The notes beneath the pieces are model-generated. The model made no database searches. It was not told where the DNA came from and saw only the letters and a program-made list of their open reading frames with translations. Of a stretch of 35,986 nucleotides of DNA, positions 1 to 35,986 are shown piece after piece (within the stretch, counting starts at the first letter, position 1; each line of letters opens with the position of its first letter). Position numbers and translations under genes: made by a program. The DNA is from a virus. The stretch covers positions 1-35,986 of IMG/VR virus record IMGVR_UViG_3300029319_000184. The stretch is one strand, 5' to 3'.

Positions 1-2
1 GC

Positions 3-3000
3 CAAGATGTCGAAGGCCCAGGAATCATTCCCTTAGACGAAACTCTTGAGGTAATGATCACAGGGAAGCAGTCTAAGACTCCAGTTTATGGCTTTCAGAT
101 TAGAGAAGCTGCCGATAGTTACCTAAACGCCGTTAGGCAGCATCAAGAGCGCATCTCAAAAGGTCGCGTGCCTCAAGAAGAAATTGACGCAGCGGTGGCC
201 GAAAAAGCATACGAGGCGTACCAGTTTCCTCGAGACAAGGTGATACCTCTTGACAAGCCAAGTGTCAGTCAGATTAAAAAAGCGCTTGATGCAAACCCAA
301 AGCTGAGAGATGAGTCACTTTTAAGCAAGAAGGTGGCTGACATCATTAATGCTATTGATCAAGGTGACGACGATTTTGCTGAAGAGCTTTTGGAAGAAAC
401 TCCAGCAACAATGTTCAATGACGAATTTACTGCTCCCACGGGTCGAGTTGGACAGCTAAGGAGGGCGGCTGGTCTTCGCTTGATACCTATTTCACCAGAA
501 GGACAAGCACAGCCTCGTCGAGCCGCCATACAGAACTATCAGCAAGTTGAAGCTAGAATCAGAAAACAAACGCAAAATGGCGAAAAATCAATTCTAGAGA
601 ACATTTCAAGCGCATTTAATGGCCAGACAAAGATGACAGAGGAGGAGGCCAAGGAAGCTGGCCTCATGCGCGGCAAAGAGCAGAACCCGTCATTCTTTAG
701 ACCAGTCGAAATGTTTGAAGGCGGACCAATGGTCGCCGGGGGCTTGCGAGACCTCGTAACAAGAACCGCGATCGTAAGCGGTGTAGCAGACTTTTTTGCT
801 CCAGTCGTGTTGAGAGGCAAGGATTTAGAAAGGTTTAGAGAGGAGCTGCGAGCATCAAACCCAACCGAAGCAATGGAGCAGGTAGCGCTCAATGTTCGTT
901 TGGCGCGGGAAAGGGGCGAGGATGAAGGCTCAATCAAGAAAGAACTTAGAGACGAGCTAAACCGAAACTTGTTTGAGTACACCTACAGGGACATGCCAGA
1001 AAAGGCCAATCTGACCGAGCCTGATCTGGAAATAGCAAAACAATACGTCAAGCAGAACAGAAGCCTTGCTATGCAACGAGAGCGGGGCCAGATCTCTCGA
1101 TTTGCATCCATGGTTATCGATGGAGAAAGCGACGAAGACCTTCAAAGGATGCTGAATACAGTTCCATTTAAAGATTTGCCAGATTTAGTCTGGAAGAAAA
1201 CCATTCCATCAATAAACAATGTTGTCGATAGGATGGTGGATGGAGTTGACTACATTATCGGTGCTCAAGATGCGTCAGGATTACCGGGAACGCTAGATAT
1301 AGAGCGCGATCTTGGCGAATCGCTGCTGTCAAAACAAATGATAGACGGGAAAATATATCTTGTTGAGAGCAATGTTGCGCGCCTGCTTGCTGTTGTTGGT
1401 GGCCTGACTGAGACGGTTGCAGAAGCCCGTCTTCCGTTTGATATTCCACTTACTCCTGCGAGTAGAGATTTTTACTACAACTACGGTAAGCGTGATCCTG
1501 ATTCTACATGGTGGTCAAGAGTTTTAGCCAACATTGAAACTAGAGAAATGGGATTCTCGCGTCACTTGACTGATGATGCCTTGTTTCAAGGGTACAGCCG
1601 AGGCGACTGGCAGTATCACTTTGCTGCGATCTTGGGTATTGGCGCTGATTTACTTGTGCCGTGGGAGTACGGTCAGTACAGGATTGCCTCTGCTCCTGTT
1701 CGGACAGTTCATGGTGGCATCAAAACTATGCGTGCCACAAAGGGCCTTGGTTACTCAGCGTCCGCTTTTGCTGCTGGAGCGTTTCCAAAGTCATTCCAAA
1801 AGCTAGCAAAGGTTTCCAAGCGAACCACGATGGCCGCTGAAAGGATCAATAAAAGATTTGATACAGAACCAACTGTAGATGACCTGCGAAACCTTGTTGC
1901 CGAGAAAGGCATAGACGCTCCAAGCTATGAAGAGCAGTGGCTTGCAGAGCAGCTTATTGACCTAATGGGCAGAAAAAAGAATCCATTGTCTTTTCCTGAT
2001 GCTGTTGGGGAAGTGGCTACGAGCACTAAAGCAGAGGTATGGGAAAACGTAGCTCATGTGACAGAGGTCTTTCTTCGTAAAAAAATGAAGACCACGGATG
2101 GAGAAAACCTGTACAAAAACCTTCCGCCCAAGCTACAGCGCACCATCCGTCGTGTGCTGGATACGGTCACTGACCACAGAGACGTTGAGCGTCAGCTAAA
2201 TATTCACTTTTCTGAGTCAGGAAAGCTTCACGTTGCTTTGCTCGATATTATGGCAAAGTACGGTGATCCAGAAAGCGCTGCGTTGAGATCAACACCAGAA
2301 TATCGGGCCGTTGCAGCAGAAGTTTCCAAATTAGTTGACGACAAACTTTTGCCGTCTGCCGATTACTCGGTGGTCATGGGGTATCTCGAGGCTCAAGCGA
2401 TCCGATCAGCGGTTGACGGCTCAAAGTCGATGCAGAAATACGACACTCCTATTGACTACATGAGCAACATTGTTGTCCGCAGAACAGATGAAGGCGGCTT
2501 TAATATTGAAGCGCGAATACCAGAATCAGGAAAATCTGTAGGTTCAAAAGTTGACAGAAGTCTCGGGTTGAGGAAGTCTCAGGCCACAGCATTGTCCGAC
2601 TTTTTTAGGCGTGGAGACGTGGAGGGTCTTTTTACAAAGTATGACCCAGAGGACCCAGCAAACCCTCTCAGGTTGTTGATGGGAGACAACTACGTAAGGA
2701 CACTGTACAGGCAGTTTGACCACACAACTCAAACCCGTAGAGACGGGACGAAGGTCGCTTTTCTTACCGAAAGGGGCAAGTCTCAACTTAGAGACTCGTT
2801 GAATACTTTTTTTGATCTTCAGGGCAATGGCGCAAACCCTGGTGGGGCTGGAAAAGTTGGAGGGGTCTACAGGTTTTATCATGACTTTCAGACGCGGTTT
2901 GGAAACCAGTGGGTTCGCATACGGTCAGAAGCCGATACCATTGGCACTAATGTTGAGGCTAAGGCAAGGCTGAATAATATCTTTGATGCCAACAGAATTC

Positions 3001-6000
3001 ATGAAGATGACGCTGTTGCAATTATGATTGACGCATCTGAGAATCGTGGTCGAAAGTTTAGTGTTCCTGTGAAAGTTGTAATTTCAGACGACGCAGAACA
3101 ACAGATTCGAGAAGGCGCAGTTGCAGCAGTGGGTCGTCAAAAAGAGTTTTGGGACGTAAACTTTAGACCCGAAGACGTTCGTCAAGCTTTGGGTATTACA
3201 GACGACATTGAAGAGATTGCAGCAGATGAGCTTTTTGCGCGCGCTGTGGGCTATGTTGTTGGTGAGCATTTTAAACGTAACGTTAGCGGCGTTGACTTTA
3301 CTCGGTTGACCGCCCGTAGCATTGTTCCATCAGACAAAGCTGATTCGATTACGAGAGCAGTTCAAGCAAGAATTGCTAGCGTAATGGGAACTGACGTTGA
3401 CGATGTTTTCAAACGCGATCTAGAAGTTGAAATTGAAGGTGTAAAGTATAAAGGTGTTTACGACCTAAACGACTACCAGCAGGCCAGTATGCGAGTGTTT
3501 TTGAGACAGCTTGCAAACGAACCGATGGCTAAAATTATTCCAGCCAGATTGTTTGAGATTGGCTCGGATATGAGCAAAATTAGCCAACCAGAGTGGCGCG
3601 CAATTGTAACTGCATTGACAGACATTGAATCAGGCATTTTTAGTAGAGTTACAAGCTACTCACAAGAGATACCAGAAAGTGTCGGCAAAGCATTGTGGAT
3701 GGGGATTAAAGCGCTTGGTGATAGGGCGGCTGACTCCGACATGTTTTTGGCTGAGAACATTCAACAGCTACGGAATGCGTTTGTCGTATCAGACGATATG
3801 AAAAACACTGTTGGGCCAGCTCAACGTCAGGTGATCGACCCATTCTTTATGAAGCTTGAACAAGCGCCTCGAGATGTATTCAATTGGGCAAGAGCCGCTA
3901 TGATGGGAAACAAAGACCTATCAATGGCTGGAATGTTTCAAGAAATGCGCAAGCAACTCACTCCTCCTGTTGCGGTTGATCAAGTAGATAAAATTGGAGG
4001 TCACTCAATTGTCAGGCCACCAAAGAAAAAAGACGGATCAGATGGTGATTTTAAGTTCCCGCCATCCCAGCCAGCAAGAAAGGGCTACGTTGACTTTCTT
4101 AGCGAGTTTACTGAAGCAGAAAAAAAACGTCATGTAGACTACGAAGCGGCACAGCAAGCCGCCAAAACAAGTGACAAAAGGTTTAAAAAGCCAAAAGAGC
4201 CGGACATTTTGATCGGAAAGGGTGACCCAGTAGCTGCGGACGAGTTTGCCTTTAGTGTCAACATGGTGGGCTCTAAGGCTGAATTTCTGCTCAAGCCTGA
4301 AACAATTGCTGACATGCAAAACACATTGCTTCAGGGCGGAAACAAGATGACCCCTGAACTCAGGGAAGCATTCACTGTCCTTGAAATATACAGCAAGAAA
4401 GGGTTTAAGAATCTTAATAATCTTGACCGCATGGCTATGGGCAAGGCAATCGAGCACATCAAGGATGCTTTTGATGGCCGCTACCACTCCATTGTCGAAA
4501 GAGGCAAAAAACTGCTTGTTGCGTTTGCTGGATCCCCAGGCTCCGCAATCCTTACAAACCTTCACCCAACTCAAGCTGCCGAAGTATACAAGCTTTTCTA
4601 CTCTGGAAAGTGGACTCAGATCCTTCAGAACATTGCTGTAAAAAAGGCTCTAGAGACGGGTCTTGAAACAATCGGGGAGGCTGGGGGCAGGCGCAGACTC
4701 CCACGGTATCGTGTGACTGAAGCGTTTTTGAGCGCAATGGTGCGAATGCGTGCATATGAACTACTTGATGACATGGCTGACGAAATGGTTAGAAACGGCA
4801 TGCCAGCAGACATTAAAAAGTTCAGCAAGCCTGACCCGATACTCAACCCATTTGGAGATCCCATTGCATCACCAATTGAGGCAGAAAGCCACTTTTGGAA
4901 GCGCGTAAAGTTCTACATCGACCAAGAACTTACGTTCTCTATGATGCGAGCAGAAGAGCAAATCAAAAAAGTTGATCCCAATACTGGAGAAGTTGTCATT
5001 GTGGATCGAAGGACCATTGAGCCACAGGCACCAGGGCGAGAGCTTTATCCTGATTCTGGACCAGACTATCAAGCTGTAAAGGGCGGAGTCGTTGGAAACC
5101 CTCATGACTTCAGAGCGTACAGTAGGGCTCAAGAAATTCTTGCAAGGTACGGCCACAGGCTTCGTCCAGAGAAGTTTGAACTGTATAGGTTCCCAAGTGG
5201 CCAGGAGGGCCTGGTCCCAAGTCAGCTAATCACTGAGATTGACTCGGCTCTTGAGAGGGCAGCAAATATTGGTGCAGCAAGAGCTGGGTCTATCCCCTCA
5301 CTCAGAGCAGATAGAATTGGAAGTCCTATTGACATTGAGCCAATAGTCAGCACCCCAAAGAGGGTAGAAGACACAATTGGTCGATTTATTGAGTTTGTTA
5401 AGGATAAATTTCCAGTTGCATACCAGACAACAAAGATGGGTGTGACTTCTGGAATTATTGTTCCCAACCCGGCGTATTTCTTTGGTGTGGGAATGGGTGG
5501 CGGGCTCCAACTTTACCAAGGCGTCGGAGCGTTGGGTGCGGCTAAGACGATTCTTAAGAACAATGGAATGGTTGGTTCTGTTGTAGCAAGAATGTGGAAG
5601 GACGGTGACTACGCTCCAGGCAACCCAATTTTGATCTCAAAAGGTGGAGTAGTGTACACCGCTGATCAAATTACCGAGCTTGCCCAAATGTATGGGCTCA
5701 AGTCCAGCTACGTTTTGGCAGAGTCTCCTCAGTCGCTCGCAAGATCAATGAACAAGCTTCGGGCAAATGGAATCAACAAGGTTTACTGGACTGCCGCCGA
5801 ATGGCAGAGAAGCCTTGTTGAGGCAGCAACAGCAATGGATAACTACTACCGTGTAAGTGTATTCGTTGACAATCTTGAGCGAGGCTTGGATGCCGCATCT
5901 GCTGCAAAACTCGCAAGAAAGGTGGCGTTTGACTACGCGGACCTGACCGATGTTGAAAAGAAAACATTCAGAACAGTATTTATGTTCTATAGCTACCTTA

Positions 6001-6944
6001 GAAAGAACATGGACTTGTTCTGGGACACGCTGCTTACAAACCCAGACCGGGTTATTGGTCAGCTTAGGGCGATGAAGGGGATCCAGAACGCGTACATTGA
6101 GGAAGACACTGAGGTCAGGCTATACGATCGAGATTACGCGAAAACAAGGCTTGCGGTAGGGTTTCGTAAAGCTGCTGCCAAGGAGCACATGACGGACAAG
6201 TGGATGTATATCACTCCACCTATCCCCGCTTATGATGCATTTGGGTTCATGGCTGAGTTGATAGGGGCAGTAACTCTGGATCGAGACAGTGTCTCCTACA
6301 TGACCCAGCAGATAAACCCATACATTCAAGCGCCCTTTGTGTACGTCACACAGAAAGACTTTTTCTACCAAAAAGACATTAACCAGTACAACCCTGTTCC
6401 GCCGTGGCTTGTTCACTTGGACCAGACTCTTCTTGGGAACACACTTACAGACGGCTTTGGAATCGAAGAGGTCCAGCAAATTGATCTATCTAGACGATAC
6501 GTGGAGGGAGACGAGTACCAAGGCCACTACCGAGCCCAAAAAGGTATGAACTGGTGGCTGTGGAAAAATATCCTTCAGATCCCTGGTTCGGGTAGATCAA
6601 TGGATACACTGTCGTACCTTGATCGATCAAATCTTGGCCCAATGGAATTGTTTGCTAAAGTGCAAAGAATGATTCATGAGGAGGGCGCAAGGCTTGGTGC
6701 ATGGAAACGAAACCCAGCATTGTCTAGAATTGAGTCAGACATGTTTGCCCCGCGCACTGGGTTGACGGAAACAGACGAACTTCTCGGCCTGATTGGAATC
6801 AAGCCATTTCCTGTCCCTACTTCACAGGCTGCAAGCCAAAAAATTATTCAAGCCTGGGAGAAAGACATCGGCTTAGAAGAGTTCAAGGCGAAGCTCAGTA
6901 GTGAAGAACGAGTCATTCAGAAGCGATACCAAGGGCCTAAATAG
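3..6944 (+). CDS. Giant phage virion protein, 5' end outside window
   Basis: The frame is open from the first bases of the window through 2313 codons, so the protein begins upstream. The ATG at 54 has no well-spaced ribosome binding site and is probably internal. I see no catalytic motif I can defend. Near residue 1800 (counted from that ATG) is a Pro-Asn-Pro-Ala-Tyr segment followed by a Gly-rich hydrophobic stretch. Near residues 1965-2005 is a Glu-Lys-Lys...Phe-Tyr-Ser-Tyr-Leu-Arg-Lys-Asn segment with a following Asn-Pro-Asp-Arg. From memory, this resembles a segment near the C-terminus of giant polyvalent or internal virion proteins of tailed phages. A mostly charged helical composition with few membrane-like segments (one near 523-540) fits a protein ejected with the DNA. 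A virion RNA polymerase was considered, but I could not find its motifs. Late virion genes follow directly. Confidence 0.75.
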   Translation, partial: QDVEGPGIIPLDETLEVMITGKQSKTPVYGFQIREAADSYLNAVRQHQERISKGRVPQEEIDAAVAEKAYEAYQFPRDKVIPLDKPSVSQIKKALDANPKLRDESLLSKKVADIINAIDQGDDDFAEELLEETPATMFNDEFTAPTGRVGQLRRAAGLRLIPISPEGQAQPRRAAIQNYQQVEARIRKQTQNGEKSILENISSAFNGQTKMTEEEAKEAGLMRGKEQNPSFFRPVEMFEGGPMVAGGLRDLVTRTAIVSGVADFFAPVVLRGKDLERFREELRASNPTEAMEQVALNVRLARERGEDEGSIKKELRDELNRNLFEYTYRDMPEKANLTEPDLEIAKQYVKQNRSLAMQRERGQISRFASMVIDGESDEDLQRMLNTVPFKDLPDLVWKKTIPSINNVVDRMVDGVDYIIGAQDASGLPGTLDIERDLGESLLSKQMIDGKIYLVESNVARLLAVVGGLTETVAEARLPFDIPLTPASRDFYYNYGKRDPDSTWWSRVLANIETREMGFSRHLTDDALFQGYSRGDWQYHFAAILGIGADLLVPWEYGQYRIASAPVRTVHGGIKTMRATKGLGYSASAFAAGAFPKSFQKLAKVSKRTTMAAERINKRFDTEPTVDDLRNLVAEKGIDAPSYEEQWLAEQLIDLMGRKKNPLSFPDAVGEVATSTKAEVWENVAHVTEVFLRKKMKTTDGENLYKNLPPKLQRTIRRVLDTVTDHRDVERQLNIHFSESGKLHVALLDIMAKYGDPESAALRSTPEYRAVAAEVSKLVDDKLLPSADYSVVMGYLEAQAIRSAVDGSKSMQKYDTPIDYMSNIVVRRTDEGGFNIEARIPESGKSVGSKVDRSLGLRKSQATALSDFFRRGDVEGLFTKYDPEDPANPLRLLMGDNYVRTLYRQFDHTTQTRRDGTKVAFLTERGKSQLRDSLNTFFDLQGNGANPGGAGKVGGVYRFYHDFQTRFGNQWVRIRSEADTIGTNVEAKARLNNIFDANRIHEDDAVAIMIDASENRGRKFSVPVKVVISDDAEQQIREGAVAAVGRQKEFWDVNFRPEDVRQALGITDDIEEIAADELFARAVGYVVGEHFKRNVSGVDFTRLTARSIVPSDKADSITRAVQARIASVMGTDVDDVFKRDLEVEIEGVKYKGVYDLNDYQQASMRVFLRQLANEPMAKIIPARLFEIGSDMSKISQPEWRAIVTALTDIESGIFSRVTSYSQEIPESVGKALWMGIKALGDRAADSDMFLAENIQQLRNAFVVSDDMKNTVGPAQRQVIDPFFMKLEQAPRDVFNWARAAMMGNKDLSMAGMFQEMRKQLTPPVAVDQVDKIGGHSIVRPPKKKDGSDGDFKFPPSQPARKGYVDFLSEFTEAEKKRHVDYEAAQQAAKTSDKRFKKPKEPDILIGKGDPVAADEFAFSVNMVGSKAEFLLKPETIADMQNTLLQGGNKMTPELREAFTVLEIYSKKGFKNLNNLDRMAMGKAIEHIKDAFDGRYHSIVERGKKLLVAFAGSPGSAILTNLHPTQAAEVYKLFYSGKWTQILQNIAVKKALETGLETIGEAGGRRRLPRYRVTEAFLSAMVRMRAYELLDDMADEMVRNGMPADIKKFSKPDPILNPFGDPIASPIEAESHFWKRVKFYIDQELTFSMMRAEEQIKKVDPNTGEVVIVDRRTIEPQAPGRELYPDSGPDYQAVKGGVVGNPHDFRAYSRAQEILARYGHRLRPEKFELYRFPSGQEGLVPSQLITEIDSALERAANIGAARAGSIPSLRADRIGSPIDIEPIVSTPKRVEDTIGRFIEFVKDKFPVAYQTTKMGVTSGIIVPNPAYFFGVGMGGGLQLYQGVGALGAAKTILKNNGMVGSVVARMWKDGDYAPGNPILISKGGVVYTADQITELAQMYGLKSSYVLAESPQSLARSMNKLRANGINKVYWTAAEWQRSLVEAATAMDNYYRVSVFVDNLERGLDAASAAKLARKVAFDYADLTDVEKKTFRTVFMFYSYLRKNMDLFWDTLLTNPDRVIGQLRAMKGIQNAYIEEDTEVRLYDRDYAKTRLAVGFRKAAAKEHMTDKWMYITPPIPAYDAFGFMAELIGAVTLDRDSVSYMTQQINPYIQAPFVYVTQKDFFYQKDINQYNPVPPWLVHLDQTLLGNTLTDGFGIEEVQQIDLSRRYVEGDEYQGHYRAQKGMNWWLWKNILQIPGSGRSMDTLSYLDRSNLGPMELFAKVQRMIHEEGARLGAWKRNPALSRIESDMFAPRTGLTETDELLGLIGIKPFPVPTSQAASQKIIQAWEKDIGLEEFKAKLSSEERVIQKRYQGPK

Positions 6945-6964
6945 AATTAAAGTGATATATAGTC

Positions 6965-6994
6965 TTCAAACCTCTACCATAAACGTGCTATTCT
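6965..6994 (+). promoter_or_regulatory. Candidate promoter of the late virion block
   Basis: TTCAAA (6965-6970), an 18-base spacer and TATTCT (6989-6994), with TG one base before the -10, give an extended -10 promoter. It lies in the only sizeable gap before the 7036 gene. The same core, TGCTATnnT, recurs near 21533 (+) and 34994 (-). Confidence 0.5.
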
Positions 6995-7035
6995 TTAGCT
7001 GCAATCTCTTACCCCTCTCCCAAATGGAGTAAATA

Positions 7036-7629
7036 ATGTCTCAAATCCCTGAACTTATGGGCGGTCGTTCGCTCTCGCACCCACTTCCACTTTCCGTTGG
7101 CGCTGGAAAGAAGATGTATGTAGGTGGCCAAGCAAACGCTGATGTGGCTGCTGGGACAACCACAGCGGAAAGCAGTGCTGAAAACAAGACTGCTCAGTAC
7201 ACGATTCCAGCGAACACTCTTGTTGCTGGGTCTACTATTCGGTGTCGATGGGTTACGGCGACCTCGGCTGTTGCCGGTGGTACTGACAACCTGACCGTCC
7301 GGCTTCGTTTTGGCAGCAATGGTACCACCATGACATCTGATACTGAATGCGCCGTAAGTACCGCTGTTGACCAAGACAATACAAGCCATTTCTCTGTTGG
7401 AGATATGATTATTCAAATTCGATCAGCTACAAAAGCGGTTGCTTTTGGAACCATTTCCGATTCTGATGTAATTGGATCAAAGCTGGTTTCTGCTCAATTT
7501 GAGCCTGAATTTACTATCGACACTACTGTTGACAACTATGTCAGCGTCTCAACTGAGTTTGGAAACGCTAACGCAAACCTTGCGGCAACTCAGGGCTTTG
7601 TCGTAGACATCGTCAACCCTGGCGTCTGA
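7036..7629 (+). CDS. Putative beta-rich virion protein (197 aa)
   Basis: This is the first gene after the giant protein, with GGAG at 7026-7029 ahead of the ATG. The 197-residue product is rich in Thr, Ala, Val and Gly, has only three Cys, and alternates polar and hydrophobic residues as beta-sandwich virion proteins do. There is no signal peptide or membrane segment. It stands alone between a candidate promoter and a GC-rich hairpin at 7646-7665, so it could be made at higher levels than its neighbours. The family is not recognised. A virion role is inferred from position and composition only; head decoration, tail or fibre-associated are all possible. Confidence 0.6.
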   Translation: MSQIPELMGGRSLSHPLPLSVGAGKKMYVGGQANADVAAGTTTAESSAENKTAQYTIPANTLVAGSTIRCRWVTATSAVAGGTDNLTVRLRFGSNGTTMTSDTECAVSTAVDQDNTSHFSVGDMIIQIRSATKAVAFGTISDSDVIGSKLVSAQFEPEFTIDTTVDNYVSVSTEFGNANANLAATQGFVVDIVNPGV

Positions 7630-7645
7630 TCTTGAACCCCTGACT

Positions 7646-7665
7646 CGGGGGGCAATCGTCCCCCG
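7646..7665 (+). terminator. GC-rich hairpin, possible attenuator
   Basis: CGGGGG (7646-7651) pairs with CCCCCG (7660-7665) around an 8-base loop. No T-run follows, so it is a weak intrinsic terminator at best. It may instead protect the 3' end of the 7036 transcript or reduce read-through. Confidence 0.35.
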
Positions 7666-7689
7666 GATCACTTCTATCTGGAGGCTCCC

Positions 7690-8127
7690 ATGGCCAAGCA
7701 AGGGTTCATTGTTAACGATGCTGAAGTTTCTAGCATTCAGAGCACCTACACAGCATCTAATAAGATTTTGCTACACGAAGACTCGGATCAAGACCCACTG
7801 TCTAAGCGTTTGCCTCAAGCCTGCTACATCTCACACTTAGATCTGCAATTGGATCAAACAGCCCTAACAGCTTCTAAAGTGAGTTGTTTTTTGGCTTGGG
7901 ACTCTGCTGGGGACGACCCTATGACGGGCGAGTCTCAAGATAATCCACTGTGGAGTGGAATGACCGATACAAGTCTACGCAACACATCAATTGCTCTCGA
8001 CGTTTATGTTACAGCACCGACTGGTCAGACAACATCAGGCAAGTGCTACCTTTGGCTAAAGGTAGACGGTGGCTCAGTCACACTTAAAAAGGCAAGGCTT
8101 CACTGGGCTATCGGGCCTACTCGATAA
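7690..8127 (+). CDS. Putative virion protein (145 aa)
   Basis: The gene is preceded by a clear GGAGG ribosome site. The 145-residue soluble protein has no membrane segment. After a polar N-terminal third it has Trp/Tyr-containing beta-strand-like segments, ending in a basic strand. The family is not recognised. It lies between two other virion-type genes on the same strand, so a structural role is inferred. Its size and beta-rich look recall the roughly 120-residue family at 9094, 12002 and 12370, but I cannot align it convincingly to them. Confidence 0.55.
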   Translation: MAKQGFIVNDAEVSSIQSTYTASNKILLHEDSDQDPLSKRLPQACYISHLDLQLDQTALTASKVSCFLAWDSAGDDPMTGESQDNPLWSGMTDTSLRNTSIALDVYVTAPTGQTTSGKCYLWLKVDGGSVTLKKARLHWAIGPTR

Positions 8128-8139
8128 TCGGAGTTTAAT

Positions 8140-9081
8140 GTGGGTGATTTTTACAATCGTGGCGGTGGCGGTGTATCGGCAACAACCATTACAGCTACAA
8201 CAATTACGGCTGATGATCTCGAGGTCGATGGCGGCACGCTGTCTATTGATGAGACCAACAACCGCGTTGGCGTCGGCCTTACTACCCCTAAGACTGCACT
8301 GACGGTAGAAGGCCCAGTCACACTCAAGGAGCAGGCCAACGCTGATGGTGACACCGCAGCGTATGGGCAGTTGTGGGTCAAGACGGCTACGCCTAACGAG
8401 CTTTACTTCACCACGGACGCTGGCAACGACATCCAGATTACGTCTGGTACAGGCATCGTAAGCGGCTCCGTTAGCGGAGCCCAGACTGGCATTACTTCAG
8501 TATTGAACGCAAGTTTGGTGATCGGGCGTGATGCTGACAACGACATTGACTTTGGTACGGACGATAACATCATCTTCCGAGCTGCTGCTGCCGACCAGAT
8601 TGTTCTGAAAGACGGCGTACTTGAGCCTGTAACAGATGCAGATGTGGACCTTGGGTCATCCAGCAAGCAGTTCAAGGACGGGCACTTTCACGGCACACTC
8701 GAAGCCGATGCAATCACAGTCAACGGTGACACGCTCGCCGAGGTCATTCAAGACACCGTCGGGGCCATGGTCGGCTCGAACACTGAGACTGGCATTTCAG
8801 TTACATACGAGGACGGCGACGGCACACTCGACTTTGTCTTGGACGCAGTCGGGACTGCCGCTATCGCAGATGATGCAGTCACCGTAGCTAAGATCGAAGA
8901 CCTCGCCCGTGGTCAAATCATCTACGGCAACGCGAGTGGTGAAACTGCAAAGCTGTCTCCCGGTAGCGCCAATCAAGTATTGACCAGCGACGGTCAAGAC
9001 ATTTCTTGGCAGAATGCTTCTGGTGGTGGCGCAACCTTAGACCTCAATCTCATTCTACATACACAAGTATTTGGACGATAG
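8140..9081 (+). CDS. Tail-fibre-like protein, GTG start (313 aa)
   Basis: The start is GTG at 8140, set by GGAG at 8130-8133. An ATG two bases upstream is in another frame. The N-terminus has a Gly-rich run (residues 7-12) and repeated Thr-Ile-Thr-Ala units. The middle has the Asp-Val-Asp-Leu-Gly-Ser-Ser...Phe-Lys-Asp-Gly pattern (near 165-185) common in phage fibre proteins. Later, Ile-Ala-Asp-Asp-Ala-Val-Thr and Val-Leu-Thr-Ser-Asp-Gly units are typical of trimeric fibre shafts. Together these suggest a receptor-binding fibre or fibre-associated protein. By eye the gene is richer in G and C than its neighbours, which would fit exchange between phages, as is common for host-range genes. No intramolecular chaperone domain is visible at the C-terminus, which is short and hydrophobic. 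Confidence 0.65.
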   Translation: MGDFYNRGGGGVSATTITATTITADDLEVDGGTLSIDETNNRVGVGLTTPKTALTVEGPVTLKEQANADGDTAAYGQLWVKTATPNELYFTTDAGNDIQITSGTGIVSGSVSGAQTGITSVLNASLVIGRDADNDIDFGTDDNIIFRAAAADQIVLKDGVLEPVTDADVDLGSSSKQFKDGHFHGTLEADAITVNGDTLAEVIQDTVGAMVGSNTETGISVTYEDGDGTLDFVLDAVGTAAIADDAVTVAKIEDLARGQIIYGNASGETAKLSPGSANQVLTSDGQDISWQNASGGGATLDLNLILHTQVFGR

Positions 9082-9093
9082 GAACACATAAAC

Positions 9094-9441
9094 ATGGCAA
9101 CAATTTCCAAAGGTTTTCTAAGCGGGTCAACGCACGGCGACTTCATTAAGATTACGCAAACAGCTTCGTCGGGCACACTTATTCATCAGGCTGTAAACCA
9201 AACAGACGATATTGATGAAGTGTACATTTACGCATGCAATACAGACACCTCTGCTATTACACTTACAATTGAGTGGTCTTCAACTGCTGTAGACGACAAT
9301 CTAAAAGTGACCATTCAACCGAATGAGACTTTGTTGGTTGTTCCAGGTATTCCAATCCGAAACAACTTGGAGATCAGAGGCTTTGCGACGACAGCAAACA
9401 AAATCAACTGTTTCGGATACGTCAACAACATTGTGGTTTAG
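9094..9441 (+). CDS. Small beta-sandwich virion-type protein (115 aa)
   Basis: The 115-residue product is made almost entirely of strand-like segments. The order is a polar N-terminus, a Tyr-Ile-Tyr strand, an Ile-Gln-Pro-Asn-Glu-Thr turn, a Val-Pro-Gly-Ile-Pro turn and a hydrophobic final strand. This order recalls the products of 12002, 12370, 21577 and 21954, so it is probably a distant member of the same family. A role as decoration or fibre-tip protein is inferred from size and context. There is no signal peptide. Confidence 0.5.
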   Translation: MATISKGFLSGSTHGDFIKITQTASSGTLIHQAVNQTDDIDEVYIYACNTDTSAITLTIEWSSTAVDDNLKVTIQPNETLLVVPGIPIRNNLEIRGFATTANKINCFGYVNNIVV

Positions 9442-9449
9442 TTAAAGTA

Positions 9450-10367
9450 ATGAGTAAACGATCAACCACCACGGGAAACTTCAGTCATACCAGTTTGGGT
9501 AGGAACTGGCATGCTCGTAAAGGTTGGCGTCGATTCTTTTTCAGTGACTCCCGTTGTAGGCTGCAAAATGATCAAGGCGTAACTGTAGGCGGTAATCCTG
9601 CTGCGCCTTGCTCAGTAGATGAAAGTTCAGGCAACACGGTATTTACTTTCCTTTCAGGTCATAGTGGTGCGATAGCGGGGGGGTTCAGTCTCGACGGTCT
9701 CGTCGCCGGAATGCCCCTACTTACGGATGAAGGCAGTGTTCTTACGTTCGATAAACCGTTTGTGCTGAAAACAATGATTGAGTTGATTTCAATCAGTGGT
9801 GATCATTCTGATACGGACGAGGGTTCGTCAAACGCGCCACAGTTTAGAACGCATCCTCAAGTTACGATGGGCTTGACAGAAGAGACTGGTGTGGACTTTG
9901 CTAGCGACTCTGCGAGACACGTTGGTTCTGGTGTACGTATTAATGCGCGAAACCGTCAAAGCGAGACCGTGGGTGAGGACGCAAAGTATCTTATTGAAAC
10001 GTTAGCTACTGGCGGCTCCGGTCAGGTTGCTTCGACTGTTAGTTCTGACAATTGCATTCTTTATATATCTGAGTTTCACATTGGTCCCGACATGGCTACG
10101 TCAACCAACAATACCAGAGTTTTTCGGCAGTGCTTCAAAGCTTCTGGAGATAACTATGTCATACCTGTGGCTGCTTTGACGGACGTAGACACAAACGCAA
10201 ATCAAGGGTTTGATAGCGGCAGCACACCAGTAACCCTGTATGCCGCCGTTCAAGATAAACGAACAGATGCCTTTAGTGGAAACACTCCATGTGTTTTAAC
10301 GTGCCGACTTTGGTACATGGTAGAAGCTGATTACTACAACGGATTTGGTGGGAGCGGGACAGCATGA
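9450..10367 (+). CDS. Virion-type protein, paralogue A of tandem pair (305 aa)
   Basis: The N-terminus is basic and aromatic (Trp-His-Ala-Arg-Lys-Gly-Trp-Arg-Arg), then the protein becomes beta-rich. It shares architecture with the next gene: an early basic segment, Val-Phe/Val-Thr-Phe, a Pro-Phe-x-Leu-Lys strand (near 105), a Gly-Asp turn, a late Cys-Arg-Leu-(Trp/Arg)-Tyr strand, and a C-terminal Gly-Gly-Ser-Gly-Thr. The pair probably arose by tandem duplication. The ribosome site is weak. The start of the next gene overlaps the stop by four bases. The role is presumably virion surface or fibre, and the family is not recognised. Confidence 0.55.
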   Translation: MSKRSTTTGNFSHTSLGRNWHARKGWRRFFFSDSRCRLQNDQGVTVGGNPAAPCSVDESSGNTVFTFLSGHSGAIAGGFSLDGLVAGMPLLTDEGSVLTFDKPFVLKTMIELISISGDHSDTDEGSSNAPQFRTHPQVTMGLTEETGVDFASDSARHVGSGVRINARNRQSETVGEDAKYLIETLATGGSGQVASTVSSDNCILYISEFHIGPDMATSTNNTRVFRQCFKASGDNYVIPVAALTDVDTNANQGFDSGSTPVTLYAAVQDKRTDAFSGNTPCVLTCRLWYMVEADYYNGFGGSGTA

Positions 10368-11206
10368 ACCGAGTGCCAGGGGCTATCACTAATCTTGGGG
10401 TTGGCATGCGAAGGCGCAAACATTTGGGTTGGCGCACGTTTGACCTTAAAGCGCCAGACGTTGTGGCAGAAGACCCAAATGGTCATATTGCATCAGCAGC
10501 AACGACAGGCGGCAACTCGGTGGTCACGTTTGCTACGGCTTGTAGCCATACAACAAACGATGGCATAGACATGGCTGTCTTTGGTGTCCCTCTGACAAAC
10601 AACTACGGCGACCCAGTAAAATTTACCACACCGTTTTCTCTAAAATTTCAAATTGAATTTATTGGTTGCACTGGCGATTACCTCGGCAACAGCCAACCAG
10701 TGCCTTGCTTCGGCATGGGGATTGGCCAAAACGCATCTGATTTTGACAACACAAACAACCACTTTTTGATGCAGGGATATAAGCTTAACTCTTCCGCAGA
10801 TCCCCCCACATTGAGGATGTACAACAATCGATCTAGCGGCGAAACTGGTCAGACCGTGAACACCGGATCTTCAATGAACGCTGGACACGGGTTGCAGCAT
10901 TCAACGATCTATGTTGGTCCAGCTGTCGGATCGAATAGAGACTCAGAAAGCGTTTCAATCATTTCGAACGCAACGCAATATGCTTCTAACTCCTACCAAC
11001 AAGTAAGTACGCCGACTGGCTTAAAATACGACTTCAACCTGTCGTCTACGTTTGACTCAGATAACCAGATTTACTTGTACGCATTTTTTGGCACAAACGA
11101 CGCAACCTACGATTTTAGTAGTAGCGGCACTGTGCCCGTACTTACTTGCAGATTACGGTATTTAATTACGTCCGATCCCGGTGGATGGGGAGGCAGTGGA
11201 ACATGA
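10364..11206 (+). CDS. Virion-type protein, paralogue B of tandem pair (280 aa)
   Basis: The ATG overlaps the preceding TGA (ATGA). The product has the same plan as the 9450 product: a basic N-terminus with Arg-Arg-Arg-Lys, a Pro-Phe-Ser-Leu-Lys-Phe strand near residue 88, and a C-terminal Cys-Arg-Leu-Arg-Tyr strand followed by Gly-Gly-Ser-Gly-Thr. The middles differ strongly, as expected of paralogues under different selection. It is soluble and rich in Asn, Ser and Thr. The 9450 and 10364 products may form a mixed assembly, which is inference. Confidence 0.55.
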   Translation: MNRVPGAITNLGVGMRRRKHLGWRTFDLKAPDVVAEDPNGHIASAATTGGNSVVTFATACSHTTNDGIDMAVFGVPLTNNYGDPVKFTTPFSLKFQIEFIGCTGDYLGNSQPVPCFGMGIGQNASDFDNTNNHFLMQGYKLNSSADPPTLRMYNNRSSGETGQTVNTGSSMNAGHGLQHSTIYVGPAVGSNRDSESVSIISNATQYASNSYQQVSTPTGLKYDFNLSSTFDSDNQIYLYAFFGTNDATYDFSSSGTVPVLTCRLRYLITSDPGGWGGSGT

Positions 11207-11406
11207 CACCTGATGACATTAACAACTCTCAAACCACAGCGCGTATTGACAGTGGCGAAACTTCACAAAGAGTAGATGGAGTTACTACAGCTTGGGATGA
11301 AACCATTATTAGTGCGAAAATAGAGCAACCCATCTGGGATGCTGCTTTGGCGTCTGCTGATGATGCTCTCGTCTTAGTACAATGGCTCGAATCGCTTAGA
11401 CCTTAG
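11203..11406 (+). CDS. Small acidic protein (67 aa)
   Basis: The start is placed at the ATG that overlaps the 10364 stop (ATGA), because the longer in-frame alternative would overlap that gene by about 60 bases. The 67-residue acidic protein has a helical C-terminal half ending in Trp-Leu-Glu-Ser-Leu-Arg-Pro. It is not recognised. Overlap on the left and a nine-base gap on the right place it in the late operon. Confidence 0.5.
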   Translation: MTPDDINNSQTTARIDSGETSQRVDGVTTAWDETIISAKIEQPIWDAALASADDALVLVQWLESLRP

Positions 11407-11414
11407 GAGACATC

Positions 11415-11606
11415 ATGCAATCTTTTATCGACAAACTCTTTTGCTCACAGAAGCGCGTTTCTTGGCGTCGTCTTGCTGTGCTTATTCTTGGCACGGGACT
11501 GCTTGCCGCAGGTATGCTAGAGTCTGACCAGTGGCTTTACCTTAGTCTTGCTTACATTGCTGGCGACTCCGCCGAAAAGGCAATGAGCGCAATCTCAAAA
11601 AAGTAG
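11415..11606 (+). CDS. Small membrane protein, holin-like candidate (63 aa)
   Basis: The preceding TAG is part of a TAGGAG ribosome site. A basic N-terminus (Lys-Arg...Arg-Arg) precedes a hydrophobic segment at residues 20-34. A second, shorter segment (residues 40-51) and a Gly-Asp-Ser-Ala-Glu-Lys tail follow. Two short membrane segments in about 60 residues suit a holin, but no family signature is certain. Position between virion genes and the lysis-type block is compatible with either a holin or a minor membrane protein. Confidence 0.45.
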   Translation: MQSFIDKLFCSQKRVSWRRLAVLILGTGLLAAGMLESDQWLYLSLAYIAGDSAEKAMSAISKK

Positions 11607-11615
11607 GGGTACAAC

Positions 11616-12005
11616 ATGGCTAATGGAATGAAAAGTGGTGGATACGACCCAAACAAGCCGTTGCCGGATGCAACAATTCCGGCACTTCAGAAAGGTGGTG
11701 GAGGAGCTTCTACCGTCCCGACTGGTCCTGCTGTTTCACCTAGACCAAGAACGATGGGTGGGGTCGCTACAACAGCGCCCACCACGCCTCCGACAGGCAC
11801 CACTACAGGCTCCAAGTCTACCGCACAAACGATTATTGACGATCTTCGAAAGTTGCAAATCAGTGATGCTGAAAGTGATGCTCAAGACCAAATGCTGATG
11901 GACTATCTTAATCGGGAAACAACGAGCCCAGACAAGAAAGATCCTATGGTATTCAAGCCCGGTGGCACAGCCAATAAGAAGGATATGGAGCTGCCTAAGA
12001 AATGA
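11616..12005 (+). CDS. Pro/Thr/Gly-rich low-complexity protein (129 aa)
   Basis: Residues 1-70 are low complexity, rich in Pro, Thr, Gly and Ala. Residues 70-105 are a charged helix-forming segment with Asp-Asp-Leu-Arg-Lys-Leu, and the tail is Lys-rich. It is probably disordered at the N-terminus. It is not recognised. The next gene begins inside its stop (ATGA at 12002), so the two are translationally coupled. Confidence 0.5.
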   Translation: MANGMKSGGYDPNKPLPDATIPALQKGGGGASTVPTGPAVSPRPRTMGGVATTAPTTPPTGTTTGSKSTAQTIIDDLRKLQISDAESDAQDQMLMDYLNRETTSPDKKDPMVFKPGGTANKKDMELPKK

Positions 12006-12367
12006 GTTTAAGCGCTACCGGATTTGATGACGCTCTTGAGCATAAAATTATTCATGAGACCGCATCAACAAACAGCATTAACACCAATGTCGCTACGACA
12101 GAGGGTAGACTGTTTTCCGTCAAGATGGTCAACGGATCATCAAGCGCAGCGTATTTGAAAGTATTTGACGCTGAGAACCCTGTTCTTGGTACAACCTCTC
12201 CGTTTCTTGTACTTCCGGTAGCTGGTAGCGCCACAGGTTTTTATTCAATTCCTGGCGGCTTATCGTTTACCTCACTTAGTTTTGCATGCACCCTAAACCC
12301 AAATCCCTTGGACACAACCGCGCCATCTGGAAATACTGTTGCCGTCACGCTAGTATGTGGTGAGTAA
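12002..12367 (+). CDS. Small virion-type protein, cassette gene 1 (121 aa)
   Basis: This is a member of the roughly 120-residue beta-rich family. It has a variable N-terminal third, then Ser-Val-Lys-Met-Val-Asn, a Tyr-Leu-Lys-Val strand, an Ile-Pro-Gly-Gly turn, Leu-Ser-Phe-x-Cys, and a final Asp-Thr...Pro-(Ser/Gly)-Gly...Val strand. The closest relative in the window is the 21577 product, which shares the Cys strand and the Asp-Thr...Pro-Gly end. It is followed two bases later by 12370. The same gene order is repeated at 21577/21954. Confidence 0.55.
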   Translation: MSLSATGFDDALEHKIIHETASTNSINTNVATTEGRLFSVKMVNGSSSAAYLKVFDAENPVLGTTSPFLVLPVAGSATGFYSIPGGLSFTSLSFACTLNPNPLDTTAPSGNTVAVTLVCGE

Positions 12368-12369
12368 TC

Positions 12370-12765
12370 ATGGCTTCTACAACAACATCTACAATCGCAT
12401 CACTGGGTGGAAAGCTTGTTGTAGACCTGTCTGTCTCTGCAAACGACCAGAGCGGCGTAAACAACAACGTTACGGCAGGCACTAGCGGTTCAATTTATTT
12501 GATTGAAATTAGCAATCCTGGGTCTGAACCGTTGTATGTGAAAATACGAGATGCATCCAGCGCCGTACCAAGCACATCCACTGCGAATGGCAACGGAACC
12601 CCACACATGATGTTGTACTGTCCAGCTTATGGCAGTACCTCATACGCAATACCGGGAGGATTTGCTTACTCTTCTGGGTTGTCATTTTGGGCCTCAACTT
12701 CAGCATCAGTTGGTTCCAACTCTAGTCCATCTTCGTCATCAATCGTTAGGATTGCTTGCTCATGA
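12370..12765 (+). CDS. Small virion-type protein, cassette gene 2 (131 aa)
   Basis: The N-terminus begins Met-Ala then Thr-Thr-Ser-Thr-Ile, as in the 21954 product. Both then carry Ile-Tyr...Glu, Asn-Pro, Pro-(Leu/Val)-Tyr-Val-(Lys/Arg), Ser-Thr-Ser-Thr and Trp-Ala-Ser-Thr in the same order. Serine and threonine are very abundant, with no membrane segment. It is probably a virion surface protein, inferred from its position in the late block. The next gene starts inside its stop (ATGA at 12762). Confidence 0.55.
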   Translation: MASTTTSTIASLGGKLVVDLSVSANDQSGVNNNVTAGTSGSIYLIEISNPGSEPLYVKIRDASSAVPSTSTANGNGTPHMMLYCPAYGSTSYAIPGGFAYSSGLSFWASTSASVGSNSSPSSSSIVRIACS

Positions 12766-13004
12766 AGAAAGTTTGGGCAATTGTTGTCACTGTTATTGCT
12801 GGGCTACTGGCTATTTTATTGGGTAAGAAGCGCCCTGCTATCAAGAAAAAAACAACAGATGCGCCTAAGAATACAGCGTCTGAAGTCGCACAGGATGCTG
12901 TTCAAGAGTCATTTGAAGAGGCTGTAGATCGAATCAAATCCGCTACCGATGGTGACTCTGCTGCTGATGATCTTGCTGATCTTGGCAACGCGAGACGACG
13001 ATGA
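12762..13004 (+). CDS. Single-pass membrane protein (80 aa)
   Basis: The start is at the ATG overlapping the previous TGA; a TTG six bases earlier is in frame but less likely. One membrane segment spans residues 4-21. It is followed by a Lys-rich stretch (22-32) and an acidic helical tail ending in Arg-Arg-Arg. The positive charges after the segment suggest that the tail stays in the cytoplasm. It is the first gene of the overlapped membrane/lysis block. The family is not recognised, and holin-related or antiholin roles are possible. Confidence 0.5.
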   Translation: MKKVWAIVVTVIAGLLAILLGKKRPAIKKKTTDAPKNTASEVAQDAVQESFEEAVDRIKSATDGDSAADDLADLGNARRR

Positions 13005-13447
13005 CGATCGCGACCCTCCTTTTCCTTGGTATGGCATGGGCGTCTGATCCAATTCAAAGGCCAGAGGCCCCAAAACCATTGGACGGAGAGTGCCCAAAGG
13101 TTTACTCAATAAATGAGGGTCAGCCACTTCCATCTCCGGTTGTTTCTCCGTCTGGAAATGCAGGTTGCTCGGCGGTGGCTGTCCCTCTTTCTCAGTTTTC
13201 AGACCTACTTCAAACAGAGGAGTGGGGTAAGGCGCTGTACAGCCAGTACAAAATTAAAGTTGCTGAACTTGAAATGGAACGAGATTGGTACAAAGTAAAG
13301 CTTGATGCTGAGCTAAAACCAAAACCATGGGTTGAAAGACCGTCAACTCAACGCTGGCTTGGCAGGCTTGAAACAATATTGATAGTAGGGGTTGTGTCTG
13401 CCGGGTTAGGCACTACTTACTATTACACATCAGGAGCATCGAAATGA
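13001..13447 (+). CDS. Exported protein with C-terminal membrane anchor (148 aa)
   Basis: A short signal-like segment (residues 1-15, ending Ala-Trp-Ala-Ser) is followed by a Pro-rich region with Cys31 and Cys56, which could form a disulfide. A charged helical region follows (65-105), then a C-terminal membrane segment (124-141). An exported body with a C-terminal anchor is the topology of unimolecular spanins, but no lipobox cysteine is present, so that role is only a suggestion. ATGA overlaps link it on both sides. It lies two genes before the putative lytic enzyme. Confidence 0.5.
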   Translation: MTIATLLFLGMAWASDPIQRPEAPKPLDGECPKVYSINEGQPLPSPVVSPSGNAGCSAVAVPLSQFSDLLQTEEWGKALYSQYKIKVAELEMERDWYKVKLDAELKPKPWVERPSTQRWLGRLETILIVGVVSAGLGTTYYYTSGASK

Positions 13448-13731
13448 ATATGAAAGAATGGGTAGTTCCTGGGATTACTGTAGTTTTTGCTGCTGGTATT
13501 TCTTTTGCCTCTCTTGAGTCAGCGGCTCAAGATGTTGAGGACATTGACAAGCGTGTAGAAGTTCTGGAGTCTAAGTCTGGCAAGCAAGAGTTGGTTGATC
13601 TTAAGATTGAAGGCGTTGAAAAACGTCTCGATAAGATGGAAGACTTGATGGCTAAAATGCTCGAGGTGCAACAGCAACAGGCAATCAATCAAGCGAAGAT
13701 TTGTTCTGCAACCAACGCGGACTGCGACTAA
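13444..13731 (+). CDS. Membrane-anchored coiled-coil protein (95 aa)
   Basis: AGGAG lies seven bases before the start, and the ATG overlaps the preceding stop. A hydrophobic segment at residues 6-23 is either a signal peptide or an anchor. Residues 30-80 are a strongly charged heptad-like coiled coil, and the tail holds two Cys (87 and 94). This is the general shape of an inner-membrane spanin subunit. Other possibilities are a periplasmic adaptor or a virion-associated coiled coil. Its TAA overlaps the start of the next gene (TAATG). Confidence 0.5.
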   Translation: MNMKEWVVPGITVVFAAGISFASLESAAQDVEDIDKRVEVLESKSGKQELVDLKIEGVEKRLDKMEDLMAKMLEVQQQQAINQAKICSATNADCD

Positions 13732-14306
13732 TGCGGCCCATTCTTTTAGATTATGTGGCCTCGTTGGGGCATACAGTATTCGAGAAAGGTGATTACAACC
13801 TGAACATCATCGGCATCCGAAGCCGTGATCACCAAGCAAACAGCTTTGATGACCGCATGTGTGTCGTGTTCCGTGATGAGCAAGGCTGGATTACCCGTAC
13901 ATGGGAATGCACAACTGAGCCTGGAAAGTATTGGCTTGAAAATCCCACCAACGTAAACGGAACTGCTATCCTTGTGCCTGGACAGTACCGGTCTGTTTGG
14001 AAGATTGACAAGCACCAGGGGAAGTACGATGCGCTCTGCCAAAGGAACGGCACGGTCAAGGTTTACCGAGACGACAATAAAGACGACATTATTGATCTTG
14101 ATGTACAGTCTATTACTGAAGGCTATTATGGCATCAATATCCACAAAGCTGGATCAGCGTCTACGCAGGTAGATAAGTGGTCAGCAGGATGCCAAGTATT
14201 TAGCCACAGTAAGGACTTTGAAGAGTTCATGAGCATTTGCTACGCAGCAAGGGAGAAGTGGGGTAACAGCTTTACGTACACGCTTATTGATGAACCGGAG
14301 TTCTAA
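13731..14306 (+). CDS. L,D-transpeptidase-like cysteine enzyme, candidate endolysin (191 aa)
   Basis: The start is the ATG in TAATG at 13731; an upstream TTG is in frame but lies inside the previous gene. Residues 134-156 hold Gly-Ile-Asn-Ile-His138-Lys-Ala-Gly and, after a short loop, Trp-Ser-Ala-Gly-Cys154-Gln-Val. The His...Ser-x-Gly-Cys arrangement is that of the YkuD/L,D-transpeptidase active site. There the Cys attacks the peptidoglycan stem peptide and the His activates it. The HGC of classical enzymes is AGC here, so specificity may differ. No signal peptide is present, so release would need a holin. In this setting cell-wall cleavage during lysis is the likely job, though wall modification is possible. 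Confidence 0.55.
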   Translation: MRPILLDYVASLGHTVFEKGDYNLNIIGIRSRDHQANSFDDRMCVVFRDEQGWITRTWECTTEPGKYWLENPTNVNGTAILVPGQYRSVWKIDKHQGKYDALCQRNGTVKVYRDDNKDDIIDLDVQSITEGYYGINIHKAGSASTQVDKWSAGCQVFSHSKDFEEFMSICYAAREKWGNSFTYTLIDEPEF

Positions 14307-14614
14307 TGGAAGCGTTGCTGGAATCCCTTGTCGCGGATGGACACTTAGGTGTATTTGCTGCATTTCTAATCTATCAATTTTTTACGATGCAAAAGCGTCT
14401 AGATAAATTGGTAGAAGGGTTTCAGGAGCAGCTAGATCAAATACGTAAAGAGTATGATGATCGCACAGAAAAGATGAGAGAGCGGTACGACAGAGTCATT
14501 CAGGAGTATCGAGACAATAATGACAATCAATCTAAAGACTTTCTGATCGCTAGAACCAAGGTTCACAATGACATCGTGTCCAAACTTGATCGTATTTTAG
14601 ATCGGGGAAAGTAA
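14306..14614 (+). CDS. Membrane-anchored coiled-coil protein, holin/spanin candidate (102 aa)
   Basis: The start overlaps the previous TAA (TAATG). A hydrophobic segment (residues 13-28) follows an acidic N-terminus. The rest is a highly charged helix with heptad-like spacing, rich in Glu, Arg, Lys and Asp. A short anchor followed by Met-Gln-Lys-Arg and a long charged helix recalls BhlA/UviB-type holin-like proteins and inner-membrane spanins, and I cannot choose between them. It is the last gene of the + strand block and ends three bases before a strong hairpin. Confidence 0.5.
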   Translation: MEALLESLVADGHLGVFAAFLIYQFFTMQKRLDKLVEGFQEQLDQIRKEYDDRTEKMRERYDRVIQEYRDNNDNQSKDFLIARTKVHNDIVSKLDRILDRGK

Positions 14615-14616
14615 AA

Positions 14617-14646
14617 CCCCACTTGAGTCGTGACTCTCAAGTGGGG
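14617..14646. terminator. Bidirectional terminator between converging blocks
   Basis: CCCCACTTGAG (14617-14627) and CTCAAGTGGGG (14636-14646) form an 11-base-pair perfect stem with an 8-base loop. Read on the minus strand, the stem is followed by TTTT, a good intrinsic terminator for the leftward genes. On the + strand the following T-run is weak (CTTTAA), but the stem sits directly after the 14614 stop. Confidence 0.75.
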
Positions 14647-14821
14647 CCAGCTTTAATCCACGGGATTAAATTGATCTCGGACCATCCAAGATCAAATTTG
14701 TGAACCACTACCAAAAAGTGGATTAAGTCTAAATAGCCCTATCACATGCCCCTAAACCCCCCTGGCGGTAGGAACCACAGCCCATGCTGTTTTGTGGCGT
14801 GCCAAGGGGGCAAGGGGGGAC
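14647..14821. other. Intergenic region with further hairpins
   Basis: No gene is visible. A second perfect stem, TTTAATCC/GGATTAAA (14652-14670, 3-base loop), is followed by TTGATCT/AGATCAA (14671-14695). Further on, C-rich and G-rich runs face each other near 14756 and 14808. The stacked hairpins lie between convergent transcripts and may reinforce termination. Confidence 0.5.
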
Positions 14822-15496
14822 TTATCCCTCAAATCCATCAGCGAGATCGTCAACGTCGTCTTGCTGTGGTTCAGGGGTAGGCTTTGGCTCTGCTTGAGCG
14901 GTCTTCTTGTTGACCATGTCAGCAGCCATAACCTGAATAAATTGCTTCATGAGATCCTTGAGTTCCTCATCCCCAGAAGCCTCGGTCTTCTTTGTGATCG
15001 CCTCTACAAGCTCTTTGTTGTTGTCGGCAACATTTACGTTCACATCAATCGCGGGGACTCCGTTTGTATAGCGAAGCTCTTGACCGTTTTCGGAATCTAC
15101 AAACTTGCAAGCAACCACAATGGTTTCTTGATTGTTCTTGTTCATGCGAATGTCGGCTTCATACTCCATCAAGACCCACTCACCGTTTGGCTGAGAGTTT
15201 CGGATGTTCTTGACCATGTATGTGATCGTGTCTTCGCAGATCTCCTTCCAGGCCTTTTGGTCAACGTGACCCATAACTCCCTCAAGAGGCCACTCTGCCT
15301 TCCGCAGTCGAGTTCGGAAGTCCTTAAAATCCTTCCTTGACTTCTTGTCCAAAGACCTCGATTCGTACACTTCTCGAATAATCGACATGAAGTCGGTAGA
15401 CTTGATCATCTTCGGCGGGCCCTGCTTTGTGCCTGCCGTCTCATGCATCTTAAGTTTGTTTTTGCCGTTTTCTGCGATTTGATCAATGAGTGACAT
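14822..15496 (-). CDS. Unknown protein of the recombination operon (224 aa)
   Basis: This is the last gene of the operon, eight bases after recT, with AGGAG just before the start. The product is soluble and charged. Residues 50-190 look folded. Residues 195-224 are Pro/Gln-rich and end in an acidic tail (Asp-Asp-Val-Asp-Asp-Leu-Ala-Asp-Gly-Phe). Such tails occur on SSB-type and replisome-binding proteins. The family is not recognised. Being last in an exonuclease/RecT operon suggests an accessory recombination role, which is inference. Confidence 0.55.
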   Translation of the reverse strand: MSLIDQIAENGKNKLKMHETAGTKQGPPKMIKSTDFMSIIREVYESRSLDKKSRKDFKDFRTRLRKAEWPLEGVMGHVDQKAWKEICEDTITYMVKNIRNSQPNGEWVLMEYEADIRMNKNNQETIVVACKFVDSENGQELRYTNGVPAIDVNVNVADNNKELVEAITKKTEASGDEELKDLMKQFIQVMAADMVNKKTAQAEPKPTPEPQQDDVDDLADGFEG

Positions 15497-15504
15497 TCAT
15501 TCTC

Positions 15505-16392
15505 CTACTCAGTGAAGTCTTCTTCTGGCTCGGGAAGATTATTTTCTTTGGCCTTTTCAACCAAGTCTTTAACCTTCGATTTCCGCCGCCCCTTTGGTTT
15601 TTCGTCCGGTTGGACATCTATAACGTTCTGTTCGATTGTAACACCATTGGCGGACGAAACACTATTGTCGTCAATATTTTGGTCAGACCATGAGTCTTCC
15701 TCAAAGTCTGACTTGATGTCGTGGGCGAGAACTTCCTGAGTTTTTGGTGTAAGTGGAAGGTACTTGCAGATACGTCGAATAACGGTCTTGCGCCACATTT
15801 CCTCAGTGTGTTGTGACCATGGTCCACTGTCTGGGCTTCTCGAAGATTGCCTGATTTTATTGATCTGGTCTTTCCGCATAACCTCAACTTGGCGCTGTCC
15901 GTCTTTGTAGAAGCACACAGCGTAGGCCAAAAGCATGTCGCCAGGGTCTTGGTAGCATTTTTTGTGTTTGAGTATCTCCCCATGCTCAAGGTCAAATGAA
16001 TGCTCAAACTCGTCGTTCTCGTAAACAATCTCGGCTTTAAAGTGAGCCACCTCGCCAGACCTTTTCACCAAGTCCATTAGGCCAGTATATTCAATCCAAA
16101 GCTCAGCATCGTAGCACTTTGCTCGTTTGTTCCACATGGGCACCAGAGAGGCCCTGTGCAGTGCCCCGCCACCGATAAGGTCAAGTTCGCAAGCCTTTGC
16201 TAAAGCCAAGTACACAGAGGTAGGGGAGCACTGAACAAGTCTTTCATTTTTTGCTGCCTCCATCATTGCGATGCGGATGATTCGGTCCACGTCTGCGCCT
16301 TTCGGTGCAATTTGTGTGAGGCTGTTTTTCTTTGTGCCAAGAAACTGGTTTAGTGCTGTAAGTTGGTCTCTTCGGCTAATTGCTGTCGTCAT
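15505..16392 (-). CDS. recT: RecT-family single-strand annealing recombinase (295 aa)
   Basis: The product resembles RecT. After an N-terminal helix, it has Pro-Thr-Ser-Val-Tyr-Leu-Ala and an Ala-Cys-Glu-Leu-Asp-Leu-Ile segment near residue 70. Then come Ala-Leu-His-Arg-Ala-Ser-Leu-Val-Pro-Met and Leu-Trp-Ile-Glu-Tyr-Thr-Gly-Leu, followed by the Met-Trp-Arg-Lys-Thr-Val-Ile-Arg-Arg segment near 205. RecT proteins anneal complementary strands exposed by a partner exonuclease. I chose the ATG at 16392 because GGAG lies seven bases upstream; the longer frame begins deep inside the exonuclease gene. It overlaps the exonuclease end by 17 bases, so coupling is likely. The C-terminal 60 residues are a Lys-rich then acidic tail. 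Confidence 0.88.
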   Translation of the reverse strand: MTTAISRRDQLTALNQFLGTKKNSLTQIAPKGADVDRIIRIAMMEAAKNERLVQCSPTSVYLALAKACELDLIGGGALHRASLVPMWNKRAKCYDAELWIEYTGLMDLVKRSGEVAHFKAEIVYENDEFEHSFDLEHGEILKHKKCYQDPGDMLLAYAVCFYKDGQRQVEVMRKDQINKIRQSSRSPDSGPWSQHTEEMWRKTVIRRICKYLPLTPKTQEVLAHDIKSDFEEDSWSDQNIDDNSVSSANGVTIEQNVIDVQPDEKPKGRRKSKVKDLVEKAKENNLPEPEEDFTE

Positions 16393-17356
16393 TTTTTGGC
16401 TCCATGATTCGTAGAGTCCTGTTGCCTGGGCTCTCGGTAACGTATTCTTTGTAAAGTTCTGGGTGGTCCTGCGAGAATCTTTTCTTATCAAAGTTTGCGC
16501 GAGGCTTTGATGGCTTCCACGTAGCAACCCCAGCGATACCTAAAGACTCTCCAATACAACTTCGTAGTTGATTCTCTAGTTCATTTTTCTTTACTGTTGC
16601 TGCCTTGTGCTCTTCTCGCGCCTTCAATATTTTTTCGTACAGTTCCCTTTCTGCAACGCTTGCCACCCTAAGGGGCTCATCTGCAACCCTTGGGTTGACC
16701 TTAAAAACTTTACCAAGAGCCTCTCTGCACATGTCTGTTGAGTCTGGAGGTGGCGGAGTTTCAGACACAACGTACTTCTCCCACCACTCATCAGCTATGT
16801 TTAGTATTTGTTCCCCAAGTTCCTTGTCCCTTTCGATTCGATAAACACGAAAGTCGTCAAGGCTAAACAGCGTTGCTATATCCCAGTATGGAGCATCAAA
16901 TATCTCCATATAGACTCTCATCTGAACCTCTACATCTAGAGGAACATCTGTTGTTCCTGTCTTACCCCATCCCTTCCTAAACCTTCGAGTCTTGGCGTCC
17001 ATACCAAAGCAGACACCGTTGTGTTCAACCATGGCGTCTGGTGTGCCAAAGATACGTGGCCGGGTCGGGTGCCAAGTTAAGCCCCTCTCCCAAAGGCGAC
17101 ATCCCTCCCCTAAATGAAGCTCGTATAGCTCAAATACGTATTTCTCCATCACCCGGCCACGCATCAAGACTGCGTCATCATTTTCTTCTGACTCGAACAA
17201 CCCAGTCTTTTCAGACCAGATTTTAAATAAACTTTTTTCAAAAGATCCTATTTTGTCTGCCGCATCAGCTCCTGACATCATAATTGCAGCAACGTCTGTT
17301 CCGCCGAGCCCCTTTTTGCGCTCAGCAAGCCATGCTTGGCGTTCAGTTTGGTTCAT
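16376..17356 (-). CDS. YqaJ/lambda-exonuclease-like nuclease (326 aa)
   Basis: Motifs of the PD-(D/E)XK viral exonuclease family appear in order: Gly-Leu-Gly-Gly-Thr-Asp near residues 16-21, Arg-Gly-Arg-Val-Met-Glu71, Gly-Thr-Pro-Asp107, Met-Asp120-Ala-Lys122, and Gln145 in Val-Glu-Val-Gln. Asp120 replaces the more usual Glu before the lysine. Such enzymes resect a DNA end to expose a single strand for RecT, encoded next. The ATG at 17356 has AGGAGA eight bases upstream; the ATG 48 bases earlier overlaps the -35 box and is rejected. It is the first gene of the operon under the 17376-17404 promoter. The C-terminal third is an extra helical region. Confidence 0.85.
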   Translation of the reverse strand: MNQTERQAWLAERKKGLGGTDVAAIMMSGADAADKIGSFEKSLFKIWSEKTGLFESEENDDAVLMRGRVMEKYVFELYELHLGEGCRLWERGLTWHPTRPRIFGTPDAMVEHNGVCFGMDAKTRRFRKGWGKTGTTDVPLDVEVQMRVYMEIFDAPYWDIATLFSLDDFRVYRIERDKELGEQILNIADEWWEKYVVSETPPPPDSTDMCREALGKVFKVNPRVADEPLRVASVAERELYEKILKAREEHKAATVKKNELENQLRSCIGESLGIAGVATWKPSKPRANFDKKRFSQDHPELYKEYVTESPGNRTLRIMEPKNDDSN

Positions 17357-17375
17357 GGTTGTTTCTCCTAAATCA

Positions 17376-17404
17376 AAGATACTTCTTTGAGTAAAGTGTG
17401 TCAA
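17376..17404 (-). promoter_or_regulatory. Promoter of exonuclease/recT operon
   Basis: On the minus strand, TTGACA (17404-17399), a 17-base spacer and TATCTT (17381-17376) form a near-consensus sigma70 promoter. The predicted transcript starts near 17369, at the ribosome site, giving a very short leader. Confidence 0.7.
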
Positions 17405-17421
17405 GGGGCCACACCCCTATG

Positions 17422-17450
17422 TGGACAAAACTTGTCCGCTACGCTACTTT
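17422..17450 (+). promoter_or_regulatory. Candidate divergent promoter of the HTH gene
   Basis: TGGACA (17422-17427), 17 bases and TACTTT (17445-17450) form a plausible but weaker promoter for the 17471 gene. Its -35 box lies 18 bases from the -35 of the opposing promoter, and the 17423-17437 palindrome covers it. Confidence 0.4.
17423..17437. promoter_or_regulatory. Palindromic operator candidate
   Basis: GGACAA and TTGTCC are perfect inverted halves around AAC. The site lies between the two divergent promoters and beside an HTH gene, so it is probably bound by that regulator. The half-site GGACA also occurs in the 34875-34887 palindrome. Confidence 0.5.
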
Positions 17451-17470
17451 TTATTTACAAGGTGTGCCAG

Positions 17471-17710
17471 ATGATCATCGAGACTTACAGAAAAAGCCTG
17501 CCAGGTAGAAGCACCAGGGTTCTGTTTATACAGTGGCTGAATGGTGAGTTAGTAAAGTTCGACTTGAAACTGAGTGTTGGGTATTTAAGAGACCTTGAAT
17601 ATGGAAGAAAAACACCTTCTCTGCCTCTGGCTATTGGTATCGAAAAAGCTACAGGTGGTGTAGTATCTGTAAGAGAGTGGCTTGGTTTAAACTCAAGCCT
17701 TCGTTCATAA
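17471..17710 (+). CDS. HTH transcriptional regulator, Cro/YdaS-like (79 aa)
   Basis: I chose the ATG at 17471, with AAGGTG just upstream; the longer frame would run through the promoter region. Residues 34-70 show the pattern of a Cro/YdaS-type HTH: Ser-Val-Gly-Tyr-Leu-Arg-Asp-Leu-Glu-Tyr-Gly-Arg-Lys-Thr-Pro-Ser, then Ala-Ile-Gly-Ile-Glu-Lys-Ala-Thr and Val-Ser-Val-Arg-Glu-Trp. It is small enough to be a Cro-like DNA-binding dimer. The gene is divergent from the exonuclease/recT operon with a palindrome between them, so it probably represses one or both promoters. Its own regulation is likely through the same site. Confidence 0.65.
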   Translation: MIIETYRKSLPGRSTRVLFIQWLNGELVKFDLKLSVGYLRDLEYGRKTPSLPLAIGIEKATGGVVSVREWLGLNSSLRS

Positions 17711-17721
17711 ATGGAGCAGAC

Positions 17722-17961
17722 ATGAGTCTAAAAGAAAAAGTTCAAGAAATGCGCGAGGTAACTCGAGTCAGGTCATTTCAACACCCGTGGTCAACGCAGC
17801 AGGTATACGCAACCCTGTATGCATACATTGACGAGCTTGAGACCAAACTGAAGGAAGCATCAAAGCCAGCGCCAAAAAAGGCCCCAGCTAAGAAGGCCAC
17901 GGCCAAGAAGGCCCCAGCTAAAAAGTCCTCAACAAAGCGGGCTCCAGCCAAAAAGAAGTAG
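17722..17961 (+). CDS. Small protein with histone-H1-like Lys/Ala/Pro tail (79 aa)
   Basis: GGAG lies five bases before the ATG at 17722. Residues 1-48 form a helical domain (Trp23, Gln-Gln-Val-Tyr-Ala and a charged helix). Residues 49-79 are a Lys/Ala/Pro repeat of the Ala-Lys-Lys-Ala-Pro type, as in histone H1 tails and bacterial H1-like proteins. Such tails bind DNA by charge. The gene follows the HTH gene by eleven bases, so the two are probably co-transcribed. It may compact or mark phage DNA or modulate the regulator. Its stop codon abuts that of the next, convergent gene with no gap. Confidence 0.6.
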   Translation: MSLKEKVQEMREVTRVRSFQHPWSTQQVYATLYAYIDELETKLKEASKPAPKKAPAKKATAKKAPAKKSSTKRAPAKKK

Positions 17962-18189
17962 CTATGCGTCTACAGGGTCCTTGAGTGCGGACATTAGAAT
18001 CTCAAATTCTGCTTGGGTTTTATGAGATTCTAAATGGTCCTCAAGCTTTTTTAGTGCTGACTCTTTAGTGATTGCCTCTATGACTGGGTCTTCGTCAACA
18101 TCGAATACCTGAACAGACTGTTCTCCAACGATAATGGTCCACCCGTCCTTGGTGGACCACTTTCTTTCGTTTGCGGTTACTTCAAGCAT
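17962..18189 (-). CDS. Small acidic protein (75 aa)
   Basis: The product is a 75-residue acidic protein. Its first half looks beta-rich (Trp-Thr-Ile-Ile-Val, Val-Gln-Val-Phe-Asp-Val) and its second half helical. It overlaps the preceding gene by eight bases and is last in the replication operon. It is not recognised. No terminator separates it from the convergent 17722 gene. Confidence 0.5.
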   Translation of the reverse strand: MLEVTANERKWSTKDGWTIIVGEQSVQVFDVDEDPVIEAITKESALKKLEDHLESHKTQAEFEILMSALKDPVDA

Positions 18190-18796
18190 CTAGTTCCTGC
18201 GGTTTAATGATGTTTTTGTAGCCACAACCATCATACGGTATTGGAGCGTTGTCCATCCAGTGCTTAATTGATTTAACAATTTCGCTTTGTCCAATGTCAT
18301 AGCACTGAACGTACAGTGAATTGTCCGGTATAAGCGGAGACATCCACAAAAAATCAACGATCCTGTGCATCTGTCTTCGCGCATTTTCAGTCATTGATAG
18401 CGCTACATATGGCGTAGTCATCATCCAGGTATACGACTTGTCGAGTGTCTCTTCGTCTAGCGATCCCTCTTGGTACCACTCATAGAAGTATGCGCCAGCA
18501 AAATCTATCAGGTCATCAATGCTGTCAAGATCATTAGATGCAGCCATGAACGTGCTCGATGTCTGTAGCATGATGTAGTCCAAGCCATACGCTATAAACT
18601 TTACGTAGTGACCATCTTCGATGAACCTCATCACCTTGTTGGCTGCGGCGTGGAGAAGAAACTCATCCCCTCCACCGACAGACATAGCGTTGGTTAGCCC
18701 AGGTCTTCCAAGAACAATCTTCTTGTCGTCCTCACTTAAGTATTTGTCTACAAACGTTGCCATTTTACCTGTGGTGTCTTGTGCTTCAGAAAACAC
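18182..18796 (-). CDS. Unknown protein of the replication operon (204 aa)
   Basis: The favoured start is GTG at 18796, overlapping the helicase stop (TAGTG) with GGAG seven bases upstream. An alternative ATG at 18763 follows a GACACCAC motif also found ahead of other genes in this window. The product is helical, rich in Tyr, Trp, Met and Asp, with a Tyr/Phe-rich segment near 108-114 and no membrane segment. The family is not recognised. Coupling to the helicase suggests a replication-associated role. Confidence 0.5.
   Translation of the reverse strand: MFSEAQDTTGKMATFVDKYLSEDDKKIVLGRPGLTNAMSVGGGDEFLLHAAANKVMRFIEDGHYVKFIAYGLDYIMLQTSSTFMAASNDLDSIDDLIDFAGAYFYEWYQEGSLDEETLDKSYTWMMTTPYVALSMTENARRQMHRIVDFLWMSPLIPDNSLYVQCYDIGQSEIVKSIKHWMDNAPIPYDGCGYKNIIKPQELDA
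18771..18778 (-). repeat. GACACCAC motif copy
   Basis: An exact copy of the 8-mer lies just upstream of the alternative ATG at 18763. Other copies are at 21143, 22667 and 26190, plus one inside a gene at 21389, all on the minus strand. Confidence 0.5.
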
Positions 18797-20133
18797 TATT
18801 TCTCTCCATTTTCAGATTTTTCTACTAACTCTGGTTTTGCCATTGATATAACGTTGTCGTCTTTTTCCTTGACCCAAACGTATGTCCTTTGGCCCATGAT
18901 TCTACGGCGAACTCGCTCGTATCCAAGCTGCCTCATAATGTCCCCAACTCTCATTTCGTTGTTACGAGTCATCTGGTATTTTTCAAGACTTAAGGCTTGG
19001 GTCATTATCTCGCTTGTGGATGACCTTCTCATGTTTCCAATCAGCCACTCTTCAATAACTTCATGCCATGGGTCGTACTGCCTGAAGTCAGATGATTGAG
19101 CCTCAAGCTCTTGCGCTGCCTCATTTTCAAGGTACCACTTCTCCCCATTGTTGTAGGCCACGACAGCCTCTGCCCATATTTGGGCTCGGTTATTCGTCGT
19201 CCAATCAGTATCGATTGTACCAATCTGTACAGGCCAATACCTTCGAGACCCAGTCATGTCGGTAATGAACTCACCCTTGTTGGTGGTTCCACAGAAAACA
19301 GTGTGCCTCTTGAGTGTGATTGGCATGCGACCGTATGGAGGCCTAAACGTGTCTTCCTGTGCCGAAAGGAACGCTTTCGTAGATGAGTTGTGAGCCCTTC
19401 TGATTGAGTCAAGCTCAGCAACCTCATACAGCCACGCTCTGTGAATCTGCATGTATGCGTTACTTGATCCAATATCCATGGGAGTATCGCAAAAGTATTC
19501 GTCTGAAGCCAGAAGCCTGAACGTCGTACTCTTCCTTGCGCCCTGAGGTCCAACAAGAATCAGAACGCAGTCAGCTTTGCAACCAGGGTTCATGGCGCGG
19601 GCAATACACTGTACAAGCCACCTTCGCCCCATTTCTCTGGTCAGCTTAGTGTCCTCGGCCCCAACGGCCCTGATCAGCCATTCGTCGATACGTGGAGTTC
19701 CGTCCCATTCGATTTCTTTAAGCCAGTCAACGAGAGGGTTCTTGCCGTTCTCTTCGGCAAAGAATCCAACAGACTCAAGAATACAATCGGTGCTGAAGTG
19801 GACATCATAGTGCCTATGCATCCATCTTTTGATTCTGGTTGCATCGGTGTCTGAAAAGTCCTTATCATCCATCTTTATGACGTTTCGGAATGTGTCTAGC
19901 CAAATCTTTCCAGCCCATCGCCTATCGTATTGAAGGATAGTGATAAGGTTTGGAACCGTAGAAGAAACCTTTTCCGTTCCGTCTCTCTTTGTTGTGGTCT
20001 CTAAACGCGATGAAACGCGAGCCTGCGGGCCAGTTTGATTGCCAGAGTTGTAAGACTCTTTTGCGGCTGAGAGCAGTTGGGAGAGGGTGGGAGCGTCGGG
20101 CTCACCGTTTAGTATTTCATCAAGGTCTTTCAA
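18796..20133 (-). CDS. VapE-like SF3-type replicative helicase (445 aa)
   Basis: The product resembles virulence-associated protein E, a P-loop NTPase of phage replication modules. The Walker A motif is Gly-Pro-Gln-Gly-Ala-Arg-Lys-Ser-Thr (195-203). Trp-Leu-Tyr-Glu-Val-Ala-Glu-Leu-Asp (234-242) is the Walker B region, Cys-Gly-Thr-Thr-Asn (281-285) is sensor-like, and Gly-Ser-Arg-Arg-Tyr-Trp-Pro-Val (295-302) carries the conserved arginines. Residues 395-430 look like a winged-helix DNA-binding end. The start is TTG at 20133, supported by GGAGG five bases before it; no ATG is available before residue 88. It overlaps the primase gene by 14 bases. With that primase it probably forms the phage replisome core. 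Confidence 0.82.
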   Translation of the reverse strand: MKDLDEILNGEPDAPTLSQLLSAAKESYNSGNQTGPQARVSSRLETTTKRDGTEKVSSTVPNLITILQYDRRWAGKIWLDTFRNVIKMDDKDFSDTDATRIKRWMHRHYDVHFSTDCILESVGFFAEENGKNPLVDWLKEIEWDGTPRIDEWLIRAVGAEDTKLTREMGRRWLVQCIARAMNPGCKADCVLILVGPQGARKSTTFRLLASDEYFCDTPMDIGSSNAYMQIHRAWLYEVAELDSIRRAHNSSTKAFLSAQEDTFRPPYGRMPITLKRHTVFCGTTNKGEFITDMTGSRRYWPVQIGTIDTDWTTNNRAQIWAEAVVAYNNGEKWYLENEAAQELEAQSSDFRQYDPWHEVIEEWLIGNMRRSSTSEIMTQALSLEKYQMTRNNEMRVGDIMRQLGYERVRRRIMGQRTYVWVKEKDDNVISMAKPELVEKSENGEK

Positions 20134-21130
20134 CTTGGCCTCCCTCTACTTCAGCAAGAGGAAGACGATAACAAGCTCGAGCACCAAGCTGCATCTGTAT
20201 TGTTCTGGCGTACTCGTCACCCTTTGAGTCAGGGTCCGTGCCAACGTAGATGTCTGCACCCTCTGGTATCAAAAGCTGCCCTACGCTACCAAATGATCCT
20301 GATGTTCCTCCAAGCACGGCAAGCTTGAGGGATTCTTTCTCCGCAACAGCAGATACTTTAATGAAGTCGGTGATGCCCTCGACAAACAGAACACCGTCAA
20401 TGTCTGTTGATGAGCCTTTCATCATCTTAACTGCGTGCCTGTTTGGCATGAACAATCCACCAGCCTGAAACCCACTGGGCCACAATGTCTTTGGCGCACC
20501 ATTTGTTTCACAGACGGCTCGCGCATGAATGCTACAAAACCTGCCTTGCGAATCAAACGCAGGGACAATCAATCTCCATGTCATACTGCGTCCTCCCGGC
20601 CACCACTTAGGCCATGCGTATGCTGCCCTACTTGGAGTAACGCGAGCCACGCCTGTTCTGGCAAGGGACGCTACATCTAGATTTCTTGATGACAAGAACT
20701 CAAAAATAGGATCATCTTCTGGCACTTCATGTAGCTTAAGTGAGCTTTTCCATAGAGAGTGGACTTCGCTCGCAGGCGGTCTAGCATTCTGTTTTGCTGA
20801 TGCTTTTTCTGGTGTGATTACCTCAAGGTTTCGAGACTCTTCAAACCATTCTCTGGTTTTATCTTTGTCAGAGTCAGAAGCATTTTTGAAGTTAGATCCT
20901 GATATTGTGTAACAGACAAGGTCTGCACCAGATCCACCAATGCCGCATCGATGACACTTCCAACCAAGTTCGTCCCTGCGAAGACCGATTGGGCCGCGCT
21001 TGTCTGTGCTTCCCCGCTCTTCAGCGCCACAGGACGGACAAGGCCCAAACGAGTTGCCTCTTTTTGGACTTAATCCTAAATTTTTAGCTATTCCAGATAC
21101 AGATATAGATTCTACTTTTTTCAGCCACAC
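20120..21130 (-). CDS. Zinc-finger/TOPRIM DNA primase (336 aa)
   Basis: An N-terminal zinc-binding site uses Cys31, Cys34, Cys59 and Cys62 (Cys-Pro-Ser-Cys-Gly and Cys-His-Arg-Cys-Gly). The C-terminal part is a TOPRIM domain, with catalytic Glu251 in Val-Glu-Gly-Ile-Thr-Asp and the Asp299-Pro-Asp301 pair that binds metal. This is the DnaG/P4-type primase arrangement that makes RNA primers for replication. The start is GTG, with GGAG eight bases upstream. No helicase domain is fused; the VapE-like helicase follows with a 14-base overlap. A GACACCAC motif sits directly before the ribosome site. Confidence 0.83.
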   Translation of the reverse strand: MWLKKVESISVSGIAKNLGLSPKRGNSFGPCPSCGAEERGSTDKRGPIGLRRDELGWKCHRCGIGGSGADLVCYTISGSNFKNASDSDKDKTREWFEESRNLEVITPEKASAKQNARPPASEVHSLWKSSLKLHEVPEDDPIFEFLSSRNLDVASLARTGVARVTPSRAAYAWPKWWPGGRSMTWRLIVPAFDSQGRFCSIHARAVCETNGAPKTLWPSGFQAGGLFMPNRHAVKMMKGSSTDIDGVLFVEGITDFIKVSAVAEKESLKLAVLGGTSGSFGSVGQLLIPEGADIYVGTDPDSKGDEYARTIQMQLGARACYRLPLAEVEGGQVERP

Positions 21131-21142
21131 TGTTGTTTCTCC

Positions 21143-21150
21143 GTGGTGTC
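21143..21150 (-). repeat. GACACCAC motif copy
   Basis: An exact 8-mer sits immediately 5' of the GGAG ribosome site of the primase gene, in the 20-base gap after the HTH gene. Confidence 0.5.
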
Positions 21151-21423
21151 TTATGGTTGGGACGGCTTGATTTTGTACATCACCTGTTGTTTGTCAGTGA
21201 TAAGGATAGACATTGAGATCCCAGTTTCTTTGCCTACTTTTGCTGCGTATCGGACCAAAGTGTCAACGGTAGCTGGTGGTCGCTTACCATTAAGAACTCC
21301 CCAAAGGTGTGTGTGGCCACAACCCATGAGATTGGCCGCTTCACGATAGCTTCCGCCAACGTGATCGAATAGCGCTTGAAGCGCGTTTGTGGTGTCTATT
21401 ACGATTCTTTTTGAATCTTGCAT
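21151..21423 (-). CDS. HTH regulator leading the replication operon (90 aa)
   Basis: Residues 25-55 fit a helix-turn-helix: Tyr-Arg-Glu-Ala-Ala-Asn-Leu-Met-Gly-Cys-Gly, then His-Leu-Trp-Gly-Val-Leu-Asn-Gly-Lys. The rest is helical with a basic end. It is the first gene of the replication operon and divergent from the 21577 cassette. A palindrome overlaps the -35 box of its own promoter, so autoregulation is likely. GGGGGAG provides a strong ribosome site. Confidence 0.65.
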   Translation of the reverse strand: MQDSKRIVIDTTNALQALFDHVGGSYREAANLMGCGHTHLWGVLNGKRPPATVDTLVRYAAKVGKETGISMSILITDKQQVMYKIKPSQP

Positions 21424-21446
21424 TATCTCCCCCTTTTGGTGTTATC

Positions 21447-21475
21447 ACCGTAGGACACAAGGTTGCGCCTGTCAA
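21447..21475 (-). promoter_or_regulatory. Candidate promoter of the replication operon
   Basis: On the minus strand, TTGACA (21475-21470), 17 bases and TACGGT (21452-21447) lie just ahead of the HTH gene. The -35 is perfect and the -10 weak, as in promoters that need an activator. The context CCTTGACA matches the 17.4 kb promoter. Confidence 0.5.
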
Positions 21476-21483
21476 GGATGACA
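21470..21483. promoter_or_regulatory. Inverted repeat over the -35 box
   Basis: TGTCA-AGGA-TGACA is a perfect inverted repeat with 5-base arms that includes the -35 hexamer of the replication promoter. It is a likely repressor site, with the adjacent HTH product as the obvious candidate. Confidence 0.4.
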
Positions 21484-21532
21484 GTACACTACATCTTGTT
21501 CAAATCTTTTACGGGCGCGAATTTAATCTTCC

Positions 21533-21541
21533 TGCTATGAT
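21533..21541 (+). promoter_or_regulatory. Extended -10 promoter of the orphan cassette
   Basis: TGCTATGAT is an extended -10 element 35 bases before the 21577 start. No good -35 hexamer is spaced correctly. It matches the core of the late promoter at 6986-6994. Confidence 0.45.
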
Positions 21542-21576
21542 ACGATTGATAAAATGCTCAACCTTTTGGTGGTTTT

Positions 21577-21945
21577 ATGGCTCTCAAAGTAAGTGGATAC
21601 GCTAGTTCAAGTGGATTGAAAAACAAAATCGTGTACCAATCCACAGTTACCGCAACAACGGACGTAGATGTACTTGGTACTGGTGGATCAATTATTTCTC
21701 TCGATCTTGATAATCTTCACAGTGCTACTGTTTACTTTAAGATGAAGACAAGCTCTGGCGTTTACACTGCTGGTTCAACATTCCCTGATTATCAGTTTCG
21801 CATCCCAGCAAACACCGCTAAGCGATTTGACTTCACTGATGGTCTACGCTTTGATCAGCTCACCTTCTGGTGTAATGATGGCCCACAAAACACAGACACT
21901 GACAACCCAGGCGGAACAGTCCTTGCTACCTTCGTGATCAAGTAG
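21577..21945 (+). CDS. Small virion-type protein, relocated cassette gene 1 (122 aa)
   Basis: The product belongs to the same beta-rich family as 12002. It has Ile-Ser-Leu-Asp-Leu-Asp-Asn, a Val-Tyr-Phe-Lys strand, Gly-Leu-Arg-Phe...Leu-Thr-Phe-Trp-Cys, and a final Asp-Thr-Asp-Asn-Pro-Gly-Gly...Val segment. It lies with 21954 as a + strand island between minus-strand early genes and has its own extended -10 promoter. The role is inferred to be virion decoration or host attachment. Its early-region position is odd for that and may reflect a recent cassette duplication or a moron-like insertion. Confidence 0.55.
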   Translation: MALKVSGYASSSGLKNKIVYQSTVTATTDVDVLGTGGSIISLDLDNLHSATVYFKMKTSSGVYTAGSTFPDYQFRIPANTAKRFDFTDGLRFDQLTFWCNDGPQNTDTDNPGGTVLATFVIK

Positions 21946-21953
21946 GAAGAAAG

Positions 21954-22325
21954 ATGGCTCTTACAACAAGCACAATCTCTGAGAATCTTTTCACTACTAT
22001 TTCCGAAGAATCGGATCTAGGCTTAAGTTTGGTTCTCTTTAATAATGCAAACACCACGATCTACGCAATGGAGTTTGTAAACCCAAACACTACTCCGGTT
22101 TATGTTCGACACATCTGGGGAACAAACCCTGCCCTGTTGAGCACTAGTACTGATTTTGACAACTGCTACCTCATTCCTGGGTCGGGAAGTTTTTCAGTGT
22201 ATTGCGGAACTGGCTATCTCGTAACCAGTGGGATTATCATGTGGGCATCGACACAGACTGGCACTCAGACACTAAGCGCGCCAACAAGCCCAGTAACAGT
22301 GAAGATTGCTTACAAAAATACTTGA
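21954..22325 (+). CDS. Small virion-type protein, relocated cassette gene 2 (123 aa)
   Basis: The product aligns with that of 12370 in order: Met-Ala...Thr-Thr-Ser-Thr-Ile at the N-terminus, Ile-Tyr-Ala-Met-Glu, Asn-Pro...Pro-Val-Tyr-Val-Arg, Ser-Thr-Ser-Thr, Trp-Ala-Ser-Thr and a closing Val-Lys-Ile-Ala strand. Gene order matches the 12002/12370 pair. The TGA stop is followed directly by the stop of the convergent minus-strand gene, with no terminator between them. The function is inferred as for its paralogue. Confidence 0.55.
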   Translation: MALTTSTISENLFTTISEESDLGLSLVLFNNANTTIYAMEFVNPNTTPVYVRHIWGTNPALLSTSTDFDNCYLIPGSGSFSVYCGTGYLVTSGIIMWASTQTGTQTLSAPTSPVTVKIAYKNT

Positions 22326-22652
22326 TTACCTGTAGTAGTCATAAAATGGCTCTGGTGGAATCAGGCAGCTTTTGAACTCGCAGCTTCTAACTGTTGAGTC
22401 CACAACGTAATGAATCGTTAGTGGGTCATACCAAGTTGGTTTTCTTGACCTAATTATCATTCCACTGTTTAGGCCTGGACACTTTATGGTAGCCTTGCAT
22501 TCATATAGACCATTTGATGCCTGAACTATCCAGGCCTTGTCTTCCACAGTTTCGTCAAAGATTTTGTATCGGTACGAACCTCTATCAAAATCTTCAGCAA
22601 AGCTGACCAAACTCATCAGGCTTAGGCCTATGAGTGTAGTTAGTATTGTCAT
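22326..22652 (-). CDS. Secreted small Cys-containing protein (108 aa)
   Basis: I chose the ATG at 22652, where GAGGAG is well placed. The first 19 residues form a classical signal peptide (Leu-rich core, Ser-Phe-Ala before Glu-Asp). The mature part has four Cys in two Cys-x-x-x-x-Cys / Cys-x-x-x-Cys pairs and many Tyr, which fits a disulfide-bonded periplasmic protein. It is not recognised. A secreted protein at the end of an early operon could act in superinfection exclusion or envelope modification, which is speculation. Confidence 0.5.
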   Translation of the reverse strand: MTILTTLIGLSLMSLVSFAEDFDRGSYRYKIFDETVEDKAWIVQASNGLYECKATIKCPGLNSGMIIRSRKPTWYDPLTIHYVVDSTVRSCEFKSCLIPPEPFYDYYR

Positions 22653-22666
22653 GTTGTTCTCCTCTT

Positions 22667-22674
22667 GTGGTGTC
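22667..22674 (-). repeat. GACACCAC motif copy
   Basis: An exact 8-mer within CCTTGACACCAC lies just 5' of the GAGGAG site of the secreted-protein gene. The TTGACA it contains has no -10 at the right distance. Confidence 0.5.
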
Positions 22675-22683
22675 AAGGTTTAA

Positions 22684-23325
22684 TCAGCCTCCCTTTTTTC
22701 CGCCCCCGCTTGGTGCTGGAGTGGGTGCTGGAGTCGGTGCCGCAGCAGCGGGCTTCTCGGCAATCGCAGACTGAACGATGTCGAGACAGCGCTTGAGTCC
22801 TTCAGGCATACCATCGTCACGGGCAATGACCTTGACGTTGTACTTGGCAGAGTTGTCTGACGATCGCGTGTTCTCGCTCTTGGCTGATACGGACCCGTGA
22901 ATCTTTACGTCAACGCTGACTGGGCCCCAGCCCGCCTTAATCTCAGTATCAATCGCAGCTTCGTAGTCACGGCTAGACTTCTCAGATGTGCTTGACTTGA
23001 CCTCCATGGTGAAGTCAACTTCAACTTCCTTTACCTGTAGTGCTGGAGTGTTGAGGATTGTCAGCAGCGGTACGTTCATGTCGTACTTGGCGTCGGTAAA
23101 CCCGCCATTTCCATCGTTGATAGGCTTTACGAACTGGAAGTCGCATGTCCGAGTACGAGTGACACCATCAGCGCCTACCTCAAGACCAACGTTCTGAATG
23201 AAGTCAGCGGTTGCCTTTGCAAGTTGAACCTGTGAGTCACAAGCAGCCTTGAGTGGACCACCAATAAGTTGGTCCATGGGAAGACCACCGAACTGGTCTG
23301 ACATTTTTACGAGTCCATCTGCCAT
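22684..23325 (-). CDS. DUF2589-like protein A (213 aa)
   Basis: The N-terminus has Leu-Ile-Gly-Gly-Pro-Leu-Lys-Ala-Ala and a following helix. It then has Val-Pro-Leu-Leu-Thr-Ile-Leu-Asn-Thr-Pro-Ala-Leu-Gln-Val and a strand with Val-Asp-Phe-Thr-Met-Glu-Val. I remember this pattern from DUF2589, a family of unknown function. Residues 185-213 are an Ala/Pro-rich linker ending in Gly-Gly-Gly-Lys-Lys-Gly-Gly. Ten bases upstream lies the shorter 23335 gene, which shares the same core, so the two probably interact. There is no signal peptide. Neighbouring SSB and helicase genes suggest early expression. Confidence 0.55.
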   Translation of the reverse strand: MADGLVKMSDQFGGLPMDQLIGGPLKAACDSQVQLAKATADFIQNVGLEVGADGVTRTRTCDFQFVKPINDGNGGFTDAKYDMNVPLLTILNTPALQVKEVEVDFTMEVKSSTSEKSSRDYEAAIDTEIKAGWGPVSVDVKIHGSVSAKSENTRSSDNSAKYNVKVIARDDGMPEGLKRCLDIVQSAIAEKPAAAAPTPAPTPAPSGGGKKGG

Positions 23326-23334
23326 TTTAATCTC

Positions 23335-23829
23335 CTAAGGAAGCAGCTTGATTAGCTGGTCATCTATACGTGCATAACCTTCTGGAGGCTCACTGCCCTT
23401 GAAGATCAGCTTGAGTTTAGCAGCATTGCTTTCTTTTTTAAACCAAGATGACTTGTTGGCGCACGGCCTTACCATCAACTTGCCTTTATTTTTGCCTGAC
23501 GTAAGCCCAGAGATCTCAACAGACATCTCCACTTCAAGCGTATCCACACGCAGGCTTTGACCCGTCGTGAGCGATTGGAGCGGGACCGGAACTCTTTTGT
23601 GTACCAGTACTCCATCTTCCCATGTTGGGAGTTCCATGATGACCATACGAGGTGCATATATGTGTCTTCCGTCGTCATCCGTGACAGGCTCTCCATTTTC
23701 ATCAACCTTACGCTCCCAAAATTCTTCGCTTGTAATTGAATCAAGCTCATGGCGCTCGGCAATATCTGTTGCCGCCATGACAGCAGACTGTATGGAATGA
23801 ACAATGTCGTCTAAAGAGTGGTCAGGCAT
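23335..23829 (-). CDS. DUF2589-like protein B (164 aa)
   Basis: After a helical N-terminus, the order is Val-Pro-Val-Pro-Leu-Gln-Ser-Leu, Leu-Arg-Val-Asp-Thr-Leu-Glu-Val-Glu-Met-Ser-Val-Glu-Ile. This matches the strand pair of the 22684 product and of DUF2589 as I recall it. The C-terminus is a compact basic-hydrophobic segment with Pro-Pro-Glu-Gly. It overlaps the upstream zinc-ribbon gene by eight bases. The function is unknown, and a heteromer with the 22684 product is likely. Confidence 0.5.
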   Translation of the reverse strand: MPDHSLDDIVHSIQSAVMAATDIAERHELDSITSEEFWERKVDENGEPVTDDDGRHIYAPRMVIMELPTWEDGVLVHKRVPVPLQSLTTGQSLRVDTLEVEMSVEISGLTSGKNKGKLMVRPCANKSSWFKKESNAAKLKLIFKGSEPPEGYARIDDQLIKLLP

Positions 23830-24010
23830 TCTTCTTTAAACCGTAGTTATCTTTTGCCCATCCACTTCCTTTAAGGCTGAAGCTGGTGAGAGCAGGTTTC
23901 TTTTTCATCTGCTTGTTACACTCTGTGCAATCGGGCCATGGGTCAGCAAAGCTTTGAAACACTTCAGCCATCCTTCCACAGGCATTGCATTCAAAAATAT
24001 ATATCGGCAC
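23822..24010 (-). CDS. FmdB-type zinc ribbon protein (62 aa)
   Basis: The N-terminus Met-Pro-Ile-Tyr-Ile-Phe-Glu-Cys, two Cys-x-x-Cys pairs (Cys8/Cys11 and Cys28/Cys31) and a C-terminal Leu-Lys-Gly-Ser-Gly-Trp match the FmdB family of small zinc ribbons. The start is GTG at 24010 with AGGAG seven... bases upstream range. The cellular role of FmdB proteins is poorly defined; nucleic-acid or protein binding is assumed. It is coupled to the DUF2589-like gene downstream. Confidence 0.75.
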   Translation of the reverse strand: MPIYIFECNACGRMAEVFQSFADPWPDCTECNKQMKKKPALTSFSLKGSGWAKDNYGLKKNA

Positions 24011-24072
24011 TGGTTCTCCTGAAAAAGTGCGGGGTTTTGGTGCGTCTGGATTACCCCGCGAACCACACTCAC

Positions 24073-24465
24073 CTAAAAAGGAATCTCTTCGTCGTTCGCC
24101 TGATACCCAGACTGTGGTTGCCCGTGAGATTGGGACACACCATTCACCGGCTTAGTGAGAAACTCAACGCGGTTTGCAACAATCTCTGTGCTCTTGCGTT
24201 TGTTTCCTTCTTTGTCTTGATATTCGCGAGTGCGAATCCTTCCCTCAACTCCAACTTTCGACCCCTTGTCGAGAAAGTTGCAACAGTTCTCAGCCTGCTT
24301 TCCAAAAACAACTACAGTGTGCCACTCGGTGTGGTCCTTATACTGGTCCCCGTCTTTGACTCGCTCATTGGTTGCAATCCGAAGATTGCTAATCGGCAAA
24401 CCTGAGTTCGCCTTTTTAAGCTCAGGCTTCTGGCCCAAGTTACCGGTCAAGATGACAAAATTCAT
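24073..24465 (-). CDS. ssb: Single-stranded DNA-binding protein (130 aa)
   Basis: The N-terminus Met-Asn-Phe-Val-Ile-Leu-Thr-Gly-Asn-Leu-Gly opens an OB fold. It continues with Glu-Trp-His-Thr-Val-Val-Val-Phe-Gly-Lys-Gln-Ala-Glu, then Lys-Gly-Ser-Lys-Val-Gly-Val-Glu-Gly-Arg. The tail is a short Gln/Ser/Gly linker and the acidic tip Asp-Glu-Glu-Ile-Pro-Phe that recruits repair and replication proteins. It coats single strands during phage replication and recombination. AGGAG precedes the start, and the upstream gene ends two bases away. Confidence 0.92.
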   Translation of the reverse strand: MNFVILTGNLGQKPELKKANSGLPISNLRIATNERVKDGDQYKDHTEWHTVVVFGKQAENCCNFLDKGSKVGVEGRIRTREYQDKEGNKRKSTEIVANRVEFLTKPVNGVSQSHGQPQSGYQANDEEIPF

Positions 24466-24466
24466 C

Positions 24467-24727
24467 TTATTTCTCCTTTGTTGTTAAATGGTCGGGCGCG
24501 TGCCCGTTTTCTATTTCTCGAACAATACCTTTCATATCGTCAGTAAAAATCTCTACAGTGAAGCCCTTGTATGAGCACTCACTGCATTTTCTCCTTCGGG
24601 CTATAAAGTCTGTGGTGTACCAGCCGATAGCCTTACTTCCGACCCCCACAGTCCAACCTGATCCCGGTTTACATGTACTTCGAGAAGCCACCACCTTTGT
24701 CTTCGCCCCACATATTGGACACATCAT
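24467..24727 (-). CDS. NrdR-like zinc ribbon without ATP-cone (86 aa)
   Basis: Cys-Pro-Ile-Cys-Gly near the N-terminus, Val-Val-Ala-Ser-Arg, then Arg-Arg-Arg-Lys-Cys-Ser-Glu-Cys...Gly-Phe-Thr-Val-Glu reproduce the zinc-ribbon domain of NrdR, the repressor of ribonucleotide reductase genes. The ATP-cone that follows in NrdR is absent. A phage version could bind NrdR boxes or simply be a nucleic-acid-binding ribbon; I cannot tell. It lies between the SSB and helicase genes with short gaps. Confidence 0.6.
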   Translation of the reverse strand: MMCPICGAKTKVVASRSTCKPGSGWTVGVGSKAIGWYTTDFIARRRKCSECSYKGFTVEIFTDDMKGIVREIENGHAPDHLTTKEK

Positions 24728-24741
24728 CTTCTATTCCGCCC

Positions 24742-26151
24742 TCAAAGTTCTTGAACATTGCAGCCTAACTCTTCATAAAATCGCGCGCGTTTTTGGTGTG
24801 AGAACCATGCAGCCCTACTGTTATCGACAAGGTCAACCACAATGGGTTTCTTCTTGTTTTCCGCTGTCCGCATAATCCTGCCGATCCTTTGCTGGATGCG
24901 GCCCATAGCCTTTGTCGGTGTGGTCAACACTACGGTGTCGAGGCCCGGTAAATCTAACCCCTCGTCAGCAACCGTGGTGGCAAAGATGGCCTTCAGCTCC
25001 CTGGAGTCTGCGGCTAACAACACCTCTGCCCTCTGCTTCTTGGTCATCTTACCAACCAGTGCCGCTGCGCTCATGCCACGATTTGCGATGTGCTCTGCCA
25101 TGTCGATGCAGTGTTGAACCCTGTCGGAGAGCACAAGAACCTGCCTGCCATCTTTTATGAATCGCTCGACCATAGAGAGTATCTGCTCGTTCCTGTCGGC
25201 GTCCTCACACGTCTTATTGATAAGTTTTGGCCAATCTACGTCTGGGGGAGTAAAGTTTGTCCGCTCAAAACGAATGTCTGGCTTCATGACCCGACCTTTA
25301 TCAATCAACTCCTTGGTTGTGATTCGGAACAATTGCTTCCCAAAATGCCATCCAAGCATCGCGCCAAGACCGTCAGGCCTGTCCGGTGTGGCAGTAAGAC
25401 CAACACGAACCTTGGCAGGCATGGACATCATTACTTTACTGAATGTGTTCGCTGGTACATGATGCGCCTCGTCAACGATGCATACACCGAACTGCTTGGC
25501 CCAGTCCTGAACCTCTTCCCATCTTCCCTTGGCAAGGGATTGAAACATGGCGATAACAATCTGGCCTGAGTCGTCTCTCTTGCCGTCGCCACAGATACTG
25601 ACGCTTGGCACTTCACCGGTACTGGTTCGTAGCTGAGCCTCGATACGCTGCTTCCACTGTTCAGCAAGGTCGTGGGTATGAACAAGGACAACGATACGAG
25701 TGTCGAACCTTGTCATCACCCCAAGCCCTATCATTGTCTTCCCTGCCCCACATGGTGCAATAATAAGACCGTTGTAGTTGTCTACCACTTCATCTACAGC
25801 GTCTTGCTGGTATGGTCGAAGGCTCATTCCATCAGCAAGCCTTAGGCTACTCTGGTCGTCTTTAAGCGCTGGAAACGACATTACTGAGTGCAGTGCAACA
25901 TCGACTTCACTCTGAAGCGGGATGCCCCTTGGCACCATGATTCCAGTACCCCACTTGTGTCGAAGGGGGATCATCTTGCATGCGTAAACCCTGTCGTCTG
26001 GAACCTCTACCCACTTACCCTTTTTCCTAAGAGCCATGGCCTGATTGTACTGTGGGTTTGGGCATGTGTACTTTGCCCTTAGCTGGTCCATGTATGGTGA
26101 GCCTGGAGGCAAGAACCATCCGCCTCCAACTACGCAACGCAAGTCTGTCAT
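24742..26151 (-). CDS. SF2 DEAH-box helicase (469 aa)
   Basis: From the ATG at 26151 (AGGAG seven bases upstream) the motifs are: Leu-Arg-Pro-Tyr-Gln-Gln (111-116), Walker A Ala-Pro-Cys-Gly-Ala-Gly-Lys-Thr (132-139), Asp-Glu-Ala-His (227-230), Thr-Ala-Thr (253-255), and motif VI Gln-Gln-Arg-Ile-Gly-Arg near 420. It resembles UvsW/RadD/XPB-like phage and bacterial helicases. Those remodel branched DNA during replication and recombination. The N-terminal 100 residues are an extra domain. The longer frame extends across the operator and is rejected. A palindrome lies directly upstream. Confidence 0.85.
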   Translation of the reverse strand: MTDLRCVVGGGWFLPPGSPYMDQLRAKYTCPNPQYNQAMALRKKGKWVEVPDDRVYACKMIPLRHKWGTGIMVPRGIPLQSEVDVALHSVMSFPALKDDQSSLRLADGMSLRPYQQDAVDEVVDNYNGLIIAPCGAGKTMIGLGVMTRFDTRIVVLVHTHDLAEQWKQRIEAQLRTSTGEVPSVSICGDGKRDDSGQIVIAMFQSLAKGRWEEVQDWAKQFGVCIVDEAHHVPANTFSKVMMSMPAKVRVGLTATPDRPDGLGAMLGWHFGKQLFRITTKELIDKGRVMKPDIRFERTNFTPPDVDWPKLINKTCEDADRNEQILSMVERFIKDGRQVLVLSDRVQHCIDMAEHIANRGMSAAALVGKMTKKQRAEVLLAADSRELKAIFATTVADEGLDLPGLDTVVLTTPTKAMGRIQQRIGRIMRTAENKKKPIVVDLVDNSRAAWFSHQKRARFYEELGCNVQEL

Positions 26152-26164
26152 AATGTTTCTCCTA

Positions 26165-26180
26165 ACACTACATATAGTGT
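26165..26180. promoter_or_regulatory. Palindromic operator candidate before helicase operon
   Basis: ACACTA and TAGTGT are perfect inverted halves around CATA, 14 bases from the helicase start. On the minus strand, TATATG inside the palindrome could be a -10, with ACGACA 17 bases upstream overlapping a GACACCAC copy (26190-26197). ACACTACAT recurs at 21486. Confidence 0.4.
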
Positions 26181-26189
26181 AAAGCAATC

Positions 26190-26197
26190 GTGGTGTC
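26190..26197 (-). repeat. GACACCAC motif copy
   Basis: An exact 8-mer lies 39 bases before the helicase start. It is farther from the start than the other copies and may overlap a -35 box. Confidence 0.45.
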
Positions 26198-26248
26198 GTT
26201 GGGGTTGAGGCATCTGTGCGCCATGCCTCCCTGCGCGTGGCTGAAGCC

Positions 26249-27580
26249 TTACTCTTCACCGCCAGAGCGGAAGAACCAAATGTCTTCATCCGCGTCCCAC
26301 TCAAGCATCCTTTCTGATGGATACTGTTCCGTCCCCTTTAGATATACGCCAGTGTGCTTCATGGTAATCGTGGCAAGGTAGACCTTCTCTTGACCATCAG
26401 GTTGAATCTCTTTGACGTAAGCAGACTCTTCGGCAGACTCAGATCCTCCCTCTTCACCATCTTCTCCAGAGAAGTCCGTCATATCGGGCCATGGCAAATC
26501 GTCGTCTACATCAGCAGAACTCTCACCAAGACGAGGAAGACCATCAGCAACACTGTCTTGAGTCAATGGCTCAGACTTTTGTGTAGAGTTGTCTTCATCG
26601 ATTGTCTTCTTACGAAGAACAGTTTCGGGATGCTTCTCCTCTTGCCATCCCACAGGCGGGTGCCAGCCAGCGTGAGGGATACCATCGATGCGTCGAGTCT
26701 TCTTTGACCACCCCATGTCTTTCATGGTTGCGCCAATGGATAGCTTTGCTTTGTGAGGCACTCCTGCTTCATCCTTTGGCACATCTAAACCATTACCATC
26801 GAAGTCATAGCTGGCCATCGCAATCTCATAAGAGCTGATGCCAGGGTACAAGTTCATGCTTGAGATACGACGAGCAAGATTTTCGTCCGGCTTGACCCCG
26901 CTCTGCTTTTTCTTTGGCTTTGATTCCGGCTCTTCATCAGCAACGTACTCTTCAGCAATATCGTCAGACCAGTCGTCGAATACATCGTCAACACCACTGG
27001 CATCGATGGCTACATCTTCTGCGTCACTAACTTCGTTTGGAGTCTCAGAATCAAAGAAACCATCTGGCGGATACCATCGGTATGCGCGAGTACCGCCAGT
27101 CATCTGGCGTCGTCGCGCCCATCCAAGCATCCTCAACGCAACACCAAGCCCCTGCTCAACAGTTCTGTATGAGTGTGATGAAGGATCGTAAAGCTGAAAC
27201 TTCTCGATAATATCTTTGATCTCTGCGCCGATGTCATCTTGAGTCAACTTACCTTCAATCTCTACAGCAAACTCTGAACCAATGTTGTCGAAGTTTGGGC
27301 CAGTTCTCTGCTTCTTGCTGTTGCTGACCGACGCTGTCGCAGCCGCAAGTAGTCCCATTTCAACCTCTTCAAAGGTCAGATGCTTGCTGTAACGTCCAGC
27401 CATGTAGACCATGACATTTGCGATTGAACGCTTGGTTGCTTTTGCTGGCCCGTCAACCAATGACTTGCCGTCTGTATGGCTGAATCGTCCAGCCAAGTTC
27501 TCATCGTGTTTTGCAGCAAGGTAAACGCTGTGAACCCCCACTGCGCCCTTGATGCCATCAGCCAACTTTTCGCTTGGCAT
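26249..27580 (-). CDS. Unknown protein with two winged-helix-like repeats (443 aa)
   Basis: I chose the ATG at 27580, with GGGGAGGTG upstream and only two bases after the preceding stop. Residues 144-174 and 280-311 are alike: a Gly-x-x-(Leu/Met)...(Leu/Met)-Gly-Trp core, a basic run, then a short hairpin ending in Trp-(Tyr/His)-Pro-Pro-x-Gly-(Phe/Trp). This resembles the winged-helix end of VapE-type proteins. Acidic linkers (180-222 and 330-400) separate the repeats from each other and from the C-terminal strand region. It is probably a DNA-binding protein with disordered acidic spacers. The family is not recognised. It ends at 26249 in Gly-Gly-Glu-Glu. Confidence 0.55.
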   Translation of the reverse strand: MPSEKLADGIKGAVGVHSVYLAAKHDENLAGRFSHTDGKSLVDGPAKATKRSIANVMVYMAGRYSKHLTFEEVEMGLLAAATASVSNSKKQRTGPNFDNIGSEFAVEIEGKLTQDDIGAEIKDIIEKFQLYDPSSHSYRTVEQGLGVALRMLGWARRRQMTGGTRAYRWYPPDGFFDSETPNEVSDAEDVAIDASGVDDVFDDWSDDIAEEYVADEEPESKPKKKQSGVKPDENLARRISSMNLYPGISSYEIAMASYDFDGNGLDVPKDEAGVPHKAKLSIGATMKDMGWSKKTRRIDGIPHAGWHPPVGWQEEKHPETVLRKKTIDEDNSTQKSEPLTQDSVADGLPRLGESSADVDDDLPWPDMTDFSGEDGEEGGSESAEESAYVKEIQPDGQEKVYLATITMKHTGVYLKGTEQYPSERMLEWDADEDIWFFRSGGEE

Positions 27581-27582
27581 TG

Positions 27583-28131
27583 TCACACCTCCCCGTGTGT
27601 TGTTGTTTGTGGCCACCATGATGGTGCCTTTCGTGACTTATTCCACTGCGCGAATCTTGCCTTCTCTCCAATGTAGAACCTTCGGTAAGACTCAACTACG
27701 CAGTCACCCTTGTACTCATCTGGCATGCACAGCGGGTGTGGAGTGAGCAGTCCTCGGCGGTACTGTGGCGTGATGTCGTCGAACAACGCCAGTCCGTGGT
27801 CTGGCGTGCAGATGAAACCCATCGAACCGCAACGCTTCAATACAGCCTTAGACTTGTGCTCCCTACCGAACCGCTCTTCGTATTCTTTGGCAAGGGCCAT
27901 CCCGTGGTCATACAGCCAAAAGAAGTTTCCATTCGACTCTCTTGCCCACACCGAACACGGATGGTTGATGTGAGTAGACTTGTACGGCGCGACGTAACCG
28001 TAGTCTACACCGCAGATGTTGACGGCAGTAGAAAGCATCTGAGCAGTCTCAAGAACCATCTTCGGTATGTGTTTGTCGCACTGCATGCGCGCAGCGATGC
28101 GTGGATCTTTGTCCAGCACAAATATGTTCAT
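27583..28131 (-). CDS. Pyrimidine-dimer DNA glycosylase-like protein (182 aa)
   Basis: The order Asp-Lys-His-Ile-Pro-Lys-Met-Val-Leu-Glu-Thr-Ala-Gln-Met-Leu-Ser-Thr (19-35), His-Pro-Cys-Ser-Val-Trp-Ala-Arg-Glu-Ser (57-66), Met-Pro-Asp-Glu-Tyr-Lys near 136 and Tyr-Arg-Arg-Phe-Tyr-Ile...Lys-Ala near 150 matches the phage family annotated as pyrimidine-dimer glycosylase (T4 DenV relatives). Such proteins excise UV dimers, but the N-terminal catalytic Thr of DenV is not evident here, so activity is uncertain. AGGAG precedes the start, and an AGGTTACAGT motif lies just upstream. Confidence 0.65.
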   Translation of the reverse strand: MNIFVLDKDPRIAARMQCDKHIPKMVLETAQMLSTAVNICGVDYGYVAPYKSTHINHPCSVWARESNGNFFWLYDHGMALAKEYEERFGREHKSKAVLKRCGSMGFICTPDHGLALFDDITPQYRRGLLTPHPLCMPDEYKGDCVVESYRRFYIGEKARFAQWNKSRKAPSWWPQTTTHGEV

Positions 28132-28188
28132 GGTGTTTCTCCTGACTGTAACCTACCACGGAAACAGCCTCGACGCAACGATATTCGA

Positions 28189-28410
28189 TTAGTTGGATGG
28201 AATGTCGGCGCGCGATGTTTCCAAGGCAATCCGCGCGAACTCCCATGCACCAAGGTCCATGTCTTGGTTTCGGTAGGTATTTACGTCTACCGCTACTTTC
28301 AACTGCTCCACTGCGTGGGTGATTGCGAACAGAGCATGCCACAGAAGTTCTGCGTTCTCTGGATTGATTTCAGGCATTGGCTTGCCTGCTTGTTGTTTAA
28401 TGATCGGCAT
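28189..28410 (-). CDS. Small helical protein (73 aa)
   Basis: The start is placed at the ATG at 28410, with GGGGG just upstream, giving a 14-base overlap with the preceding gene. The longer frame would overlap more. After a short basic-polar N-terminus, residues 18-60 are a predicted amphipathic helix pair (Leu-Leu-Trp-His-Ala-Leu-Phe-Ala). It is not recognised. Confidence 0.45.
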   Translation of the reverse strand: MPIIKQQAGKPMPEINPENAELLWHALFAITHAVEQLKVAVDVNTYRNQDMDLGAWEFARIALETSRADIPSN

Positions 28411-29014
28411 TTGTTCCCCCTTGAACTTGAGCGCGAACAATGCGCTCGCTTGTTGTTTCATCGACCTCCTCAACGAGAACCACCGTGGCCTCGCGATGAT
28501 CGGTGCTTTCTTCTTTAGGCATTGATTGTTTCATCAGCTTGATGCCTTCTCTCAGCCATTCCTTTGCGGTCCCCGGTTTATGCTCGTATGGCTTTTCTTG
28601 TGCCATATTCTCCATCGTAAACAGTATGTACTTCAGATGGCCAATAGGAATCTCAACTGGAGTGTGGTGGAGGGTCTTGTTGTCTGCTGCCTCCTCATCG
28701 CAGTGCTTGCACATGTACACATCCATAGTCAGGTCTATCTCTGCCAACTCCTCGTCAGGGAAGATGTCCCCGCACACCTCGCAGGTAAATGCTTCGTCAC
28801 CAATGCAGCCCTTACACCACATTTCGCCATCGAATGTTTGAGTCAGTTCGTCTTCGTCCTCGACCTCCTCCTCACATTGGCCCCAAGAAAAGTGTTTCTC
28901 ACACCTAAACGTCTCGACGCATGCGCACTCATACTCCCCGCTCTTGTGCCAGTATTGTCCACACTCACTACATGTGCCTCCATAGGCACCCCAATCGTCA
29001 GGTACGTTGCTCAT
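28397..29014 (-). CDS. Cys-rich zinc-finger-like protein (205 aa)
   Basis: Residues 15-110 hold several Cys-x-x-Cys pairs (Cys-Ser-Glu-Cys, Cys-Lys-Gly-Cys, Cys-Glu-Val-Cys, Cys-Lys-His-Cys) plus single Cys/His between them. These are enough for two or more treble-clef or rubredoxin-like zinc sites. The C-terminal half is helical then acidic. It is not recognised, and a DNA- or protein-binding role in host takeover is plausible. The ATG overlaps the stop of the preceding gene (TAATG at 29014). Confidence 0.55.
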   Translation of the reverse strand: MSNVPDDWGAYGGTCSECGQYWHKSGEYECACVETFRCEKHFSWGQCEEEVEDEDELTQTFDGEMWCKGCIGDEAFTCEVCGDIFPDEELAEIDLTMDVYMCKHCDEEAADNKTLHHTPVEIPIGHLKYILFTMENMAQEKPYEHKPGTAKEWLREGIKLMKQSMPKEESTDHREATVVLVEEVDETTSERIVRAQVQGGTNADH

Positions 29015-30438
29015 TAGTACTCCGGTGTCATTATTGAGAAGCCCTGCTCATGTGGTCGAACGTCCCAGTCACGTAGTGGTGACCGTCCGTTTGCAGCCAT
29101 GACTTCTCGGTTGGCTCTGTATACGTCTCTAAGGTTGACCGCATGGGGCTCTGGTCCAAAGTTCAAGCCCCAGTGCTCACACCCCAAAAGCAGAGACTTC
29201 TTTGCTTGCTCGTACTCAAGTCCTTCTCTTGGCGCGAGCGTTAGGTGTTGGCCCTTAAGTTGCTCAAGGATATTGTCATACGTACCCATACTAAGGTGCG
29301 CTAACCATGCGGCTACTGTGCCCTTTGGTAGGTCAAAGACCTTGGCTGCTGCCGCTGTGCCCACAAGTTTTGCATACTGTGCGACGAATGGTCTAAGCGC
29401 CAACTCTCCTTGCGCTGCGGTTATGGCACGGTAGTAGCCAAAGGTTGCTGCGCCATAATCAAAGTAAGAGTGACCATCGTACTCAGATATTTCATTTCTG
29501 CAAAGCAGGTCAAGAACAATCCCGTGTGCGATAACGAATGTCATTGTGACGAACGGGGTACCGTGCTGCTTTCCGTTCCTACTGTGGTATCCAAGTAGTC
29601 CGCCCTGAAGTATTCCCATCGCAGCGTCAAGGTCGTTAACGCTTCCGCCCACCTTAATCGTTCCACGTTTGAGGGCTTCAACCGCTTCCTCTTGAATCAT
29701 TCTTGAGATTAGACACTCACGGAGAACCTCCATCCTCGACACACACGTTCCGAGATAGCTAATCTTCCCGCCTCTCGTTACTGCATTACGAATGGCCATG
29801 TCGGAAAGTTTGCTGAGTTTCCCGCTGCGCCTTGCTTCGTCCCAATCTCTCATAAGAGACTGCTCTCCAATGTCGATAAGTTTGCGAGGCTCGAATGGCC
29901 CGTTCATCATCATGCGTGCAGCAATCTCATTTCCAGTAGACCTGAACTGTTTTGCGTACATCTTCCGAATACTACGAGGAAGCTTCGACACAACCTTACC
30001 GTTGGCTCGCTTGTACTCTCGGCCCTTCAGCATGGTGATTGAAAGGATAAACGGCTGGCTCTTGTCTGCGTTATTGATAACGTCAACCAACGTATTGATG
30101 TTGGGCATGGTTAAGCCGCCGCAAAAGTCTACGTGCGCCATGTTGTAATGAACGTTTGGGTTCTTCACTACAGAGCCAAGCTGGCCATGCATCACCTTCA
30201 TCCCTGGAAACCGTTGGCGACACCTGTCAACGCTATCCTTCTCCATGTCCACTGCGGTAATCTTGTCGTGGTCGATACCCCACCCATCGAGTGCGGACAT
30301 GTCACCACCATCACCAGCAAGAACGAGGATGCCGTCGTTGGTCATGTTGAGCCAGTTTGCGAAGTAGAACATCTGGTGCCACATTCGCAGTCTGGTGATT
30401 TTCTTGCCTGGACTGTCGCCCTTGTATGTGCTTGACAT
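29014..30438 (-). CDS. Methyltransferase-like protein with C-terminal HTH-like segment (474 aa)
   Basis: From the ATG at 30438, residues 37-46 (Ile-Leu-Val-Leu-Ala-Gly-Asp-Gly-Gly-Asp), 62-66 (Ala-Val-Asp-Met-Glu) and 103-108 (Val-Asp-Phe-Cys-Gly-Gly) follow the order of motifs I, II and IV of class I SAM-dependent methyltransferases. The glycine motif is not canonical, so the fold is inferred and activity unproven. Residues 358-382 (Ala-Ala-Lys-Val-Phe...Gly-Thr-Val-Ala-Ala-Trp-Leu) look like a helix-turn-helix. A DNA or RNA modifying enzyme is the best guess. The upstream 47-base gap holds tandem GGAG sites and an AGGTTACAGT motif. Confidence 0.5.
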   Translation of the reverse strand: MSSTYKGDSPGKKITRLRMWHQMFYFANWLNMTNDGILVLAGDGGDMSALDGWGIDHDKITAVDMEKDSVDRCRQRFPGMKVMHGQLGSVVKNPNVHYNMAHVDFCGGLTMPNINTLVDVINNADKSQPFILSITMLKGREYKRANGKVVSKLPRSIRKMYAKQFRSTGNEIAARMMMNGPFEPRKLIDIGEQSLMRDWDEARRSGKLSKLSDMAIRNAVTRGGKISYLGTCVSRMEVLRECLISRMIQEEAVEALKRGTIKVGGSVNDLDAAMGILQGGLLGYHSRNGKQHGTPFVTMTFVIAHGIVLDLLCRNEISEYDGHSYFDYGAATFGYYRAITAAQGELALRPFVAQYAKLVGTAAAAKVFDLPKGTVAAWLAHLSMGTYDNILEQLKGQHLTLAPREGLEYEQAKKSLLLGCEHWGLNFGPEPHAVNLRDVYRANREVMAANGRSPLRDWDVRPHEQGFSIMTPEY

Positions 30439-30485
30439 AGTGGTGTTGCTCCTCCTCTGTTGTGGTGTACTGTAACCTTTGTGGG

Positions 30486-30917
30486 CTACAAGGGTCGGAC
30501 AGATTCTGTCCGTCTCTGCTCTTGCATCCAAGCGCGAGCCTCTTTGCATTTGTCTCGGTAGTCTTTGGCCCAGTCAACGCACCGAGTAGATAGCTTGTCG
30601 CCATCGAAGTAGAACAACCCTGAGTCTATGGCCTGCTGTAGTGCCTCTTGATGACCGATGGGGTGATTCGATATGAGTCGAATATCGAACTCATACTCGC
30701 AGTCTTCGGTAGAGTCGATGGTGTACCAGTAGACCAACCTGTTGTTGATGTCTTGGCTTTTGTAGACATGGTACACCTCGTAGGTCAGGCCACCCTCGTT
30801 GTCGAAGTCCCGAAGGTCATTGTCTGGTGATAGGGCGCAGTGCGCCTCGATTTGTTCGAGAGTACACTGCACTCGAATCTCAAACGCCACCTCTGGCTCA
30901 ATCCATGCCATTGGCAT
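30486..30917 (-). CDS. Small acidic protein (143 aa)
   Basis: The start is the ATG at 30917 in a TGATG overlap with the preceding gene; a GTG one codon earlier is possible. The product is acidic with Tyr/Trp-rich strand segments (Tyr-Glu-Val-Tyr-His-Val-Tyr) in the middle and a basic helical end. It is not recognised. The junction sequence upstream is the recurring GGAGGTGAGTGATG. Confidence 0.5.
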   Translation of the reverse strand: MPMAWIEPEVAFEIRVQCTLEQIEAHCALSPDNDLRDFDNEGGLTYEVYHVYKSQDINNRLVYWYTIDSTEDCEYEFDIRLISNHPIGHQEALQQAIDSGLFYFDGDKLSTRCVDWAKDYRDKCKEARAWMQEQRRTESVRPL

Positions 30918-31108
30918 CACTCACCTCCTTCGCAGCAGTCTTCGCAAACAATCTCGTCATCCATTGGTGCCTTGGCCTCGCACAAGTGGCACACCTCTGG
31001 CCACATACAATCAGCGCACAGCCAACCGTTACCAGTCTCAGTCCGGTTAACGAACAAGCCTGAACCGGGTGCAGTTGATACGCTGCACTCTACACATAAG
31101 GCGTCCAT
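30917..31108 (-). CDS. Small Cys-rich zinc-finger-like protein (63 aa)
   Basis: The start is at the ATG at 31108 in a TAATG overlap. Four Cys-x-x-Cys pairs (Cys-Val-Glu-Cys, Cys-Ala-Asp-Cys, Cys-His-Leu-Cys and Cys-Glu-Asp-Cys) within 60 residues suggest two zinc sites. It ends in Gly-Gly-Glu because the frame reads through the next gene's ribosome site. It is not recognised. Confidence 0.55.
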   Translation of the reverse strand: MDALCVECSVSTAPGSGLFVNRTETGNGWLCADCMWPEVCHLCEAKAPMDDEIVCEDCCEGGE

Positions 31109-31398
31109 TACTCGCCTCCTTTGTTCCATTCGGAGTACAGATCGGTTTGGTCACCGAGCATCCTCCTGATTGTGCTCATCGTTTGCTCCAAGTCACAGAA
31201 GATCGCCAACCACTCGTCCGTTGTGTCCATGGCGTTCCGTGGTCGAGAGATATGCTTCAATGACGAAAACAACCCTTGCATATACATGAGCTGCTCAACC
31301 AGCTTTTGGTCAAGTGCAACACCGTACACATACTCTACTCCATCACGGATACCATCGAGAGGCTGTCCGTTCTCATCGCGAATCACATTGACAATCAT
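31108..31398 (-). CDS. Small acidic protein (96 aa)
   Basis: The product has an N-terminal beta-like segment followed by a long amphipathic helical region (residues 30-85) with Met-rich heptads. The TAA overlaps the next ATG, and the protein ends Lys-Gly-Gly-Glu. It is not recognised. Part of the coupled series 30486-34338. Confidence 0.5.
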   Translation of the reverse strand: MIVNVIRDENGQPLDGIRDGVEYVYGVALDQKLVEQLMYMQGLFSSLKHISRPRNAMDTTDEWLAIFCDLEQTMSTIRRMLGDQTDLYSEWNKGGE

Positions 31399-31592
31399 TA
31401 CTCACCTCCCTCGTAGACCACAGGGTCAGCATTGAACAGGGCCTTGCGAGCATCGCACCATACACACTTGGTGTCGCTTGATGCACACTTTGGGTCGCCA
31501 GCTTCATCTTCATCGAAGCATGTCCAGTTGTACTGAGCGCCTACACCGCACAGGTTACCAAGCGCCGTTATTAGATGTTCTGTTTTCGTCAT
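31398..31592 (-). CDS. Small Cys-containing acidic protein (64 aa)
   Basis: I place the start at the ATG at 31592; a GTG one codon earlier is in frame. Five Cys include Cys-Val-Trp-Cys near residue 43, so a single zinc site is possible. It ends in Tyr-Glu-Gly-Gly-Glu from reading the GGAGGTGAG of the next ribosome site. It is not recognised. Confidence 0.5.
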   Translation of the reverse strand: MTKTEHLITALGNLCGVGAQYNWTCFDEDEAGDPKCASSDTKCVWCDARKALFNADPVVYEGGE

Positions 31593-31595
31593 CAC

Positions 31596-31823
31596 TCACC
31601 TCTCCGCCGGGTAGCCGGTGTCGTTCATTATGCTGACACGTTCAGGGTTCAACTCATGCATCATTATGCCTATGTACCCACGGTCTTCGTCGCTTCCGCC
31701 GTGCCTTTCTGCTTCGTCCGCAGCATCTTCGGCATCGCCAATCGTGCTGTATGTTCCAAGCACATTGTACTGTGTGCCATTATCTTGTGACCATTCTCGG
31801 ATTACTTGGTAGACGTAGGTCAT
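31596..31823 (-). CDS. Small acidic protein (75 aa)
   Basis: The start is the ATG at 31823 in TGATG. The product is acidic, with a beta-type N-terminus (Tyr-Val-Tyr-Gln-Val-Ile) and an Asp/Glu/Ala-rich helix. Here the downstream ribosome site is read in another frame, so the end is Ala-Glu-Arg rather than Gly-Gly-Glu, and its TGA is the one inside GGTGAG. It is not recognised. Confidence 0.5.
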   Translation of the reverse strand: MTYVYQVIREWSQDNGTQYNVLGTYSTIGDAEDAADEAERHGGSDEDRGYIGIMMHELNPERVSIMNDTGYPAER

Positions 31824-32128
31824 CACTCACCTTCCTTGCATTCATGGTCCGCATCCAAGTCGTGTGACTCGTCGCAGTGTACGCATACAGCAAGTTCGTT
31901 ATTGTCGAAGTTTTCCAACAGGATTTCTACGTCCTCTTTGGAAGGGACACCGTCGCCGTTGTCGTGCCAGGGGTCGCCGGGGTTCAGGAGCCTGCCCGTG
32001 TGGAAGCAGAACATGTCGTAGTACCTGTCGGGGTCGTCCTCGGCACGCATGCCGAACTTCCAGTTGAGCACCACGTTGACGCGGCGACTGTATGGATACC
32101 TGTATCGTATGACTACTGCGCTTGGCAT
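31823..32128 (-). CDS. Small protein with late Cys/His cluster (101 aa)
   Basis: A basic, Tyr/Arg-rich N-terminal third is followed by an acidic part. Residues 80-97 hold Cys-Val-His-Cys, His and Cys, a possible zinc site. It ends Lys-Glu-Gly-Glu from the next ribosome site. By eye the gene is locally G+C-rich around 31950-32050. It is not recognised. Confidence 0.5.
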   Translation of the reverse strand: MPSAVVIRYRYPYSRRVNVVLNWKFGMRAEDDPDRYYDMFCFHTGRLLNPGDPWHDNGDGVPSKEDVEILLENFDNNELAVCVHCDESHDLDADHECKEGE

Positions 32129-32331
32129 TACTCACCTCCCTGTGACTCAACAAGTGCATCCTCAAACTCAGACTCCAACCACTCTGCGTCTGCGATAAAC
32201 GATTCGTCGTCGCGTTCGTACTGAGCGCAAGTAGTGTGGATGAACTGTTGGTATATGTCGTCAGCCGACAATGTTTCCCATACAATGTGGGCCAGAATCT
32301 TGCGGTTCTTTTCGTTGTTTGCCTTGTTCAT
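32128..32331 (-). CDS. Small acidic helical protein (67 aa)
   Basis: The 67-residue, mostly helical product has a basic first ten residues and an acidic rest, ending Ser-Gln-Gly-Gly-Glu through the next ribosome site. Its own upstream junction differs from the series (AGGTAGGTAAACAATG). It is not recognised. Confidence 0.5.
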   Translation of the reverse strand: MNKANNEKNRKILAHIVWETLSADDIYQQFIHTTCAQYERDDESFIADAEWLESEFEDALVESQGGE

Positions 32332-32334
32332 TGT

Positions 32335-32760
32335 TTACCTACCTGTTGTGCCGTAAGGACCATGACCTACACCGGTATGACCGTAGTGGTATCGTTTGCG
32401 GTCAGGGTCGCGTTGATACTCAGATGGGTCTGCTGTGCCATGCACAACCAATCCTTCGTTGTCTTCCCATATACGCACATGAGTCCAGTTCTTACTGCTC
32501 TCAGCACTTTTGCCTGTATACATGACATCAAACTCGTAGACCGTCTGGTACTGGCCACATGCTCGTCTGGTTTTGTCGTACCGCATACCGCCAGTCTTTT
32601 CAGTGATTATGCCTTCTTTGGTGTACGAATAAGGCTCAACCCATTTATTCATTTCGCCTGAACCATCGTCGCTGTACCACCAGTGACCTTGAGTAGTACC
32701 AGTCCATGTCACGATGGCTCCAACGTGTAAGCGTGTGTATGGGTTCTTCTTTTTATTCAT
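32335..32760 (-). CDS. Trp/Tyr-rich basic protein (141 aa)
   Basis: Beta-type segments dominate (Gly-Ala-Ile-Val-Thr-Trp, His-Trp-Trp-Tyr), with an acidic loop and a His/Gly-rich tail. The start follows a GAGGTG ribosome site. It is not recognised. The short gap upstream (47 bases) holds no evident promoter. Confidence 0.5.
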   Translation of the reverse strand: MNKKKNPYTRLHVGAIVTWTGTTQGHWWYSDDGSGEMNKWVEPYSYTKEGIITEKTGGMRYDKTRRACGQYQTVYEFDVMYTGKSAESSKNWTHVRIWEDNEGLVVHGTADPSEYQRDPDRKRYHYGHTGVGHGPYGTTGR

Positions 32761-32807
32761 TGTTCACCTCAATGACGTTTGTTGTCTACGTAGATAACAC
32801 TTGGTGT

Positions 32808-33506
32808 TTATTTATTATTCCCAAGCTGCTTACGATTTCCGCTACTACCGACACCAGCATTGAGCCTGACGTTGCGGCCAGCGGAGTACCCAGCACTGTT
32901 GTAGCCGTAGTTAGTTGAAGTCCCGGCTCGGAATGAGTAGTTGTCTTTGACCCACTCATCTACCTTCTGCTTGCGACTACGAACCAGCGCGAACCCTTCA
33001 GCGTTCTCGGACTGGGTGTCCCTGCGAATATCCTTCAGCTTGCTGTTCAGCCCTGTGACTGCGCTGCGACGGAAGTTGTTGCCCAGCATCTTCTTTGTGC
33101 CACGGTCCCACTCGTCAAGGTTGTTGACGTAGCGTCGAGCCTCCGTTTCAATCTGTCGCTCACAGATGTCATACAGATACTTGAGTAGCTCGATGTCGGT
33201 GCGGTGACCGTACATGCTGATGTGCTGACCGAAGCCCTTGTGGGAAGTGTAGGCAACCTGACAGTTGCAGTGAACACCCAGCGTGGATGCGAGCAGACGA
33301 CGCCAGACGCTGACGCGAACCCGCATGTCCTGCTTCTCCATGGGGTCATGCTCGACTTCCTTGTCAAGGTTGATGCTGGCCATTTCGATGGCGTGTGCTG
33401 CCATCATTCGACTGGCAAGTCTGGCGGCAGTCTCACCTTCTGGTGTGCCGTCTTGGTCTTGAGATAGGCGCAGTAGCTTTTCAATCTTTGCGATGATGGG
33501 GTTCAT
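32808..33506 (-). CDS. DUF2786-like protein (232 aa)
   Basis: The N-terminus Lys-Ile-Glu-Lys-Leu-Leu-Arg-Leu-Ser...Glu-Gly-Glu-Thr-Ala-Ala...Met-Ala-Ala-His-Ala-Ile matches DUF2786 as I remember it: a short helical domain found in phage and bacterial proteins. A second folded region (65-160) carries Trp-Arg-Arg-Leu-Leu and His-Cys-Asn-Cys, and the tail is a Tyr/Gly/Ser/Asn-rich low-complexity region. The function of the family is unknown. The start lies in a TAATG overlap with the 33506-33673 gene. Confidence 0.6.
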   Translation of the reverse strand: MNPIIAKIEKLLRLSQDQDGTPEGETAARLASRMMAAHAIEMASINLDKEVEHDPMEKQDMRVRVSVWRRLLASTLGVHCNCQVAYTSHKGFGQHISMYGHRTDIELLKYLYDICERQIETEARRYVNNLDEWDRGTKKMLGNNFRRSAVTGLNSKLKDIRRDTQSENAEGFALVRSRKQKVDEWVKDNYSFRAGTSTNYGYNSAGYSAGRNVRLNAGVGSSGNRKQLGNNK

Positions 33507-33673
33507 TACTTACCCTCCTCTTTGAACGTTTCCCAAACCTCATGGGCTCGGTCGAATAGTTCATTCAACTCATGTTGTTCAAGGTCCATTTCTGAGCACA
33601 CTGCGTCAGCATCAAAGTTCTCTTGTGTCGCCGCAATCTCGCACAGCAATCTGGCAAACTGTATTCTGTCCAT
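33506..33673 (-). CDS. Small acidic protein, 55 aa
   Basis: This short gene is defined by recurring junctions at both ends: TGATG at 33673 with GGAGGTGAG upstream, and TAATG at 33506. The product is acidic and helical, with a Cys at 11 and 26, ending Lys-Glu-Glu-Gly-Lys. It is not recognised, but the two coupled junctions and unbroken frame make it convincing. Confidence 0.6.
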   Translation of the reverse strand: MDRIQFARLLCEIAATQENFDADAVCSEMDLEQHELNELFDRAHEVWETFKEEGK

Positions 33674-34338
33674 CACTCACCTCCTTCAGGTTTCACGGGG
33701 TTCAAGTCATCACTGAGTTTGTCCATCGCATCGTTGGTGCGCTGGTAGTCTGCTGCTTCCTCCTCATCGCACTTGTCGCGATAGGCGCTGAACTCTTTGT
33801 ATGTGCAAGAGTCGAGGGTGAACCCAGCCTCCAGCATTTCTTCAGACGACAGCTTTCGGAACGATTCCTCAGAGCCAGTGGTTGGCCACTGCTGTGCCTC
33901 AGTGCGAGCGCCACCTGTGTGTGCGTCCTTTGCATCTTCGATGATGCGCTTGGTCAGTGCAGTAGAGAACTCTGACTGGTCGCTGGCAAGGAACGTCTCG
34001 AAGTGCCGAATCATTTCTCCCAGAGCATCCCGCAGCCTATCGTCTGGTGACGGCTTGATGTCGTCATAGAAGGTGCGCGCCCCCATGGCTTCACCGTAGA
34101 TGGACGCCAGTTCCAGAACGTTCATGTCCCAGCACTGAAGGTTGCCCGTGTCCAGTTGACACAGGTGGTGCCACAGATTGTGGATAGAGTCTGCCAGATT
34201 CTCCAAGTATTTGGTATCGGCATACTCCCGGCACGGAAGACCAGCGTTGATGAGAATCCTCAGAATGTAGGACGCTCGACTGTCAAGGTGCTCATGGATG
34301 CGCTCAAGATTATCGAGGGCGTGTTTCTTATTAGACAT
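33673..34338 (-). CDS. Unknown helical protein (221 aa)
   Basis: I chose the ATG at 34338 with GGAG nine bases upstream; the longer frame extends into the previous gene. The product is strongly helical and charged (His-Leu-Asp-Ser-Arg-Ala, Leu-Trp-His-His-Leu-Cys), with an acidic C-terminal third ending Pro-Glu-Gly-Gly-Glu. There is no membrane segment. It is not recognised. It is the first gene downstream of which the recurring overlapping junctions begin. Confidence 0.5.
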   Translation of the reverse strand: MSNKKHALDNLERIHEHLDSRASYILRILINAGLPCREYADTKYLENLADSIHNLWHHLCQLDTGNLQCWDMNVLELASIYGEAMGARTFYDDIKPSPDDRLRDALGEMIRHFETFLASDQSEFSTALTKRIIEDAKDAHTGGARTEAQQWPTTGSEESFRKLSSEEMLEAGFTLDSCTYKEFSAYRDKCDEEEAADYQRTNDAMDKLSDDLNPVKPEGGE

Positions 34339-34351
34339 GGGTGATTTCTCC

Positions 34352-34708
34352 TTACCCGTAGATGACACTGCCGAAGCAGGCCTGTTGAATGATGGCATCC
34401 GCGATGTCGGAACCGACCTCGGATGAGTCGCCTTTGACCACAAGATACCGGATTGCATCTTGGTAGTAGTTGTTGAGTGGCTGCTTGACATGAAGGTCAA
34501 GTACAGCCTGCTCCACCTTGGCAAGACTCAAAGCATACTCTTTGGAGTCTTCGGCATCAGTGATGAAGTACGTCAAGTACTTGCCACCCTCGCCAGTGTT
34601 ATCGACAAGTTTCTTGCTTGCCCAGTAGCTGATACCTTCAGCAGCCATATCGACGATTGTCTCAAAGTCTGGTTGCGAAAGGTTGAATGTGATGATTGCG
34701 TTGGCCAT
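34352..34708 (-). CDS. First gene of the long early operon (118 aa)
   Basis: The soluble product has mixed helix and strand content (Ile-Ile-Thr-Phe-Asn-Leu, Tyr-Leu-Thr-Tyr-Phe-Ile). It lies about 280 bases downstream of the 34994 promoter. The ribosome site is weak (AAGGAAA, long spacing). It is not recognised. As the first gene after the control region it may be an early takeover protein, which is inference. Confidence 0.5.
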   Translation of the reverse strand: MANAIITFNLSQPDFETIVDMAAEGISYWASKKLVDNTGEGGKYLTYFITDAEDSKEYALSLAKVEQAVLDLHVKQPLNNYYQDAIRYLVVKGDSSEVGSDIADAIIQQACFGSVIYG

Positions 34709-34874
34709 AGTAGTGCTTGTTTCCTTATCTGAATAATGGCGAGCGGTTCCCAGTGGTATGCTCGACCTGCCTTGTGATTGGCGTTGAGGGTGTCCTGTGT
34801 GGTATTAGAAGGTAACCTATATCGAATAACTGGGCAAGTATTTTCTGTGATAAAGGTGGATTGTCCAGAGCAGT

Positions 34875-34887
34875 GGGACAGTGTCCC
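34875..34887. promoter_or_regulatory. GGGACA-G-TGTCCC palindrome
   Basis: A perfect inverted repeat with 6-base arms lies 107 bases downstream of the leftward promoter -10. Its half-site is the unit repeated elsewhere in this region. Confidence 0.5.
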
Positions 34888-34993
34888 TCATGGGGGGACG
34901 GGGTAAAAATGTAGCTTGAACCTGTGCTTTCTCTACTGTCCCTCTTGTCCCTACCTTCTTCTATAAAAGGGTAAAGAGTAAAGAGAATATATA

Positions 34994-35021
34994 AAGATAG
35001 CATAATAATACTGTGTATCAA
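34994..35021 (-). promoter_or_regulatory. Promoter of the long leftward operon
   Basis: On the minus strand, TTGATA (35021-35016), 16 bases and TATCTT (34999-34994), with TG in the extended -10 position, form a strong candidate. The -10 matches that of the exonuclease promoter at 17376. The predicted leader is about 280 bases. Confidence 0.6.
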
Positions 35022-35069
35022 TAGGGTTATATAGGGGAGAGTGGGGACAGGGGGACAGGTAGGGACAGC

Positions 35070-35513
35070 CTACTCCTCAGGCTTCACGTAAATCAAAGGC
35101 TCTATGATTCCGGTGGGATGGCATAGTATGTACAGAATGACACCCTCATCCTCCCAGTACTTGGTCAGCAGGGAGCACCATGACTGTAGAATGTCGATGG
35201 TGTACCGCTTGATGCCAGTGGACCCACGGAGCCAGTTATACACTTGTGGTGGACGCTCACCCAGTGCTCGCGCAAACGAGTCCACACTGTGGCTACGGTT
35301 GAGTCGTTGCTCAATCTCACGATACAGTACAAAGATGCGTAGACCTCCAGCCTGAACCTCGGACTTGATGAATGAACCAGTCAGATGACCATCCACCTCG
35401 CGGTAGAACTGTTCAACCTCTTGAACCGTGTACGGACGAAGGGACGGACTTGTCCTCTCAAGCATGCGGCGGAAACGATGCCATGGTCTTGCCTGTTTAT
35501 AGTTGTCGCTCAT
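35070..35513 (-). CDS. HTH DNA-binding protein (147 aa)
   Basis: Residues 80-108 fit a helix-turn-helix: Ser-Phe-Ala-Arg-Ala-Leu-Gly-Glu-Arg-Pro-Pro-Gln-Val-Tyr-Asn-Trp-Leu-Arg-Gly. The N-terminal part is basic and the C-terminal part hydrophobic (Ile-Leu-Tyr-Ile-Leu), probably for dimerisation. It lies directly beside the GGGACAG array and upstream of the long operon, so it may regulate the 34994 promoter or act at the candidate origin. AAGG precedes the ATG at 35513, and a palindrome lies just upstream. There is no peptidase domain of the LexA/CI type. Confidence 0.6.
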   Translation of the reverse strand: MSDNYKQARPWHRFRRMLERTSPSLRPYTVQEVEQFYREVDGHLTGSFIKSEVQAGGLRIFVLYREIEQRLNRSHSVDSFARALGERPPQVYNWLRGSTGIKRYTIDILQSWCSLLTKYWEDEGVILYILCHPTGIIEPLIYVKPEE

Positions 35514-35529
35514 TGGATACCTTATTCGA

Positions 35530-35547
35530 TTATCGGGGCTTCGATAA
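35530..35547. promoter_or_regulatory. Palindrome between divergent genes
   Basis: TTATCG and CGATAA are perfect inverted halves around GGGCTT, 17 bases upstream of the HTH gene. It is a likely autoregulatory site. No convincing -10/-35 pair was found for either strand here. Confidence 0.4.
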
Positions 35548-35608
35548 CATTGAAACTCAACAAGTTTCGCCTTGGATAGACCCTTACGATTTTAGTGGGG
35601 GAGAAGTT

Positions 35609-35812
35609 GTGCGCGCCGTCTGTGCAAATGTCGCCCCTTCCACAATGGTGTCCGCCGTGTTGGCTTCAGCCAGAATGGCAGGTTTAACCTGCGATATGCG
35701 CGTTCGTCAAAGATTGGAGAGGGCCGGGAACCCGAAAACCGAGTCCCAAAAGAGTGTGTCTACCCGGCGTTCACTCCGTAGAGTACTACGCCACAAGCGA
35801 AAGGTCAAGTGA
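35609..35812 (+). CDS. Possible small basic protein, GTG start (67 aa)
   Basis: GTG at 35609 is preceded by GGGGGAG at 35597-35603, a strong ribosome site. The 67-residue product has an Ala/Val-rich first part, then a strongly basic end (Arg-Arg-Ser-Leu-Arg-Arg-Val-Leu-Arg-His-Lys-Arg-Lys-Val-Lys), as in small nucleic-acid-binding proteins. It is divergent from the HTH gene. The in-frame ATG at 35372 would overlap the HTH gene on the other strand and is rejected. It could also be a chance frame. Confidence 0.35.
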   Translation: MRAVCANVAPSTMVSAVLASARMAGLTCDMRVRQRLERAGNPKTESQKSVSTRRSLRRVLRHKRKVK

Positions 35813-35892
35813 TTTTATGGCGCGGTAACCAATGGGCAGTCGCTATTAGTGTGTCAGCCCCGTTGCCGCGTGCGATTACACCCAGCACAGGG

Positions 35893-35908
35893 GCGCGCGC
35901 GTGTGTGT
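35893..35908. other. Alternating purine-pyrimidine tract
   Basis: Sixteen bases of strict GC/GT alternation lie in the non-coding right end. Such tracts can adopt left-handed DNA under supercoiling; no role is shown. Confidence 0.4.
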
Positions 35909-35914
35909 TCAGGA

Positions 35915-35938
35915 GGCTGATAGGGCGAACCTTCAGCC
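35915..35938 (+). other. Hairpin near right edge
   Basis: GGCTGA pairs with TCAGCC, and inner AGG pairs with CCT around a GCGAA loop, with one bulged T. No T-run follows, so it is unlikely to be an intrinsic terminator. It could be a leader structure of the gene starting at 35958. Confidence 0.4.
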
Positions 35939-35957
35939 GACTCAGGTGACGAGCCGG

Positions 35958-35986
35958 ATGAAGATTACGAGCACCAACCATGTCAG
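35958..35986 (+). CDS. Possible start of a gene cut by the window edge
   Basis: An ATG at 35958 with AGGTGA upstream opens a frame that stays open for nine codons to the edge (Met-Lys-Ile-Thr-Ser-Thr-Asn-His-Val). This is too short to identify and may be chance. Confidence 0.25.

Follow-up and report, generated by a model that had tools for sequence, protein, structure and literature searches.

The gene pair at 21577-22325 on the + strand of the window (the whole stretch of DNA analysed, a viral sequence of 35,986 bases comprising positions 1 to 35,986 of IMG/VR record IMGVR_UViG_3300029319_000184) is, as judged by sequence comparison, an old and maintained relocation of a duplicated pair. 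On the strength of predicted folds and of gene placement in relatives, this island is best explained, with middling confidence, as a second pair of accessory, decoration-type virion proteins under separate regulation.

Genome layout and gene pairs

The left half of the window carries on the + strand the gene for a protein of 2296 aa together with fibre-like and virion-type genes and a set of endolysin- and spanin-like genes; the right half carries RecT, RecE, helicase, primase and SSB genes on the minus strand. The related contig G011 encodes an internal virion protein (phrog_511, E = 2.5e-20) and resembles in this the podoviruses, which have such a protein as well. The late pair is flanked by fibre-like and virion-type genes on one side and by endolysin- and spanin-like genes on the other. 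The HTH/primase/helicase operon and the SSB/helicase genes border the island pair, which runs counter to both. The first-pass annotation had placed the four open reading frames correctly, all on the + strand, and its term 'early region' is apt for the position of the island, which is surrounded by RecE, RecT, primase, helicase and SSB genes. The genes concerned (referred to below by their first coordinate) are

12002-12367, + strand, late class I gene, 121 aa; operon-like overlap with the stop of 11616; every relative has an orthologue
12370-12765, + strand, late class II gene, 131 aa; 3 bases past the 12002 stop and overlapping the start of 12756
21151-21423, - strand, small HTH protein, 90 aa; first in the leftward-running replication operon and transcribed away from the island
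21577-21945, + strand, island class I gene (ORF), 122 aa; homologous to 12002
21954-22325, + strand, island class II gene, 123 aa; 9 bases past the class I stop; homologous to 12370
22326-22676, - strand, convergent small gene with a signal-peptide-like N-terminus (hydropathy); abuts the island stop

The product of 21151 matched Pfam HTH_31 with an E value of 0.0014, below the cut-off, and an orthologue of it (47-96% identity) was found beside every island. Orthologues of 22326-22676 adjoin the island in G001, G002, G003 and G006. Next to the island are two adjacent DUF2589 genes (22684-23325 and 23335-23829, - strand; E = 4e-43 and 8.5e-16), which are missing from that site in G001 and G003 and lie at the end of the early region in G010-G012 and G014. 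23335 is 85-86% identical in G010-G012 and G014, most other genes there being 40-75% identical; from these values the DUF2589 pair is likely to be a recently exchanged module.

Two further observations concern the left half. Virion-type genes 9450-10367 and 10364-11206 (+ strand) form a second tandem duplication, with 27% identity over 300 aa (z = 24.8). The endolysin-like gene 13701-14306 (+ strand) reaches 85-94% identity in a number of contigs (among them L055, L057, L058, L064 and L066) in which the neighbouring pair genes are only 30-52% identical; the much higher identity of the former is a sign of lysis-gene exchange.

Homology of the four genes

Local alignment scores were compared with those of 1000 composition-preserving shuffles and are given as z scores (standard deviations above the shuffles). 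Values of 16.6 for 12002/21577 and 14.3 for 12370/21954 were obtained, with 11.3 for 12002/12370 and 8.4 for 12370/21577. Profile-profile comparison using hhalign, a check that had been proposed earlier, gave E values of about 3-5e-13 for both paralogue pairs (island against late: 4.8e-13 for class I, 2.8e-13 for class II) and of 2.2e-9 for late class I against late class II. The motifs reported for 12370 and 21954 (TTSTI at the start, P.YV, STST and WAST) were found in these products. By these alignments 12002/21577 and 12370/21954 are true paralogues, with the order kept in both places; since 12002 and 12370 are homologous too, the four genes form, on the same basis, a single family with two classes, class I (12002 and 21577) and class II (12370 and 21954).

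The family had been thought to have up to five members in the window and has four. The candidate fifth member, 9094, falls outside it by sequence, with z about 0 against all four pair genes (between -1.4 and 0.7) and an hhalign probability of 0.6%. It belongs to phrog_30535 (E = 8e-22), the profile of which matched 9094 and none of the four pair genes, and it also matches two tandem genes of EBPR podovirus 3.

Searches of Pfam, PHROGs, NCBIfam, PADLOC and PDB sequences with the pair family gave nothing convincing, and megablast of the region against a phage collection gave no match. The class I alignment found no relative in bacterial and archaeal genomes and so provides no prophage or host hint. 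Rfam and tRNA scans returned no hits.

Location of the pairs in related contigs

Viral-contig searches returned relatives at 25-98% identity, and a set of 48 sequences was assembled from the window together with related contigs of IMG/VR and one jumbo phage. Throughout this set the pairs run class I then class II, the exceptions being the lone jumbo-phage gene and one contig-end fragment. Every contig that spans both places holds four members, that is, two pairs.

The second pair occupies the same + strand island opposite the HTH gene in eight contigs (the window, G001, G002, G003, G006 and G010-G012), the seven relatives all having an island class I orthologue at the equivalent site. The late pair precedes the lysis genes in these eight contigs and the second pair lies about 9-12 kb away; these eight are all the contigs that cover the island site together with the late pair, and the site is occupied in every one of them. 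Four contigs (G009, G013, G015 and G016) have both pairs in the late/head region. The two pairs are in tandem in the late operon of G009 and G016, with an orthologue of 11415 between them, and G013 has two late pairs, the class I frame of the upstream one having been read. One pair of G015 is late; the other stands directly before a same-strand run containing the terminase large subunit (phrog_2, E = 2e-28) and the major head protein (phrog_9953, E = 1e-21). G014 contains a late pair and a further class II-like gene cut by the contig end. A pair beside capsid genes is seen in G015 only, the pairs of the other contigs being near lysis genes or in the island.

The jumbo phage, Virus Rctr197k (a 197-kb phage contig), has a member of the same family, Rctr197k_171 (APU88968.1), with 34% identity to 12002 over the whole length (E = 2e-11). 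Unlike the window it has a single class I-like gene with no class II partner and no annotated function. This gene (L052 31253-31612, equivalent to KX853510.1 143253-143612, - strand) is the only minus-strand gene among 47 plus-strand features, with 750 bases upstream free of annotated genes, and adjoins a block containing a 'structural protein'. The record also has two annotated CRISPR repeat regions (L052 1-317 and 7281-7535).

Predicted folds

The AF2 models of 21577 and 21954 (pLDDT 71 and 79, respectively) both consist of a single β-sandwich domain of seven or eight strands with a shared strand order and no large helices. Hydropathy analysis indicated no transmembrane segments or signal peptides in either island protein. 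Many phage proteins of about 120 aa in BFVD match these models, with TM scores of up to 0.86, as does a 155-aa protein of Ralstonia phage RSK1 (E = 2.9e-6). Some BFVD matches have neighbouring accessions (A0A516LY34/LY35/LY45; MBK0/MBL2), which suggests several copies per genome in other viruses.

Matches in the PDB include nucleoplasmins (top, Z = 7.5), the trimeric cement protein of Helicobacter phage KHP40 (PDB entry 7dou; Z = 7.0, 3.0 Å over 95 residues of the 21954 model) and the turret of Haloferax tailed virus 1 (PDB entry 8qpg; Z = 6.3, 3.2 Å over 89 residues); all of these Z values, up to 7.5, are within the range of common unrelated jelly rolls and no solved fold stands out. Nucleoplasmin was considered as a clue to function and set aside as a common jelly-roll arrangement. 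The cement proteins of BPP-1 and ε15 were not among the PDB matches listed, which excludes nothing. No sequence match to a characterized virion protein was found in PHROGs, Pfam, NCBIfam or PDB sequence searches.

The Haloferax virus turret is a small β-sandwich virion surface protein, as the island products are small β-sandwich proteins by model, but it comes from an archaeal virus and has 7-9% identity and a Z value shared with unrelated jelly rolls. The gp1 protein of Ralstonia podovirus GP4 is an Ig-like cement protein of 157 aa, described as a single cement protein (PMC9698820), so podovirus cement proteins can be Ig-like. It and the KHP40 protein are small phage β-sandwich proteins like the modelled island products; they differ in that no sequence similarity to the pair family was found and that the window has two paralogous pairs. 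The late and head-operon placements taken together with the predicted β-sandwich fold are the grounds for preferring a virion accessory function.

Control region of the island

The 150-base stretch that separates the island from the HTH gene was aligned across five lineages, and the following elements were delineated.

21447-21475, - strand, predicted divergent promoter TTGACA-17-TACGGT of the HTH/primase/helicase/RecE/RecT operon
21486-21517, + strand, conserved block in the alignments, upstream of the -10; candidate regulator site
21533-21541, + strand, predicted extended -10 promoter TGCTATGAT, reading into the island pair; no good -35

The pattern TGnTAnGAT is invariant over the five lineages (TGCTATGAT, TGATATGAT and TGTTAGGAT) and no other nine-column block to the right of 21500 is as well conserved; when the column flags were shuffled, 26 of 5000 trials did as well. 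The proposal that the island has its own extended -10 promoter is thus borne out by a footprint in five lineages, as a matter of sequence conservation. A consensus promoter scan that required a -35 did not pick up this element, which was revealed by the comparison of relatives. On the opposite strand TTGACA-17-TAnnnT is present at the equivalent place in all eight contigs. The block 21486-21517, which may be a regulator binding site, is strongly kept in the window, G001, G002 and G003 and eroded in G006 and G010-G012. The host-type promoter sequence suggests expression of the island without a late factor. For a virion gene, a promoter of this kind next to the replication operon is unusual, and this counts against the virion accessory reading.

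The same promoter, facing the HTH gene and conserved over five lineages, would fit a new non-virion job taken on by the island pair after duplication (host takeover, anti-defence or replication-operon control), an explanation that we consider rather unlikely although it is the main rival of the virion accessory reading. It would also fit the faster divergence of the island genes (class II of the window against G002, G003 and G006: 40-46% identity for the island, 56-66% for the late copy) and the lack of a signal peptide, by which the island proteins are probably cytoplasmic. Against it, lineages with a different early module keep both pairs late and a pair heads the terminase and head genes in G015, so there is no fixed link between the second pair and early genes; moreover, the predicted fold class is unchanged and no PADLOC match was found. 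Somewhat less probable still is a division of labour in which the paralogous pair builds the virion and the pair that moved into the replication-operon control region acts before assembly; such action may be on a host target, or may tie surface-protein supply to an HTH-controlled switch.

Duplication history and selection

In the 48-row tree, classes I and II form separate groups, a split that is present in all 200 bootstrap trees sampled; its support is 92-93 in this tree and, at 88-93 overall, moderate. In the first, 21-row tree island class I groups with late class I and island class II with late class II, each group being one side of a branch. In the concatenated class I+II tree, where the two genes of each pair are joined, the island pairs group as a clade (95/92); a common origin of every 'second' pair was not rejected (p = 0.17). 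For class I alone, the island gene of G010 and G011 groups with a late gene of G009 (96/90), unlike in class II and in the concatenated tree; exchange between copies or a long-branch effect are possible causes of this placement. The dN/dS ratios between the window and G001 are 0.04-0.08 for all four pair genes (0.04-0.06 for the island genes), and all four are under purifying selection. 21954 is the fastest of the four (78% amino-acid identity to G001, dN/dS 0.06).

These results bear on the suggestion of a moron or switchable host-range cassette. Decoration genes are carried as morons in other phages, for example Dec of phage L, an accessory surface protein encoded outside the core late order; the island of the window differs in having a fixed place and paralogues among the late genes of the same phage. 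Recent acquisition of a cassette interchangeable between phages is in our view improbable: a counter-strand island with its own promoter, in the form of the conserved extended -10 sequence, and the varying neighbours, such as the DUF2589 pair, speak for it, but place and orientation are constant in all eight contigs and the divergence from the late paralogues is old (25-31% identity). The fixed locus, the island clade and purifying selection indicate an old, kept block duplication and not a recent moron, and as a recent gain the suggestion is not supported.

The claim that the pair was copied as a unit stands up to the trees. Independent tandem duplications, with a single gene moved to the island and duplicated there, would account for the clear likeness of late class I and late class II and for the moderate support of the class split; this is very improbable given the recurrence of that split in 200 of 200 bootstrap trees (48 rows), the invariable I-II order and the AU test on the 21-row tree (p = 0.04 with the early genes held together, 0.07 with the late genes held together). 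Least probable of all is that a second virion pair with the same job is kept mainly for dose or timing, which the two-pair rule across different locations would suit, but the 25-34% identity of island and late copies is far beyond the divergence needed for dose.

Proposed role and significance

In the virion accessory reading, an old I-then-II module would encode two small β-sandwich proteins, whose most likely role is a joint one as accessory proteins of the virion, be it of the decoration/cement or the appendage type. An ancestor would have copied the module as a block, each genome now keeping two versions, the second of which stands, in the clade of the window, opposite the HTH gene, the first of the replication operon. 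At this site the host-type extended -10 would drive the island independently of the late operon, probably assisted by a factor at 21486-21517, and the phage would gain a second, diverged surface-protein set with a dose, and perhaps a timing, of its own.

The pair genes define a family, with no Pfam, PHROG or NCBIfam match, of paired small phage proteins predicted to be β-sandwiches. It follows a simple rule of two pairs per genome in the contigs that can be checked, with the late operon, the position before the head genes and the replication control region as possible homes of the second pair. Should the island products prove to be bound to the virion, their separate promoter would allow the control of virion surface composition to be tested; should they not, the island would offer a case in which the recruitment of virion proteins to a different task can be traced.
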